From: a bacterium
GTDB lineage: Bacteria; Latescibacterota; Latescibacteria; Latescibacterales; Latescibacteraceae
Length of the DNA: 56,253 nucleotides
Assembly: GCA_021372535.1 (NCBI GenBank)
Contig: JAJFUH010000015.1
Location: 1-56,253, forward strand
Direction: 5' to 3'
Shown: one piece after another, positions 1-56,253 of the stretch
Numbering within the stretch: the stretch's first letter is position 1
Layout of the letters: each line of letters starts with the position of its first letter
Notes under the pieces: generated by a model
Databases searched by the model: none
Told to the model about the DNA's origin: nothing
The model's input: the letters and a program-made list of their open reading frames with translations, nothing else
Made by a program: the position numbers and the translations under genes

Positions 1-647
1 AGAACGGCGGTCTTGAGCCCCGAGAACGAAAATTCATAATCGGGCACGGTGCTCACGGGGAATTTCACGAATGATGAATCGCCGTCTCCGGCCAGTTTTT
101 CGATAACCGGCCCTCCCGGATAGCCGAGACCGAGCAGCTTAGCCACCTTGTCAAATGCCTCTCCCGCGGCATCGTCACGGGTCGAGCCGATGACATCGTA
201 TTCGAGCGGCTCACGCATGACCACGAGTTCGGTATGCCCGCCCGAAACGACTAGAACGAGGAGCGGATATCCGGGAACGGGCTGGTCGATAAAATTGGAC
301 ATGATGTGTCCCTCGATATGGTGCACGCCGATCATGGGAATATTCCGCGACAGCGAAAGACCTTTTGCAACGCTTACCCCGACCAGGAGTGATCCGACAA
401 GACCCGGTCCGGCGGTAACAGCGATACCGTCCACATCATCGAGTGAAAGCTCCGCCATGGAAAGCGCCCGGTCGATGACGGGAAGTATGAGTGTCAGGTG
501 CGCCCTGCTGGCGAGCTCGGGAACTACGCCGCCGAATTCGAGATGTTCGAGCTGGGATGACACAAGGGACGACAGAAGTCCCCGATCGGTGCTGTAAACG
601 GCGGCGGAAGTATCATCGCAGGATGTTTCAATACCGAGAACGTTCAC
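1..647 (-). CDS. tsaD: tRNA threonylcarbamoyladenosine transferase TsaD (3' end cut by window)
   Basis: Partial gene: about 215 N-terminal codons are visible and the 3' end lies left of the window. TsaD transfers the threonylcarbamoyl group to A37 of ANN-decoding tRNAs in the cytoplasm, together with TsaB and TsaE. The start is a GTG at 647, giving M-N-V-L-G-I-E-T-S-C-D-D-T-S, the family's hallmark N-terminus. Further on are GGVVPELASRAH, the metal-binding HHIEGH (His110 and His114 by my count), the glycine-rich VSGGHTELV and FSFSGLKTAVL near the cut edge. It is the last visible gene of a minus-strand run with nfi, a zinc ribbon and a YbbR protein, 37 bases after the YbbR stop. Identification is secure; only completeness is unknown. 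Confidence 0.95.
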   Translation of the reverse strand, partial: MNVLGIETSCDDTSAAVYSTDRGLLSSLVSSQLEHLEFGGVVPELASRAHLTLILPVIDRALSMAELSLDDVDGIAVTAGPGLVGSLLVGVSVAKGLSLSRNIPMIGVHHIEGHIMSNFIDQPVPGYPLLVLVVSGGHTELVVMREPLEYDVIGSTRDDAAGEAFDKVAKLLGLGYPGGPVIEKLAGDGDSSFVKFPVSTVPDYEFSFSGLKTAV

Positions 648-684
648 GTAATACCTTTATGTGCGAGGTGTACCGACAGGCCCG

Positions 685-1656
685 TTAACCTTTTTCCGGG
701 TTTACGGTGAATCGTACAAACTCAGGGATAAGCGTGACATCGAGACCTTCCGGAAAGATAATCTCCGGTCGTACGAGATTTTCGCCCTGAGCTGTCAGTT
801 CGAGATATGTCTGGTATCGTAAGGTTACCAGAATATCGTCGGGTTTCAGTTTCGACACGATCGATTCGGGCCCTTTTACATCGACAGAAAACGATTCAGG
901 AGTGAAATCCGGGAGGTTTTTCCTCGGGAAACTCTTGAGCGTAAGGGGTATATTGACAAATACTTTCTGGGCAAACGGTTCAAAGGTAAAAGAAAGCTCA
1001 ACTACCTCGGGATTCAAGGAAACAAGATTACCGAATTCGGTTCCGACACTGGCTTTAAGAACGGTATCTTTCAATGAAATCTTGTTACGTTCCATGGACA
1101 CGATTCTGACCGATTTTATGACAGCAAGGGTATCCTCGGGTCCCTGTACCACGATAAATTGAGGTCTTACCCTCGGTTTACCGACAATTACATACCCTTT
1201 TTCCAGTTGATACGGAGGAAGGCTGTCCGTATTGACGGGGATATTACGGGTAATTACCCTGTCGATCTCGATAGGGAAAAATGCCTTGTCAAGAATGCTC
1301 TGAACCTCTAAGCTCCCGTCGTCCGAAACATTGATATTAGTTTTATCGAGCTCGATCTGGTGTTTCCCTTTTGTAAGCCCGGTCAGATACACGAGGGCAT
1401 AGTATTTCCCCGGATCCCGCATCCTCATGAGGCTGAAAGGCAGGAGCGATTTCCCCGAACCCTCGATCAATACCAGAACCCTGCCGGGGTATTGCCCGGT
1501 TACGACAAATCCCTCCGACGGCCCGATATATTTGATAGGCAGATCAACTTTGTATGTAAATGGCGCATTCAGAGACACGCCCAGCCATAACACCAAAGCG
1601 AACATCAGGCTTGCGATCTTTGCCGTCATATTGGACCCGGTTATTGTTACTTTCAC
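685..1656 (-). CDS. YbbR-domain protein (CdaR-like), membrane-anchored
   Basis: 323 residues. One N-terminal hydrophobic segment (about residues 11-30, IASLMFALVLWLGVSLNAPF) is followed by repeated beta-rich units typical of YbbR domains, for example YKVDLPIKYIGPSEGFVV, a pattern that recurs about every 80 residues. In Firmicutes, YbbR (CdaR) binds and regulates the diadenylate cyclase CdaA, and the two genes are normally adjacent. No cyclase gene is visible here, so a c-di-AMP link is inference from the family only. The start is GTG at 1656; an ATG nine codons in (1629) is a possible alternative without an obvious Shine-Dalgarno sequence. It lies between the zinc ribbon and tsaD on the same strand with short gaps, so probably one operon. 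Confidence 0.85.
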   Translation of the reverse strand: MKVTITGSNMTAKIASLMFALVLWLGVSLNAPFTYKVDLPIKYIGPSEGFVVTGQYPGRVLVLIEGSGKSLLPFSLMRMRDPGKYYALVYLTGLTKGKHQIELDKTNINVSDDGSLEVQSILDKAFFPIEIDRVITRNIPVNTDSLPPYQLEKGYVIVGKPRVRPQFIVVQGPEDTLAVIKSVRIVSMERNKISLKDTVLKASVGTEFGNLVSLNPEVVELSFTFEPFAQKVFVNIPLTLKSFPRKNLPDFTPESFSVDVKGPESIVSKLKPDDILVTLRYQTYLELTAQGENLVRPEIIFPEGLDVTLIPEFVRFTVNPEKG

Positions 1657-1687
1657 ACCCCATTCCCATGGTTATCATCGTGCATAA

Positions 1688-1879
1688 TCATTTTCCCGAC
1701 ATGCCGATTGAACGTCCCAGGCTGATTTCACCGTTATCGATCCTGAGATTATACCCGCAATCAGGATTTGTACAGACCCAGGCTTTAAACATGATGGACG
1801 AGCCTTCCCTGCCATAATCGGACAGCGGAACGAGAATACCCTTCTCACATTTCAGACATTTCGGCAGTTCCATGATCAT
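1688..1879 (-). CDS. Small zinc-ribbon protein
   Basis: 63 residues with two cysteine pairs: CLKC near residue 8 and CTNPDCG near residue 36, spaced as in a rubredoxin/zinc-ribbon knuckle. The second half (CGYNLRIDNGEIS) resembles small DNA- or nucleotide-associated zinc ribbons, but I do not recognise a specific family. The start ATG at 1879 has a GGGGG-rich Shine-Dalgarno immediately upstream. It sits between nfi (37-base gap) and the YbbR gene (31-base gap) on the same strand, so it is probably cotranscribed. The regular cysteine spacing and operon position support a real gene; function unknown. Confidence 0.7.
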   Translation of the reverse strand: MIMELPKCLKCEKGILVPLSDYGREGSSIMFKAWVCTNPDCGYNLRIDNGEISLGRSIGMSGK

Positions 1880-1916
1880 TTTTCCCCCAACCTCTCACTC
1901 CGGTTAAACAATGCCT

Positions 1917-2708
1917 TTAGACACCCTGACACATAAGTTCTTTCTTCTTATCAGTAACATACTGATGGGCAAGCCGTGTCGGTTCGGGCAGACGGTACTT
2001 TCCGACAAGCGACATGACCATTTCCCGTGCGCCCTTGATACTGAATCCGTTTCCCGGAGACACATAGACAGGCTTTACGTTATCACGGGTTCTGAGACAA
2101 ATACCGACAATTTCGTCATGATAGACAATTTCGGTCCAGCTGCCTTTACCCTGCAAGGGTTCATCGCATCTGCCGCAGAGGCGCGATTTCGCACAACCGA
2201 CCGAAGGTATTCCGGTCAACACACCCATGTGGGATGCAAGGCCGATACCTCTCGGATGGGCAATCCCGCACCCGTCATACAGCATGACGCCCGGACGGTT
2301 ATTGAGTTCCCCGAGAGCCGCAAGAACCGCAGGTCCCTCACGGAATGAAAGAAATCCCGGAACGTACGGAAAAGCTGTCGGGACAGCCGCATATACGCTC
2401 TCGACAACGTTTCCACCGGAGGTATCGATGATGACGATACCTGCAAGAGCAATTAGTTCCGATGTCCTGATTTTTTCACCGGGCAGTTCCCCTCCGCTTT
2501 CCTCACCACATCCGCCGGATTTTTCGGAGACTTCGACAGGATAAGGAGAAGAACCGGAAGGTTTCTTCAGAAACGCGACATCGGCGCCGCCCACCAGTGA
2601 AACTCCGCTGATATCAACAACGTTGTCAAGAACCACAAGTTTCCGGAGCATATTCTGAATTTCGAGAGCCTCGTTTATAGAGACATCAAACGAGTGCATG
2701 GGATACAC
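1917..2708 (-). CDS. nfi: Endonuclease V
   Basis: 263 residues. Endonuclease V nicks DNA near deoxyinosine (some members cut inosine-containing RNA) and acts in the cytoplasm in repair of deaminated bases. Visible signatures are the GGADVAF strand with the first catalytic Asp, the wedge motif YVPGFLSFREGP, and the core DGCGIAHPRGIGLASHMG. A spacer of about 30 residues, rich in Gly, Ser and Glu, after the first strand is longer than usual. The start is GTG at 2708, preceded by AAGGAG and GGAG at good spacing. It is the first gene of the minus-strand run toward tsaD. Confidence 0.92.
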   Translation of the reverse strand: MYPMHSFDVSINEALEIQNMLRKLVVLDNVVDISGVSLVGGADVAFLKKPSGSSPYPVEVSEKSGGCGEESGGELPGEKIRTSELIALAGIVIIDTSGGNVVESVYAAVPTAFPYVPGFLSFREGPAVLAALGELNNRPGVMLYDGCGIAHPRGIGLASHMGVLTGIPSVGCAKSRLCGRCDEPLQGKGSWTEIVYHDEIVGICLRTRDNVKPVYVSPGNGFSIKGAREMVMSLVGKYRLPEPTRLAHQYVTDKKKELMCQGV

Positions 2709-3283
2709 GTAATCTCCGCTCCTTCAATCATACCGTGTGAAACCGGGCGGATTCACTGAGGCGCCGGCGCAACGGCCTCGATGACTGCAAACCACCCGGA
2801 TCGATAGTCGAAAGATATGTGCACCCGGTTCCCATGTCAATATATTTATGGTTGATGATTTTACTCCCGGAGTATTCATTTTCACGCTGTTTTTCCGGTA
2901 TCAGGAACTGCTCCTATCCCTGATTCTTATCTCAAATAGGGGAATAGGGGAGGAGTGAATTAATCCGCTTATTCATGACTTTACACTTTTTTTCTACACT
3001 CACCCCCATATCTCCTATCCCCCGCAGCGTGTGGGCGAAGGGGAGCCTCAATCCGGGCGTGGGTAATGGCTCCCTCTCCCATTCATGAAAGAGAAGATAA
3101 AGGGGTGAGGGAATACAACACTTCAAAGATTTCAAACATTGATAAATTCTTTTGACATTAATGGTTACTGTTATTACATTACAATTATAATGGAACGTTT
3201 TTTTACATGAAACGTTATGAATTATAGTACAAACCAATATTTTCCACAATGAGCGGGATTTTATTACATCGGGGAATACTATT
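2709..3283. other. Intergenic region between divergent nfi and the first DUF362 gene
   Basis: 575 bases with no convincing gene. The stretch 2925-3125 carries a degenerate C- and G-tract sequence (CCCTCTCCCATTCATGAAAG, then AAAGGGGTGAGGG) of the kind that recurs as dispersed intergenic repeats in many bacteria. The 225-codon minus-strand reading frame at 2932-3609 runs through this tract and antisense into the DUF362 gene, so it is not called. Bases 3130-3280 are AT-rich and must hold the promoter of the DUF362 gene; I could not pick a clear -35/-10 pair. Confidence 0.5.
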
Positions 3284-4903
3284 ATGAAAAGAAGGGATTT
3301 CATTAAAACATCTGCGGCAGCAGGATTGACCGGTTTCATCGCTACAAGCTGTTCCGCACCCATGAGACGACCGCCGAAGAGGACATCGGGGCCTGGATTC
3401 GATGTCCACCCGTTTATCCGGGAACATCCGGAAGCGGTTTTTATCACGTATACTGACATCGAATCGAAAAAGGATACCGACGCTATCCGTAACGCCGGAA
3501 ACAGGCTGGCCCGGGAAATCATCGTGAAATCAAAATCGGGCGGATACCCGTTTTCACAGAGAATCACGGTAAAACCCAACTGGACATCGGCAGGACCGCA
3601 GGATGGCAAACCGGTCTATGAAAAGCTCGGGATCAACACCGATCCCAACTTTATCGAGGGCTGGGTTCAGGGCATGAGGGAAGCCGGTCCCCAGCAGTAT
3701 TTCATCCGTGAATGCTGCTGTCCGCAGCAGTGGGAGCCGATGGGATGGAAGGCGATGTGCGAGCGGGCTAACATCGACCTCCGCGATCTGTCATCTCAGA
3801 ATTTCTGGGAGCTCGGCCCGAACGATATCAACTTTATCCAGATTCCCCACGGTGTCGTGTTCGACAAGATGGGATTCATGTCCCCCATGAACGAGCCTGA
3901 CACTTTTCTCTGCAATATCGCCAAGAACAAATCCCATGCCATGGGTATCACCGCTACGATAAAAAATCTCCAGGGAATCACCGGCAGGCGATTCCACCAG
4001 TATTGCACGGCGCACAACATGGTGCGAAAAAGATTCGAGGAGCCCTATCGGGCATTTTTAAAGAAGGATTTTGAAAAACATATCGAGACACTCTATGCCG
4101 AACACCTGAAGGAGGGTATCCCGCGCTGGGAAAAACCCGAATCGCTGGAGCACAACGGTATCTGGATGGAACAGTGGGTCCAGCGAATGCTCGACTCGTA
4201 CAGCGTCACCCCGACCGGTATCTGTGTCATCGAGGCAATCTACAGCCAGGACGGCAACGGATTCGGTTCCGGCCCGTTCGAGCCGCTCGGAGATTATAAG
4301 GTTACAAGCCGCGATTACATGACCAATTTCATCCTGTTCGGAATAGACCCGTTCCGGCTCGACATCATCGCCCACTGGCTTGACGGTCATGAGCCGGGGA
4401 ACTTCGGGCTTTTCCATATCGGCATCGAGCGTGGTCTCTCGAATGTGCTCGATCCCCACGATATTCCCATATATGTCTGGAAGGACGGCAAGGCCGAACT
4501 GGTGAAGCTCGACAGCGTTAAACGTCACCCGCTGCTGACGTACTTCCTCACAAAGGATTATAACGGCGGCACAGAGCCGAAATATCACCTCTGCGACGAA
4601 CCGTTCAATTACTCCGCGTGGAAGGCTGGGGCAAAGTCGGCGGATTGCAGGCCGACTGTCCGTCAGCTCGGAAGGGACGCCCGGAACAATGTCATCCTCG
4701 ACCTTACGCTTCCCGAACGGGAATACGTGAATATTAGAATTCACGACCGTGACGGCACCGTGGTGGGAAGTCTGCTTGCTGACAAACTCGATGCGGGAAC
4801 GCACGAGCTTGTCTGGGACGGGTTCGCGTCCCCCGGCCTGTACAATGTATATGTCAAGGGAATGGGCTGGGATGCGGCACAGCAGATCGTAACATATTCT
4901 TAA
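3284..4903 (+). CDS. Tat-exported DUF362-domain protein with FlgD-like C-terminal domain (paralog 1)
   Basis: 539 residues. The N-terminus KRRDFIKTSAAAG is a twin-arginine signal and is followed by IATSC, a possible lipobox, so export as a folded, perhaps lipid-anchored protein is likely. The body (about 45-440) matches DUF362-type proteins: HPFIREHPEAVFI, VKPNW, LCNIAKNKSHAMGITATIKN and ILFGIDPFRLD. A CCC triplet (RECCCPQQW, near residue 146) might bind metal. The last 70 residues (LPEREYVNIRIHDRDGTVV onward, ending SPGLYNVYV) form a FlgD/Ig-like beta-sandwich. The biochemical role of DUF362 is not established. Its nearest relative is the next gene downstream. Confidence 0.8.
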   Translation: MKRRDFIKTSAAAGLTGFIATSCSAPMRRPPKRTSGPGFDVHPFIREHPEAVFITYTDIESKKDTDAIRNAGNRLAREIIVKSKSGGYPFSQRITVKPNWTSAGPQDGKPVYEKLGINTDPNFIEGWVQGMREAGPQQYFIRECCCPQQWEPMGWKAMCERANIDLRDLSSQNFWELGPNDINFIQIPHGVVFDKMGFMSPMNEPDTFLCNIAKNKSHAMGITATIKNLQGITGRRFHQYCTAHNMVRKRFEEPYRAFLKKDFEKHIETLYAEHLKEGIPRWEKPESLEHNGIWMEQWVQRMLDSYSVTPTGICVIEAIYSQDGNGFGSGPFEPLGDYKVTSRDYMTNFILFGIDPFRLDIIAHWLDGHEPGNFGLFHIGIERGLSNVLDPHDIPIYVWKDGKAELVKLDSVKRHPLLTYFLTKDYNGGTEPKYHLCDEPFNYSAWKAGAKSADCRPTVRQLGRDARNNVILDLTLPEREYVNIRIHDRDGTVVGSLLADKLDAGTHELVWDGFASPGLYNVYVKGMGWDAAQQIVTYS

Positions 4904-5172
4904 CCCGATTAAGCGGATTTACGCGGATTTGTTATTTATATCTTTTTTGTGAACGATTAGTGATTATTACCCGATTATTAAAAAGTGACATCGGATGTCG
5001 TCATGCCGAATTTGATTTGGCATCAATTCACAAAATTAGTATCATTATACATTCGCCGCAGCAATACTGAAGATAGTATTAATAATTTCTTATATCAGTT
5101 CGTGTCTTCGTGGTAAAAAGAATTTTTTAAATAATCTGAGTTAACAAATAGTGAAACAGTTAATTCCAAAAA
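4904..5172. repeat. Dispersed AT-rich intergenic repeat (copy A) with nested hairpin
   Basis: The region between the two DUF362 genes begins with GCGGATTTACGCGGATTTG and ends with GTGTCTTCGTGGTAAAAAGA. The same frame is seen at 35226-35393 and 53664-53812. Here the middle is expanded and contains ATGCCGAATTTGATTTGGCAT (about 5001-5023, one base shortened in this description), a short hairpin of a type that is itself common as a dispersed repeat. Family membership rests on eye alignment only. No gene is seen. Confidence 0.5.
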
Positions 5173-5204
5173 AAACCGGGATTGATCGAAGTCCCGGTTT
5201 TTTT
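5173..5204 (+). terminator. Rho-independent terminator just upstream of DUF362 paralog 2
   Basis: AAACCGGGA (5173-5181) pairs with TCCCGGTTT (5192-5200) across a 10-base loop, followed by a T run to 5204. It is a good intrinsic terminator for the upstream DUF362 gene, yet it ends only 15 bases before the downstream ATG at 5220, leaving no room for a promoter between them. Confidence 0.8.
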
Positions 5205-5219
5205 CAGCAGGCGGGCACA

Positions 5220-6902
5220 ATGATAAACCGAAGAAGCTTTCTGAAAACAACTGCTCTGGCAGCCCCACTGGGACTCATGAGACCAGTCGAGATTCATGCG
5301 GTGCAGTCCGGGAAACCAGCGGGTTATTTCGGAGTCCATCCTTTTGTGGAAAATCACCCTGAAGCGGTTTTTATCATGTTTACTCATGTCGATGTCAAGA
5401 CCAATTCCGAAGCTAACAAATCCGAAGGCGAACGTTTCTCCCGCTCGGTATTCATCCCCAGGGACAGTTCCGGCTTTCCCGCAAGCAATCTGATTCCCAT
5501 CAAACCCAACATCACCGGCGGCGGCGGAAACACCTTCGACACCATGGGAATAATCACCGACCCGTTTTTCGTCGAGGGTGTCATCGAGGGCATGAAAGGG
5601 CTCGGAATCCAGGGTAAGCAGTTTCACCTCAGGGAAGTCAACTGCAAGGACTGGGAACACCATGTGTATTATCCGATTGCCCGCCGTACCGGGGCCGATC
5701 TCCACAACATGAACGGAAGGGTCAACGGGATAAATAACGAGCGGCTGGCCGACTGGACCAAAACTCCTGCGGTCATCAGCGATGACGAGCTCCAGTGGGT
5801 CGATGTCCCTAACGGCATGGTGTTCAGGAAAATCCCCTATCTCAGGCCGATAAACTCACCCGATACGTTTCTCCTCAACATTGCGAAATTCAAGGCGCAC
5901 TCGATGGGGCTTACGCTCTGCTGCAAGAATTTTCAGGGAGCCGTCGCAAACGGGTATCAGCATTTCTGCCAGAAGATGAAGAGCGTCATGAATATGAGCC
6001 CCGAACACAGGAATCCCAATGTCGAAAAGGACATCGAGGCCAGCCTGAAACGGCATGTGGCGACACTTCCCCGGTGGAACCGGCCGGTCAAAAAGGATGA
6101 CGACCCTTCGAGAACACCCGTCGATGTATACGATACCGTATGCCAGGAAATCTGGACGCACCGTACGCTGGACAGCCTTTCGGCAACGCGGTTCGGCCTC
6201 CATGTCGTCGAAGGCATCTACGCCCGCGACGGGAATTTCAGCCGCGGCCCGAATCCCGAGGGCAACGAGGATAATCCGAAGGGGAATGCATGGGACTACA
6301 TGACCAATATCATCATTTTCGGCATGGACCCCTTCAGGATCGATATTGTCGGTAAATGGCTCGGAGGCCACGAACCCGGGAACTTCGGCCTCTTCCACAT
6401 TGCAATGGAGCGGGGCATGCTCGATGTGCTCAATCCCATGAACGTACCAGTGTATCTCTGGGAAGACGGGCAGGCGGTGCCGAAACCGGTTACCTGGTTT
6501 ACCCGTACGCCGCTCAGGAGCTATTACCTCCATAAAGATTTCGACGGCAGGAAGGAGCCGTTCTGGCACCTTGTCAACGAGCCGTTCGATTACGGCACGG
6601 TGACAGAGAAGAAGCCATCCTATCCATCGAAACCCGGAACCGGGGTATTTGCCCAGTGCTGCCCGACCGCATCATATCCCCTGCTTCCGATTGAATATGA
6701 CCTGCCGGAAAAAGGCACTATGATGCTGGAGATCCTGAACAGCAAAGGGGAAACCGTGACAGTTCTCGTAAACGCCATCGCGGAGCGGGGATATTACATG
6801 GCTTCGTGGGATACGAGCACCTTCGAGTCGGGAACCTACGCGTACCGGTTCCGCTTCAACGATTACAGCGAAACGAGGGAGCTCGCTCTGAAGAAAAGCT
6901 GA
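5220..6902 (+). CDS. Tat-exported DUF362-domain protein with FlgD-like C-terminal domain (paralog 2)
   Basis: 560 residues from ATG 5220. I chose this start because it places the Tat signal (NRRSFLKTTALAAP) at the very N-terminus. The in-frame GTG at 5151 would add 23 residues encoded across the terminator hairpin. The body parallels paralog 1: HPFVENHPEAVFIMF, IPIKPNITGG, LLNIAKFKAHSMGLTLCCKN, IIFGMDPFRIDIVGKWLGGH and HEPGNFGLFHI. The C-terminal about 70 residues (from YDLPEKGTMMLEIL) look like the same FlgD/Ig-like fold. No lipobox Cys is seen, so this one is probably soluble after export. Function unknown; the pair looks like a tandem duplication that has diverged. Confidence 0.8.
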   Translation: MINRRSFLKTTALAAPLGLMRPVEIHAVQSGKPAGYFGVHPFVENHPEAVFIMFTHVDVKTNSEANKSEGERFSRSVFIPRDSSGFPASNLIPIKPNITGGGGNTFDTMGIITDPFFVEGVIEGMKGLGIQGKQFHLREVNCKDWEHHVYYPIARRTGADLHNMNGRVNGINNERLADWTKTPAVISDDELQWVDVPNGMVFRKIPYLRPINSPDTFLLNIAKFKAHSMGLTLCCKNFQGAVANGYQHFCQKMKSVMNMSPEHRNPNVEKDIEASLKRHVATLPRWNRPVKKDDDPSRTPVDVYDTVCQEIWTHRTLDSLSATRFGLHVVEGIYARDGNFSRGPNPEGNEDNPKGNAWDYMTNIIIFGMDPFRIDIVGKWLGGHEPGNFGLFHIAMERGMLDVLNPMNVPVYLWEDGQAVPKPVTWFTRTPLRSYYLHKDFDGRKEPFWHLVNEPFDYGTVTEKKPSYPSKPGTGVFAQCCPTASYPLLPIEYDLPEKGTMMLEILNSKGETVTVLVNAIAERGYYMASWDTSTFESGTYAYRFRFNDYSETRELALKKS

Positions 6903-6930
6903 GCGGTTTCGATGCTCCAGGATATAATAA

Positions 6931-6965
6931 AAACCGGGATGTTCTCTCCATCCCGGCTTTTTTTA
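6931..6965 (+). terminator. Rho-independent terminator after DUF362 paralog 2
   Basis: CCGGGAT (6934-6940) pairs with ATCCCGG (6950-6956) with a short loop, preceded by an A tract and followed by CTTTTTTTAT. The A tract on the left means it could also act for the convergent gene ending at 7010. Confidence 0.75.
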
Positions 6966-7009
6966 TAACCATTATTTTCTTACACTGTCACGCTCTATTC
7001 TCTCCATGC

Positions 7010-8476
7010 TTACCTGAGCATTTTCACTTCGAGGTCATCGAACCAGGTTGTCCCTTTCCCGACCTGCTGGAGGTAGAGCGACATGATGCTCGTATCCTTT
7101 GGCGGAGGACCGATACGGAGCGTCAGCTTTGTCCAGTCCTTCGTGCCGGTAATGCGCTCGGATCGTGCTATCGGCCATTCCGGGGTAATATTGGGCACAT
7201 GGCAGCAGACGCCGATCGAAGCACCGGGACCTGCGACATCCTTCGTCCTTACCCAGCAGGTTATCTCGTAACCCTTGCAGGGAGTCCATGGTTCGGAAAA
7301 GTACCCCTGCCCCTCGCACATGGAATACCATGTGGAGATTCCCGGAGTGCTCTTTTCGATCTTGAGGGAGCACGACCCGGTATGGCCGGAGGTTTTATCC
7401 CACTCGGCGCCTTTTTCGTCCTGAGGCACCCAGAACCACGGGTCGATGTCGCCTTCATGGGGTTTTTCGACCGAAACGGCCTTTTCAAAACTGCTCACCG
7501 GCTCGTACATTGGCACCTCTTTGAGTCCGTTGAACTCGGTCGGCTTGACCGGCTGTATCACGGCGCTCCTGTCGAGCAGGCGGGCTCTGTCATAGGGGCA
7601 CGGGACAAATCTGAAATGGAGGTTGATAGGTTTATAGAGTTCCTGCGGCGCAAGAGAACAGTTCATGTGAACATCATACCCCCATGGGCAGATACTGATG
7701 GAAGACCTGTCCGCGGTATCGTCGAGCATCTGAATTGCCGGATTGCCGTCCGGCTCGTATACAGCGGCGAATATGCCCTCCTTTTTCAGGAATATCCCCG
7801 ATTTCTGCGACTGTGAAAAGTGGTTATGGGGTATGGCGACAATACGGTTGTCTCTGGATTCGAAAACATATTTCGAATACCGCCCTTTCCACATACCGGG
7901 AAAACGCTGCGCCGGTGCCGGGCAGTCCACGAACCACGGATCACAGTACTCGATTCCGACCGCGCTGTTTTTGTCGAGCGTTTCGGGATTGTTGATAATC
8001 CCGCGGTCCTGAAAGTCATAGACATATCCGTCGAGTGTACTGTCATACGTCACCGTAAGAACCCGTTTCACCTGTATCGCGTTCCATTCGTCCCTCACCG
8101 TAAAGGTGACCGTGAGTTTCTCGGTGCCGTCCCCCTCGACCGTAAGGCCATCGAGCACATCGGTGATGAATCCGCTGCATTTCCAGTAGAGCTGAACCGC
8201 CTTGACAAGGGGAATTCCCCCCGGTGTGAGCTTGAGGTGCTTGAGGAGAAGGGGCCGCGGAACAGCGCTGAAAAACATGAGGGCCTGCATGGGCTCGTTC
8301 ATCGTGCTCTTGTCGAACTGGGCGATGGGATCGTTCCCGTCATAAATCCACTGCTCGTAATTCGCATCGCCACGTATCCGCCAGGTGAAAACGGGTTTAT
8401 GTTCGGCTTTCGATTCGGATACCATTACAAAAAGGAGCGCAAGAAATATTCCGATACCGGTACACAGGGTACGCAT
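7010..8476 (-). CDS. Secreted protein with C-terminal carbohydrate-binding-like beta-sandwich
   Basis: 488 residues. It starts with a classical signal peptide (hydrophobic LCTGIGIFLALLFVMVS, then SKAEHKP), so it is exported. Residues 30-330 are not recognised; they are rich in aromatics and beta-strand-like segments (for example FVDCPAPAQRFPGMW and ISICPWGYDVHMNC). The last 150 residues (DPWFWVPQDEKGAEWD to TTWFDDLEVKML) have the layout of a CBM4/9 (CenC-like) jelly-roll, ending in the WFDDLEV strand typical of that group. This suggests a polysaccharide-directed protein, but no catalytic motif is evident. It converges with DUF362 paralog 2 and is divergent from the aldo/keto reductase. Confidence 0.65.
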   Translation of the reverse strand: MRTLCTGIGIFLALLFVMVSESKAEHKPVFTWRIRGDANYEQWIYDGNDPIAQFDKSTMNEPMQALMFFSAVPRPLLLKHLKLTPGGIPLVKAVQLYWKCSGFITDVLDGLTVEGDGTEKLTVTFTVRDEWNAIQVKRVLTVTYDSTLDGYVYDFQDRGIINNPETLDKNSAVGIEYCDPWFVDCPAPAQRFPGMWKGRYSKYVFESRDNRIVAIPHNHFSQSQKSGIFLKKEGIFAAVYEPDGNPAIQMLDDTADRSSISICPWGYDVHMNCSLAPQELYKPINLHFRFVPCPYDRARLLDRSAVIQPVKPTEFNGLKEVPMYEPVSSFEKAVSVEKPHEGDIDPWFWVPQDEKGAEWDKTSGHTGSCSLKIEKSTPGISTWYSMCEGQGYFSEPWTPCKGYEITCWVRTKDVAGPGASIGVCCHVPNITPEWPIARSERITGTKDWTKLTLRIGPPPKDTSIMSLYLQQVGKGTTWFDDLEVKMLR

Positions 8477-8703
8477 GGTTCCTCCGGGAAGCAGGTTTCA
8501 TATTTGAAAGTGATATTCGGTATGTCAAGGGAATAACTAATGTTCCGGAAGCGGTTTTGTCAAGTTCCGAGTTTTTTCTACTGGCAGAAACAGGATATAT
8601 GAAATGAACAACCGGAGAAAACAAATTTCTTGTATCTTCCGGTGCGCTTTTTTATTATGCAACAGAAATATATATAACGGAATCACAAGAGGAGGTATAT
8701 GCC

Positions 8704-9681
8704 ATGCAATACCGTAAAATGGGTAAATGGGGGGTCAAGCTCAGCGCGATAGGACTCGGAAGCTATCTTACCATAGGGTATAAGCTCGATGACAAGACAT
8801 CCCGCGACACCATCGTAAAGGCTTATGACGGCGGAATCAACTTTTTCGATACTTCGGATGCATACAACAAAGGCCAGGCAGAGCGGGTGCTCGGTACATA
8901 TCTCTCGGAATTTCCCCGCGAATCGCTTTTCATCCTGACCAAGTGCTGGCTCAACATCACGGGTTTCGTGAACGGCGGCGGCCTTTCCGCAAAACATATC
9001 GTCGAGGCGTGCCATGCCAGCCTGAAACGTCTCAAAACCGATTACATCGACCTCTTCATGTGCCATCGCCCCGACCCCGGCACGCCGCTCGAAGAGACCA
9101 TCCGGGCGCTTGAGGACCTCGCCCGTCAGGGTAAGATTTTTTACTGGGGGGTCAGCGAATGGCCTGCTCATCTCATAACCCGCGCCAACCGTGTCGCCGC
9201 GGAGATCGGCGCCCGGCAGATTGGAGTGAGCGAGCCTCGGTATAACCTTCTGTTCCGATATCCTGAACGGAATCTTTTTCCTGCAACACAGGCGGAGGGA
9301 ATCGGTAATGTCGTATTTTCAGCTCTCGCGCACGGCATGCTGACCGGCAAGTACAAACCGGGAGAACAGGCTCCAGAAGGAACACGCGCTTCCGACGATG
9401 ATACGAACGAAGTCATCATGCGCCTGTACTGGACCGAGGAAAACAAGCGCAGGAGCCAGGAGCTCGTGAAAATCGCCTCGGATATGGGTATCACCGCGGC
9501 GCAGCTCTCTATCGCATGGTGTCTCAGAAATCCTGCGGTGACAAGTGTCATCTCTGCGGCTACAAAGGTTTCACAGGTCGAGGATAACATCAGGGCCGCT
9601 GATGTGGTCATTCCCGATGATATCGCCGCAAAAATCGAGGAGCTCTACCCGAAGCCTGAAACGGTGGAATCGGAGCACTGA
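8704..9681 (+). CDS. Aldo/keto reductase, Kv-beta/YghZ-like
   Basis: 325 residues, a typical length for the family. NADPH-dependent reduction of aldehydes or ketones in the cytoplasm; substrate unknown. The catalytic tetrad is complete: Asp49 and Tyr54 in NFFDTSDAYNKGQAE, Lys80 in ILTKCW and His121 in CHRPD. The cofactor side shows ISAATKVSQVEDN near the C-terminus. The ATG at 8704 is preceded by GAGGAGGT at ideal spacing. Upstream, 8611-8653 holds a weak hairpin (ACCGGA/TCCGGT) followed by six T; its role is unclear. An intrinsic terminator follows at 9798. Confidence 0.9.
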   Translation: MQYRKMGKWGVKLSAIGLGSYLTIGYKLDDKTSRDTIVKAYDGGINFFDTSDAYNKGQAERVLGTYLSEFPRESLFILTKCWLNITGFVNGGGLSAKHIVEACHASLKRLKTDYIDLFMCHRPDPGTPLEETIRALEDLARQGKIFYWGVSEWPAHLITRANRVAAEIGARQIGVSEPRYNLLFRYPERNLFPATQAEGIGNVVFSALAHGMLTGKYKPGEQAPEGTRASDDDTNEVIMRLYWTEENKRRSQELVKIASDMGITAAQLSIAWCLRNPAVTSVISAATKVSQVEDNIRAADVVIPDDIAAKIEELYPKPETVESEH

Positions 9682-9752
9682 CCTTTACGGATCGGGATTC
9701 CATCCCGTATACGTATTGATACGATGGAATATTTTTTGTATATTTTTGACGC

Positions 9753-9781
9753 GGGCGGTGAAATAGATGTTTTCATCGCCC
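9753..9781 (+). repeat. Dispersed GGGCG/CGCCC hairpin (copy 1)
   Basis: GGGCGGTGAAA and TTTTCATCGCCC form a near-perfect inverted repeat with a six-base loop. Related hairpins occur at 12734-12765, 48790-48820 and (reverse complement) 49843-49874. This copy lies 70 bases after the aldo/keto reductase stop and just before a terminator. Confidence 0.65.
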
Positions 9782-9797
9782 TCTTAATGGCACATAC

Positions 9798-9842
9798 CCG
9801 TGAAGAAGACTGCGGGATAAACTTCTTCACGGTTCTTTTTTC
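9798..9842 (+). terminator. Rho-independent terminator after the aldo/keto reductase
   Basis: An 11-bp perfect stem, CCGTGAAGAAG (9798-9808) with CTTCTTCACGG (9822-9832), has a 13-base loop and is followed by TTCTTTTTT. It separates the reductase from the MFS-HEAT gene. Confidence 0.88.
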
Positions 9843-9944
9843 CCGACCCATAAACCGGCCCTGAGTCTGTATGGAACTATTCCACCGGAATATGGAAATT
9901 TTACCTTTCATGAAAATGCACAGGAAACAAACAAGGTTCCGCGG

Positions 9945-12278
9945 ATGAAGCAGACGCTGACAGCCATGAGACAAATCCGCTCCAGAACTTCACGAGCCAA
10001 GCGGGCTTTTTTCTGGAATACGATTTTTACCTCCGTATACAGCCAGACAGGAAGTGCGACCGGTTTTATTTTTATTGCATTCCTCCTTACGGTCGCCCGG
10101 ATAGATGATACCGATGTGGGTATCGTTATCATGTTATATTCACTTCCGGCTGTTTTCATCCCTTTTCTGGACTCATTCTCACGCCGTTTTCTTACAGGAA
10201 AACGAATCATCGTAATCGGGGGTCTGATTGAAGTTGTTTTCATCACAGCCACCGTGCTGGTTCCTGTGGTTATTACAGGCCCGATGTTACGGATAGTGAC
10301 TATCGGTATTTTACTGAATCTCGGCGTGCTTATTCAGAATGCGGTGCAGACCGCCACGACCTCATGGCTTACCGCGAGCTTTTCCGAAACTCTCCGGGTA
10401 CGATACATTCAGAGGCTCTGGCTCTGGATGAACGCAACTGCGGTGCTCTTTTCGGTTCTTTTCGGTTTTTTCCTCGAGTATCCCGGTCATGAAAGCGTCC
10501 GGGCTTATGGACTGGTGTTCGCCATCGGGCTCGTTTGCGGGTGTACCGGGTACCTTTTTCTGAAAAATGTCGAGCTTCCCGGCAGGGTTGATGACCTGCC
10601 TGCCACTCCGTTCCGCACTTATACTATACCCTGGCGATACAGGGATTTCGGGCGTCTCGTATTCATGCGCGCTTCGACGTTTCTGTCGCTGGGCATGGCG
10701 CTGCCGTTTTACATTGTTTACATGAAATCGGTGAACTATCTCGACATGCGCCTTTCCCTTGTCGCCCTTTATGCAAACATCCAGATTGTTCTTTTTGTCG
10801 CCGGTTTTTCATTCTGGAAGTTCGCCGCGGAAAAGTACGGCTCGAAGCCGGTGCTCCATACGGTTTTTGCCGTTTCGCTGTTTATTCCCGTTATGTGGAT
10901 ATTCGTCAACCGGGACAACACGTTTCTGATCCCGTTCATCATGGGAATGAGCGGTTTTTTCCAGTCCGGTATGACCGTAGCGTCCCGCAATCTCCTGTTT
11001 AACACTATTCCTCAAAATTCACCCCCGCCTGTTTTTCTTTCGGCATGGAATTCATATGTGGGGTGCGCCACTGTCGCAGCTCCGCTTGCCGCTGTAATGA
11101 TCATGAAAGGTTTCGGCAGCGTTCATCTCTCGTACGGGTCGGTTGTCCTGTCCGGTATTCATATGGTCTTTTTTTCCAGTGCTGTGCTTATGGCGGTACC
11201 TCTGCTCATTTCGTTCACTATACCCTCGCTTCATGATAAACCGCTCGGTTATGTCCTTCGTCAGCTCACGAGGGGAAATCCGCTCATGTATGCCTATCAC
11301 ACCCTCTACCTTCTCAATGCCCGCACCGAGGAGTCCCGTGCAAAAGCAATCGATGAGCTCGGCAGGTCGCGAAGCCCCATGGCAATCGACGCCCTCGTTG
11401 AAGCCCTCGACGATGCGAGCCCGGAAGTACGGAGAAACGCTGTATTCGCGCTCGCAAAAACACAGTCTGAGGAAGCGGTTGCCCCGCTCATCCGTGAACT
11501 GGAAAACAGGGAATCGGACATCCGGTATGAAGCATGCGAAGCCCTCGGCAAAATCGGGCACAAAACCGCCGTTGAAACGCTTGTGAAAACGCTCGATGAT
11601 ACAGACAACAGGATACGCAGCGCAGCGGTGACCGCTCTTGCGGAAATCGGGGGCGAAGAAGCGAAACAGAGGCTTTTCGAGCTGTTCACCGCACCGTACA
11701 ACAGCGATATTTTCCCCACACTTGCAGATGGTCTCTCACGGCTCGGTGTGAGGGAAATCGTGGAAGCGGTCATGGACAGGATGGAGGATTTCCGGTCGAG
11801 CACGCTCAGGCTCCAGCTTCTCAACGCCGTATGCCGTGTCCTCGGCGCGGGCAACAACTTCTACCGTATCATGGCAAAAGAGGAGTATGCCCGGACCGAT
11901 GCGGTCAACGATCTTATCCGGCATATGCGAAAAAACATTTCCCATATAAAGCTCTTCAAACACGACCAGCCTGACCGTATCAAAAAGATTCTCGACCGTC
12001 TCGCTCACTCGTACCGTGATGAAAAACACCGGGAATTCCTCAGCGCAATATGGGAATTCATGGCATACATCCAGCTTGTTCTGCCGGAAATTTCCGCCGA
12101 ATATTCAACAGCCTCCGGAAAAAACAGCCAGGATTTTTCACTTTACTTTATAGCTGTCAACCGTTTCCTCATCCTGAAAAAAGTCGAGGATATCCATGAA
12201 GAAGGCATGGTGTTTCTGGTCATGTGTCTCGACTCCCTGCTCGATGCTCTGCAGACATACCACCCCATAAGTACATAA
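9945..12278 (+). CDS. MFS-like transporter fused to C-terminal HEAT repeats
   Basis: 777 residues. The first about 450 residues contain around 12 hydrophobic segments (for example GFIFIAFLLTVARI, IVTIGILLNLGVLI and GLVFAIGLVCGCTGYLFL), the layout of a major facilitator membrane domain. From about residue 465 to 585 there are three to four HEAT/PBS-lyase-type repeats, seen as AIDALVEALDDASPEVRRNA, APLIRELENRESDIRYEA and ETLVKTLDDTDNRIRSAA at about 31-residue spacing. The final about 190 residues are helical and unassigned. HEAT repeats usually bind protein partners, so the soluble tail may regulate or dock the transporter. Substrate unknown. The start at 9945 has a weak ribosome site, and ATG seven codons later is possible. 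Confidence 0.8.
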   Translation: MKQTLTAMRQIRSRTSRAKRAFFWNTIFTSVYSQTGSATGFIFIAFLLTVARIDDTDVGIVIMLYSLPAVFIPFLDSFSRRFLTGKRIIVIGGLIEVVFITATVLVPVVITGPMLRIVTIGILLNLGVLIQNAVQTATTSWLTASFSETLRVRYIQRLWLWMNATAVLFSVLFGFFLEYPGHESVRAYGLVFAIGLVCGCTGYLFLKNVELPGRVDDLPATPFRTYTIPWRYRDFGRLVFMRASTFLSLGMALPFYIVYMKSVNYLDMRLSLVALYANIQIVLFVAGFSFWKFAAEKYGSKPVLHTVFAVSLFIPVMWIFVNRDNTFLIPFIMGMSGFFQSGMTVASRNLLFNTIPQNSPPPVFLSAWNSYVGCATVAAPLAAVMIMKGFGSVHLSYGSVVLSGIHMVFFSSAVLMAVPLLISFTIPSLHDKPLGYVLRQLTRGNPLMYAYHTLYLLNARTEESRAKAIDELGRSRSPMAIDALVEALDDASPEVRRNAVFALAKTQSEEAVAPLIRELENRESDIRYEACEALGKIGHKTAVETLVKTLDDTDNRIRSAAVTALAEIGGEEAKQRLFELFTAPYNSDIFPTLADGLSRLGVREIVEAVMDRMEDFRSSTLRLQLLNAVCRVLGAGNNFYRIMAKEEYARTDAVNDLIRHMRKNISHIKLFKHDQPDRIKKILDRLAHSYRDEKHREFLSAIWEFMAYIQLVLPEISAEYSTASGKNSQDFSLYFIAVNRFLILKKVEDIHEEGMVFLVMCLDSLLDALQTYHPIST

Positions 12279-12388
12279 ATCACCGAATTTCCTCTTCGAA
12301 CCGGATAAACTCATGTTTTCCGTTGCCTGTCCGAATTTCCTGTGTTATATATCGGTTGCACGTCATAACACCGTGGAGGAACATGGTG

Positions 12389-12679
12389 ATGATTCACAAA
12401 CTATGTCAAAGATGCGTCAATACATGCAAACAGGACGAACACTTGAAAATCGTACGGTGCCCGAAATTCGAGAAACGTATTACCGATGATGAATTCAGAA
12501 ATCTTATCGATGATCTCGATATAATGTCAAAAGAGGCCGATGAGCTGAGCAGGCGGGCCAAGAGACTCATAAAAACCGCCCTTGAAAGGCATGATTTTAT
12601 TCCCGATGACCGTACAGGTAAACAGAGCGACGATGACGAAATGGATTCGGACAACGATGATCCGGGTAGTGAAAAATGA
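12389..12679 (+). CDS. Small Cys-rich hypothetical protein with acidic tail
   Basis: 96 residues from ATG 12389, chosen because GGAGGA (12375-12380) is at the right distance; ATG 12383 is too close and the longer upstream frame has no support. The N-terminus carries four cysteines (CQRCVNTC, then C at residue 22 in VRCPKF), a possible zinc or Fe-S site. A helical middle (residues about 30-65) is followed by a strongly acidic C-terminus (SDDDEMDSDNDD). Not recognised. It lies 110 bases after the MFS-HEAT gene and 100 bases before an epimerase gene on the same strand. Confidence 0.6.
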   Translation: MIHKLCQRCVNTCKQDEHLKIVRCPKFEKRITDDEFRNLIDDLDIMSKEADELSRRAKRLIKTALERHDFIPDDRTGKQSDDDEMDSDNDDPGSEK

Positions 12680-12733
12680 ATGGCTGAAGCGGCGGAAGGG
12701 ACCGGATATTCATGATAGCACAAGAAACGAGGC

Positions 12734-12765
12734 GGGCGGTGAAAAAGTATCATTTTCGCGCGCCC
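12734..12765 (+). repeat. Dispersed GGGCG/CGCCC hairpin (copy 2), adjacent to a ribosome-binding site
   Basis: GGGCGGTGAAAAAGTATC and ATTTTCGCGCGCCC form an imperfect hairpin that ends 4 bases before the AGGAGGAA Shine-Dalgarno of the next gene. The copy in front of the gene at 49893 has the same position relative to its own AGGAG. A transcript starting upstream would carry this stem directly next to the ribosome site. Confidence 0.65.
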
Positions 12766-12779
12766 TCCCAGGAGGAAGA

Positions 12780-14114
12780 ATGAAAAGACGCACATTTATG
12801 GGAGCCGGTGCAGGAACCGCTGCTGCGCTGGCCGGAATAAACGGGTGTAAAGTCGAGAAAATTACTCCCCCCACGAAATCACCCTCGGTCACCGATAAAG
12901 GACTCCTCGCGGGTATGACTCTCGAGGACCTCCGTGCCCGTTACCAGTACGACCTGTTCGATGATTTCCTGCCGTTCCTCGATAAACATGTCATCGACCA
13001 CGAGTATGGAGGTTTCATGTGCAACACCGACCGTGACGGCACAAACATCACGACGAACAAGTCGGCATGGTATGAAGGCAGGGGTATATGGGTATACTCG
13101 TTCCTTTACAACAGGGTCGCCCATGAGGATCAATACATCGAAGTCGCCCGTAAATCGGTGGGATTCATCCTGAAACACAAACCGAAGGATGACGAATTCT
13201 GGACAGGCTCGTATTCGAAGGAGGGTAATCCTCTCAGCGGTCCCGGCGACATCTATGGCGGGCTCTTTATCGCAAACGGGCTGACTGAATATTCAAAAGC
13301 GGTCGGGGATGCCTCGTACTGGGATCTCGCGAAAGATATTCTCTTGCGGCACATGAAACGATATGACAGCCCGGATTACGATTACAAGGTCACCTACTTC
13401 ATGCCCGAACCGCCCCCTCTTCCTGCGCCCCGCGTACTCGGTCACTGGATGGTTCTCCTGAGGCTCGCGACCCAGATGCTCGAAAACAGGTCGGACCCCG
13501 ATATTGAAAAGATTGCGGACCGGTCGATCGATGCAATTCTCAACTACCACTATAACACCGAATACGGTCTCATGAACGAGGCCGTCAACCATGACCTCTC
13601 GCGCGCCGGAAACGGGTATGAACAATTCTCGTACACCGGACATGCCATCGAAACTCTCTGGATGGTGCTCTTCGAGGCGGCCCGCCGTAAAGACAAAGAA
13701 CTGTTCACCCGTGCGGCAGACATATTCAAACGTCATGTCGAGGTTTCATGGGACGATGTCTACGGCGGTGCTTTCCGGTGCCTCGATAATGTCGACAACA
13801 ATGTCTGGAAGGTCGACAAGGTCCTCTGGCTTCAGGAAGAGGTGCTCATCGGCACGCTGTTCCTGATCGAACATACCGGCGACCAGTGGGCGAAGGACTG
13901 GTTCGGCAGGATGTTCACCTACGTCCACGAAAAGTTCCCCCTCAAGCAGTACGGGTACCCGCTGTGGATACTGGGTGCGGACAGAAAAGTCACTTTTGTC
14001 GAACATTACAACAGGGTCGGAAATTTTCACCACCCCCGTCACCTCATGTTGAATCTCCTCTGCCTCAACAGGATGATCGAACGGGGAGGCAAAGTAACGG
14101 ACCTTTTCGCATGA
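12780..14114 (+). CDS. Exported N-acylglucosamine 2-epimerase (AGE) family protein 1
   Basis: 444 residues from ATG 12780 (AGGAGGAA upstream). The N-terminus KRRTFMGAGAGTAAALAGINGC is summarised as a Tat-like signal ending in a possible lipobox Cys. The remainder is the (alpha/alpha)6-barrel AGE family: DHEYGGFMCNTDRDG, AWYEGRGIWVYSFLYN, SYTGHAIETLWM and RVGNFHHPRHLMLN, the last two holding the conserved His residues of the active site. AGE enzymes interconvert N-acylglucosamine and N-acylmannosamine; relatives act on glucose, mannose or cellobiose, so substrate is not fixed. Export is unusual for this normally cytosolic family. A second copy follows after a membrane acetyltransferase gene. 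Confidence 0.85.
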   Translation: MKRRTFMGAGAGTAAALAGINGCKVEKITPPTKSPSVTDKGLLAGMTLEDLRARYQYDLFDDFLPFLDKHVIDHEYGGFMCNTDRDGTNITTNKSAWYEGRGIWVYSFLYNRVAHEDQYIEVARKSVGFILKHKPKDDEFWTGSYSKEGNPLSGPGDIYGGLFIANGLTEYSKAVGDASYWDLAKDILLRHMKRYDSPDYDYKVTYFMPEPPPLPAPRVLGHWMVLLRLATQMLENRSDPDIEKIADRSIDAILNYHYNTEYGLMNEAVNHDLSRAGNGYEQFSYTGHAIETLWMVLFEAARRKDKELFTRAADIFKRHVEVSWDDVYGGAFRCLDNVDNNVWKVDKVLWLQEEVLIGTLFLIEHTGDQWAKDWFGRMFTYVHEKFPLKQYGYPLWILGADRKVTFVEHYNRVGNFHHPRHLMLNLLCLNRMIERGGKVTDLFA

Positions 14115-14224
14115 TGAAATGTGACGGTCTAAGACTTATACCCTCTATTCACTCATATAACCGGGACAGACCATGAAAAAAATATCGAAAATATTCGGTA
14201 ACCACTTATGAACTGAGGCGGATC

Positions 14225-15313
14225 ATGAATCAGAACACGGTGTCACTGCCCGATCCCGGCAAAAGGGTCGGCTCGCTCGATGCGCTGCGCGGATTCATCA
14301 TGTTTTCGATGCTGCTCCATACGTTCGGGCTCGAAAAGCTCAAGGATTTCCCGGTCGTCGGATTCATTTTCAACCAGCTCAACCATGTTCCGTGGGTGGG
14401 TTTTCATTTCGAGGACCTCATTCTTCCCTCGTTCCTGTTTATCATGGGCGTGTCGCTGGGACTTTCCGATGAAAAGCGGCGCTCGCGCGGAGAGCCGTAC
14501 CGGGCGAGATTCAACCATGCCCTCAAACGGGCCGTTGTCCTCTTCTGCCTGGGATTTATCCTGACATGGATCGGCGCTAAGAAACCAACCTTAGGCCCCG
14601 GGGTTCTCCAGGTTCTCGCCATGTGCTATTTCGGAGGTTTTTTATGTCTCACGAAGAACATGAAAACCCAGTTCGCCGTGTTCGGGGCGCTCCTGTTCAT
14701 CTACTGGCTCTTCATCTTCATCATCCCGGTTCCCGAAGCGGGGCGTAACAGCTATGAGGTATTCAAGAACCTCGTGTATCTTATCGACAACAGGCTGACG
14801 GGAAGCACATCACGATGGGGATACCTGTACCCGACCATAACATCGGTCGCCGTCGTCGTTTACGGGAGCATCGTCAGCAGGCTCCTCCTCAACCGGACCT
14901 CCCACACGCAGTTCATGAAGACGCTCGCGGTGTTCGGTGCAATCGGCGTTCTCAGCGGGCTGGGGCTCCATCCGGTCATCCCGATTATCAAGCGGATGTT
15001 CACAAGCTCGTACACCCTGTTCACCTGCGGCCTCGCGTCTTTTCTTCTCATACTCTTTTACTGGCTTATCGATGTCCGGGGATATACGAAGTGGAGTTTC
15101 CCGTTCATGGTTTTCGGCATGAACTCGATTTTCGTGTACATGCTCAACGGGCTTTTCAATCCCTGGCTTCTGGATACCTCGGGGATATTTATCGAGCCTC
15201 TCGCTGTGCTTATCGGTGTTTGGGTTGCTCCTCTCGAACATGCAGTCCGTCTCACGGCAGAGTGGCTCGTCTGTTTCTGGCTCTACCGCAGGAAGATTTT
15301 CATAAAGTTGTAA
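14225..15313 (+). CDS. DUF5009/HGSNAT-like integral membrane acyltransferase
   Basis: 362 residues with about 10 hydrophobic helices. The N-terminal RVGSLDALRGFIMFSMLLHTFG and FEDLILPSFLFIMGVSLGLS (given in part) are the hallmark of the family that includes bacterial NagX and human heparan-alpha-glucosaminide N-acetyltransferase. Those enzymes move acetyl from cytosolic acetyl-CoA across the membrane to an amino sugar on the other side; the conserved His in the first helix region is present (MLLHTF). It sits between two exported AGE-family epimerases on the same strand (gaps about 110 and 80 bases), which suggests joint work on an extracytoplasmic amino sugar. Confidence 0.8.
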   Translation: MNQNTVSLPDPGKRVGSLDALRGFIMFSMLLHTFGLEKLKDFPVVGFIFNQLNHVPWVGFHFEDLILPSFLFIMGVSLGLSDEKRRSRGEPYRARFNHALKRAVVLFCLGFILTWIGAKKPTLGPGVLQVLAMCYFGGFLCLTKNMKTQFAVFGALLFIYWLFIFIIPVPEAGRNSYEVFKNLVYLIDNRLTGSTSRWGYLYPTITSVAVVVYGSIVSRLLLNRTSHTQFMKTLAVFGAIGVLSGLGLHPVIPIIKRMFTSSYTLFTCGLASFLLILFYWLIDVRGYTKWSFPFMVFGMNSIFVYMLNGLFNPWLLDTSGIFIEPLAVLIGVWVAPLEHAVRLTAEWLVCFWLYRRKIFIKL

Positions 15314-15395
15314 CCGGGAATAATGTACGGTTTATTCAGTCAACAGATCAAGTTCTGCGCCGTTTTGACTGGTGCACATAAAGGAGAATCCGCCC

Positions 15396-16751
15396 ATGAA
15401 ACGTCGATCGTTCCTTCAGATAACCGGCACCGTTGCTCCGGCCATTGCCGGAACAGCCGGATGCGGTACCGGTGCCGACAGACAGGGACAAAAGCCTGCC
15501 GCTCAAACTCTTTCGGTCACCGACAACGGCTTTCTGGCGGGAAAAACGCTCGATGAGCTCCGCGAACAGTACCGGTACGATCTTTTCGATGACTTTCTCC
15601 CGTTTCTGGATAAGTTTGTCATCGATCACGAATACGGCGGATTCATGTGCGACACCGACCGTGACGGTACCAATATCACCAAAAACAAGCGCGCCTGGTA
15701 CGAGGGACGCGGGATATGGGTCTATTCGTTTCTCTTCAATAACCTCGAACATGAACCGAAAAACCTCGAAATCGCCCGTAAATCGGTCGAGTTCATCATG
15801 AAACACAGGCCGCCGCGCGGTGGATTCTGGCCGGAAAGTTACACCCGCGAGGGGAAGCCATCCGGCGCGCCGGACATGCGCGGGTACGGCAACCTGTTCA
15901 TCGCGAACGGACTCGCGGAATACGCCAAAGCCTCCGGCGATGATTCCAGCTGGAACACGGCGAAGGAAATTCTCCTCGATTATGTCGAGTATTATGACAA
16001 ACCGGATTACCAGCCCGAAGCCGCCCGCGGCTATCTCGACGCGAAGGCCCCACTTATCCCCGGCGCCCGTATTCTCGGCGTGTGGATGGTGCTTGTCCGT
16101 CTTACCACGCAGATGCTCACTCACAAACAGGACTCCGATATCGAGGCGGTCAACAAACGGTGTGTCGAGGCGATAACAAAATATCATTTCAACCCGCAGT
16201 TCGACCTTATCAACGAGATTGTCAACCACGACATGTCACGGCCCGATAATGAAATCGCCCAGCTCGTTTACACGGGTCACGCCATCGAAACCCTCTGGAT
16301 GGTGATGTCTGAAGCCGCGCGCAGCAGGAACAAGGAGCTGTTTTTCACCGCAGCCGAATGGTTCAGACGTCATGTGGAGGTCGCCTGGGACGATGTGTAC
16401 GGCGGGGTGTTCGCCGGTCTCAAGCATGTTGACAATAACGAGTGGACGCTCGATAAAGTTCTCTGGGCGCAGGAGGAAGTACTCATCGGGTCGCTCTTAA
16501 TCGTCGAACATACCGGCGAACAGTGGGCGAAGGACATATTCAGAAGGATGTTCACCTATGTCCGTGAGAAATTCCCGCTCAAGCAGTACGGTTTCCCCAT
16601 CTGGATACTCGCCGCCGACAGGAAGGTGACCTTCGTGCCCCATTACAACCGTGTCGGCAACTTTCACCATCCGCGCCACCTCATGCTCAACCTGCTCGCA
16701 CTCGACCGCATGATAAAGCGTGGAGGGAAGGTATCCGATCTGTTCGCATGA
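15396..16751 (+). CDS. Exported N-acylglucosamine 2-epimerase (AGE) family protein 2
   Basis: 451 residues from ATG 15396 (AAAGGAG upstream); the eight codons before it are not needed. The Tat-like signal KRRSFLQITGTVAPAIAGTAGC is described in outline: twin arginine, hydrophobic stretch, Cys. The body is close to AGE protein 1 along its whole length (DHEYGGFMCDTDRDG, AWYEGRGIWVYSFLFN, VYTGHAIETLWM, RVGNFHHPRHLML), so the two arose by duplication. Differences cluster around residues 145-185 and may reflect a different substrate or partner. Active-site His residues are kept. It ends the plus-strand group; no clear terminator follows. Confidence 0.85.
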   Translation: MKRRSFLQITGTVAPAIAGTAGCGTGADRQGQKPAAQTLSVTDNGFLAGKTLDELREQYRYDLFDDFLPFLDKFVIDHEYGGFMCDTDRDGTNITKNKRAWYEGRGIWVYSFLFNNLEHEPKNLEIARKSVEFIMKHRPPRGGFWPESYTREGKPSGAPDMRGYGNLFIANGLAEYAKASGDDSSWNTAKEILLDYVEYYDKPDYQPEAARGYLDAKAPLIPGARILGVWMVLVRLTTQMLTHKQDSDIEAVNKRCVEAITKYHFNPQFDLINEIVNHDMSRPDNEIAQLVYTGHAIETLWMVMSEAARSRNKELFFTAAEWFRRHVEVAWDDVYGGVFAGLKHVDNNEWTLDKVLWAQEEVLIGSLLIVEHTGEQWAKDIFRRMFTYVREKFPLKQYGFPIWILAADRKVTFVPHYNRVGNFHHPRHLMLNLLALDRMIKRGGKVSDLFA

Positions 16752-16774
16752 GGCTGAATTACTCTTTAAACCGA

Positions 16775-16855
16775 GTATTTACGATATACGATTTCAGATT
16801 TACGATTTTTTATTCGACAGACCTCTATAGACCGTAAATCGTACATTATTTCTGA
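16775..16855. repeat. TTTACGAT-type direct and inverted repeat
   Basis: TTTACGATATACGATTTCAG is followed by ATTTACGATTTTTTATTC, and GTAAATCGTAC lies about 30 bases on in reverse orientation. The short unit TTACGAT is thus repeated and inverted within about 75 bases between convergent genes. Similar AT-rich units are common dispersed intergenic elements; no gene is seen. Confidence 0.4.
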
Positions 16856-16898
16856 ATTTCTAAGGTAAAAAAGCCGGTATTCGAACGCGGAAATTACA

Positions 16899-17951
16899 TC
16901 AGCCTTTTCTGATAATTCCCCAGATGGCCCGTATGTCGCCGAAGCCGGACGGGTGGAAAACGATACCCGATGGTGTGTAGCATGAATTCCAGCATCCCCT
17001 GCAGGCGCGTATCTCCTCGATACGTTTTTTCCATTCATTCGAGCGGAACAGTTCGGCGGGAGTCTGTTCGAGAAGATTTCCGAACGGTTTGCCGAGGCAG
17101 ACACTGACCGAGGCATCGGGATTCACGTAGATTTTTGTTCCGAAACCCCGCGAATCGAGGTACGGGCAGCGTTTGGCAGCCTTCCCGCGCAGATAGTCGG
17201 GAAAGCCGTCGATGATAACCCGCGGCGTCGTCACTGCCGGCGAGTTTCTGACAGCGCTGAGCATGTTCCTGAATGCCTCACCGTCCTCGATCTTCATGTC
17301 GCTCACTTCGTCCGTGTTGTCGGAAGTCCAGCGGTAAAGATCGACATTGCATTTCCAGCCGAGGCTCTCGATATAGCGCAAGATATCGGGAATCTGGCGG
17401 AGATTCAGCCTGCTCACCACGATGTTTGCCGATGTACGTATGGGTTTCCGGAGCTTTCTGTTTTCGCGGGTAAGGAGTTCCATGCCCTGCCGGACGGTAT
17501 CGGACACATGAGGTGCGCCGCGGAGCATGTCGGCAATCTCGTCAAAGCCGTCGAACGAAACCTGTATGCCCGCTCCGGTCGAAAGGAGGGTTTCCACAGT
17601 CTTTTCCACATTTTTCATCGGCGCATAGAGCGTCGAGAGGAGCTGGACATGAACGAACCGCTTTCCTGCCGCATAACGCAGACATTCATGGATATTGGGA
17701 TGAAGGATCGGCTCACCGCCGGAAAGGCTGATAAACTGAGTGCCGTGACTGTCGAAACGGTCGACGAGAAAGATAAAATGCTCCATCGGTATATACGGCG
17801 GGTCACCGGCGTTCCGCGGAATGGTGCACTGGAGGCAGTTCTGTGTGCACCGCCGGGTCAGGAGTATGTTGGCAAGAACAACCGCGGGGATACTCCGAAT
17901 AAAGTTGGCGATGTTTTTGACACTCCGGACGGCTGTCCGCACCTGCTTCAT
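16899..17951 (-). CDS. Radical SAM protein with SPASM-like C-terminus
   Basis: About 350 residues. The radical SAM CxxxCxxC motif is CTQNCLQC, followed by the SAM-binding LSGGEP. A second cluster of cysteines near the C-terminus (CPYLDSRG, VSVCLGKPFG, CRGCWNSC) fits a SPASM/twitch-type auxiliary iron-sulfur site, as in peptide- or protein-modifying enzymes. The N-terminal segment ANFIRSIPAVVLANILLT is fairly hydrophobic. The start is taken at 17951, behind GGGGGA; ATG 17966 adds five residues but has no ribosome site. No peptide substrate is visible nearby. It lies downstream of NAD synthetase on the same strand. Confidence 0.82.
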   Translation of the reverse strand: MKQVRTAVRSVKNIANFIRSIPAVVLANILLTRRCTQNCLQCTIPRNAGDPPYIPMEHFIFLVDRFDSHGTQFISLSGGEPILHPNIHECLRYAAGKRFVHVQLLSTLYAPMKNVEKTVETLLSTGAGIQVSFDGFDEIADMLRGAPHVSDTVRQGMELLTRENRKLRKPIRTSANIVVSRLNLRQIPDILRYIESLGWKCNVDLYRWTSDNTDEVSDMKIEDGEAFRNMLSAVRNSPAVTTPRVIIDGFPDYLRGKAAKRCPYLDSRGFGTKIYVNPDASVSVCLGKPFGNLLEQTPAELFRSNEWKKRIEEIRACRGCWNSCYTPSGIVFHPSGFGDIRAIWGIIRKG

Positions 17952-18141
17952 CTCCGATTCCCCCATACATGATCGATGTCAGGCCTGTAGCGGGGCATTG
18001 GCAGCATCATTTCTGCCATACGGGAATCATGATTCGTGCCCGCAGCTATAATCCATTCCGGATATGATGGGGAGGAAATGCCTGCGTACAAGGATTCGAT
18101 AACCATCGGGAGATTCATCAGGACGTCCAAACGTATAACCA

Positions 18142-19818
18142 TCAGGGTCTGAAGCGGTTGGTAAGCGGAAGCCTGCGGTCGCGGCCAAAAGCGCGCGGAG
18201 TTATCTTGACCCCGGGCGGGGCCTGACGGCGCTTGTATTCGGAGCGGTCGCTGATTCTGACCACCTTCTGTACCATTTCACGGTCGAATCCCATCGCGAC
18301 AATGTCCTCGATACCTTGGTCTTCCTCGATATAAGCCTTGATAATGGGATCGAGGACAGGGTATTCTGGCAGGGAGTCGGAATCCTTCTGGTCGGGCCGC
18401 AGCTCGGCAGAAGGAGCGCGCGTGATGATGCTCTCCGGTATTATCTCTCGTCCCGCCTGGCTGTTTACAAGCCTGCTGATCCGGAAAACGGTCGTTTTGG
18501 GAACATCCTTGATCACCGCGAAACCGCCTGCCATATCGCCATACAGGGTTGCATACCCGGTCGCCATCTCGCTCTTGTTCCCCGTCGTGAGCACAAGCCA
18601 CCCGAATTTGTTCGAAAGCGCCATGAGCAGTGTCCCGCGAATCCGCGCCTGAATATTTTCCTCGGTGACATCCTGTCCGTATCCCCTGAAAGCATCGGCA
18701 AGCGACTCGTTGAACGCCCCGAAAATCGGTGAAATGGGTATCTCCATGAACCGTATGCCGAGATTATCCGCCAATATCCCGGCATCGGAACGTGTTCCGG
18801 TCGATGTATACTGCGAGGGCATGGTCACCCCGATAACGTTCTCAGCGCCGAGAGCATGAACGGCGATTGCCGCCACGAGCGCCGAATCGATACCTCCGGA
18901 AAGCCCGATAACGACCTTCGAGAAACCGTTCTTGAGAATATAGTCGCGGGTACCGAGCACAAGCGCTTCGAGTATTTCCTCGTCATGGGTGAGCGCGCGT
19001 GAGATAATCGGTTCGACCGGCGGCTTTTTGTGAACATGGAGACCGATGCGGGCGGATGCCATGTGTCCGCCGGGAGCGGGTCCGGAAAATTCCATGTCGA
19101 AGGTCGCGAGCGTTTCGACAAATGCCGGGGCTTTATGGATATAGTTGCCGTCCCTGTCGAAAACCAGCGAGCCTCCGTCGAACACGATCTCGTCCTGACC
19201 GCCGACAAGATTCACGTAGACAATGGCAGCGCCGCCTGTGGATGATCGTTTTCTGAGAAGCTCCTCACGTTCATGGACTTTTCCGGCATGGAACGGGGAC
19301 GCGGACAGGTTGAGCAGCATATCCACGCGATGATCGCCCATGAGGGTACCATAAGGGCCGTTTTCCACCCATATGTCCTCGCAGATGTTCAACCCGATAC
19401 CCACCGTGCCGAGCATGAACGAGACGGGCTGGCTTCCGGGCGTGAAATACCGTTTCTCGTCGAAAACACCATAATTGGGCAGGAACATCTTATGGTATAC
19501 GGAGTATATGGTTTTTCCGGAGATCACCGCGGCGGCGTTATAGACCGGCCCGACACCGTCCACGAATCCTATGACGGCGCAGATATCGGTAACACCGTCC
19601 GCAAACCGCTCGATGGCAGTGCGGCATCGTTTGAGAAAACCCGGCTTGAGCAGGAGGTCTTCCGGGGGATACCCGGTAACGGCGAGTTCGGGGAAAACCA
19701 CAAGGTCGCTTCCACGTTCGGCCGCTGCGGCAACAGCCTCGAGACACCGGTCGACATTGCCTTCCAGATCACCGACCGTGGGATTTATCTGCCCTATGGT
19801 TATTCTCAGTCCTCTCAT
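18142..19818 (-). CDS. nadE: Glutamine-dependent NAD+ synthetase
   Basis: 558 residues from ATG 19818, where MRGLRITIGQINPTVGDLEG begins as in the family; the 20 codons upstream are AT-rich and unrelated. The N-terminal nitrilase-type amidase domain (1-260) has the catalytic Glu in VFPELAVTGYPPEDLL, Lys in YHKMFLPNYGVFDE and Cys in LNICEDIW. The C-terminal synthetase domain (about 280-558) has the ATP pyrophosphatase loop GLSGGIDSALVAAIAV. It makes NAD+ from deamido-NAD+, ATP and glutamine in the cytoplasm. Single-gene two-domain form, full length. A tight stop/ATG overlap at 18142 leads into a short unassigned frame. Confidence 0.96.
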   Translation of the reverse strand: MRGLRITIGQINPTVGDLEGNVDRCLEAVAAAAERGSDLVVFPELAVTGYPPEDLLLKPGFLKRCRTAIERFADGVTDICAVIGFVDGVGPVYNAAAVISGKTIYSVYHKMFLPNYGVFDEKRYFTPGSQPVSFMLGTVGIGLNICEDIWVENGPYGTLMGDHRVDMLLNLSASPFHAGKVHEREELLRKRSSTGGAAIVYVNLVGGQDEIVFDGGSLVFDRDGNYIHKAPAFVETLATFDMEFSGPAPGGHMASARIGLHVHKKPPVEPIISRALTHDEEILEALVLGTRDYILKNGFSKVVIGLSGGIDSALVAAIAVHALGAENVIGVTMPSQYTSTGTRSDAGILADNLGIRFMEIPISPIFGAFNESLADAFRGYGQDVTEENIQARIRGTLLMALSNKFGWLVLTTGNKSEMATGYATLYGDMAGGFAVIKDVPKTTVFRISRLVNSQAGREIIPESIITRAPSAELRPDQKDSDSLPEYPVLDPIIKAYIEEDQGIEDIVAMGFDREMVQKVVRISDRSEYKRRQAPPGVKITPRAFGRDRRLPLTNRFRP

Positions 19819-20067
19819 GATAAAAATATAAAAATGAAAACAGATATTTACAACATAATTCCTTTTATAAAGTAGCAAAGGAACAGAGAGGCAGAGAGAC
19901 TTAGAGGTAAGTATATCATGTATACGAATCCTGTTTTATCTTGTCCTTACACGTTAAAATCCGTACATTTATTCCCGGATACGGCGATAAAATTTGGGGG
20001 AACTTATAATGTTTTTCGTCGTGTTATTATGATACGGGTTGTGACGAAATCATTGGGAGGATATTCG

Positions 20068-21111
20068 ATGAAAAGGGAAAATCTGCTCTATGGCATCGGA
20101 ATTGCCACAGCAGCTCTCGGAGCAGCGGAAATCGTTCTGAGGCTTAAAGACCGTGCGGCTTCCAGAACCCGTTTTCACCGCGAACGGTGGACGATGGAGC
20201 GGCCGTGGGAACGGTTCGATCCCTGTTCAGGCTGGGAATTGATCCCGGGGTTTGTTTCCGGGGATATCCGGATTAACCACCATGGTTTTCGCGGGCCGGA
20301 GCTTATCAAAGGTGACATGACCCGGATACTGTGTCTCGGCGACGCAACGACTTTCGGTCCTTCCGGAGAGAAAAATCCCTATCCTCAAATCGTTCAGACC
20401 ATGCTTGCCAAACGGCGCACGAGCCGTCCCGTCGAGGTTATAAACGCGGGTGTCTGCGGCCATTCGACAAGCAATATGATCTTCAGAATTCAGCATCTTC
20501 TGGGGTTCAAACCGGATATCGTCATAGTATATGCAGGATGGAACGATCTTTTCAACGAGCCGGTCGACCGGTACTGTGACAACCGTCTCCCCTACAGCTC
20601 ATACTGGCATACTCTCTCGCAGAAAAACATAAGGTTTCATCTCGCGGCAAAAATCCGTGAAATCGCCGGGTACGAGAACCGTAAACCGATTCCCCTTACC
20701 TATACGCCCGATGAATTCGTTCCCTTCAATTTCGAATACAACCTCTCACTCATTATTTCAGAGATACGGAAGGCATCCGCGTTGCCGGTGCTCCTGACCC
20801 TCCCGAAGCTGATACCGGATTCCCTTTCCCGACCGGATGACCCGGACATTTCCGCAGCGACTCTGCCCGATTTTATCGAGGATGAAAACTTTGGGGATTT
20901 CCTGAAAGTATACCATGCTTACGACACGATCATCAGGCAGATTGCCACGGAGACAGATACCTTTCTTTTCGATGCGGCGGCGGTTTTCGAAACCATGAAA
21001 AAAGGCCGGGCCGGGTATTTCGAGGATACACGGCACCTTACTCCCGAAGGATACCGTGTGCTCGGAGAATTTATCGCACAATCGCTTGTCGGGAAGGACA
21101 TCGTTCAATGA
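20068..21111 (+). CDS. SGNH/GDSL-hydrolase-like protein lacking the nucleophile serine
   Basis: 347 residues from ATG 20068 behind GGGAGGA; the 50 codons upstream in frame are rejected. An N-terminal hydrophobic stretch (about 7-25) suggests a membrane anchor or uncleaved signal. SGNH blocks are visible: block I is LGDATTFG (residues 90-97), with Ala93 where the nucleophile Ser of GDS is expected; block II Gly in NAGVCGHST; block III GWND (157-160); block V DTRHLTPEG (Asp320, His323). The Ser to Ala change argues against normal esterase activity unless another residue substitutes. It overlaps the next gene by four bases (ATGA), so the two are translationally coupled. Confidence 0.75.
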   Translation: MKRENLLYGIGIATAALGAAEIVLRLKDRAASRTRFHRERWTMERPWERFDPCSGWELIPGFVSGDIRINHHGFRGPELIKGDMTRILCLGDATTFGPSGEKNPYPQIVQTMLAKRRTSRPVEVINAGVCGHSTSNMIFRIQHLLGFKPDIVIVYAGWNDLFNEPVDRYCDNRLPYSSYWHTLSQKNIRFHLAAKIREIAGYENRKPIPLTYTPDEFVPFNFEYNLSLIISEIRKASALPVLLTLPKLIPDSLSRPDDPDISAATLPDFIEDENFGDFLKVYHAYDTIIRQIATETDTFLFDAAAVFETMKKGRAGYFEDTRHLTPEGYRVLGEFIAQSLVGKDIVQ

Positions 21112-22007
21112 AAAAAATATGCGTCGCCGTCTCGCTGCTCCTCCTGACAATACTCTGGTTATGCCCCGTTGATTCGTTCGGCGGCGAGCTGACCATCGTT
21201 TATACAGCAAACAGCCAGGGGAAACTCAGGGAGTGCGGATGCCCCGGCGACCCGTACGGCGGTCTATCGGAGCGGGTTACCCTCATCAAAAAGCTCCGTG
21301 AAAAGGAACCGCCCTTTCTCCTCGTCGACAGCGGGAACATGGTGAGCCTTTACGGTGACTACAAGTTAAAGACAACGACCATTGCAAAGATCATGAATCT
21401 CATGAAGTACGATGCCGCAGGAATCGGTCAGCTCGAAATGTATCACGGTGTCGACAACGCGCTGGAAATGGCCGGCAGCGCGCAATTTACCCTGCTTTCC
21501 TCTTCGATCGTCCGGATGAATACCGCCACCCCCGTTTTCAAATCGTACATGACACGCACGATCGGGGGGCAAACCGCCGGAATTATCTCGGTCTGCGATA
21601 CCACGTGTTTCCTGACCACTGAATCGATAAAGCCGGATTTTTCACTTCTTCCGTTCGACCGCTCCCTTAAACCCGTTCTCGGCGATCTCAGGAAAAAAGT
21701 CGACTTCATCATCGTTCTCTCCCACATGGAAACCGGTTCAAACAAGCGTCTGCTTGCCGATTACCCCGAAATAGATATTGTCGTTCAGGGCTACAGCAAC
21801 GACCGTCTCGAAACGCCATACCGCTCTCAACATGGAATCCTCGTCGCGCCGGGTGCGCGGGGACAGTTCGTCGGCCTTGTCACGCTCTCGCGAACGGCTG
21901 ACGGTGTTCTTGATATCAGGCGCTCAGAGCTCATTCCGGTTCTCGATGTGCCCGAGGATAAAAAAGCCGCCGACCTTGTCACCTCCTATTACAGGGGCAT
22001 GAAATAA
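21108..22007 (+). CDS. Secreted metallophosphatase/5'-nucleotidase-like protein, metal ligands degenerate
   Basis: 299 residues with a cleavable signal peptide (VAVSLLLLTILWLCPVDSFG). The order of elements follows the 5'-nucleotidase metallophosphatase fold, but most metal ligands are replaced: TANSQG where D-x-H-G is expected, IGQLEMY instead of GNHEFD, and VQGYSND instead of GGHSH. The Asp in LLVDSGN and His in VLSHM remain. A CGCPGDPYGG motif after the first strand recurs in a known exported subgroup of this superfamily. Catalysis is therefore doubtful. The start overlaps the stop of the SGNH-like gene, which has also lost its key residue. Confidence 0.7.
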   Translation: MKKICVAVSLLLLTILWLCPVDSFGGELTIVYTANSQGKLRECGCPGDPYGGLSERVTLIKKLREKEPPFLLVDSGNMVSLYGDYKLKTTTIAKIMNLMKYDAAGIGQLEMYHGVDNALEMAGSAQFTLLSSSIVRMNTATPVFKSYMTRTIGGQTAGIISVCDTTCFLTTESIKPDFSLLPFDRSLKPVLGDLRKKVDFIIVLSHMETGSNKRLLADYPEIDIVVQGYSNDRLETPYRSQHGILVAPGARGQFVGLVTLSRTADGVLDIRRSELIPVLDVPEDKKAADLVTSYYRGMK

Positions 22008-22250
22008 GCATTGCCTCTCAGGGCTTCACGCATCCCTGTCCGTTCATATTTCATACCGAAAGAACTCAAAATGAACAACAGTAATGCATGGACCGGAGTT
22101 ATTTTATTGAACAAAATGCCATAGAGTAAAGATGCGGATTCGGGCGCATCTGAGGACATGGAGATGTTTGAATCTATCGTACATGAGTATTGCGGAAAAA
22201 ATGAGGATTCCTGCGATTAATACACATACAGCATGAATGCAAATATGGGA

Positions 22251-22676
22251 TTATTCCTGCTCACCGGAAAACACTTTCTTCTTGACCCATAATGCTACTG
22301 CCGCAAGTATGACGATGATAATAAGTATTTTCCACCAGCCGCCTGTTGCTCTGACCTGTTCACCGGAATCATCGACACCGTATTTTACCTGAAGTGTATC
22401 GCCATCGGCAACACCATATGATGCAAGGGTTTTCATATTGTCAAGCTCGGCAGCGTTTTTAAACATTCTCTGGTTTCCCACATGGATTTCCGTGACATTG
22501 TATACGAATTCCTTGACACGGAGAACCGTATCTTCGGGCACGGCTTCGACCGTGACAACCTGTGCGGTCGGCAAAGCAACTTTAATTGTCATGCAAAAGG
22601 CTCCAGTTACCCCGCTCAAGGCAAAAAGAACAATGGCCACTAAAAGAATCCGGCATGTCTGCCTTTTTACCCCCAT
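22251..22676 (-). CDS. Membrane-anchored extracytoplasmic ubiquitin-like protein
   Basis: 141 residues from ATG 22676, behind AGGAGGGG. Residues 9-26 form a signal peptide (RILLVAIVLFALSGVTGA). Residues 29-99 align along their length with ubiquitin: MTIKV for the first strand, TVEAVPEDTVLRVKEFV for strand 2 and helix 1, and NQRMFKNAAELDN plus KTLASYGVADGDTLQVKY for strands 3-5. Residues 114-131 (WWKILIIIVILAAVALWV) are a membrane helix, followed by a basic tail (KKKVF). So the domain should face the periplasm, or the outside, with a one-pass anchor. No C-terminal diglycine for conjugation is present. Function unknown. It lies downstream of the hsp20 pair but after their terminator. Confidence 0.75.
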   Translation of the reverse strand: MGVKRQTCRILLVAIVLFALSGVTGAFCMTIKVALPTAQVVTVEAVPEDTVLRVKEFVYNVTEIHVGNQRMFKNAAELDNMKTLASYGVADGDTLQVKYGVDDSGEQVRATGGWWKILIIIVILAAVALWVKKKVFSGEQE

Positions 22677-22858
22677 GGTTCCCCTCCTGTGTGAAACGTT
22701 AAGAATATATGAGATTACATGTTCCATGGCTGTCTACAGGTGTTGCAACGTTGTAGCAGTCCTGATCCATGCAATCACTGGTAATAAGCATTTTAAAAAC
22801 GCCCCCATAGAATAATACATTTTCATGCTTTTGTGAAAAGTTTTTTTGCGAATTCGAT

Positions 22859-22887
22859 AAAAAAAGGGCAGAACCTGTGTTCTGCCC
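22859..22887 (-). terminator. Rho-independent terminator of the hsp20 operon
   Basis: On the minus strand GGGCAGAAC pairs with GTTCTGCCC across a four-base loop (22866-22874 with 22879-22887) and is followed by seven T. It lies 29 bases past the stop of the second hsp20 gene. Confidence 0.88.
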
Positions 22888-22915
22888 GTAATGGTTGAAT
22901 CCGGATGGTATTCCG

Positions 22916-23356
22916 TTAATTGACTTCAACAGAGATTTCTTTGGGTAAAGCTTTCTCTGTTTTTGCAAGAGTCACCGTCAGCACACCATCCTTGTACTTT
23001 GCGGATATCTTGCCCGTATCGACAGTATCGGAGAGAGCGAACGACCGCTCAAACTTGCCGTAATGCCGTTCAAGCCTGCAGCATTCGGCATCTTCGGTCT
23101 TCTTCTCCTGTTTACGCTCTCCGGAGATGGTGAGAAGGTTATCCTTTACCTCAACCTTGACATCCTTTTTGTCGATACCCGGAAGTTCGGCATCGATAAC
23201 GAGGTCTTTGTCCGTCTCATTAATGTCGACCCTCGGGCTCCAGGTTACATCGGATGCACCTTCGTACCGCGGCCATCCGTAAAAGAATTTTTCAACAAAA
23301 TCATCGAGGGACGGTCCCCTTAGTAAGCCTCTGTTTCCCCAAAGTTCCGGTAACAT
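22916..23356 (-). CDS. Hsp20/alpha-crystallin small heat shock protein 1
   Basis: 146 residues from ATG 23356, behind AAGGAGGTG; the GTG three codons upstream overlaps the ribosome site and is rejected. The alpha-crystallin domain spans about 43-146: WSPRVDINETDKDLVIDAEL, PGIDKKDVKVEVKDNLLTIS, then the closing YKDGVLTVTLAK with the conserved G-V-L motif. Cytoplasmic ATP-independent holdase that keeps unfolding proteins soluble. An adjacent CC pair (DAECCRLE) is unusual for the family. Second gene of a two-gene operon driven from the sigma-54-type promoter at 23849. Confidence 0.93.
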   Translation of the reverse strand: MLPELWGNRGLLRGPSLDDFVEKFFYGWPRYEGASDVTWSPRVDINETDKDLVIDAELPGIDKKDVKVEVKDNLLTISGERKQEKKTEDAECCRLERHYGKFERSFALSDTVDTGKISAKYKDGVLTVTLAKTEKALPKEISVEVN

Positions 23357-23420
23357 GGTGAACACCTCCTTATATAACGTTTATAATTGTTTGTGTGATT
23401 GTTATGTTGTTTGGTTACGG

Positions 23421-23795
23421 TTACTTGATCTCGATTGTACGAGGTTTTGCCTCTTCTTTTTTATCGATTTTCAGCGTCAGAACACCCTGTTCATAAGTGG
23501 CTTTCACATGTTCGCCGTCGGCATATTCGGGCAGCCTGAACGTCCGCGAAAAAGCTCCCGAAGGCCTTTCGTAATGAGTGAAATAATTGTTCTCATTGTC
23601 CTCGGCACGTTTCCTTTCGCCACTCACCGTAAGCAGGTTCTCATGAACCTTGACATTCAGATCGTCTTTGTTGAATCCCGGCGCATCGAACACGAGGGAA
23701 AAACCATCCGATTTTTCAATGATATCAACCGGTATATTCCACCCGTCGCTCGCTGTTCTGTTCTGTGAAGTCGGTATAAATCGTACTAATGTCAT
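23421..23795 (-). CDS. Hsp20/alpha-crystallin small heat shock protein 2
   Basis: 124 residues from ATG 23795, behind AAAGGAGGA. It is shorter than its neighbour because the N-terminal arm is only about 18 residues. The alpha-crystallin domain shows WNIPVDIIEKSDGFSLVFDA, PGFNKDDLNVKVHENLLTVS, GERKRAE and YEQGVLTLKIDKK. A short N-terminal arm may change oligomer size or partner choice. It is the promoter-proximal gene; the second hsp20 starts 64 bases downstream, so the pair likely forms mixed or paired chaperone assemblies as in other two-Hsp20 systems. Confidence 0.93.
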   Translation of the reverse strand: MTLVRFIPTSQNRTASDGWNIPVDIIEKSDGFSLVFDAPGFNKDDLNVKVHENLLTVSGERKRAEDNENNYFTHYERPSGAFSRTFRLPEYADGEHVKATYEQGVLTLKIDKKEEAKPRTIEIK

Positions 23796-23848
23796 GGAAG
23801 TTCCTCCTTTTATTAATTAATCGTTCATTTTTTTCACACGTATTAAAG

Positions 23849-23865
23849 AGCAACGAGCGTGCCAA
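23849..23865 (-). promoter_or_regulatory. Sigma-54 (RpoN) -24/-12 promoter of the hsp20 pair
   Basis: The minus strand reads TTGGCACGCTCGTTGCT. It matches the sigma-54 consensus (TGGCACG, four bases, TTGCW) at every conserved position, with GG and GC separated by exactly 10 bases. Initiation would fall near 23838, giving a leader of about 43 bases before the first hsp20 ATG. Confidence 0.85.
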
Positions 23866-23952
23866 AAAATGATATTAATACTTATCTTATTATTATTACT
23901 AAGGTAAGATAATTTGTTAATAACCGGGGGAACTACATGAGCAGACAAGGAG

Positions 23953-24003
23953 TGGCAGTGCCAAACTGTCATTATGGCAGCATTATCTGTGGATATGGCA
24001 GAT
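23953..24003. promoter_or_regulatory. Cluster of dyads upstream of the sigma-54 promoter (possible activator sites)
   Basis: Three close dyads lie about 115-165 bases upstream of the predicted hsp20 start: TGGCAGTGCCA (23953-23963, perfect), CTGTCATTATGGCAG (23966-23980, one mismatch) and ATCTGTGGATATGGCAGAT (23985-24003, palindromic ends). This is where bacterial enhancer-binding proteins normally bind for sigma-54 promoters. Binding is inferred; no activator gene of that type is in the window. Confidence 0.45.
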
Positions 24004-24032
24004 ATGTATGTCAGTAAGACAAGATGATTATA

Positions 24033-24911
24033 TCACGGTACGATAACCTTGAGCGCGCCTGGAATGACTGTCACATTCAGGGTTGCGGATCCCTCGAAAA
24101 CCTCGCCGTCGACATGGAAAAATCCAGGTTTTGCGCGTTTTATTTTAAGGTTTTTAAATTCCAGGAATTCGATATCCTTGAGGGTGTTCACCGAGCCGGT
24201 GAACAGCTTGAGTACCGCTGGAATTGCTTTGAACATGTTCAGCTTGGGGACGAGGACCGCAATCAGGGAACCGCTCTGCGGGCCTGCCTGAGGGGCAATG
24301 ACAGCACCGCCGCCGTACTGTGAAACATTCGCAATCGTCAGCGCAAATACTTTTCGATGCATCTCCGTTCCATCAACAAAGAGCACGAGCTTTTCCGAGG
24401 GCTGAACGAAATAATTCTTTATTCCGACCCAGAAGTATTTGTACAAATGGCGAAAAGGGGTGTGCTGTTTATTAAAATCATGAGCGATCATGGCATCGTA
24501 ACCAATGCCGGCAGTCGCGACAAAAAACCGTGAAGAAATTTTACCCACATCGATTAATGTGGTTTTATGTGCCAGAAGCATCTCGATAAGACGATCTGTC
24601 TGCAAAGGGATACCGAGGCTGCGCGCCAAACCGTTTCCCGTCCCGAGAGGAATTATCCCGAGCGGTGTGGGACGCTTTACCAGCCCCGAAGCCACATCGT
24701 TGATAGTCCCATCTCCGCCGGCGGCGTAAACCGCATCATACCCTTCGAGTGCCGCCCGGGATGAATACACTTTCCCGAGCCCGGGTTTCATGGTATATGT
24801 TATATCGACATTTCCGCCGTTACGGCTGATACGCGATGACAATACATTGAGAATCTCACGTTTTTCCTTGTTTATGCCGATAATGGGATTTGCAATAATC
24901 AGTACTCTCAT
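24033..24911 (-). CDS. Diacylglycerol kinase family lipid kinase (YegS/DagK-like)
   Basis: 292 residues, full length for the family. The N-terminal catalytic domain has NPIIGINKEKR at the start and the nucleotide-binding AAGGDGTINDVASGL, then IPLGTGNGLARSLGIP. The C-terminal beta-sandwich includes GIGYDAMIAHDF and ends with FFHVDGEVFEG, a conserved motif. Members phosphorylate diacylglycerol or related lipids (some act on sphingosine or phosphatidylglycerol) at the inner face of the membrane. It is separated from the nucleotide-sugar dehydrogenase upstream by only 3 bases, so the two are one operon. Confidence 0.9.
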   Translation of the reverse strand: MRVLIIANPIIGINKEKREILNVLSSRISRNGGNVDITYTMKPGLGKVYSSRAALEGYDAVYAAGGDGTINDVASGLVKRPTPLGIIPLGTGNGLARSLGIPLQTDRLIEMLLAHKTTLIDVGKISSRFFVATAGIGYDAMIAHDFNKQHTPFRHLYKYFWVGIKNYFVQPSEKLVLFVDGTEMHRKVFALTIANVSQYGGGAVIAPQAGPQSGSLIAVLVPKLNMFKAIPAVLKLFTGSVNTLKDIEFLEFKNLKIKRAKPGFFHVDGEVFEGSATLNVTVIPGALKVIVP

Positions 24912-24914
24912 AGG

Positions 24915-26210
24915 TTAGAGTTTATATACCTTTCTTTTTCTGATGCCGTGCATGGCATTTCTGGTATCCACGATTATATCGGCATGCCGGCCAATAAGAT
25001 TGTAATCCACGGCGCTGTGATCGGTGAGAATCAATACCGCATCAGCCGAAGCAACGAGTTTTTCGGTAACAGCGCGATGGCTGGTGTAGGCACGGTTCCC
25101 GATCGTCACCGATGGCACGTACGGATCGCAAAGGGTAACCTTTGCCATCTTCTTTTGGAGTATCTGGATGACCGAAAGCGCGGGCGATTCGCGGATATCG
25201 TCTATATCGCGTTTGTAGGCCACGCCGATCACGAGAATTTTCGAGTTTTTCAGGGATTTTCCGACCGTGTTGAGCGCATAACCGACCTTGGTTACGACAA
25301 AATGGGGCATCATATCGTTGATTTCACCGGCAAGATCGATGAATCGTGTGTAAAAATCGTACTCTTTAGCTTTCCATGACAGGTAGAACGGATCAACGGG
25401 GATGCAGTGACCGCCAAGTCCCGGACCGGGATAAAAGGGCATGAAACCGTACGGTTTGGACGACGCCGCATCGACAACCTGCCAGATGTCGATACCCATC
25501 CGGTCACAGAGCAGGGCCATTTCGTTGATCATGGAGATATTGACGATCCGGAAAATATTTTCCAGGAGTTTGCTCATTTCGGCTACTTTCGGCGAATCGA
25601 CCCTGAACACGGACGGCACCACATGCTCGTACAATGAAGCTGCTATCGCCGTACATCTGCCCGTAACACCGCCGACAACCCTGGGCACCTTACTGAAACC
25701 GTACAATCTGTTACCCGGATCGATACGCTCGGGAGAGAATGCGAGAAAAAAATCATGCCCCACTTTTTTCCCGTCCCGCGCAAGAATAGGAAGAACGACC
25801 TCTTCGGTCGTACCGGGGTAGGTTGTCGATTCGAGCACAACGAGCTGCTGTTTCTTCATATATTTACGGACAATATCAGAAACATTTGAAATATAGCTCG
25901 TATCGGGAACCTTGTTCTTGTCGATGGGAGTGGGAACACAGATCGAAACGCAATCGGCCTGTTCGAGGAGGCTGAAATCGCTCGAAGCGGTGAGCTGTCC
26001 GCTTTTGACGAATGCCGCGACATCCTCGGAAGAGATATCGCCGATGTACGATTCTCCCCTGTTCACCGCATCGGCTTTTTTCTTCTGTACATCGAGGCCG
26101 AATACCCTGTACCCGGCGCGGGCAAAAGCAACCGCAAGGGGCAGCCCGACATAACCGAGACCTGTCACGGCGATCCGGGCGCTTTTATCTTCGATTTTTT
26201 TCTCGAGCAT
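24915..26210 (-). CDS. UDP-N-acetyl-sugar / UDP-glucose dehydrogenase family protein
   Basis: 431 residues from ATG 26210; the ORF can be extended 12 codons upstream but those look non-coding. Four-electron NAD+-dependent oxidation of the C6 hydroxyl of a UDP-sugar to a uronate, for exopolysaccharide or O-antigen precursors. Signatures: Rossmann VTGLGYVGLPLAVAFARAGY, VPTPIDKNKVPD, ESTTYPGTTEE, SPERIDPGN, and the catalytic cysteine in GPGLGGHCIPVDPFYLSWKA. The sequence style is closer to WbpA/TviB (UDP-GlcNAc 6-dehydrogenase) and WecC than to UDP-glucose dehydrogenase, but the substrate is not fixed. Leader-side DNA 26211-26470 is AT-rich and divergent to the KDG kinase. Confidence 0.88.
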   Translation of the reverse strand: MLEKKIEDKSARIAVTGLGYVGLPLAVAFARAGYRVFGLDVQKKKADAVNRGESYIGDISSEDVAAFVKSGQLTASSDFSLLEQADCVSICVPTPIDKNKVPDTSYISNVSDIVRKYMKKQQLVVLESTTYPGTTEEVVLPILARDGKKVGHDFFLAFSPERIDPGNRLYGFSKVPRVVGGVTGRCTAIAASLYEHVVPSVFRVDSPKVAEMSKLLENIFRIVNISMINEMALLCDRMGIDIWQVVDAASSKPYGFMPFYPGPGLGGHCIPVDPFYLSWKAKEYDFYTRFIDLAGEINDMMPHFVVTKVGYALNTVGKSLKNSKILVIGVAYKRDIDDIRESPALSVIQILQKKMAKVTLCDPYVPSVTIGNRAYTSHRAVTEKLVASADAVLILTDHSAVDYNLIGRHADIIVDTRNAMHGIRKRKVYKL

Positions 26211-26470
26211 AGTTTTTTTCTCATTATATTGGAAAGATGGTATCATATCACATTAATTAGGTAATAATACCACAATCCCGTTTCAGAGTCAACTCCGAGT
26301 CTTTGCTTATGCAATAATAATGATAATAATCTTGTTTTCCTCCCGCTATCCCTTTGATTTTTACGCTCAATTTTATTATCTTATTTCGACAAGAGCATAT
26401 TTTAAACAATAAAGCCTATTCAATACCCATCATTATTTACCGGTTACATTTTTCACATGGAGGAACTGCA

Positions 26471-27604
26471 ATGGCAAGCACTTTCACGTTTAAACCGATT
26501 TCCGAAACCACATACGATATCGTCTCTCTGGGCGAAGTCATGATGCGCATCGATCCCGGCGATATTCCAACCGCCCGCGCCCGTAACGCCCGGATATGGC
26601 ACGGCGGCGGCGAAACCAATGTCGCCGAGGGACTTGCATATGTATTCCGCGCAAGAGCCGCCATTATCACGGCGCTTGTCGACGACGGTATCGGACGGAA
26701 CATCGAATCGCAGATAAATGAAGCGGGTGTCGATACAAAGAACATCATCTGGTTCAATACATCGGGTAAAGGGGATCATTCCACCGACGGTAAGGGAACG
26801 CTCCACAACGGCATCAATTTCACATGGAAAGGCAAGGGCGTGCTGCCGTCCGTAACCGAGTACTACCGCGCACATACCCCGGCATCGACACTCAAACCCG
26901 GTGATTTCGACTGGGATGCGCTGTTTTCCAAGGGAGTCAGATGGTTCAGCTCGGGCGGTATTTTCACCCTCATCGGCCCCAGAACTGCGGAATTCGCCCT
27001 CGAAGCGATGAAAGCGGCCGGTAAATACGGTACCTTCCGCTCGTTCGACCTGAACTACCGCTCCAAGGTTCAGCCCGATAAAGACAAAGCCCGCGCCAAT
27101 AACCGCAAAATCGTCGAGCATGTGGAATTCCTCGTTGGCAACCAGGGCGATTTCTTCGATGCACTCGGCTATGAAACCCGCAAGGTGGGTAAAGACGAGC
27201 CGATGGATGCTTTCATGGCTGCATACACCGAAACGCTTCGCACGGTGGCCAAGGATTATCCCAATCTCAAGATCATCGGCACACAGCTCAGGAGCGCGCT
27301 CTCGGCTGACCTCATCAACTGGGGTGCCGTGCTCTATGATGTCGCCGAAGACAAGATTTACCAGGGGGTCGTGCGCGAGCGTGTCGAAATCGCCGACCGT
27401 ACCGGCGGTGGCGACTCCTTCTGCAGCGGTGTTGCAGGTTCGCTCATGATGGGCAAATCCACCGAGGAAGCGGTCGATTACGGCGCGGCTCACGGCATCA
27501 TCGTTCAGGAGTTCCCCGGTGACACAACCATGGCGACCCTGTCGATGATCGAAAAAGAAATCAAGCGCGCAAAATCCGGCGGCGGCGTAAGCGCACTGCG
27601 ATAA
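26471..27604 (+). CDS. kdgK: PfkB-family sugar kinase, probable 2-keto-3-deoxygluconate kinase
   Basis: 377 residues from ATG 26471, behind GGAGGAA. Family motifs: the substrate-side WHGGGETNVAEGLAYVFRA and the C-terminal ATP/anion-hole TGGGDSFCSGVAGSLM (with GGGD where GAGD is usual). The protein is longer than most KdgK (about 310-340) because of inserts around residues 100-140 and 230-260. The next gene is a KDPG-aldolase, so phosphorylation of 2-keto-3-deoxygluconate to KDPG is the likely reaction. This is the entry to glycolysis from uronate or pectin breakdown. Alternative: kinase for another keto sugar acid or for fructose. Confidence 0.82.
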   Translation: MASTFTFKPISETTYDIVSLGEVMMRIDPGDIPTARARNARIWHGGGETNVAEGLAYVFRARAAIITALVDDGIGRNIESQINEAGVDTKNIIWFNTSGKGDHSTDGKGTLHNGINFTWKGKGVLPSVTEYYRAHTPASTLKPGDFDWDALFSKGVRWFSSGGIFTLIGPRTAEFALEAMKAAGKYGTFRSFDLNYRSKVQPDKDKARANNRKIVEHVEFLVGNQGDFFDALGYETRKVGKDEPMDAFMAAYTETLRTVAKDYPNLKIIGTQLRSALSADLINWGAVLYDVAEDKIYQGVVRERVEIADRTGGGDSFCSGVAGSLMMGKSTEEAVDYGAAHGIIVQEFPGDTTMATLSMIEKEIKRAKSGGGVSALR

Positions 27605-27683
27605 TAAGCAAAGGCAAGCAACCGGGACTAACAGTCCTTAATACATGTAACGTAAACACAAAACAATTATGGAGAACGAAACG

Positions 27684-28439
27684 ATGGCAGAATACACATA
27701 TGACAGGAAACGTGTCGACAAAGCCCTCAGAAAAAGCGGCGTCGTCGTGGTCATGAACAAAAGCCACATCCAGGCTCCCGACCATTTTGTCACCACGATG
27801 TGGGAAGTATACCAGGCCGGGTATGTGAGCGAGTGCACATTCCGCATTGACCCTGGCATCCTCAAGGAAGGCATGCAGGAACTCCTCAAGCGCCGCGCCG
27901 CGAGCCCAGCCGACCGGCCGTTCGTGCTTGGAGTCGGCTCCATCATCAATCCGAAAGAGCTTGAAATGGCAATCGATATGGGCTTCGACATGATCGTCGC
28001 CCCGGCAAATGTCATGGGCGGCTACGCCCCCGGCATCGAATTCGTCAAGATTGCCCATGCCGCAAACCGTTTCTGCGCCCCGGCAGTTTTCAGCCCAAGC
28101 GAACTCAATTATTTCATCGAGCGCGAGGACGGCAACGAGCCGGACGCCATCAAGGTTTTCCCCGCCCGCTCGCACGGCCCAAAGGGTGTGGGCGACCTCC
28201 TGGCGCCTTATGTCCGCGAACGGCACAACGGCAGGATCATCATGCCAACCGGCGCGGTGGATTATGTGACCGGACCGGAATATATCAAAACCATCTCCAA
28301 GAACGGATACACGCCTGTTCTGGGCATGAGCGCCCCGCTGGCGCTCGTAGCCGACAAAAAGGCTCCCGGCAACGTGGAAGTCATCCGTGAAGCGCTTGCG
28401 GTGTTCAAAGCGAAATTCGAAGAGGCAATTAAAGCATAA
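27684..28439 (+). CDS. eda: 2-keto-3-deoxy-6-phosphogluconate (KDPG/KHG) aldolase
   Basis: 251 residues from ATG 27684, behind GGAG; ATG 27669 overlaps the ribosome site region and is not needed. Class I aldolase that cleaves KDPG to pyruvate and glyceraldehyde 3-phosphate. The Schiff-base lysine lies in DAIKVFPAR and the general acid/substrate residues in SECTFRIDPG. LGVGSIINPKELEMAIDMGF and FCAPAVFSPSE follow the family. It is about 40 residues longer than E. coli Eda. Located 79 bases after kdgK and followed by a strong terminator, so kdgK-eda is a self-contained two-gene unit. Confidence 0.9.
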   Translation: MAEYTYDRKRVDKALRKSGVVVVMNKSHIQAPDHFVTTMWEVYQAGYVSECTFRIDPGILKEGMQELLKRRAASPADRPFVLGVGSIINPKELEMAIDMGFDMIVAPANVMGGYAPGIEFVKIAHAANRFCAPAVFSPSELNYFIEREDGNEPDAIKVFPARSHGPKGVGDLLAPYVRERHNGRIIMPTGAVDYVTGPEYIKTISKNGYTPVLGMSAPLALVADKKAPGNVEVIREALAVFKAKFEEAIKA

Positions 28440-28461
28440 CGGCCTGTTCATAAAGCAATTG

Positions 28462-28499
28462 AAAGGGGTATCGGGGATGTTTTCGATACCCCTTTTTCG
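28462..28499 (+). terminator. Rho-independent terminator of the kdgK-eda operon
   Basis: AAAGGGGTATCG (28462-28473) pairs perfectly with CGATACCCCTTT (28484-28495) around a 10-base loop, followed by more T. The 12-bp stem makes it the strongest terminator in the window. Confidence 0.92.
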
Positions 28500-28614
28500 T
28501 GCGGAATACCAGGTCTCAATCCAAAAAATTCAATATATCCGCATATGCTGACGGAATAATTCATGCCATGCACAGGTGGGAGTTGAATGCGGATTCGTGC
28601 AGAACAGAGGGAGT

Positions 28615-29172
28615 TCAGCTTTTTTTCAATATAACAGTCTTGCTTAAAAGCATTTTCGGCCTTCCGGCAACTGTGAATCCGGCCTCCAGTGCTTTTTTGA
28701 CGGTTTCTTCAAACGCAGCCGCAGAAACATGAAAAGACGGTTCAACAATGAAAAGCAGGCCGTCCGGTCTCAGTATTATACCAATTTCATAAAAAAAATC
28801 TGCTGCATCGGGGACTTCGTGAACCATATAGAACGATAGAACAAAATCTACGGTATCCGATACGCCAATTTTATTTTTTTCACACTTATGGAGTGTGATA
28901 CGTTTCTCGAGTTCCGTTCCTTCAATCTTATCTCTCAGTTTCCGAAGCATCCCTTCCTGCAGATCAGCGGCAATCACCCGGCCGGATTCGCCAACCATCC
29001 GAGCCATTTCTATAGAAAAAAAGCCGGGGCCGCACCCAATATCCAGGACTGTCATTCCCTTTTCAATATAGGGGCTCAGTATTTTCTGAGGGTTCTGTAT
29101 CCACCTCCGAATCCGATTATCGAGACTGCCCGCCCGTTCAACCGGGCACACACGATTGTTTTTCACACTCAC
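28615..29172 (-). CDS. Class I SAM-dependent methyltransferase
   Basis: 185 residues from GTG 29172, chosen because AGGAGA lies at good spacing and the sequence from there resembles the family. The ORF could begin at ATG 29286 (223 residues), but the extra 38 residues look unrelated. SAM-binding motif I is VLDIGCGPGFFSIEMARMVG, motif II ends IAADLQEGML, and the post-motif DFVLSFYMVHEVPD resembles UbiE/arsenite-type methyltransferases of unknown substrate. No partner gene points to a substrate. It is 178 bases downstream of the hybrid kinase gene on the same strand. Confidence 0.78.
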   Translation of the reverse strand: MSVKNNRVCPVERAGSLDNRIRRWIQNPQKILSPYIEKGMTVLDIGCGPGFFSIEMARMVGESGRVIAADLQEGMLRKLRDKIEGTELEKRITLHKCEKNKIGVSDTVDFVLSFYMVHEVPDAADFFYEIGIILRPDGLLFIVEPSFHVSAAAFEETVKKALEAGFTVAGRPKMLLSKTVILKKS

Positions 29173-29350
29173 TGACTCTTTCTCCTGCCAAAGGTTAACA
29201 CTTCCCGCCAGTGCTGCTGCCGGGGAAAGCGCGGTTAAATATTCAAAAATCAACCTCCACGGTGTCATAATCTTCACGAACGGCAATTCCCGGGTCCGTG
29301 AATGTCTCGATTCCCCGGCGCCCCGTTATTTTACGGTACACCGGAGTTTT

Positions 29351-32300
29351 TCACTCATCAGGCTTCTGGTCGAGCACCTTCCGTACTTTTTCGAGAAAAG
29401 CCCTCGGTGAAAAAGGTTTCTGAAGGAAGTCAATACCCGGATCAAGAACACCATGGGAAACAATGGAATTATCGGTATAACCGGACATATACAGAACTTT
29501 TATATCAGGAAAAATATTACTCAATTTTATGGCAAGCTCTTTCCCGCCCATACGCGGCATGATCACATCGGTCAGAAGAAGATGAATGCCCGATCCGCCT
29601 GCTTTATCGACAACCCGTAGAGCCTCCTCGCCGTTGATCGCCTCCAGAACAGTATATCCATGTTCACGGAGCAGACGGGAAACCATTCTGCGGACACTTG
29701 TTTCATCTTCAACGACGAGTACTGTTTCACTGCCTTCCGGCAGTTCTGCCATATCACGTTCAAATGATATATGAACAGGTTCGCCGGCAGTCCGGGGAAG
29801 GTAAATTTTTACCGTCGTTCCATGTCCGAGCTCACTGTATATCCAGATGTTTCCTAAATTCTGTTTAACGATGCCGTAACATGTCGAAAGACCCAGTCCG
29901 GTTCCTTTACCTTTCTCTTTTGTGGTAAAAAACGGCTCGAAAAGATGGGACATTGTTTCCTGATCCATTCCGATACCGGTATCGCTCACCGCAATCAAGA
30001 CATAGTCCCCCGGCCTGGTATCAGGATGAACATCGGCATAAAGCTGATCAATCATGACATTCCTGGTCTCAATGGTAAGCTTGCCGCCGTTCGGCATGGC
30101 GTCACGCGCATTTACCACAAGGTTGGTTAAAACCTGTTCGATCTGGCCGGGATCAACCTTGATGAACCACAGGTCCTCAGGCAGAAGAATCACGAGCTCG
30201 ATATCCTCTCCGATTATCCGGCGGAGCATCTTATTCATTTCCAGGAGCACTTTATTCAAGTTGATGATGCGTGGCTCGATGATCTGACGGCGCGAGAAAG
30301 CGAGGAGCTGACGGGTCAGATTGGCGGCGCGCTGAGATGTTTTCAGTATCTCTTCCACATCGAAGTGTATCGGGTCCATGGGGGGTACCGAAAGCATTAT
30401 AATTTCCGCATATCCGATAATCGCCGTCAGCAGGTTGTTGAAATCATGTGCGATCCCGCCCGCAAGCCGCGCAACCATCTCCATCTTCTGGGCCTGAAGA
30501 AACTGCATCTCCAGCCGTCTGCGCTCGGTAACGTCACGACCTACGCTCTGGAAATATGCAATCTGCCCGTCTTCTTTCCGCCGTACATTAGTAGTAACCT
30601 CAAAATCAATAAGTGAACCGTCCTTTTTCCGAAACTGGAGCGGGTAACTATTCAAATATCCCTTCTTTTCGAGTTCAAATAAAAAGTTTTTACGGTCTTC
30701 TTGTCTGACGTATGTTTCTCGAATATCGTGTCCGATTACTTCTTCTCTCTGATATCCAAAAATATCGAACCATGCCTTGTTTGCATTGAGAACCGTTCCA
30801 TCAAATGAAGTGATCATAATCGGATCGAGGGAGGTTTCAAAAAGAGAGCGATACCGTTCCTCACTCTCACGAAGAGCTTCCTGAGCTGCCTTCTGATTCG
30901 TAATATCGGCAATGAATCCCTCGATTGTGGCCAGTTCACTATCATCGGAAGGGACTCCTTCACCCTGTTCCCATACCCACTTTTCCTGTCCGGAAGCGGT
31001 GATAATGCGATAATTCAACCGGAAAGGCTTATTCTCTGACAACGATTCCATGACGAATACCCGAACCATTTCGCGATCGTCCGGATGAATGATATCATCA
31101 TATGATAATACCCGGTTACCTATCAGATCCGCACTGTCGTAGCCTGTAATTTCCTTACACCTTTCACTGATGAACTCCATGGTCCAGTATTCATCGTTTT
31201 TACAACGGTATGCGATGCCCGGCAGGTTACTTATGAGGGTAGAAAGGATTCGTTCGCTTTCCCGGAGAGCATGTTCCGCCTGTTTCTGGCTGGTCATATC
31301 CGATCCGACAATAAGGATATATTCAACATCCCCGTTTTTATCGAACAAGGGAATTTTAAGTGTATTGACAGAATGGTATGTACCTTGTTTATCCAGGAAT
31401 TGATCTTCATACTCTATGAACGGTTTCTCCTTGTGTATGAGCGTCATATCATCACGGTATATTTTTTTGCCGGCTTCACGGTCAGCATGGAGTACATCGG
31501 AGGTTTTCCCCATCATCTGTTCCATACTGAGTCCGAATATTAACGTATACATCCGGTTGGCCAGAATAACGCGGGCTTTTCTGTCTTTTACGGCGATATA
31601 TACGGGGAGTTGGTCGATCACCATTTTGAGGAATTCTTCCTGCCGTTGTAATTCTTCCTGGGCCGCATGTCTTTCAGTAATATCACGTATCGCAGCGACA
31701 TGAACTTCCCGTCCCTGAAAAATAAAATGACGAGCGGCGATCTCTACCGGAAAAACAGTTCCGTTCTTCCGTCGATGATAACGAACCGGAATCCGTGTTA
31801 AATGTCCCCGGGTCGCTTTACTCGTTTGATCGGCTTCATCGGAAAGATCGACATTTCGCATACCGAGCAGTTCTTCCTTGGAATATCCGTAGAGCGAGAC
31901 TCCCGCATTGTTGACCTCAAGAATACGGCCGGATACATTTTCGATCAGAAAAAGCGCATCGGATTCCATCTCAAAGAGCTGACGGAATTTTTCTTCACTA
32001 TCCCGGAGCGCCTTTTCCGTTCTTTTCCGTTCAAGAACATTGACAAACATCCCGCCGGCAATTTTCAGTAATGTGATCTCATCCTGAGTCCACATGCGTT
32101 CCGATAGCACGGCATCAAAACCGAGCATACCGACAAGAATGCCGGAGTAAATAAGCGGCACATCTATTAACGACTTTATACTCTGTTCTTTGAGCTCTTC
32201 TTTTTCAGCCTGCGCCTCGACCGGAAGATCATCTGTACAGGGAACATAAAAGATCTCGTTTCTTTTCATTTTCTCAAAGAAATAGGGAAGCCGTTCGACC

Positions 32301-33004
32301 GGCAATTCCTGAATTCTTTGTATTTGAGGCTCAATACCCTCCGCACACCATTCATGTGTATTACTCAATTTTTTCATATCATCAGTAAATACAAATATAT
32401 AGCTGCGGTCAACTCCGGTAAATTTCCCGATTTCTTCCAGGGCTTTTTTTATACCCGAATCAATTTCATCGACTTTCAGGGTAATAAAGTCATTTATAAT
32501 AGCGACAATAAGCTGTTCGAAATCAATCCGGTATTGTAATGCTTTTTCAGCGGTTATCCGCCCGGTGATATCCACAATCTGAACAATCTGTTCTCCGGTT
32601 CTTTTTCCCTTTTGTACAATATCATATGAAGAAAATTCCGTATACCGCTTCTGCCCGTCTTTTCTGGTAATGACCAATCGATATCTCAGAAGATCGATTT
32701 CATGTTGCCTGGCCTTGCTGCTGATTTCCACCACTTCTTTCCTGTATGTTTCATCAGGATAGACCTTCGTCATCCACGATTCAAAATCGGCAACCTCATC
32801 ATAGGTATATCCGGTCAGTTCATACATTGCATCGTTGTATCTGATAATGTTTCCTTCACTATCGGATATGACGGTCGGTATGGTACTCTGAGAATACATG
32901 TTCCATAACTGATCGAGATACATGGTATTCGAGGTCATGTTATTTGTCCCGATGGTGCTCTTCAATACCCTTTTATTGTTCTTTTTCAATCGGAATCCCA
33001 TCAT
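29351..33004 (-). CDS. Soluble multi-PAS/GAF hybrid sensor histidine kinase with receiver domain
   Basis: 1217 residues, no membrane segments, so it senses in the cytoplasm. Order: PAS (about 30-150), GAF (165-325), PAS (340-445), PAS (455-570), PAS with PAC (580-705), PAS (712-830), HisKA with phosphorylated His853 in GGIAHDFNNLLTAIIGYAE, HATPase (about 948-1070; NARDAM, DTGIGM, GKGTGLGLS) and a C-terminal receiver (1095-1210) with acidic VVEDE, phospho-Asp1146 in LLTDVIMP and the Lys in FLQKPFS. No cognate DNA-binding regulator is adjacent, so output is likely through phosphorelay to an unlinked partner. The ribosome site at 33004 is weak. Confidence 0.93.
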   Translation of the reverse strand: MMGFRLKKNNKRVLKSTIGTNNMTSNTMYLDQLWNMYSQSTIPTVISDSEGNIIRYNDAMYELTGYTYDEVADFESWMTKVYPDETYRKEVVEISSKARQHEIDLLRYRLVITRKDGQKRYTEFSSYDIVQKGKRTGEQIVQIVDITGRITAEKALQYRIDFEQLIVAIINDFITLKVDEIDSGIKKALEEIGKFTGVDRSYIFVFTDDMKKLSNTHEWCAEGIEPQIQRIQELPVERLPYFFEKMKRNEIFYVPCTDDLPVEAQAEKEELKEQSIKSLIDVPLIYSGILVGMLGFDAVLSERMWTQDEITLLKIAGGMFVNVLERKRTEKALRDSEEKFRQLFEMESDALFLIENVSGRILEVNNAGVSLYGYSKEELLGMRNVDLSDEADQTSKATRGHLTRIPVRYHRRKNGTVFPVEIAARHFIFQGREVHVAAIRDITERHAAQEELQRQEEFLKMVIDQLPVYIAVKDRKARVILANRMYTLIFGLSMEQMMGKTSDVLHADREAGKKIYRDDMTLIHKEKPFIEYEDQFLDKQGTYHSVNTLKIPLFDKNGDVEYILIVGSDMTSQKQAEHALRESERILSTLISNLPGIAYRCKNDEYWTMEFISERCKEITGYDSADLIGNRVLSYDDIIHPDDREMVRVFVMESLSENKPFRLNYRIITASGQEKWVWEQGEGVPSDDSELATIEGFIADITNQKAAQEALRESEERYRSLFETSLDPIMITSFDGTVLNANKAWFDIFGYQREEVIGHDIRETYVRQEDRKNFLFELEKKGYLNSYPLQFRKKDGSLIDFEVTTNVRRKEDGQIAYFQSVGRDVTERRRLEMQFLQAQKMEMVARLAGGIAHDFNNLLTAIIGYAEIIMLSVPPMDPIHFDVEEILKTSQRAANLTRQLLAFSRRQIIEPRIINLNKVLLEMNKMLRRIIGEDIELVILLPEDLWFIKVDPGQIEQVLTNLVVNARDAMPNGGKLTIETRNVMIDQLYADVHPDTRPGDYVLIAVSDTGIGMDQETMSHLFEPFFTTKEKGKGTGLGLSTCYGIVKQNLGNIWIYSELGHGTTVKIYLPRTAGEPVHISFERDMAELPEGSETVLVVEDETSVRRMVSRLLREHGYTVLEAINGEEALRVVDKAGGSGIHLLLTDVIMPRMGGKELAIKLSNIFPDIKVLYMSGYTDNSIVSHGVLDPGIDFLQKPFSPRAFLEKVRKVLDQKPDE

Positions 33005-33898
33005 TGATGAACCGTATTACAGATACCGACAACTGAACGCATGGTACCGGCTGAAAATAATAAAACTCTATTTTTTATTAATTAAAATGGATCGCACAGT
33101 TTATCGTGTTATTTATTAAAACTTAAAAAAAACACAAAAAAACTTGTTATATTGACATATATATACAAAGTTTCCATTATTTTCAATAATATTCTTTACA
33201 AAAAAGCTTTTTAAAAAGATTTCCCGTTTGTTCATATACAACTGTAATTAATAACTGGAAAAAAGAGTGCGGTAATTTCATATTGATTATTTTTTACATT
33301 CAGAACTGTGGTAAAATATTTCTCATCCTGCATTTACAGCAGAACATGATAGTTACCATCGTTGATCAAGGGAACTCATCCAGCGAATAACATCTTGACA
33401 ATACAGATGTTAGTGGCGCTTCCCCTTTCTTGGTTAGAGAGGGGATCGAGGGGTGAGTTCGGGTGGAGAAAAGGGGTGAAAATCATATCCCAAACAATTA
33501 AAGCGCCGGTAGAAGTTCGATTTAAAAGATTTTTATTTTTCCGTAAAAATTTTAACCGTCACTACTGTTTTACATTATTACTTCTGCATACCTGCAATAT
33601 GTAAGCCGTAATACGTATTTACAATCATCATGGAAAAGCAACGATGACGAAAAACCATCGTACCATAAACCACACCCGGCATATCAATATATAATAAACG
33701 CCCTCGATGCATTTCTGTTCCCGTATTTCCGGACGAGAGTATATTTATAAACGTTAAATCATATCCATAACGATTATCTGTAAAACCATGATCGCAGAAC
33801 ATGAGCTTATCGGGTGAATGAACAGCCCATTTCATCACGTCCACGATTGTCTCACGTTCTATGATCACCATGAAATCATTGTAGTTACACTCAACAGC
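33005..33898. other. Long AT-rich intergenic region with a dispersed repeat
   Basis: 894 bases. 33040-33340 is very AT-rich and probably holds the kinase promoter. 33406-33478 contains a G-rich repeat (GAGGGGATCGAGGGGTGAGT, then TCGGGTGGAGAAAAGGGGT) that recurs in inverted orientation at 56009-56080. A 97-codon minus-strand frame at 33578-33871 has no ribosome site and no recognisable sequence; it could be a decayed gene but is not called. Confidence 0.5.
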
Positions 33899-35176
33899 TC
33901 ATGTGCACGACTCATTCTGAAACGAATCCGCGATTGCCCGGGTCATTGCAATAATATTCCCGACAGGAGTGTTTGTCTGAATATTATGAATGGCATTGAA
34001 CACATATCCGCCGCCTTTGTTGAATATCTTTATCCGCTCACTGACCTCGTTATATACATCGTCCGGAGTACCAAAGGGAAGTGTTGTCTGGGTATCCACG
34101 CCACCACCCCAGAACACGATACGGTCGCCGAAATCCTCTTTGAGCTTCCTCGGCTCCATACCCTCGGCTGAACACTGTACGGGGCTGATGACATCGAAAC
34201 CCGCATCGATAATATCATCGAGGAGCGGCCTGATGCCGCCGCAGGTATGCATGAACGTTTTCCACGACGTATGACGGTGAATCCAGCCGCAGAGCCGTGA
34301 ATGGAACGGCTTGAGCATCTCGCGATAGAAATCCGGCGAGATGAGCGGGCCGCGCTGCATCCCGAAATCGGCCCCGGTTATCTTGATCACGTCTATACGG
34401 TCGCCGACCGCATCCCTCACGCGGGCGAGGTTGGCGAGCCCGATTTCGCACTGACGTTCGAACACCTCGCGGACATAATCGCGTCTCGTTACCGTCGATA
34501 CATACCATTCCTCGACATCACGGATTCCCAGCGGGTCTTTCAGCTCGGGAGCGGGAACATTGCCGATGTCGTTGAACGATGTGCCGGAAAAGCTGTACAC
34601 GATTGCGTAATCGGTATTTGCATAGAGCCATTCAGAGCGTTGCCTGAGATGATCGAGGAGCCTGTCCGTGAACGGGCCGAACTCCTCGAGGTTATCCTCG
34701 ACATTCAAGCGGGAATCGTCGATGGGCTTCTGACGGTTGATCGAGTCAAAGTAGAAGCCACCCTGGGGCATGATCCCGCTCGGCGGAACGGAACGGTCGC
34801 CCTGCGGATACATGAGGATATTCCCGTGCCCGTCCGGCTCGGTGTTGAACAGCGCCGGAACGAGGACATCGGTGCCGTCGAATGTCGTCCACGGTTTCCA
34901 GTCCTTGTTCTCGAAGCCGAAAACGCTCATGATATTGAAGATACCGGTACAGTCGACAGCGAGCGCCCGTTTAAGGTCGTCATCGATCTCACCGAGCATC
35001 TGGTAAGATTCGACTACTTTCACACGGTCGCCGGGACCGGCAAGCCCGAGCACTTTTCTGAGCTGTGAGACAACGCTCACCGTTATCCCGGTTTCAAATG
35101 TTGCGCCGAAATCGACCGGCACTCTGTCGGGCTGATGGTGATTGAGAGCCGCCCGCACCCGTTCACGTGATGTCAT
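33899..35176 (-). CDS. Uroporphyrinogen decarboxylase (URO-D)/MtaA-like protein
   Basis: 425 residues from ATG 35176, behind GGAGCA; upstream Met codons are less likely. The fold is that of URO-D and corrinoid methyltransferases: TSRERVRAALNHHQPDRVP at the start, GADFGMQRGPLISPDFYREM, then FMHTCGGIRPLLDDIIDAGF with an H-x-C zinc site and a later Cys in ISPVQC. That zinc pattern is typical of MtaA/CmuA-type methyl transfer from corrinoids to thiols rather than haem synthesis. Corrinoid-linked genes (B12-binding radical SAM at 40026, MeTr at 49893) are in the window but not in the same operon. Substrate unknown. Confidence 0.82.
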   Translation of the reverse strand: MTSRERVRAALNHHQPDRVPVDFGATFETGITVSVVSQLRKVLGLAGPGDRVKVVESYQMLGEIDDDLKRALAVDCTGIFNIMSVFGFENKDWKPWTTFDGTDVLVPALFNTEPDGHGNILMYPQGDRSVPPSGIMPQGGFYFDSINRQKPIDDSRLNVEDNLEEFGPFTDRLLDHLRQRSEWLYANTDYAIVYSFSGTSFNDIGNVPAPELKDPLGIRDVEEWYVSTVTRRDYVREVFERQCEIGLANLARVRDAVGDRIDVIKITGADFGMQRGPLISPDFYREMLKPFHSRLCGWIHRHTSWKTFMHTCGGIRPLLDDIIDAGFDVISPVQCSAEGMEPRKLKEDFGDRIVFWGGGVDTQTTLPFGTPDDVYNEVSERIKIFNKGGGYVFNAIHNIQTNTPVGNIIAMTRAIADSFQNESCT

Positions 35177-35536
35177 AGTGTGCTCCATCTGGCAAAATTT
35201 ATCCGACCTACTCACAAAAATCAAATGGAACGCTGATTTTCGCGGATCGGGCGGATTTTCACGGATTTGTTTTTTATATATATATTTTTATATGCGAACT
35301 ATTGATAATTACTAATGCCAATATAAATAATATATTATTTGTTTTTATGTCTTTGTGGTGAAATATGTTAAATGAATAATCCTCATAACCATACATGATC
35401 ACAACGAAGGATGAAAATGTATTTTCATAAAAATATCGCGCTTTTCTCCTTATCTCCGTGCTCACCGTGCTGGCGCTTTGTCGCAGCAGGTCTCAGTGGT
35501 GACATTGTTTATGAGTATTTTCCGAAATAATCCGGA
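35177..35536. repeat. Intergenic region holding dispersed AT-rich repeat (copy B)
   Basis: Bases 35226-35393 read ATTTTCGCGGATCGGGCGGA, then TTTCACGGATTTGTTTTTTA, and end with GTCTTTGTGGTGAAATATGT and GAATAATCC. They align by eye with copy C at 53664-53812 (CACGGATTTTCGCTGATTTG at one end; GGTGAATTATTTATGAATAA at the other). The unit is about 150 bp. No gene is seen in the rest of the gap. Confidence 0.5.
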
Positions 35537-36853
35537 TTATGTGAACAACGCGGACGTTTTTGCCTCCCTGGCTTTTTCCACATCGACAAAGGAGAGTATG
35601 ATAATGCCCAGGGCGAAAAAAACCACGAGAGAAATAATAGCGTTGCGGGAAGACCCACTCATGATATTGATCACCGCAAACACCGCAGGCCCCCAGATCG
35701 AGGAAAACTTGCTGAAAACCGAATAAAAGCCATAAAACTCGGCAGATGCCTGTTTCGGTATCATCGAGCCATATAATGATCGGCTCAGCGACTGGGAGCC
35801 GCCCATCGTAAGCCCGACAAGAATTCCGAGTATGAAGAATTCCTTTGCGCTCGTAATAAAATATGCATATACAACGACAAAGGCCCATATGAGAAGGGTG
35901 AGCATGAGCGCCTTTTTTGCCGTTGTTTTTTCCGCGAGCCTGCTGAAAATGAGGGCGCCGAAAAATGCGATGAACTGGATAATGAGAAGAGTAGCCATGA
36001 GCACCCACGAGGGAAGTTTCAGCTCGCTCGTGCCATAAATGGTAGACATGCTGATCACCGTCTGGATACCGTCGTTATATATCATGAAGGCGATGAGAAA
36101 AAGGAGAAGATGCTTGAATTTCCGGACTTTTTTTGCCGTCGCAACCGTGCGGGACAAGCCTATTTTCGCATAAGCCAGAACCGGAGGCAGCGAACGGTAT
36201 GTTTCGGGAAACCGTTCAACGGCCTCCATTTCCTTCAGCCTGATAAATGTGATAATCGAAAAGCCTGCCCACCACAAACCAGCCGTGGCGATTGCGATAC
36301 GGGCAGCGAGCGACTCGCTGATACCAATCCTGTCATGCCCGGCGATAAGAGCGAGCGAAAGGGCAAACTGCAGCCCTCCACCGACATAACCGTAGGCGAA
36401 TCCTTTCCCAGAAACCCGGTCTATCGTGTCCTCGGAAGCGATTTGCGGAAGAAAGGCATCGTAAAACACGTTTCCGCCAACAAATCCGATCTGGGCGATC
36501 ATGAAAAAAATCATCGTTCTGACAACATCGCCCGAACCGCAGAAAAACAGGAGTATGGAAAAGAGGCTTCCCATATAGCAGAACACCATGAGGAATTTCT
36601 TTTTCGATGCGGAGAAATCGGAGATAGCCCCGAGAACCGGTGCGAAGATAAAAACCCAGAGCGCCGAAAAGCTCATCATGAAGCCCCACAGCGACTGGGA
36701 ATCATACCGCACTCCTAAAAATTCGTATCCTCCCTCCCCTACGACCACACCGGAGAAAAATATGGGGAGCACCGCAACGGCCACCGTCGTCACATAGGCG
36801 GAATTCGCCCAGTCGTACATAGCCCATCCGAAAATCTGTTTTTTATCGTTCAC
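35537..36853 (-). CDS. UMF1-family major facilitator transporter
   Basis: 438 residues with about 12 membrane helices. The N-terminal FGWAMYDWANSAYVTTV is diagnostic of the UMF1/Atg22-like branch. The TM2-TM3 loop APVLGAISDFSASKKK has the MFS signature acidic/basic pair. Substrate unknown for the family in bacteria. The ATG at 36853 overlaps the stop of the RNase HII-YraN gene by four bases (ATGA), so translation is coupled although the functions look unrelated. Confidence 0.88.
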   Translation of the reverse strand: MNDKKQIFGWAMYDWANSAYVTTVAVAVLPIFFSGVVVGEGGYEFLGVRYDSQSLWGFMMSFSALWVFIFAPVLGAISDFSASKKKFLMVFCYMGSLFSILLFFCGSGDVVRTMIFFMIAQIGFVGGNVFYDAFLPQIASEDTIDRVSGKGFAYGYVGGGLQFALSLALIAGHDRIGISESLAARIAIATAGLWWAGFSIITFIRLKEMEAVERFPETYRSLPPVLAYAKIGLSRTVATAKKVRKFKHLLLFLIAFMIYNDGIQTVISMSTIYGTSELKLPSWVLMATLLIIQFIAFFGALIFSRLAEKTTAKKALMLTLLIWAFVVVYAYFITSAKEFFILGILVGLTMGGSQSLSRSLYGSMIPKQASAEFYGFYSVFSKFSSIWGPAVFAVINIMSGSSRNAIISLVVFFALGIIILSFVDVEKAREAKTSALFT

Positions 36854-38184
36854 AGGTTCTCCGGGGCGTTAAACGCGTTTTCGATATGGACGATCTCACT
36901 GAGTTCCCCTTTCATCTGAAGGCCGATAACATCGAACCGGTAGGGACATCCGCCGAGATTGTGGGTCACGATATATTCGCTCGCGGCGCGGGCAATATGC
37001 CTGGTTTTTTCCGGGGTTACCCATGAGACGGGTTCGCCGAACACCGCCGTATTCGCCGTTTTCACTTCACAGAACACAACGGTCTCGTCATGCCGGGCGA
37101 CAATGTCGATTTCATACCCGCACCCATCGGCGCGCCAGTTACGGTCGAGAATCGCATATCCTTTGTGCATGAGAAACTCGCAGCCGGTCTTTTCACCGTG
37201 GGCGCCGGTATTGCGTGTTGTCTTTTTCAGTTTTGCCCGTCGGTCGCAGTATACTTTCCGGAGTATTTCGAGCTCGCTTTCCGGAATATGATCACGAATA
37301 CGGGCGATACCCTGCGCCGCGCGGTCGAACGATGCGCCTGTCATGGCCTTGAGCAGCCTTTTTTTCAGAATCGCAAAAACAGTACCCGGCGGCGCGGATT
37401 CCGGCACGATCCCGAACGAAAAACGGTGGATGTCGCATGGCCCGAGACGCCGTATCGCCTCGATATGGCTGCTGCATCCGTACCCTTTGTGACGGGCGAA
37501 ACCGTACCCGGGGAACATGCCATCCATATCGGCCATGATACGATCCCTGCTCACCTTGGCGATCACCGACGCCGCCGCAACGGACAGCGACAGCGCATCG
37601 CCGTCCACCACAGCGCGCTCCTCGCACGGCAGGCCCGGAGCCCTGTTCCCGTCCACGATCACGATATCCGGCCTGACATGGAGGTTTTCCACCGCAATGC
37701 GCATGGCCTTCATGGTCGCTTCGAGTATGCCGATTTCGTCGATCTCGTCGTTCTCCGCCATCCCGATACCCCACGCGACTGCCTGGGAAGTAATGCGTTC
37801 GAACATCTCCTCTCGATGTTTCGCCGTCATCTTCTTCGAGTCGTCGAGACCGAGCAGGCACACCCCATCCGGGAGAATGACCGCTCCGGCAACAACCGGC
37901 CCCGCAAGCGGCCCCCGTCCAGCCTCGTCAACACCGGCAATGAGCTTTTTACCCTCTGCCATGAGGCTTCGCTCGATGGCGAGAAGGCGCTCATGCTTCG
38001 CCCGCAGGTTGTTCTTACGGCTACGCTCGTTTTCGATTTTCCGTGCAAGGGCGCGGACACCGGCTCTTTTGTCGGATGAAAGGGCATCGATGACCGTATC
38101 GTCCGGCGTGGTTTCTTCAAGGAGCGCCCGTATCCGGGAAATGCTCATCCGGAAAAGGAGACGTTTGTCAGGAAAGGTGGGCAT
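36850..38184 (-). CDS. rnhB: RNase HII fused to YraN/UPF0102 nuclease-like domain
   Basis: 444 residues. Residues 1-75 are a basic helical N-terminal extension. RNase HII follows (about 79-265): GVDEAGRGPLAGPVVAGA with Asp86 and Glu87, VDGNRAPG with Asp178, and VSRDRIMADMD. RNase HII cuts RNA-DNA hybrids at single ribonucleotides. Residues 325-444 are a YraN domain, a PD-(D/E)xK-like fold: GEKTGCEFLMHKGYAILDRN, GYEIDIVARHDETVVFCEVK with Asp360, Glu373 and Lys375, all conserved. The two genes are adjacent in many genomes (rnhB-yraN); here they are one open frame with no stop or frameshift. YraN function is still unclear. Confidence 0.9.
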   Translation of the reverse strand: MPTFPDKRLLFRMSISRIRALLEETTPDDTVIDALSSDKRAGVRALARKIENERSRKNNLRAKHERLLAIERSLMAEGKKLIAGVDEAGRGPLAGPVVAGAVILPDGVCLLGLDDSKKMTAKHREEMFERITSQAVAWGIGMAENDEIDEIGILEATMKAMRIAVENLHVRPDIVIVDGNRAPGLPCEERAVVDGDALSLSVAAASVIAKVSRDRIMADMDGMFPGYGFARHKGYGCSSHIEAIRRLGPCDIHRFSFGIVPESAPPGTVFAILKKRLLKAMTGASFDRAAQGIARIRDHIPESELEILRKVYCDRRAKLKKTTRNTGAHGEKTGCEFLMHKGYAILDRNWRADGCGYEIDIVARHDETVVFCEVKTANTAVFGEPVSWVTPEKTRHIARAASEYIVTHNLGGCPYRFDVIGLQMKGELSEIVHIENAFNAPENL

Positions 38185-38222
38185 GGGAGATAATTATTTA
38201 TCCTGTAATAACTTTAAATAAT

Positions 38223-38323
38223 TGATCCCCCTCGGCTTCGCCGTATCACCCTTATAAAAGAAAGGGGGAACAGACCCATTTTCCCCCCTTTAAAAGGGGG
38301 GATGCCGAAGGCAGGGGGGATCA
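38223..38323. repeat. Palindromic C/G-tract intergenic element
   Basis: The ends TGATCCCCCTCGGCTTCG and GCCGAAGGCAGGGGGGATCA are near-perfect inverted repeats. Inside is a smaller palindrome, TTCCCCCCTTTAAAAGGGGG (38281-38300). It resembles MITE-like or mobile repeat elements of about 100 bp found between genes in many bacteria. It lies between the rnhB-yraN start and the amidohydrolase stop; the remainder of the 302-base gap is AT-rich and holds no gene I can support. Confidence 0.6.
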
Positions 38324-38486
38324 TATTCACATAATGGTTTGTAATATATCTAATAGCCGTTATTATAAAAACATATAGTGGTTATTCATGAATTGCCGCA
38401 ATAAAAACCATACATCCAGTTATGCTTTTTTTACACGAAATAACCGAATGAATATCGGGCTTACTGATAATTTTATGTTCGAACTG

Positions 38487-39857
38487 CTATTTATCTCCCG
38501 CCAGATAATCCACCGTCATGCTTGCCATTGCCCTGACACCGTAAATGAGGGCGTCCTCATCGACAAAAAACGTCGGCGAATGCCCCGTGATTATGATCTC
38601 CGGTGCAAGATCGGGCGGACGGGTGCCGAGAAATATGAACAGCCCCGGAACCTGCTCGGCGTAATAGGCAAAATCCTCACCGCCGGTGTGCGCCGCCGCG
38701 TTTTCGAGGTTCCCTTTCCCGACCACACGCTCGACCGAGGGGCGCATACGTTCCGCCAGCTCCGGGTTGTTATATGTGACCGGGAGGTCGCCGGTGATGG
38801 ATACCTCGGCAGTCGCACCGGCGCTCAGGGCAATATTTTCAGCCGTGCGGCGGATACGGTCGTGGATTTTCTTTTTCATGTCGGGATCGAGTGTGCGGAT
38901 CGTCCCGGTCATGGTCACCTCACCGGGAATGATGTTGCTCCGGATGCCGCCATGTATCGTGGCAACCGTAACAACAGCAGGGGCACAGGTCAGGTCGATC
39001 TGACGGCTCGTTATGGTCTGGAGCCCGAGGATAATCTGGGCGGCGGTTACCACGGGATCGACCCCATTCCAGGGATACGCGGCATGGGTCTGGCTTCCCC
39101 GTACAATTACAGAGAGACCGTTCACGCTCGCCATCGTTCCGCCGGGACGGTACGAAATGGTGCCTGTTTTCCCGCTGCCGTTCACGTGGAGGCCGAAAAT
39201 CACATCAGGCTTCGGATTTTCGAGCGCTCCCTCACGGATCATGAGCGAAGCTCCGCCATCTTCTCCGGAAGGAGAACCCTCTTCTGCGGGCTGGAAAATG
39301 AACTTCACCGTACCGGGGAGCTGGTCCCTGATCTCCGTGAGCACTTCCGCCACACCCATGAGCATCGCGGTATGGCAGTCATGTCCGCAGGCATGCATGA
39401 CGCCGACCTCCTGGCCGTTGTACGTGGTTCGCACCTTCGAAGCAAACGGAAGCCCCGTCTCCTCGGTAACCGGAAGCGCGTCCATGTCAGCACGTAAGGC
39501 GACAACCGGCCCCGGTTTCCCGCCCCTGAGCACACCGACAACACCCGTATGGGCCACATTTGTCCTCACTTCCAGACCGAGACTCTGAAGGTGGTCGGCG
39601 ACGAGCTTGGAAGTCCGGAACTCACGGTTACCGAGCTCGGGATGCTCGTGAATATCACGTCTCCAGGCAATGACACGGGCTTCGATCATCCGGGCAATCT
39701 CATCGACATCCTTTTCGAGCTTTACCTTTCCCGGTTTCGGCGCGGCGTATACCGGGAAAGATGAAAGAAGCATACAGGCGGCCGATAATACTATCAATAC
39801 CCGTCCGGGGCAGGTGAATCGAGGAAGGCGAAAAAACGGCGAAAGCTGTCGGGTCAT
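38487..39857 (-). CDS. Exported M20-family amidohydrolase (N-acyl-amino-acid amidohydrolase-like)
   Basis: 456 residues from ATG 39857, behind AAAGGA; the nine codons upstream are not needed. A signal peptide (VLIVLSAACMLLSSFPVYAA) shows export, unlike most members. The two-metal peptidase core has VALRADMDALPV, the HACGHDCHTAML metal-ligand loop, FQPAEEG with catalytic Glu, and HTGGEDFAYYAEQVPGLF. The lid domain contains GSQTHAAYPWNGVDP. It probably hydrolyses an N-acyl or N-blocked amino acid or peptide in the periplasm. Substrate cannot be assigned. Upstream intergenic 39858-40025 shows nothing else. Confidence 0.9.
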   Translation of the reverse strand: MTRQLSPFFRLPRFTCPGRVLIVLSAACMLLSSFPVYAAPKPGKVKLEKDVDEIARMIEARVIAWRRDIHEHPELGNREFRTSKLVADHLQSLGLEVRTNVAHTGVVGVLRGGKPGPVVALRADMDALPVTEETGLPFASKVRTTYNGQEVGVMHACGHDCHTAMLMGVAEVLTEIRDQLPGTVKFIFQPAEEGSPSGEDGGASLMIREGALENPKPDVIFGLHVNGSGKTGTISYRPGGTMASVNGLSVIVRGSQTHAAYPWNGVDPVVTAAQIILGLQTITSRQIDLTCAPAVVTVATIHGGIRSNIIPGEVTMTGTIRTLDPDMKKKIHDRIRRTAENIALSAGATAEVSITGDLPVTYNNPELAERMRPSVERVVGKGNLENAAAHTGGEDFAYYAEQVPGLFIFLGTRPPDLAPEIIITGHSPTFFVDEDALIYGVRAMASMTVDYLAGDK

Positions 39858-40025
39858 CACTGAATCCTTTCGGTTGTAACGCACGAGTACATTAGGTCAA
39901 ATGAATAGAAAAACGTATGGTCATTCTCACATGCAGTACGAACTATAACGCTCTTACTTTTCAAGGGCAAGTCAATTCGGCAGCATTTCACAACGATAAA
40001 TCAACCGGTCATGCCGAAAGTATCA

Positions 40026-41441
40026 TCACATGCATTGTTTCCGCAGCTTTTCAAAACCATCCGACACAAACCTGTCATCGAATGCTTTCATCCCGTTTTC
40101 AAGCTGTTTATTCGCGAGAGTAATCAGCTCTCTGAATTCGGAATATCCTCTTTCGCCTTCGCTCCAGAAATCGACCGCCCGCAGCGTATTGTTGTGGAGA
40201 ACCGGATCGCTGTCCTCCCGTATCATGCCGGCTTTAACCGCCCGATGAAATTCCACCGTGCCGGGAACGGGGCTGAACAGCGCCGGCTTGACCGTAATCC
40301 CCGACCTGAGAATGAACTCGGCGGTATCGAGCACCTCCTCCACCGTCTGTCCGGGCAGCCCTGCCAGCATGTACGAACCCACTTCCCGGGCGGAATACCC
40401 GGCGTTGAAAAGAGCATCCACTGCCCCGGAAAACTCATCCCTGGTGACTTTTCCCGAAAAATCACCGGCACGCTCGCACGATGCCGTCTCGAGGCTCAGC
40501 CGGACAGTGGTCACTCCCGCCTTTTTCATGAGACCTGCCAGTTGCGGGGTAATTTCGCGGACATGAAGCCCGTTGGGTGTATGGAGACGGGCAGGCGATC
40601 TGTCAGACGCCAGCTCCTCGAACATCGGCATGGCATACCGCTGCGCATCGATCAGGAGGGCATCGTCGCAGAACGCGATATCACGGGCGCCCCGCTCTGC
40701 AAGGGCATGGATTTCGGACACAGCATGCGAAGGACGCCGCCGCTCGAAGCCATCGAAGAGAATATGCGATGCGCACACCGTACACCGCATGGGACATCCG
40801 TGGGCGGTCATGGTCACCGCGGCAGGAAGGCTGCCGTACAGGCCCCAGAGCGGTTCGGGCCATTCGTCAAATGTATCGGGAACAACCGGCCCGTCACCCC
40901 TTTTCCCGCCTGTCGACTCGACAGCTTCGATAATACTGGACGGCCGGGATTCGACGATAACCGCATCGGCGCCGCTCTTCGCCCGGGCATGATTAGTGCA
41001 GAGCGATGCATAGATGCCGCCGAGGAGAACGGGAACGCCCGGAAACAGGTCATGGATAACCGATATTGCCTCGAAAGCGCCGTGATACCAGTAGGTCATC
41101 ACGCAGGTGACAAGCACGACATCGGGCCGCGGCCCACCGGATACAAGCGCCCGAAACTGCTCCACGGGGATGCCATACCGGCAGAAGTAACGCGGCACAT
41201 GACCGAGACAGGCCGGTTTCCCGATGACCTCACGGCGGAACTTGCCGGTTCCGTATTTCCGCCGCTGACCCTGAATATCATGGCCATGGACATCCTGAAA
41301 ACGATCCATGCAGTCGACAAGACGGACATCGTGCCCGCGCTCCTTGAGAAACGAGCCGGCATAGAGCAGCCCGAGCGGCCTGATCCAGAAATCGTAGGCC
41401 GAAAAATCGGTGATCCAGGGATTGATGAGGAGGATGTTCAT
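40026..41441 (-). CDS. B12-binding-domain radical SAM protein
   Basis: 471 residues. The N-terminal about 190 residues have the look of a cobalamin-binding domain (LLINPWITDFSAYDFWIRPLG, LVTCVMTYWYHGAFEAI, VLLGGIYASL), although the classical D-x-H-x-x-G is not obvious. The radical SAM motif is CPMRCTVC in TMTAHGCPMRCTVCASH; ISFCDDALL-like DIAFCDDALL follows. Members use SAM and often B12 for C-methylation or other radical chemistry; the target is unknown. It borders the restriction-modification pair on the other strand. The 482-codon plus-strand frame opposite it is a codon-structure shadow. Confidence 0.85.
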   Translation of the reverse strand: MNILLINPWITDFSAYDFWIRPLGLLYAGSFLKERGHDVRLVDCMDRFQDVHGHDIQGQRRKYGTGKFRREVIGKPACLGHVPRYFCRYGIPVEQFRALVSGGPRPDVVLVTCVMTYWYHGAFEAISVIHDLFPGVPVLLGGIYASLCTNHARAKSGADAVIVESRPSSIIEAVESTGGKRGDGPVVPDTFDEWPEPLWGLYGSLPAAVTMTAHGCPMRCTVCASHILFDGFERRRPSHAVSEIHALAERGARDIAFCDDALLIDAQRYAMPMFEELASDRSPARLHTPNGLHVREITPQLAGLMKKAGVTTVRLSLETASCERAGDFSGKVTRDEFSGAVDALFNAGYSAREVGSYMLAGLPGQTVEEVLDTAEFILRSGITVKPALFSPVPGTVEFHRAVKAGMIREDSDPVLHNNTLRAVDFWSEGERGYSEFRELITLANKQLENGMKAFDDRFVSDGFEKLRKQCM

Positions 41442-41577
41442 GGGATTGTACTTCCCTGACAGTTGAATTCAACTACTGGTTACAACTACTATCCAGAAAA
41501 ACATTGTAGCGATAAAAAAAATATGTTATTATTTCTCATAGGAAGACATAATTTATCTTTAAGGGAGCGACAATATA

Positions 41578-42447
41578 ATGAAATCTTTCACAAATATATA
41601 CTTGGGTGACTCCGGAGAAGTATTAAAAAATATCGAAGATAATTCTGTGGATTTGATTTTTACTTCGCCGCCTTATGCTGATCGCCGCAAAAAAACATAT
41701 GGCGGGGTACATCCTGACAAATATGTTGAATGGTTTTTACCAATTTCAAAAGAATTATTGAGAGTTTTAAAAACAACCGGTACTTTTATACTGAACATAA
41801 AAGAACGTGTATATAACGGTGAGAGACATACCTATGTAATTGAGTTAATTATGGAGATGAGAAGACAGGGATGGTTATGGACAGAAGAATATATGTGGCA
41901 CAAAAAAAATTGCTACCCGGGAAAATGGCCTAACCGATTTAGAGATTCATGGGAGCGATTACTGCAATTTAATAAGAATAAAAAATTTAAAATGTATCAA
42001 GACCGGGTAATGGTACCAATTGGTGACTGGGCGGATAATCGTTTAAAGAATCTGAGCAATACGGATAAAGTTAGAGATAATTCAAGAGTCGGCAGTGGAT
42101 TCGGGAAAAATATATCAAATTGGATAAACCGTTCAATGGTATATCCCACCAATGTTCTTTATCTGGCAACCGAATGTAACAATAAAAAACACAGTGCCGC
42201 CTTTCCGGACGCATTACCGGAATGGTTTATCAAGTTATTTACAAATGAATATGATACCGTTTTAGACCCTTTCATGGGTTCCGGTACAACAATATTTGTC
42301 GCACGAAACATGGGTAGAAATGCCATTGGTATTGAAATTGTACCGGAATATTTTAAAATAGTAAAAAACAAAGTGGAAATAAATAAACCATTATTGTTTG
42401 AAGAAAAGGTAATATATGAATCAGGTTCTGTTGGAAGAAATTATTGA
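41578..42447 (+). CDS. Type II DNA methyltransferase (SPPY class, probable N4-cytosine)
   Basis: 289 residues. Catalytic motif IV FTSPPYADR (TSPPY at 29-33) precedes SAM-binding motif I DPFMGSGTTIF (230-240), the beta-class order. SPPY favours N4-methylcytosine; N6-adenine is less likely. It modifies the host recognition site and protects it from the overlapping endonuclease gene. Codons are AT-rich and Lys/Asn-heavy, unlike the neighbours. The ATG at 41578 has AAGGGAGC upstream. The last 32 bases overlap the start of the next gene. Confidence 0.9.
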   Translation: MKSFTNIYLGDSGEVLKNIEDNSVDLIFTSPPYADRRKKTYGGVHPDKYVEWFLPISKELLRVLKTTGTFILNIKERVYNGERHTYVIELIMEMRRQGWLWTEEYMWHKKNCYPGKWPNRFRDSWERLLQFNKNKKFKMYQDRVMVPIGDWADNRLKNLSNTDKVRDNSRVGSGFGKNISNWINRSMVYPTNVLYLATECNNKKHSAAFPDALPEWFIKLFTNEYDTVLDPFMGSGTTIFVARNMGRNAIGIEIVPEYFKIVKNKVEINKPLLFEEKVIYESGSVGRNY

Positions 42448-43144
42448 ATATGTTGAACATAATATTGGGTCATTTCATTCAAAACGTTTACAGAGTCTTG
42501 AAAATTTGAAGCTTGATAAAATTCTCAAGCGTAAAAATCCTTATTTATTCAAGGCAAAAAATATTTTAACCGCTCAAGATTTTGTTAAAACACTTTTGGA
42601 TGCACATTTATCATCTCAAGAAGAAACGATTTTTGGAGATTTTCTTGAAGGTTTGGCAATTTTTATTAATGAAAAAGCTTATGGCGGCCATAAATCGTCC
42701 GCTGAAGGTATTGATCTGGAATTTGAAAAAGAAGGAATATGGTACATTTTATCAATAAAATCAGGACCCAATTGGGGTAATAGTAGCCAAATAAGAAAAA
42801 TGATAGATAATTTTAAAAAGGCAAAAAAGATTTTAAGGTCAAGTAACTCGAAAATCAATGTTAACTCAATAAATGGCTGCTGTTACGGAAGAGATAACAA
42901 ACCTGATAAGGGTGAATATTTTAAATTGTGCGGACAGAGGTTCTGGTCATTTATCTCCGACAATGATAATTTATATACTGATATTATCGAACCTCTCGGA
43001 CATAAAGCAAAAAGAAAAAACGAAGAATTTATAGAAGCTTATGCTCAAATTTTGAATAATTTTACTCAAGAATTTATTCAAAAATACTGTGATCGAGGAA
43101 AGATAAACTGGAAAAAATTAGTTCAATTTAATTCTGAAATATAG
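42416..43144 (+). CDS. Type II restriction endonuclease, PmeII-family-like
   Basis: 242 residues overlapping the methyltransferase stop, the usual layout of compact type II systems. Likely PD-(D/E)xK fold: Glu78 in FLEGLAIF, Asp100 in AEGIDLEF, and Ser113-x-Lys115 in ILSIKSGPNWGNSSQI. The conserved block NPYLFKAKNILTAQDFVKT plus LDAHLSSQEETIFGDFLE is one I associate with the PmeII family, from memory and untested. The recognition sequence is not inferable. The gene is very AT-rich, like its partner. No controller (C) gene is visible; translation overlap alone would couple the two. Confidence 0.8.
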   Translation: MNQVLLEEIIEYVEHNIGSFHSKRLQSLENLKLDKILKRKNPYLFKAKNILTAQDFVKTLLDAHLSSQEETIFGDFLEGLAIFINEKAYGGHKSSAEGIDLEFEKEGIWYILSIKSGPNWGNSSQIRKMIDNFKKAKKILRSSNSKINVNSINGCCYGRDNKPDKGEYFKLCGQRFWSFISDNDNLYTDIIEPLGHKAKRKNEEFIEAYAQILNNFTQEFIQKYCDRGKINWKKLVQFNSEI

Positions 43145-43234
43145 TATGATATTAAATTATCCAAGGTATATTATGTATTGATAATTAATCAAATATTAAT
43201 CTTTTCACACCAATACATACAGCTTTCTTCCCTT

Positions 43235-44455
43235 TTAAAAGTTTTTCTCATCATTGTTCGATAATCCTTCCCTTTTTGCATCCTTTTTTTTATTGCTATC
43301 TTTTGAATTCTTTATCAGCGACGCCCTCGTGATCGCCCCTTTTCCGAACCGCCCCCGTATATCGGCGAGCAGCTTCTCGACCTTTTCCTTCCGCTCCGAT
43401 CCATGGTCAAAGAGCGAGGTCTGCGCCTCGAACTCGAACCCGGAGACCGACACGCCGATGAGCCGAACCTTTTTCCCTTTAAGATTCTCCTTTCGGAACA
43501 GGTCGCGCGCCTCACGGTAGATATCCTCGCCGGATACGATCGAGCGGTCGAGCGTCCGCGAGCGGGTCACCGTCCTGAATGTTTCGTCGCGGAGTTTGAG
43601 AGTGATGTGGTTCCCCTTCCGCTCTTTCGCAAGGAGCCGCGAGGCAACCTTGTCGCTGAGGGCGAGAAGTGTCCGCTCGACTTCGGCAGTGTCCGCGGTA
43701 TCGATATCGAACGTGTACTCGGCGCCGACCTGTTTGCGGTCGCTTTCGGGGCTGACCGTACGCTCGTCGATCCCGTGCGCGAGATTGTGAAGGTGACAGC
43801 CGAGCTTTCCGAACATGCGATCGAGTTCATCGACCGGATAATCGCCGATATCGCCGATGGTGGTGAGGCCGAGCTTTTCGAGGGTTTTCCAGGTCGCCTT
43901 GCCGACTCCCCACATTTTACGGGCATCGAGGGGACGGAGAAAATCGAGCACCTCGTCATCGTTGACTACGACGAAGCCGTCCGGTTTTTCGAGGTCCGAG
44001 GCGATTTTCGCAACGAACTTGGTCGGTGCGATGCCGACAGAGGCGACGAGACCGGTATCTTCGAGGATGCGGCGTTTGATGGCGCGGCCTATCTCAACGC
44101 TCGTTCCGAAAAGACGGTGCGACCCGGAAACATCGAGAAACGCCTCATCGAGGCTCAGCGGCTCGACAAGCGGGGTGTAATGGAGAAAAATCGCCCGTAT
44201 CTTCTCGGACTCCTCGACATACCGGTACCCGTGGGGTTTCAGATAGACGCCGTGGGGACATTTACGGTAGGCCTGGCTGATGGGCATCGCAGAGTGGACG
44301 CCGAATACACGCGCCTCGTAGGAACAGGCGGACACGACGCCGCGTGTTCCGGGAAGCGCGCCGACAATGACCGGTTTCCCGGCAAGGTCGGGATTGTCCT
44401 TGACCTCTACGGCTGCAAAAAAGCAGTCCATATCGACATGGATGATATCAGGCAT
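43235..44455 (-). CDS. dinB: DNA polymerase IV (DinB, Y-family)
   Basis: 406 residues. Error-prone translesion polymerase used at stalled forks. Catalytic carboxylates are in place: Asp8 in HVDMDCFFAAVE and Asp103-Glu104 in LSLDEAFLDVSG, plus SYEARVFGVHSAMP and the TKFVAKIASDLEKPDG helix. The little-finger domain ends around residue 350. The charged tail (KNSKDSNKKKDAKREGLSNN) is extended and does not end in a clear beta-clamp-binding motif; an internal QTSLFDHG (about residue 349) is a good clamp-box candidate (QxSLF). It is convergent with the restriction-modification pair. Confidence 0.95.
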   Translation of the reverse strand: MPDIIHVDMDCFFAAVEVKDNPDLAGKPVIVGALPGTRGVVSACSYEARVFGVHSAMPISQAYRKCPHGVYLKPHGYRYVEESEKIRAIFLHYTPLVEPLSLDEAFLDVSGSHRLFGTSVEIGRAIKRRILEDTGLVASVGIAPTKFVAKIASDLEKPDGFVVVNDDEVLDFLRPLDARKMWGVGKATWKTLEKLGLTTIGDIGDYPVDELDRMFGKLGCHLHNLAHGIDERTVSPESDRKQVGAEYTFDIDTADTAEVERTLLALSDKVASRLLAKERKGNHITLKLRDETFRTVTRSRTLDRSIVSGEDIYREARDLFRKENLKGKKVRLIGVSVSGFEFEAQTSLFDHGSERKEKVEKLLADIRGRFGKGAITRASLIKNSKDSNKKKDAKREGLSNNDEKNF

Positions 44456-44607
44456 TGAAACCTCGCTGAATATCGAGAGTATCGGATATCAGACTCACCG
44501 GGAATGCTCACGTGGCGGTCGAAAACCCGGATACATCACAGCAGAAACGTGTTCTCACAGACGGCATGTAAAATACAGCCACACCCGGCGCGCTTCAAAA
44601 CACGCTT

Positions 44608-46344
44608 TCAGGCCGGAGGTTCGAGAATCCCCGCGATCCTGACCGGGGGCACCCCCTGCGGTGTAAGCCTGCCGAAAAGCGCCTCGAAACCTGCCCGTGC
44701 GCACGGGTCACCCACACCGAACGTAAAGACAAGCGTCCGGGCATCCTGCAGCTCACGGGCGATATACGGCGATGCCATGACGAGATATGCCGGTTTCTTT
44801 CCGAGCGAGCGGATTTTTTCGAGCAGCGCTTTATGGGAAGCGGGCATTTTGCCGCCGAGCGGGTCCCAGCTCAGAGGCTGAATTTTGAGGGCGACGATTA
44901 CCGATTTCGCCTTCCGCACACCATCCGGCAAAGCATCAGCGCTGTCAGGCGGCGGATCGAAGACCGTGCCGCCGGGAACGGATTCGAGAAATACGGATTT
45001 CAATTCGGGGGCTCCGCTCTTTGAATTGGTCAAAATCACGAGCGCAGTGGAGTTATCGGCTTTGAGCGGCAGCCCTTCCGACCGTGGGGCGACGACTGCC
45101 TTGCGGGCTATGGCCAGCGCGGTCTCACGGTGCTCTGCGCAGCCGACAATCTTACGGGCTTCATCGAGCGACGGCGGCGCGGTATACGCCTTGAGGTAAG
45201 CTTTCAGCTCCAGAATCCTCCGGGCGGAAGCCTCGATACGGTCGGGCATGATCTTTCCTGAACTGGCTCCTTCCGCCAGCGCCTCGGCAGTTTTTTTGTT
45301 GTGCTGGGTCACGATGAGGTCCACCCCGGCGTTGACCGCATCATAAACCGAATTCGGAAACGGGAAGTTCTTCTCGATGGCATTCATGGCCATCTCATCG
45401 GACACGATAATCCCCCTGAATCCGAGCTTTTCGCGGAGAAGCCCGGTCAGCACCGGTTTTGAAAGCGTCGCGGGCCGTGACGGGTCTATCGCCGGAAATA
45501 TGATATGCGCGGACATGATTGCCAGAAGCCCCTTTGGAATGAGGCGTTTGTACGGGAATAACTCAACCCGTTCGATCCGTTCGAGAGGATGATCGATGAC
45601 CGGCAGGTCGAGGTGGCTGTTCACACTCGTATCGCCGTGACCGGGGAAATGCTTTGCTGTCGCCGCTGCGCCCTCAGCCTGCATTGCCCCGACAAACGCC
45701 TCCGCCATATCGGCGACCCGGACGGGGTCGTCGCTGAAACTGCGAATATTGATGATGACGTTATCCGGATTTATGTTGACATCGACGACTGGGGAACCGA
45801 TGATATGAAAGCCCATGGCGCGGCACTCACGGGCGATTATACGCGCGATTTCCGCGGCATTCTGAGGAGAACCCGTAGCGCACAGCGCCATATTGGGAGG
45901 AGTCAGCGTACCGTCCTCCGTACAGATACCTCTTGTGCCGAATTCCGCATCGCACCCCATGAGAAGAGGAAAGCGAGCCCGGTTCCGGAGATCATCACGC
46001 CATGACACGATATAGTCGAGGGTACGGTTTTTCTCGAAGAAGGGTATCTCCCAGATGCCGCCGACTCTCCCCTGGCCCGCAAGCGCCTGCGCATCTTCGA
46101 GCTGCTGAGGGGACGCCACAAAGGACATGAGAATCTGGCATGCTTTTTCCTCGAGAGTCATCGCTTTCCAGGTATCTTCGAGCCACTGCCTGTCTTTTTC
46201 ATCGAGGGTGCATCCGAAACTCGTGAGTACCCCGGCTTTTTTCTTTTCTGTTTCCGGCGATTTCTCCGTACCACAGCCGGATAACACAAGTGCGCATGGC
46301 ACAGCCGCAGCAATATGTCGTACAAATTCACGGCGATTCAACAC
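44608..46344 (-). CDS. GH3-family beta-N-acetylhexosaminidase-like lipoprotein
   Basis: 578 residues from GTG 46344, behind AGGAGG. It begins NRREFVRH with a twin arginine and a perfect lipobox LVLSGC, so it is a lipoprotein, probably Tat-exported. GH3 signatures are KHFPGHGDTSVNSHLDLP (with the His of NagZ-type hexosaminidases) and IIVSDEMAMNAI with the nucleophile Asp (about residue 320). A C-terminal second domain (about 400-578) is present, as in longer GH3 enzymes. It probably removes N-acetylglucosamine from muropeptides or chitin-like glycans outside the cell. Divergent from the homocysteine methyltransferase gene. Confidence 0.88.
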   Translation of the reverse strand: MLNRREFVRHIAAAVPCALVLSGCGTEKSPETEKKKAGVLTSFGCTLDEKDRQWLEDTWKAMTLEEKACQILMSFVASPQQLEDAQALAGQGRVGGIWEIPFFEKNRTLDYIVSWRDDLRNRARFPLLMGCDAEFGTRGICTEDGTLTPPNMALCATGSPQNAAEIARIIARECRAMGFHIIGSPVVDVNINPDNVIINIRSFSDDPVRVADMAEAFVGAMQAEGAAATAKHFPGHGDTSVNSHLDLPVIDHPLERIERVELFPYKRLIPKGLLAIMSAHIIFPAIDPSRPATLSKPVLTGLLREKLGFRGIIVSDEMAMNAIEKNFPFPNSVYDAVNAGVDLIVTQHNKKTAEALAEGASSGKIMPDRIEASARRILELKAYLKAYTAPPSLDEARKIVGCAEHRETALAIARKAVVAPRSEGLPLKADNSTALVILTNSKSGAPELKSVFLESVPGGTVFDPPPDSADALPDGVRKAKSVIVALKIQPLSWDPLGGKMPASHKALLEKIRSLGKKPAYLVMASPYIARELQDARTLVFTFGVGDPCARAGFEALFGRLTPQGVPPVRIAGILEPPA

Positions 46345-46825
46345 TGGGACCTCCTGGTTATCTTTCCGAATCTATGAACATTTAAAAATCTCCTCCGGCA
46401 GAGAACAGAAGGATTTTCTGGCTCCAGAGACAGACAAAATTATACTGACAATATACTTAAATTTTGTATTCCGGATAATGATAAATAATTCGTGTTTGCC
46501 AGATTCAACATTCATATTGACAATGAAGCGCATTTGGTTTATCATTAACGGCGAGCATTTTACGACGCATATCTTTCCCCTGCTCCCCGTTCGGAGTACG
46601 AAAAGCGTTTCATGATTATTATTCAGTTTGTACACTGAAAATCGAGCGTACTCATTGATTGGGGATCGAAACCGCACGGATTCTGTACTGCAGATTTTTT
46701 GCTACTTTCCCCATAGAATTATATTAATTGTGCTATACGTATGGTTGAAGAAGTTTCATTAACCATATCTCTATTCTTTCATACACTGGACATCAACCGG
46801 TTCTCTATTATGGAACGTACAAATT
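46345..46825. other. Divergent intergenic region, GH3 lipoprotein / homocysteine methyltransferase
   Basis: 481 bases with no gene I can support. A 101-codon minus-strand frame (46372-46677) has atypical composition and no ribosome site. There is a possible sigma-70 promoter on the plus strand at 46517-46545. A leader of about 270 bases would follow; I looked for SAM, cobalamin or folate riboswitch cores and recognised none. An ATGGTT/AACCAT dyad spans 46740-46765. Confidence 0.4.
46517..46545 (+). promoter_or_regulatory. Possible sigma-70 promoter
   Basis: TTGACA (46517-46522) and TATCAT (46540-46545) are separated by exactly 17 bases. The -35 is perfect and the -10 matches in four of six positions. 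It would give a long leader before the gene at 46826, so it may not be the main promoter. Confidence 0.3.
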
Positions 46826-48670
46826 ATGGGAAATCAGAATACGTTTCTGGATGAAATACGCAGCACCGTACTGATTGGGGACGGTGCTATCGGCACAGAG
46901 CTGTTCGCCCGTGGAGCCAGCCTCAACACCGGCGTGGAACGGTTGAATCTTCTGGCCCCGGATATGGTGCTGGAACTCCACAAGGATTATGTCGCGGCAG
47001 GCAGCAGAGTCATCGAGACGAATACATTCGGCGCTAACAGGCTGAATCTGGAAAAATACGGGGCGGGCCACGAAGCCCGTGATATCATTGCCGCCGGGGT
47101 AAAACTGGCGCGAAAGGCCGCCGGTAAAAACATCTATGTGGCCGGTTCGGTCGGCCCCCTGCCGCTCATCGAAGGCGAGCCCTTATCGGATTCAGAACAG
47201 GACTCATTGTTTTCGGATCAGATAACCGCTCTACAGGAGAGCGGAGTCGATCTCCTCATCTTCGAAACATTCATTGATCTCAATCAACTCCTGAGAGCGC
47301 TTGCCTTGGCGCGGTCGTTGACAGGTATCCCGATAATCGCCCAGATGGCTTTCGAGAGCGGGGGACGGACGGCGAGCGGCGACAGCGCTGAACAATTCCT
47401 CCAATCCTGTATCAAAGCCGGTGCCGATGTCGTGGGGGCGAATTGCGGCAGCGGGGTACAGTCGGTTGTCGATGCTATCGGAACAATCGCCCCGTTCGGC
47501 ATACCCATGAGCGCATACATGAATGCAGGATTCGCCGAGCGGATCGAGGATCGGTTCATCTATATCGCCCCCCATGATTATCTGGCAAAAAAAGCCGCCG
47601 AGCTCGTTCACAGCGGCGTCCGGCTTGTCGGCGGCTGCTGCGGCACTGGCCCCGATACCATAAGGGCCATTGTCAAAGCGCTTTCCGAGGGAAAGTATGT
47701 CGTTCCGGCCCCGATCCATGTCGAGGCCAGACCCGCAACAGGAATCGAAGCGCTTCCCGAACCGGCTGTATCGAAAATACCCGCGCCGCCGCACGGTATT
47801 CTCGTGGAGCTCGACCCCCCGAAACGTCCCGACATATCCGCACTCCTGAAAAGCGCCGAGACACTCAAAAAGGCCGGTGTTCAAGCCTTTACGCTCGCCG
47901 ACAATCCTCTCGCTTCCGTGCGGGTGGATGTTCTGACAGCGGCTGGAGCGCTCATGCAGAAAACGGGTATGCCGGTCATACCTCATCTCACAGGCCGTGA
48001 CCGTAACCGTATAGGCTTGCAGTCAACCATACTGGGCGCCCATGTGCTCGGCATACGGTCGCTGCTCTGTGTTACCGGCGATCCGATCCGGATGTACCAC
48101 GAAACAAACACCTCGGGCGTGTTCGATGTCACTTCGATCGGACTGGTAAAGCTCGTGTCGGAGTTCAACTCGGGGCAGCGGTTGAACGAACAGGGACATA
48201 CATCCTTTTCCATCGGCGTGGCGCTGAATCCCAATGTCCGCAGTATCGACGGGCAGATCGGAAAACTCCGGCGAAAAATCGACGCGGGGGCTCATTTCGT
48301 ACTCACCCAGCCGATTTTCGATATCGAACGTCTCGATACCCTGCAGGATGCGCTCGACAAGGCGCATATTCATATCCCGGTTTATATCGGCCTGATGCCG
48401 CTGAAATCCTCCGGCCAGGCGGATTATCTTCATTTCGAGGTGCCCGGTATTTACATTCCCGATACCATCCGTGAGCGTCTGGGGCGTTATACGGAGCCTG
48501 CCGACCAGCAGACGGAGGGGATCGCCATAGCACGGGAGCTTGTCGAGCGCATGGCGCCGCGGGTATACGGATTGTACCTGATTTCCTCGATGAACCGTGC
48601 GGAGCCGCTTCTTCCGGTCATCGAATCGATTCAGAGCCATGCGGTTTGGGGAAAGGAAATCAGCAAATAG
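46826..48670 (+). CDS. Bifunctional homocysteine S-methyltransferase / 5,10-methylenetetrahydrofolate reductase
   Basis: 614 residues. The N-terminal methyltransferase (1-290) has the zinc cysteines: GANCGSG (Cys207) and VGGCCGTG (Cys271, Cys272), with IGDGAIGTEL at the start. The C-terminal MTHFR domain (about 325-614) shows SIGVALNPN, GKLRRKIDAGAHFVLTQPIF and YIGLMPLKSSGQA. The reductase makes 5-methyl-THF and the methyltransferase passes a methyl group to homocysteine; in YitJ-type fusions the methyl donor of the first domain may be S-methylmethionine or methyl-THF. Cytoplasmic. Followed by thyX and a methyl-THF methyltransferase, all folate one-carbon enzymes. Confidence 0.92.
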   Translation: MGNQNTFLDEIRSTVLIGDGAIGTELFARGASLNTGVERLNLLAPDMVLELHKDYVAAGSRVIETNTFGANRLNLEKYGAGHEARDIIAAGVKLARKAAGKNIYVAGSVGPLPLIEGEPLSDSEQDSLFSDQITALQESGVDLLIFETFIDLNQLLRALALARSLTGIPIIAQMAFESGGRTASGDSAEQFLQSCIKAGADVVGANCGSGVQSVVDAIGTIAPFGIPMSAYMNAGFAERIEDRFIYIAPHDYLAKKAAELVHSGVRLVGGCCGTGPDTIRAIVKALSEGKYVVPAPIHVEARPATGIEALPEPAVSKIPAPPHGILVELDPPKRPDISALLKSAETLKKAGVQAFTLADNPLASVRVDVLTAAGALMQKTGMPVIPHLTGRDRNRIGLQSTILGAHVLGIRSLLCVTGDPIRMYHETNTSGVFDVTSIGLVKLVSEFNSGQRLNEQGHTSFSIGVALNPNVRSIDGQIGKLRRKIDAGAHFVLTQPIFDIERLDTLQDALDKAHIHIPVYIGLMPLKSSGQADYLHFEVPGIYIPDTIRERLGRYTEPADQQTEGIAIARELVERMAPRVYGLYLISSMNRAEPLLPVIESIQSHAVWGKEISK

Positions 48671-48789
48671 ATTACAGCGGATTTGCTATACCAGGACAAA
48701 CGATACCGCAGACATGAAGCACATGTATTATACATGCCTGTCATGCGGAATTATCTTGATAACAGGTATGATAAAATCCTAAATTAAGA

Positions 48790-48890
48790 GAGCGGTGAAA
48801 GGTGTCTTTTTCACACGCCCGATAATGAAATATATCGCCCGTTTTCTGTCAAGGGCATGTTAATCGGCACTTCGTGCAGCCCCTTGACAG
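48790..48890 (+). repeat. About 100-bp repeat unit left of thyX (inverted copy at 49773-49874)
   Basis: Starts with the hairpin AGCGGTGAAAGGTGTC / TTTTTCACACGCCC, continues with CGATAATGAAATATAT, and ends in TGTCAAGGG...AATCGGCACTTCGTGC...CCCTTGACAG, itself a stem-loop. The right-hand unit is its reverse complement at most positions by eye. The two units face each other around thyX. Confidence 0.75.
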
Positions 48891-48994
48891 CATAGATTCA
48901 CTCATACGGTGTTTTTCACCACGCTTTGTTAAGTGTGCAAATATTCTCGGTATATACAACATCCCGATACAACCATCCGGAAAAGTCGTATTCA

Positions 48995-49720
48995 ATGAAT
49001 CAGCCGAATATCAAGCTTCTCACATTCACCGCCGATGCGGAAAAACTTGTCTGCGCGGCGGCAAAACTCTGCTATGCCTCCGATCCCGGCACCATTTTCG
49101 ATAATTCCGGGGATGAGATACGGAAATTTCTGGCGCGGCTCAGAAGCATGGGACACCTGAGTCCTTTCGAACATGCCTCGTATACCTTCCTCCTTGAGGG
49201 AATTTCGCGGGCGCTCACTCACCAGCTCGTCCGTCACCGTATAGCCTCCTATTCACAGCGGAGCCAGCGGTATGTCTCGCATGATTCGTTCGACTACATC
49301 GTTCCGCCGAGTCTCAGGGGAAAAACGGTCGAAACGGAAGATGGCTGTGTTGACGCCGAAATATATTTCAGGGATTTCATGAAGCATGCGGCAGAGACCT
49401 ACCGTAGACTTTTAACCGCGCTCGGTGGTGAGCACGAATCGGCCATCGAGGATGCCCGGTATGTCCTTCCCAATGCGACCGAAACCAAAATCATGGTGAC
49501 CATGAATGCCCGAGAGCTGTTCCACTTTTTCGGCGAGCGGCTCTGCAACCGCGCCCAGTGGGAAATCAGAACCGCGGCGGATGGTATGCTCGTACAGGTA
49601 CGGGCGGTATCGCCCGTCATTTTCAGGGGTATCGGACCGAAATGCGTGCAGCTCGGTTATTGTCCCGAGGGGAAAATGTCCTGCGGCCGCATGAAAGAAA
49701 TGAGAGAACGGTATCAGTAA
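48995..49720 (+). CDS. thyX: Flavin-dependent thymidylate synthase ThyX
   Basis: 241 residues from ATG 48995, the usual ThyX length; the 23 extra upstream codons are not family-like. It converts dUMP to dTMP using methylene-THF and reduced FAD/NADPH. The signature RHRX7S is present (RHRIASYSQRS, Arg80 to Ser90) with SQRYVSHDSF directly after. SPFEHASYTFLLEGISRALTHQLVRHR and ARELFHFFGERLCNRAQWEI complete the active site. No thyA gene is visible in the window. The whole gene sits between two facing copies of a 100-bp repeat. Confidence 0.95.
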   Translation: MNQPNIKLLTFTADAEKLVCAAAKLCYASDPGTIFDNSGDEIRKFLARLRSMGHLSPFEHASYTFLLEGISRALTHQLVRHRIASYSQRSQRYVSHDSFDYIVPPSLRGKTVETEDGCVDAEIYFRDFMKHAAETYRRLLTALGGEHESAIEDARYVLPNATETKIMVTMNARELFHFFGERLCNRAQWEIRTAADGMLVQVRAVSPVIFRGIGPKCVQLGYCPEGKMSCGRMKEMRERYQ

Positions 49721-49772
49721 ACCACGAACCTGCGGAAGCGTGGTTATAAAACACGGTATATCAGGATAAAAG

Positions 49773-49874
49773 CTGTCAAGGGTCGGCACGAAGTGCCGAT
49801 TGACAAGCCATCAACAGCAACAAAACAATACATTTCATTATCGCGCGCGTGGAAATGATACTTTTTCACCGCCC
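49773..49874 (-). repeat. About 100-bp repeat unit right of thyX (inverted partner of 48790-48890)
   Basis: Begins CTGTCAAGGGTCGGCACGAA and ends in AAATGATACTTTTTCACC-GCCC, the reverse complement of the left unit's features: hairpin, ATAATGAAATG core, AATCGGCACTTCGTGC and CCCTTGACAG. It ends 7 bases before the AGGAG of the following gene. Confidence 0.75.
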
Positions 49875-49892
49875 TCACAGGAGAGAAACAGC

Positions 49893-50693
49893 ATGTTTAC
49901 AGTAATCGGCGAACGTATCAACATGACCCGTAAATCAATCCGGACAAAGGTATGGGAACGTGACGAAGCCTTCATCCGCGCCGAAGCAGCCCGTCAGGCA
50001 AACGCCGGCGCAACCCATATAGACATCAATGCCGGCGGCGACCCTTCCAAGGAAGTCGATGACATGAAATGGCTTGCCGGAGTCGTTTCCGACGAGGTGA
50101 GCATTCCGCTCTCGTTCGATTCGGCGAATCCGGAGGCGATCAGGGCGGGCCTGGAAATCTGCAACCGTCCCGGAACAATAGTCAACTCGATCACCATGGA
50201 AAAAGAGCGCGTCGGGGGCATCCTTCCTCTTGTTAAAGAATTCAACACCGGAGTAATCTGCCTGACCATGAACGACCAGGGGATGCCGGAAGACTACGAG
50301 GGCAGGGCGCGGATCACCGACGATGTCATTGCCATGTTCAACGCCAGCGGCCTGTCGCACGACCGGGCGTACTTCGACCACCTCGTCCGTCCCGCCTCGA
50401 CCAATCCCGGGCAGGCGCGGTTCATCCTCGATGCGGTGCGGTACACGAGGGAGACGTATCCGGAGGCGCACATCGCGCTCGGGCTCTCGAATATCTCGTT
50501 CGGCATTCCGAAACGCAACAACTTCAACCGGGCATTCCTTGCCATGCTCGTTGCCGCGGGTGCGGACGGCGCCATAATCGATCCGACCGAAGCCGACATG
50601 ATGATCACCCTCTGTTCGGCCCGTGCGGTCATGGGATACGACGAGTACTGCATGGGATACCTTGAAAAGATGCGGAGCGAAGGTCTGGCGTAA
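49893..50693 (+). CDS. Methyltetrahydrofolate:corrinoid methyltransferase (MeTr/AcsE-like, pterin-binding)
   Basis: 266 residues from ATG 49893, behind CAGGAG; the upstream 31 codons cross the repeat and are rejected. TIM-barrel pterin-binding family: VIGERINMTRKSI, the folate-binding GATHIDINAGG, LSFDSANPEAI, VNSITMEKER, and LSNISFGIPKRNNFN. MeTr moves the methyl of 5-methyl-THF to a corrinoid protein, in the Wood-Ljungdahl pathway or in methyl-transfer modules. No corrinoid protein, CODH/ACS or activase gene is visible nearby, so it could also be a stand-alone folate/corrinoid methyltransferase. Same strand as the MTHFR fusion and thyX. Confidence 0.88.
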   Translation: MFTVIGERINMTRKSIRTKVWERDEAFIRAEAARQANAGATHIDINAGGDPSKEVDDMKWLAGVVSDEVSIPLSFDSANPEAIRAGLEICNRPGTIVNSITMEKERVGGILPLVKEFNTGVICLTMNDQGMPEDYEGRARITDDVIAMFNASGLSHDRAYFDHLVRPASTNPGQARFILDAVRYTRETYPEAHIALGLSNISFGIPKRNNFNRAFLAMLVAAGADGAIIDPTEADMMITLCSARAVMGYDEYCMGYLEKMRSEGLA

Positions 50694-50786
50694 GGAATAT
50701 AAACGAATCGTGGAGATGAAGGTGCGAGGAGTTTTTTTAATGTAAATCCGGTTTCGGAACAGATGTCTATTAAAGGAGGCAGCTGC

Positions 50787-51617
50787 ATGAGGACATTCAT
50801 AATCCCGGTCAGTATATTCCTGTTCTTACCAGTCCTGTCGTGGTCTCAGAAAGCCGATAAAAAAATCCTTGAAAACGGCGTCAACTTCATCGCTACACAT
50901 CCATACACCGCCGAAGAAAACGCCCGCTTGCTCAAACTCTACGAAAACCTGCGTGTCGCCGATGTTTCCGATGGCCTCGATCAGGTCGGCCTGCCGAACA
51001 CCGGGCTTGTCGATCCTTCAATTCATCCCCTCTGGCAGGATTTCGAGAACCTGTCGCACATCATACGGGGTATAGCGCTCACCGTTCGCTTCGTACCGAC
51101 ACAACGACCGGACAGACCGGCGCCCGGTGAAAAATTCAGCGACTGGGAAGGCAATTTCTATGGCGCTTATTCCGCAGAGACCTTCATGTCGATCATTCAG
51201 CCCGGAAACGTCATTATCATCGACGATGTCGAGGAAAAAGACATCGGCTCGATCGGTTCGAACAATATTCTCGCATGGTATAAAGCAGGCGCAGTCGGCG
51301 TGGTGACCGATGCAAGCTCCCGCGACACGGACGAGGTGACAATCGAGAAAGTACCACTCTATCTCCTCAAAAAGGGCCGTGGAATCCGCCCCGGACGGAA
51401 CGAGCTCGAATCGGTCAACCGTCCCGTAGAGATCGGCGGCGTGCTCGTCTGTCCCGGCGATGTTATCGTTGCTGACGGCGACGGCGTCGTCGTGGTACCG
51501 AGGAAGGTTGCCGAGGAAGTGGCGCTCAGGGCGCAGGAAGTGCTTGCGGGGGACAAGGAAGGCAGGCGCTCGCTGTATAAGAGCCTTGGTATCCCACTTG
51601 ACAAAACGGTAAAATGA
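50787..51617 (+). CDS. Exported RraA-like family protein
   Basis: 276 residues from ATG 50787, behind AAAGGAGG. A clear signal peptide (TFIIPVSIFLFLPVLSWSQ) precedes the RraA/HMG-aldolase fold: RVADVSDGLDQVGLPN, IIQPGNVIIIDDVEEKDIGS (in outline), AWYKAGAVGVVTDASSRDTDEV, and CPGDVIVADGDGVVVVPRKVA. RraA-like proteins include 4-hydroxy-4-methyl-2-oxoglutarate aldolases (divalent metal, Asp/Arg active site) and inhibitors of RNase E. Here an Arg-Asp pair is seen in ASSRDTDEV. Export is not expected for either role. A second, cytoplasmic relative is convergent at 51734. Confidence 0.8.
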   Translation: MRTFIIPVSIFLFLPVLSWSQKADKKILENGVNFIATHPYTAEENARLLKLYENLRVADVSDGLDQVGLPNTGLVDPSIHPLWQDFENLSHIIRGIALTVRFVPTQRPDRPAPGEKFSDWEGNFYGAYSAETFMSIIQPGNVIIIDDVEEKDIGSIGSNNILAWYKAGAVGVVTDASSRDTDEVTIEKVPLYLLKKGRGIRPGRNELESVNRPVEIGGVLVCPGDVIVADGDGVVVVPRKVAEEVALRAQEVLAGDKEGRRSLYKSLGIPLDKTVK

Positions 51618-51670
51618 AAGCAAATCTGGTGATTACGCCATAATAACGACCTGAAATCGCTCATAATAAT

Positions 51671-51702
51671 AAAGGGACGGCACATTCACCGTCCCTTTGT
51701 TT
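51671..51702. terminator. Bidirectional Rho-independent terminator between two RraA-like genes
   Basis: AAAGGGACGG (51671-51680) pairs with CCGTCCCTTT (51689-51698) around an 8-base loop. T-rich on both flanks, so it can end transcription from both converging genes. Confidence 0.88.
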
Positions 51703-51733
51703 ATTATATAATTTATTCAAACCTTACAGCTTC

Positions 51734-52549
51734 TCACAAATCTCCGAACGTGTCGTACACCTTGTCGATAGGCATGCCGTTTCGGATAGCCTCGCGCTCG
51801 GCGTTCTCGAAAGCCAGAATCTCCTCGGCGCGGAGGAGGACCTCGTCCACATAGAGCTTCGGAATAATCTGGAGACCGTCATCATCACCGAAAATGAAGT
51901 CACCCGGATTGACCACGACATAATGGGTCAGATGACCGCGTATGTGAATGGGCACATTGACCTCCAGGACACGCCAGCCGCCGTAAAAGTTCGGCGTTGT
52001 GCCGCGGGCAAAGTACGGGAAATCGCCGAGCTTGAATATGTACTGGGTGTCACGGGTCATACCGGAATTCACGATGCCGACACAGCCGCGCGACCGTGCG
52101 AGGTTGCAGCTCATTTCGCCGAACTGCGCAGCCTGCATATCGCCGCCGGTATCGAAAACGAGAACGGCGCCGGGGAAGATAGATTTCATCATCCTCTTCT
52201 GCGGTGAATCCTCCTTGAGCCATTTGAGCTGACGGGCGTCCTTCTCTTCCTCGGTCAGATGAGACTCAGTAGCGACCGAATGCCATTTAATCGGCAGACA
52301 GCGGCCTGCGATGATATCATGTTCCTTGAGCGCCCTCAAACCGTGATCGAGTATCGTGTTCACGATGCCGGAAAGCCACATGGCATCGCTTACACAACCA
52401 CCGTACAGCCTCTTGTAGCGCTTGACGCGTTCCATATCATCAATGTCGAGAGTACGAATCACTTTGGGAGGATCAGGTACTTTATACGGATAATCCTCTC
52501 CGGTCACATCGGTATTGACAAAATCCGGCTTCGGCCTGTCAATCGCCAT
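51734..52549 (-). CDS. RraA-like family protein (cytoplasmic)
   Basis: 271 residues from ATG 52549, behind AGGGGGTG; GTG two codons earlier is possible. The RraA core is RYKRLYGGCVSDAMWLSGIV, VFDTGGDMQAAQFGEMSCNLARSRG, VGIVNSGMTRDTQYI and VVNPGDFIFGDDDGLQIIPK. The Arg-Asp of SGMTRDT matches the aldolase catalytic pair (metal-bound Asp, anion-binding Arg). No signal peptide. It may be a pyruvate aldolase for keto acids, or a regulator, as the family includes both. It diverges clearly from the exported relative across the shared terminator. Confidence 0.82.
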   Translation of the reverse strand: MAIDRPKPDFVNTDVTGEDYPYKVPDPPKVIRTLDIDDMERVKRYKRLYGGCVSDAMWLSGIVNTILDHGLRALKEHDIIAGRCLPIKWHSVATESHLTEEEKDARQLKWLKEDSPQKRMMKSIFPGAVLVFDTGGDMQAAQFGEMSCNLARSRGCVGIVNSGMTRDTQYIFKLGDFPYFARGTTPNFYGGWRVLEVNVPIHIRGHLTHYVVVNPGDFIFGDDDGLQIIPKLYVDEVLLRAEEILAFENAEREAIRNGMPIDKVYDTFGDL

Positions 52550-52647
52550 AAACACCCCCTGCTTAACCTGTAAAATATTGATTTATCGGGTATTATATAA
52601 AACACATAAAATGCCCGGCTTCGTTTGTCAAAGGCTCAAATTTACTA

Positions 52648-53634
52648 TTATTCCATGTTAAAGTCAAGGCTGGAATTATCTCCGATAATAAGTCTCCTCG
52701 GCCGGTCATCGATGGTGGCATCATCCCCGATCAGTGAGCTTGCCACCGAGGCATTGGAAACACGGGCGCCGGTGCCGATAATACTGTCCGAGATAATGGA
52801 GTGATCGATAACGGCACAGTCGCCGACCGACACATAGGGCCCGATGATGGATGTGGTTATTTCCGCGTTCGGGGGAATCGAAACCGGCGGAATGATAATA
52901 GAGCCGGGAATGGTGATATCGTTTCCCTCGCGTTCGAGCATGTGACGGTTTGTTTCCATGAGTGAGCGGGGAGTTCCGCAGTCGAACCATTTGTCAATCA
53001 TCAGCGGTTTGAACGTACAGCCGCGCTCGACCATGAGCCGGAAGGCATCGGTAATCTGGAATTCACCTCGTGTTTTATAGTCTTTCGTGATGATTTCGGA
53101 CAGACACTCGAATAAAACACGGGAGTTTTTTATATAGTTGAATCCCACGATTGCCAGGTTCGACCGAGGTTTCGATGGTTTTTCCTCGAACTCGGTAATC
53201 AGTCCGTCATGGATATTCACCACACCGAAGCGACGGGGATCTTTAACTTTTTTGACCGCGATCAGCCCATCGGTTTCACACTGAGTGACTTCCGTAAGGT
53301 TTCCCTCGATGATTGTATCGCCATACACAATGATGAGATCGTCATCGCCGGCGGCATCTCCGGTAAGACTCACCGCGTGGCCGAGCCCGAGACGTTCCTC
53401 CTGAACAATGGTTTCTATGGTAAGACCGGGATAGTGGTTTTTCAGGTAACGGGTGATATTGAAACCTTCATCGCTGATAATGAGCACAAGGTGTCTGCAC
53501 CCGAGAGGAAGCAGGCTATCCACTATATGAGCGATAATCGGTTTCGATCCGACATACAGGAGCGCCTTGGGTTTGGTGTGGGTGAGCGGCCTGAGCCTTG
53601 TACCCGAGCCAGCAACCGGAATAATCGCCTTCAT
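52648..53634 (-). CDS. Sugar nucleotidyltransferase with left-handed beta-helix C-terminus
   Basis: 328 residues. The nucleotide-binding signature PVAGSGTRLRPLTHTKPKALL and the later VYGDTIIEG, EFEEKPSKPRSNLAIVGF, WFDCGTPRSL belong to the RmlA/GalU/GlmU group that makes NDP-sugars from sugar 1-phosphates. From about residue 240 hexapeptide-like repeats (SIIIPPVSIPPNAEITTSII) build a beta-helix; no acetyltransferase active site is evident. The exact sugar is not fixed. It lies downstream of the GHMP kinase and galU on the same strand but after a 205-base gap with a repeat. Confidence 0.85.
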   Translation of the reverse strand: MKAIIPVAGSGTRLRPLTHTKPKALLYVGSKPIIAHIVDSLLPLGCRHLVLIISDEGFNITRYLKNHYPGLTIETIVQEERLGLGHAVSLTGDAAGDDDLIIVYGDTIIEGNLTEVTQCETDGLIAVKKVKDPRRFGVVNIHDGLITEFEEKPSKPRSNLAIVGFNYIKNSRVLFECLSEIITKDYKTRGEFQITDAFRLMVERGCTFKPLMIDKWFDCGTPRSLMETNRHMLEREGNDITIPGSIIIPPVSIPPNAEITTSIIGPYVSVGDCAVIDHSIISDSIIGTGARVSNASVASSLIGDDATIDDRPRRLIIGDNSSLDFNME

Positions 53635-53663
53635 TTCATAAACCTCTTAGCCCGACCTGTTCA

Positions 53664-53812
53664 CAAAATTAATAGAACACGGATTTTCGCTGATTTGTTT
53701 TTATCACTTTGAATGTGGACGGCTGATAATTTCTAACCATAGTATAAATAATCAATTATATTTTTAATGTCTTAGTGTCTTAATGGTGAATTATTTATGA
53801 ATAATCCGGGTC
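53664..53812. repeat. Dispersed AT-rich intergenic repeat (copy C)
   Basis: AACACGGATTTTCGCTGATT at the left, ATAAATAATCAATTATATTT in the middle and GGTGAATTATTTATGAATAA at the right match copy B (35226-35393) by eye across about 150 bases. No gene in the gap. Confidence 0.5.
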
Positions 53813-53839
53813 AGCATGTTGTGTATCAGCCATACCGGT

Positions 53840-54889
53840 TTAATCGCCATGGTTTTCCCTGCGGACGCCCTCGGAAGGAACCGGAAACATGATGGTCGTT
53901 ATACCCGCTTCTTTCCACGCCCCGATCATGGGTTGAGGGTCCGGATTGAGGGCAAGTACGGTTCCGCCTTTCCCGGCTCCGGCAAGTTTTGCCGCAATCG
54001 CACCTGAATCGAGGGCAATTTGTATAATATGCTCGTTTACCTCCGACGATGAGCCGAAGGATCGGACAATCTCATGATTCTCGGTCATGGCTTCACCGAG
54101 CATTTCCCAGTCCCCGCATATGATGGCTCTCTTTGCCATGCGGGCTATATGTGCAAGACGGAGGACGCCGTTGACCACGACCATGTCCCCTTCAATCCAG
54201 CGATCGCGCACCGGTTTATGAACGGAGCCCGACACACGCTGAACACCGGTATGTGCAAGCACAACGGGAAGCGGGGGGGCAGTACGGGATAAATCCTCGA
54301 CGGTGCCGAGCGGCTCCCGGTCAAGCGAGAGATAGTTTTCCTTATCGCTGAAATCGAGAAAATTGATCGAACCGAACACGCACATATAAGCATCCTGATA
54401 TCCACAGACGATTTTCAGGAAATAGAGCTCGATATGCCGGACCGTTTCGGCAAGCATGTATCGGTTCTTTCGTGCGCTTTTCCACAGTTCCGATTTTTCA
54501 TAGGCCTCGAATCGTGTTTTTCCCATCCATTCGAGGAGCGCGGCGACAAGGGCTGTCATTACCGCCGTCGAACCGGAAAGACCGGCGCGTACCGGGATGC
54601 GGGATGTTACAGTTATTCGAATCGGAGAGCTGCCGAGCTCGAAATATTCGACAGCGGCAAGAACGGCATCGAACATACCGCCGTCCTGAACGAGATCAGC
54701 CTTCGACCGTATCGTGCGGACGTGATTTTCGACCTCTATTTCAAGGGTATTCCAATCCTCGACCGTCACAAAAGCCCGCTCAACTGTCGAGCAGGAGATA
54801 ACCGAGCCGCCATACATGTCGGAAGGATTCCCCACTATGCCGCAGCGCCCCGGAGCCGAATATGTGATTCTGTCCTCAGGCACCGTCAT
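53840..54889 (-). CDS. GHMP kinase, glucuronokinase-like
   Basis: 349 residues. GHMP sugar-kinase motifs: the N-terminal APGRCGIVGNPSDMYGGSV with the NPSD typical of plant and bacterial glucuronokinases, the glycine/serine-rich ATP site RAGLSGSTAVMTALVAAL, and the C-terminal AKLAGAGKGGTVLAL. Members phosphorylate the anomeric carbon of a free sugar, here perhaps a uronic acid, giving a sugar 1-phosphate. Its ATG overlaps the stop of galU (ATGA), so kinase and uridylyltransferase are made together. A heptose-7-phosphate kinase activity is an alternative. Confidence 0.82.
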   Translation of the reverse strand: MTVPEDRITYSAPGRCGIVGNPSDMYGGSVISCSTVERAFVTVEDWNTLEIEVENHVRTIRSKADLVQDGGMFDAVLAAVEYFELGSSPIRITVTSRIPVRAGLSGSTAVMTALVAALLEWMGKTRFEAYEKSELWKSARKNRYMLAETVRHIELYFLKIVCGYQDAYMCVFGSINFLDFSDKENYLSLDREPLGTVEDLSRTAPPLPVVLAHTGVQRVSGSVHKPVRDRWIEGDMVVVNGVLRLAHIARMAKRAIICGDWEMLGEAMTENHEIVRSFGSSSEVNEHIIQIALDSGAIAAKLAGAGKGGTVLALNPDPQPMIGAWKEAGITTIMFPVPSEGVRRENHGD

Positions 54890-55743
54890 ACCTCATGAAG
54901 CTTGAGACGCATATACTGGCGCACGAGGTACCCGTATTCGGGATCATCGAGGGCAAAATCGAGAAACGCCTTGAAATAGGACTCGAATCCACCTACATCA
55001 TACCGGTGCTCGTCCTTGCGGAGCTTGACACCGATCACTTTTCTTCCCATTTTCAGGAGAGTGTTCATGGCATCGGTTATCTCGAGCTCGCCTTTTCTTC
55101 CCGCGGGGGTACGCCTGATGGCATCGAAGATCACCGGATCGAACACATACCGTGCGGAAATGGCAAGCCGCGAGGGCGCCTCGGCAGGAGCGGGCTTTTC
55201 AATAAGCTCTTCCACCTCGAACGTCGCTCCGGCACGGCCCTTCGGTTTTGCGATACCGTATTTGCGGACATCATCCTCGGCCACTTCCATGAAGGCCACG
55301 GTGGCACCGGCTCCCTCACTCTGGTGAACATCCATCATCCGCCTGAGCAGGCTCGAATGGCTCCCGCCGCGAATAACCGAGTCTCCGAGCGCCACAGCGA
55401 AATTGTCGCCATCCGTAAATTTTTCCGCGTACGAGATGGCATCCCCGAGACCGTTCTGTTCAGCCTGACGGATATAGAAAAAAGACAGATTGTTGAATGA
55501 TTCGGGTTCGAGCCCTACTTCGCCCAGCTCGGGATTGTAATCGAAATGATCCTCGATGGAACGTTTTTTCCGCCCGGTGACAAAGAGGATGTTGTCCAGC
55601 CCGGCATCGACCAGCTCCTCGACAACATACTGCACGATGGGTTTGCGCCCGATGGGCAGCATCTCCTTCGGCTGGCTCTTCGTTGCGGGCAGAAGCCGCG
55701 TCCCCCGTCCCGCGACCGGTATGACAGCTTTCGTAATCGCCAT
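54886..55743 (-). CDS. galU: UTP-glucose-1-phosphate uridylyltransferase
   Basis: 285 residues, complete and typical in length. It makes UDP-glucose from glucose 1-phosphate and UTP in the cytoplasm. Signatures: KAVIPVAGRGTRLLPATKSQ, KEMLPIGRKPIVQYVVEEL, LGDSVIRGG, VEELIEKPAPAEAPSRLAI and HRYDVGGFESYFKAF. The start ATG 55743 has GGGGAATT upstream. First gene of the galU-GHMP kinase pair. A coupled kinase plus uridylyltransferase suggests the pair also activates salvaged sugars or uronates. Confidence 0.94.
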   Translation of the reverse strand: MAITKAVIPVAGRGTRLLPATKSQPKEMLPIGRKPIVQYVVEELVDAGLDNILFVTGRKKRSIEDHFDYNPELGEVGLEPESFNNLSFFYIRQAEQNGLGDAISYAEKFTDGDNFAVALGDSVIRGGSHSSLLRRMMDVHQSEGAGATVAFMEVAEDDVRKYGIAKPKGRAGATFEVEELIEKPAPAEAPSRLAISARYVFDPVIFDAIRRTPAGRKGELEITDAMNTLLKMGRKVIGVKLRKDEHRYDVGGFESYFKAFLDFALDDPEYGYLVRQYMRLKLHEV

Positions 55744-56253
55744 AATTCCCCTTTCGTTAACCTTGCTTCAATTTTCACTTACAATGGTTCAAGATAGCAA
55801 TCGGGAGACCTTCATGTCAAACAGAAACATCAAACTTGATATTACACCGTGGATAATATGGGGTATCTGCAAGGAACATCGTATGGATGGATTTTGTTCA
55901 CGAAGATTGCATCTATTACAATAGTGTCCGGTTAAAATTGTAACAAAAACACGAAATACTTGAAAATTATGATTTTTCGTGTATATGGATTGTAAATAAT
56001 ATAATTGCTACCCCTTTTATCCACCCGAACTCACCCCTCAATCCTCCCCTTTCCAAAAGAAGGGCATCACCTGCTAACATTCTTTATTATCAAAGTGTTA
56101 TGTGCGTGGTGAGTTTCAGTAACTAATAGTAGCAATACCATGTCCTACTGCAAACAACAAGGTATTCAATATTTTTCCGGACAGTTCTGATTATATAATC
56201 TGTATTACATTTTTCATAAAAACCCATTATATTATAATCACTGTTCATAGTAC
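55744..56253. other. Intergenic region at window end with dispersed G/C-tract repeat
   Basis: 510 bases with no supported gene. 56009-56080 reads CCCCTTTTATCCACCCGAAC and TCACCCCTCAATCCTCCCCT, the reverse complement in large part of 33406-33478. The rest is AT-rich and the sequence runs to the window edge, so an upstream gene could begin outside. A 122-codon plus frame across 55556-55924 is antisense to galU and not called. Confidence 0.5.

Follow-up and report, generated by a model that had tools for sequence, protein, structure and literature searches.

The locus described here raises the question of what a ubiquitin-like protein with hydrophobic segments at both ends might be doing in a bacterium that shows no ubiquitin conjugation genes beside it. 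The gene lies in a 56,253-nucleotide stretch of Latescibacteraceae DNA, referred to here as the window. The reading that we favour, with a fair degree of confidence, is that it encodes a type I inner-membrane protein whose periplasmic ubiquitin-fold domain docks or scaffolds a partner non-covalently and is not a conjugated modifier.

The first-pass annotation had placed a 141-residue product at 22251-22676, which is correct; the strand, which it left unstated, is minus, with the ATG at 22676 and the stop ending at 22251, and a plus-strand reading of the same interval is ruled out by stops in frame. The features on which the following argument draws are:

22251-22676, minus strand: coding sequence of 141 aa, comprising signal, ubiquitin-like domain and membrane anchor (translation, orthologues, PF00240).
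22593-22676, minus strand: predicted signal peptide, residues 1-28, with a basic start, a hydrophobic core and small-residue cleavage sites TGA/FC or AFC/M, the slash marking the cut (hydropathy, site rules, similar orthologue segments, Shine-Dalgarno-backed start).
22380-22592, minus strand: ubiquitin-like domain, residues 29-99 (PF00240, PDB sequence searches, alignment and shuffles).
22341-22379, minus strand: short polar linker, residues 100-112, joining the domain to the second hydrophobic segment (alignment).
22281-22340, minus strand: predicted membrane anchor, residues 113-132 (hydropathy).
22254-22280, minus strand: basic tail, residues 133-141, KKVFSGEQE following K132, predicted cytoplasmic (orthologues also have K or R after the helix).
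22683-22688, minus strand: Shine-Dalgarno sequence AGGAGG, 6 nt before the ATG at 22676.
22809-22839, minus strand: tentative sigma-70-type promoter candidate(s) of the ubiquitin-like gene, weak (9/12).
22866-22887, minus strand: terminator-like hairpin of 9 pairs with a T-run, 3' of the upstream Hsp20 gene and separating it from the ubiquitin-like gene.

The gene is real, and the end of the Hsp20 gene, the terminator-like hairpin and the weak promoter-like hexamers together indicate that it is probably transcribed on its own. The promoter candidates themselves are tentative, since hexamer counts were close to the shuffle expectation. Two other genomes, G007 and G008, carry orthologues, and upstream of the G007 gene a comparable hairpin, T-run included, was seen by eye. 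One orthologue, from the same genus as the window genome, is 50% identical to the window protein and the other, from a different genus of the same family, 38%, with overall identity to the window protein lying between 35 and 50%. Despite this low identity, both retain the layout of signal, ubiquitin-like domain and anchor together with a Shine-Dalgarno site of their own, so that the three parts proposed by the first-pass annotation are indeed conserved together.

Membership of the ubiquitin superfamily is clear at the level of sequence. Pfam PF00240 matches residues 29-97 of the window protein with an E-value of 5.8e-9 and 36 bits, and the two orthologues with 43.1 and 36.4 bits, so that the curated cut-off of 25.4 bits is exceeded in all three; the YukD/EccD family, PF08817, reached 18.2 bits against the window protein, below its cut-off of 27. 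Residues 29-97 align without a gap to Met1-Leu69 of ubiquitin, and the first 72 positions contain 20 identities in the window protein and 25 and 19 in the orthologues. The similarity is far above chance by sequence comparison, with Smith-Waterman z-scores against 1000 shuffles of 12.7 for the window protein and 15.9 and 12.1 for the orthologues, and a profile of the three searched against the PDB retrieved single ubiquitins at about 1e-8 to 1e-9. Invariant in all three are the core positions M1, V5, D21, T22, V26, K27, Q41, L50, L56, Y59 and L67 (ubiquitin numbering). The assignment of the fold rests on this homology, because the quality of the AlphaFold models was too low either to confirm or to refute it: the whole protein, modelled from a single sequence, had a mean pLDDT of 57.8 (low confidence), while the domain, modelled from a two-sequence alignment without the G008 row, had a mean pLDDT of 50.0 (likewise low confidence) with an element order of E-E-H-E-E-h-E in register with ubiquitin. 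Foldseek placed ubiquitins at the top of its list for this weak second model, but at an E-value of 0.09 and a TM-score of 0.38, which is not significant.

Flanking this non-hydrophobic domain are hydrophobic segments at residues 10-28 and 113-131, the second of which is followed by the tail KKKVFSGEQE; basic residues lie ahead of the first segment and behind the second. Over 113-131 the mean hydropathy is 2.36 in the window protein, and the anchors of the orthologues reach 2.98 and 3.07. The predicted export signal, C-terminal membrane helix and basic tail described in the first-pass annotation are supported by composition, and hydropathy and charge fit a type I membrane protein with a cleaved signal, one helix and a basic cytoplasmic tail. 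In G008 the first segment ends in a textbook RASA/M cleavage site, and in the window protein either TGA/FCM or AFC/M fits as the predicted site. In G007 the 19-residue mean hydropathy of the first segment falls below the threshold of 1.6, as would be expected of a cleavable signal more than of a transmembrane anchor. From composition, site rules and conservation we infer that the signal is cleaved and that the domain should lie in the periplasm. A lipoprotein was considered and rejected, as there is no lipobox before Cys28 (GAFC), and NCBIfam gave no match to C-terminal sorting signals such as PEP-CTERM or GlyGly-CTERM.

In the mechanism that we propose, a Sec signal would export the chain and be cleaved off either directly in front of the Met equivalent to ubiquitin Met1 or two residues earlier. 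The ubiquitin-fold domain would then sit in the periplasm about 13 residues from the membrane, held by one helix and the short basic cytoplasmic tail, and may dock or scaffold a membrane or periplasmic partner non-covalently. The recognition surface of ubiquitin is replaced in the three orthologues (L8 by P, P and S; I44 by F; V70 by K, T and H), and the invariant Phe44-Lys45 at the position of ubiquitin Ile44 hints at an altered binding face, a candidate for which would be rebuilt there together with Tyr31, Thr34-Glu35 and Asp63-Gly64. A membrane-tethered scaffold role is made plausible by the precedent of EccD5, a bacterial ubiquitin-like scaffold (PMC8232910). A broader proposal, which we offer more tentatively and hold at somewhat under even chances, is that the protein represents a new class of envelope protein in which a ubiquitin-derived domain without conjugation or recognition residues would serve as a membrane-tethered, periplasmic protein-recognition subunit.

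A first alternative is that the protein is the membrane precursor of a secreted antagonist or effector, from which proteolysis close to the anchor would later release the domain so that it can act on other cells, in the manner of the secreted BfUbb of Bacteroides fragilis. BfUbb also carries its signal, of the signal peptidase I type, exactly before ubiquitin Met1, has no terminal glycine and is active against other B. fragilis (PMC5705921, PMC3352274), and the feature of a predicted signal directly before Met1 is present in the window protein, where a hydrophobic segment with cleavage-type sites runs up to M29. However, mature BfUbb is a ubiquitin of 76 residues that has no anchor, whereas the anchor is kept in all three genomes here, and its 63% identity to human ubiquitin (PMC3352274) stands against 19-25 identities over 72 positions in the present proteins. 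We regard such an effector as unlikely.

Somewhat less likely still is a cytoplasmic tail-anchored protein, started at Met29 and with its domain facing the cytoplasm, like the TMUB or Dsc3-type proteins of the ER and Golgi. Met29 is invariant and aligned with ubiquitin Met1, and in the window GGAG precedes it by 8 nt; yet neither orthologue has a usable Shine-Dalgarno sequence before its internal Met, and the signal-like segment is kept in frame in all three. Duplex energies for the sequence before M1 are strong throughout (-11.4, -9.3 and -13.5 kcal/mol), as against weak or no pairing before the internal Met of the three genes (-5.6, -3.2 and -2.1 kcal/mol). The signal is therefore part of the protein, and with a start at M1 and not at Met29 the domain should be periplasmic. 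Ubiquitin Met1 is a buried residue of the fold, which explains the conservation of Met29.

If the preferred reading of a periplasmic docking module is set against conjugation through an unrecognised pathway, only the ubiquitin-family sequence itself speaks for the latter, and we consider it very improbable. As the first-pass annotation had noted, there is no conjugation diglycine: positions 75-76 read DS, TL and SG in the three orthologues, and the anchor comes next, so that there is no free C-terminus and a role as a covalent modifier is very unlikely. Lysines 48 and 63 are also replaced, the former by A, T and Q and the latter by D. Its statement that no E1, E2, E3 or JAB gene is adjacent holds for the neighbours, among which alone E1 and E3 were sought, and the predicted compartment lacks ATP. 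Searches for E2 and USP families in the four genomes of this bacterial family found nothing, which is weak evidence because the control genomes gave no hit either. Prok-JAB matched in controls and in two members of the family, G006 (L018, G006:C588:4880-5161) and G008 (L017, G008:C218:2807-3145), and was absent from the window genome (G000) and G007, so that JAB does not track the ubiquitin-like gene. The earlier preference for binding or scaffolding over conjugation stands as the best guess, although no partner was found.

Contamination from a eukaryote, or an open frame arisen by chance, might be suspected for a gene family so rare in bacteria (PF00240 exceeded its cut-off in 3/64 genomes of the phylum and 0/14 controls), but is scarcely credible for a gene with a Shine-Dalgarno site, surrounded by bacterial genes on a contig of 56 kb, and with orthologues in two other genomes that also lie amid bacterial genes. 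All three genomes belong to one family, the fourth genome of which (80% complete) yielded no orthologue, and a search of the other genomes among the phylum's 64 likewise gave none. No homologue was found among the viral contigs, phages and plasmids searched, and degenerate patterns designed on close relatives matched only the G007 relative across all GTDB species. Judged from these sequence searches, the protein appears to be lineage-specific within a few Latescibacterota.

The surroundings of the gene were compared among the three loci, as the first-pass annotation had proposed; conjugation genes were lacking nearby, and no neighbouring gene is common to all three. In the window the neighbours include a convergent secreted protein, two Hsp20 genes, a YegS/DAGK-type lipid kinase, a UDP-sugar dehydrogenase and an NAD synthase. 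The tandem Hsp20 small heat-shock genes lie just upstream (22916-23365 and 23421-23795, minus strand). The secreted protein (21108-22007, plus strand) has an ECGCPGDPYGG motif and no Pfam match up to an E-value of 0.01, and presumably resembles metallophosphatase/5'-nucleotidase-type proteins. The NAD synthase (18142-19878, minus strand) has a sub-threshold UBA-domain match near its C-terminus (19.5 bits for a cut-off of 22.4) that is probably coincidental. In G008 a lipid kinase lies upstream of the orthologue, and an oxidoreductase-like gene, of Gfo/Idh type by eye, starts 14 bp after it; in G007 a flavin reductase lies upstream and the surroundings differ. Although the DAGK gene is upstream in both the window genome and G008, we claim no functional link to DAGK or Hsp20, because G007 has the complete PfkB-DAGK-Hsp20-Hsp20 block on a different contig (L019), where the ubiquitin-like gene is absent and has left no convincing remnant. 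There is loose long-range synteny with a methyltransferase-like block, one gene of which looks ThyX-like by eye: about 3 kb separate it from the ubiquitin-like gene in G007 (L011, 1270-7618), and about 24 kb do so in the window (46826-50693). No type VII secretion genes were found among the neighbours examined, and PADLOC gave no match to a defence system.

How, then, does the protein stand among known ubiquitin-like systems? Bil/Bub-type operons, which likewise encode bacterial ubiquitin-like proteins, carry E1, E2 and JAB genes; the window gene has none adjacent, and the C-terminus of its product cannot be conjugated. The eukaryotic TMUB1/2, HERP and Dsc3 also combine a ubiquitin-like domain with C-terminal membrane anchoring, in the case of TMUB1/2 and Dsc3 through two C-terminal helices and within ligase complexes (PMC6669922); unlike these adaptors of ER and Golgi ubiquitin ligases, the window gene has no ligase system beside it. 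A bacterial comparison is offered by YukD and EccD of type VII secretion (PF08817), of which the first-pass annotation overlooked EccD: here too a bacterial ubiquitin fold is linked to the membrane, on the cytosolic side (PMC1779556, PMC8232910), and the membrane-linked domain of EccD5 serves as the non-covalent scaffold of a complex (PMC8232910). The domain of EccD is, however, cytosolic and fused to many helices, whereas the window protein is predicted to be exported and has a single anchor.

The nearest precedent is BfUbb, like the window protein a bacterial ubiquitin homologue with its signal placed at ubiquitin Met1 and no terminal glycine. It too was overlooked earlier. The interpretation given then, including the export signal, mostly holds, but an exported ubiquitin is already known in bacteria and we make no claim of novelty on that point. 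In contrast to BfUbb, which is soluble and thought to have been acquired by inter-kingdom transfer (PMC3352274, PMC5705921), the window protein is far more diverged, has a C-terminal helix anchor and is common to several genera of one family. In the open-access literature we found no description of a bacterial protein consisting of a signal, a ubiquitin-like domain and a single helix, and what is new is the union of these traits in a ubiquitin-fold protein that is diverged, exported and held by a single anchor, and that is common within a bacterial family. If our reading is correct, the ubiquitin family proper, and not only the loosely related ThiS, MoaD and YukD domains, would have a non-covalent role in bacteria, exerted at the outer face of the inner membrane and retained in at least two genera-level groups within a single family. 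With BfUbb there would then be two exported ubiquitin-type proteins known from bacteria, and the layout of the present one opens a tethered function to testing.
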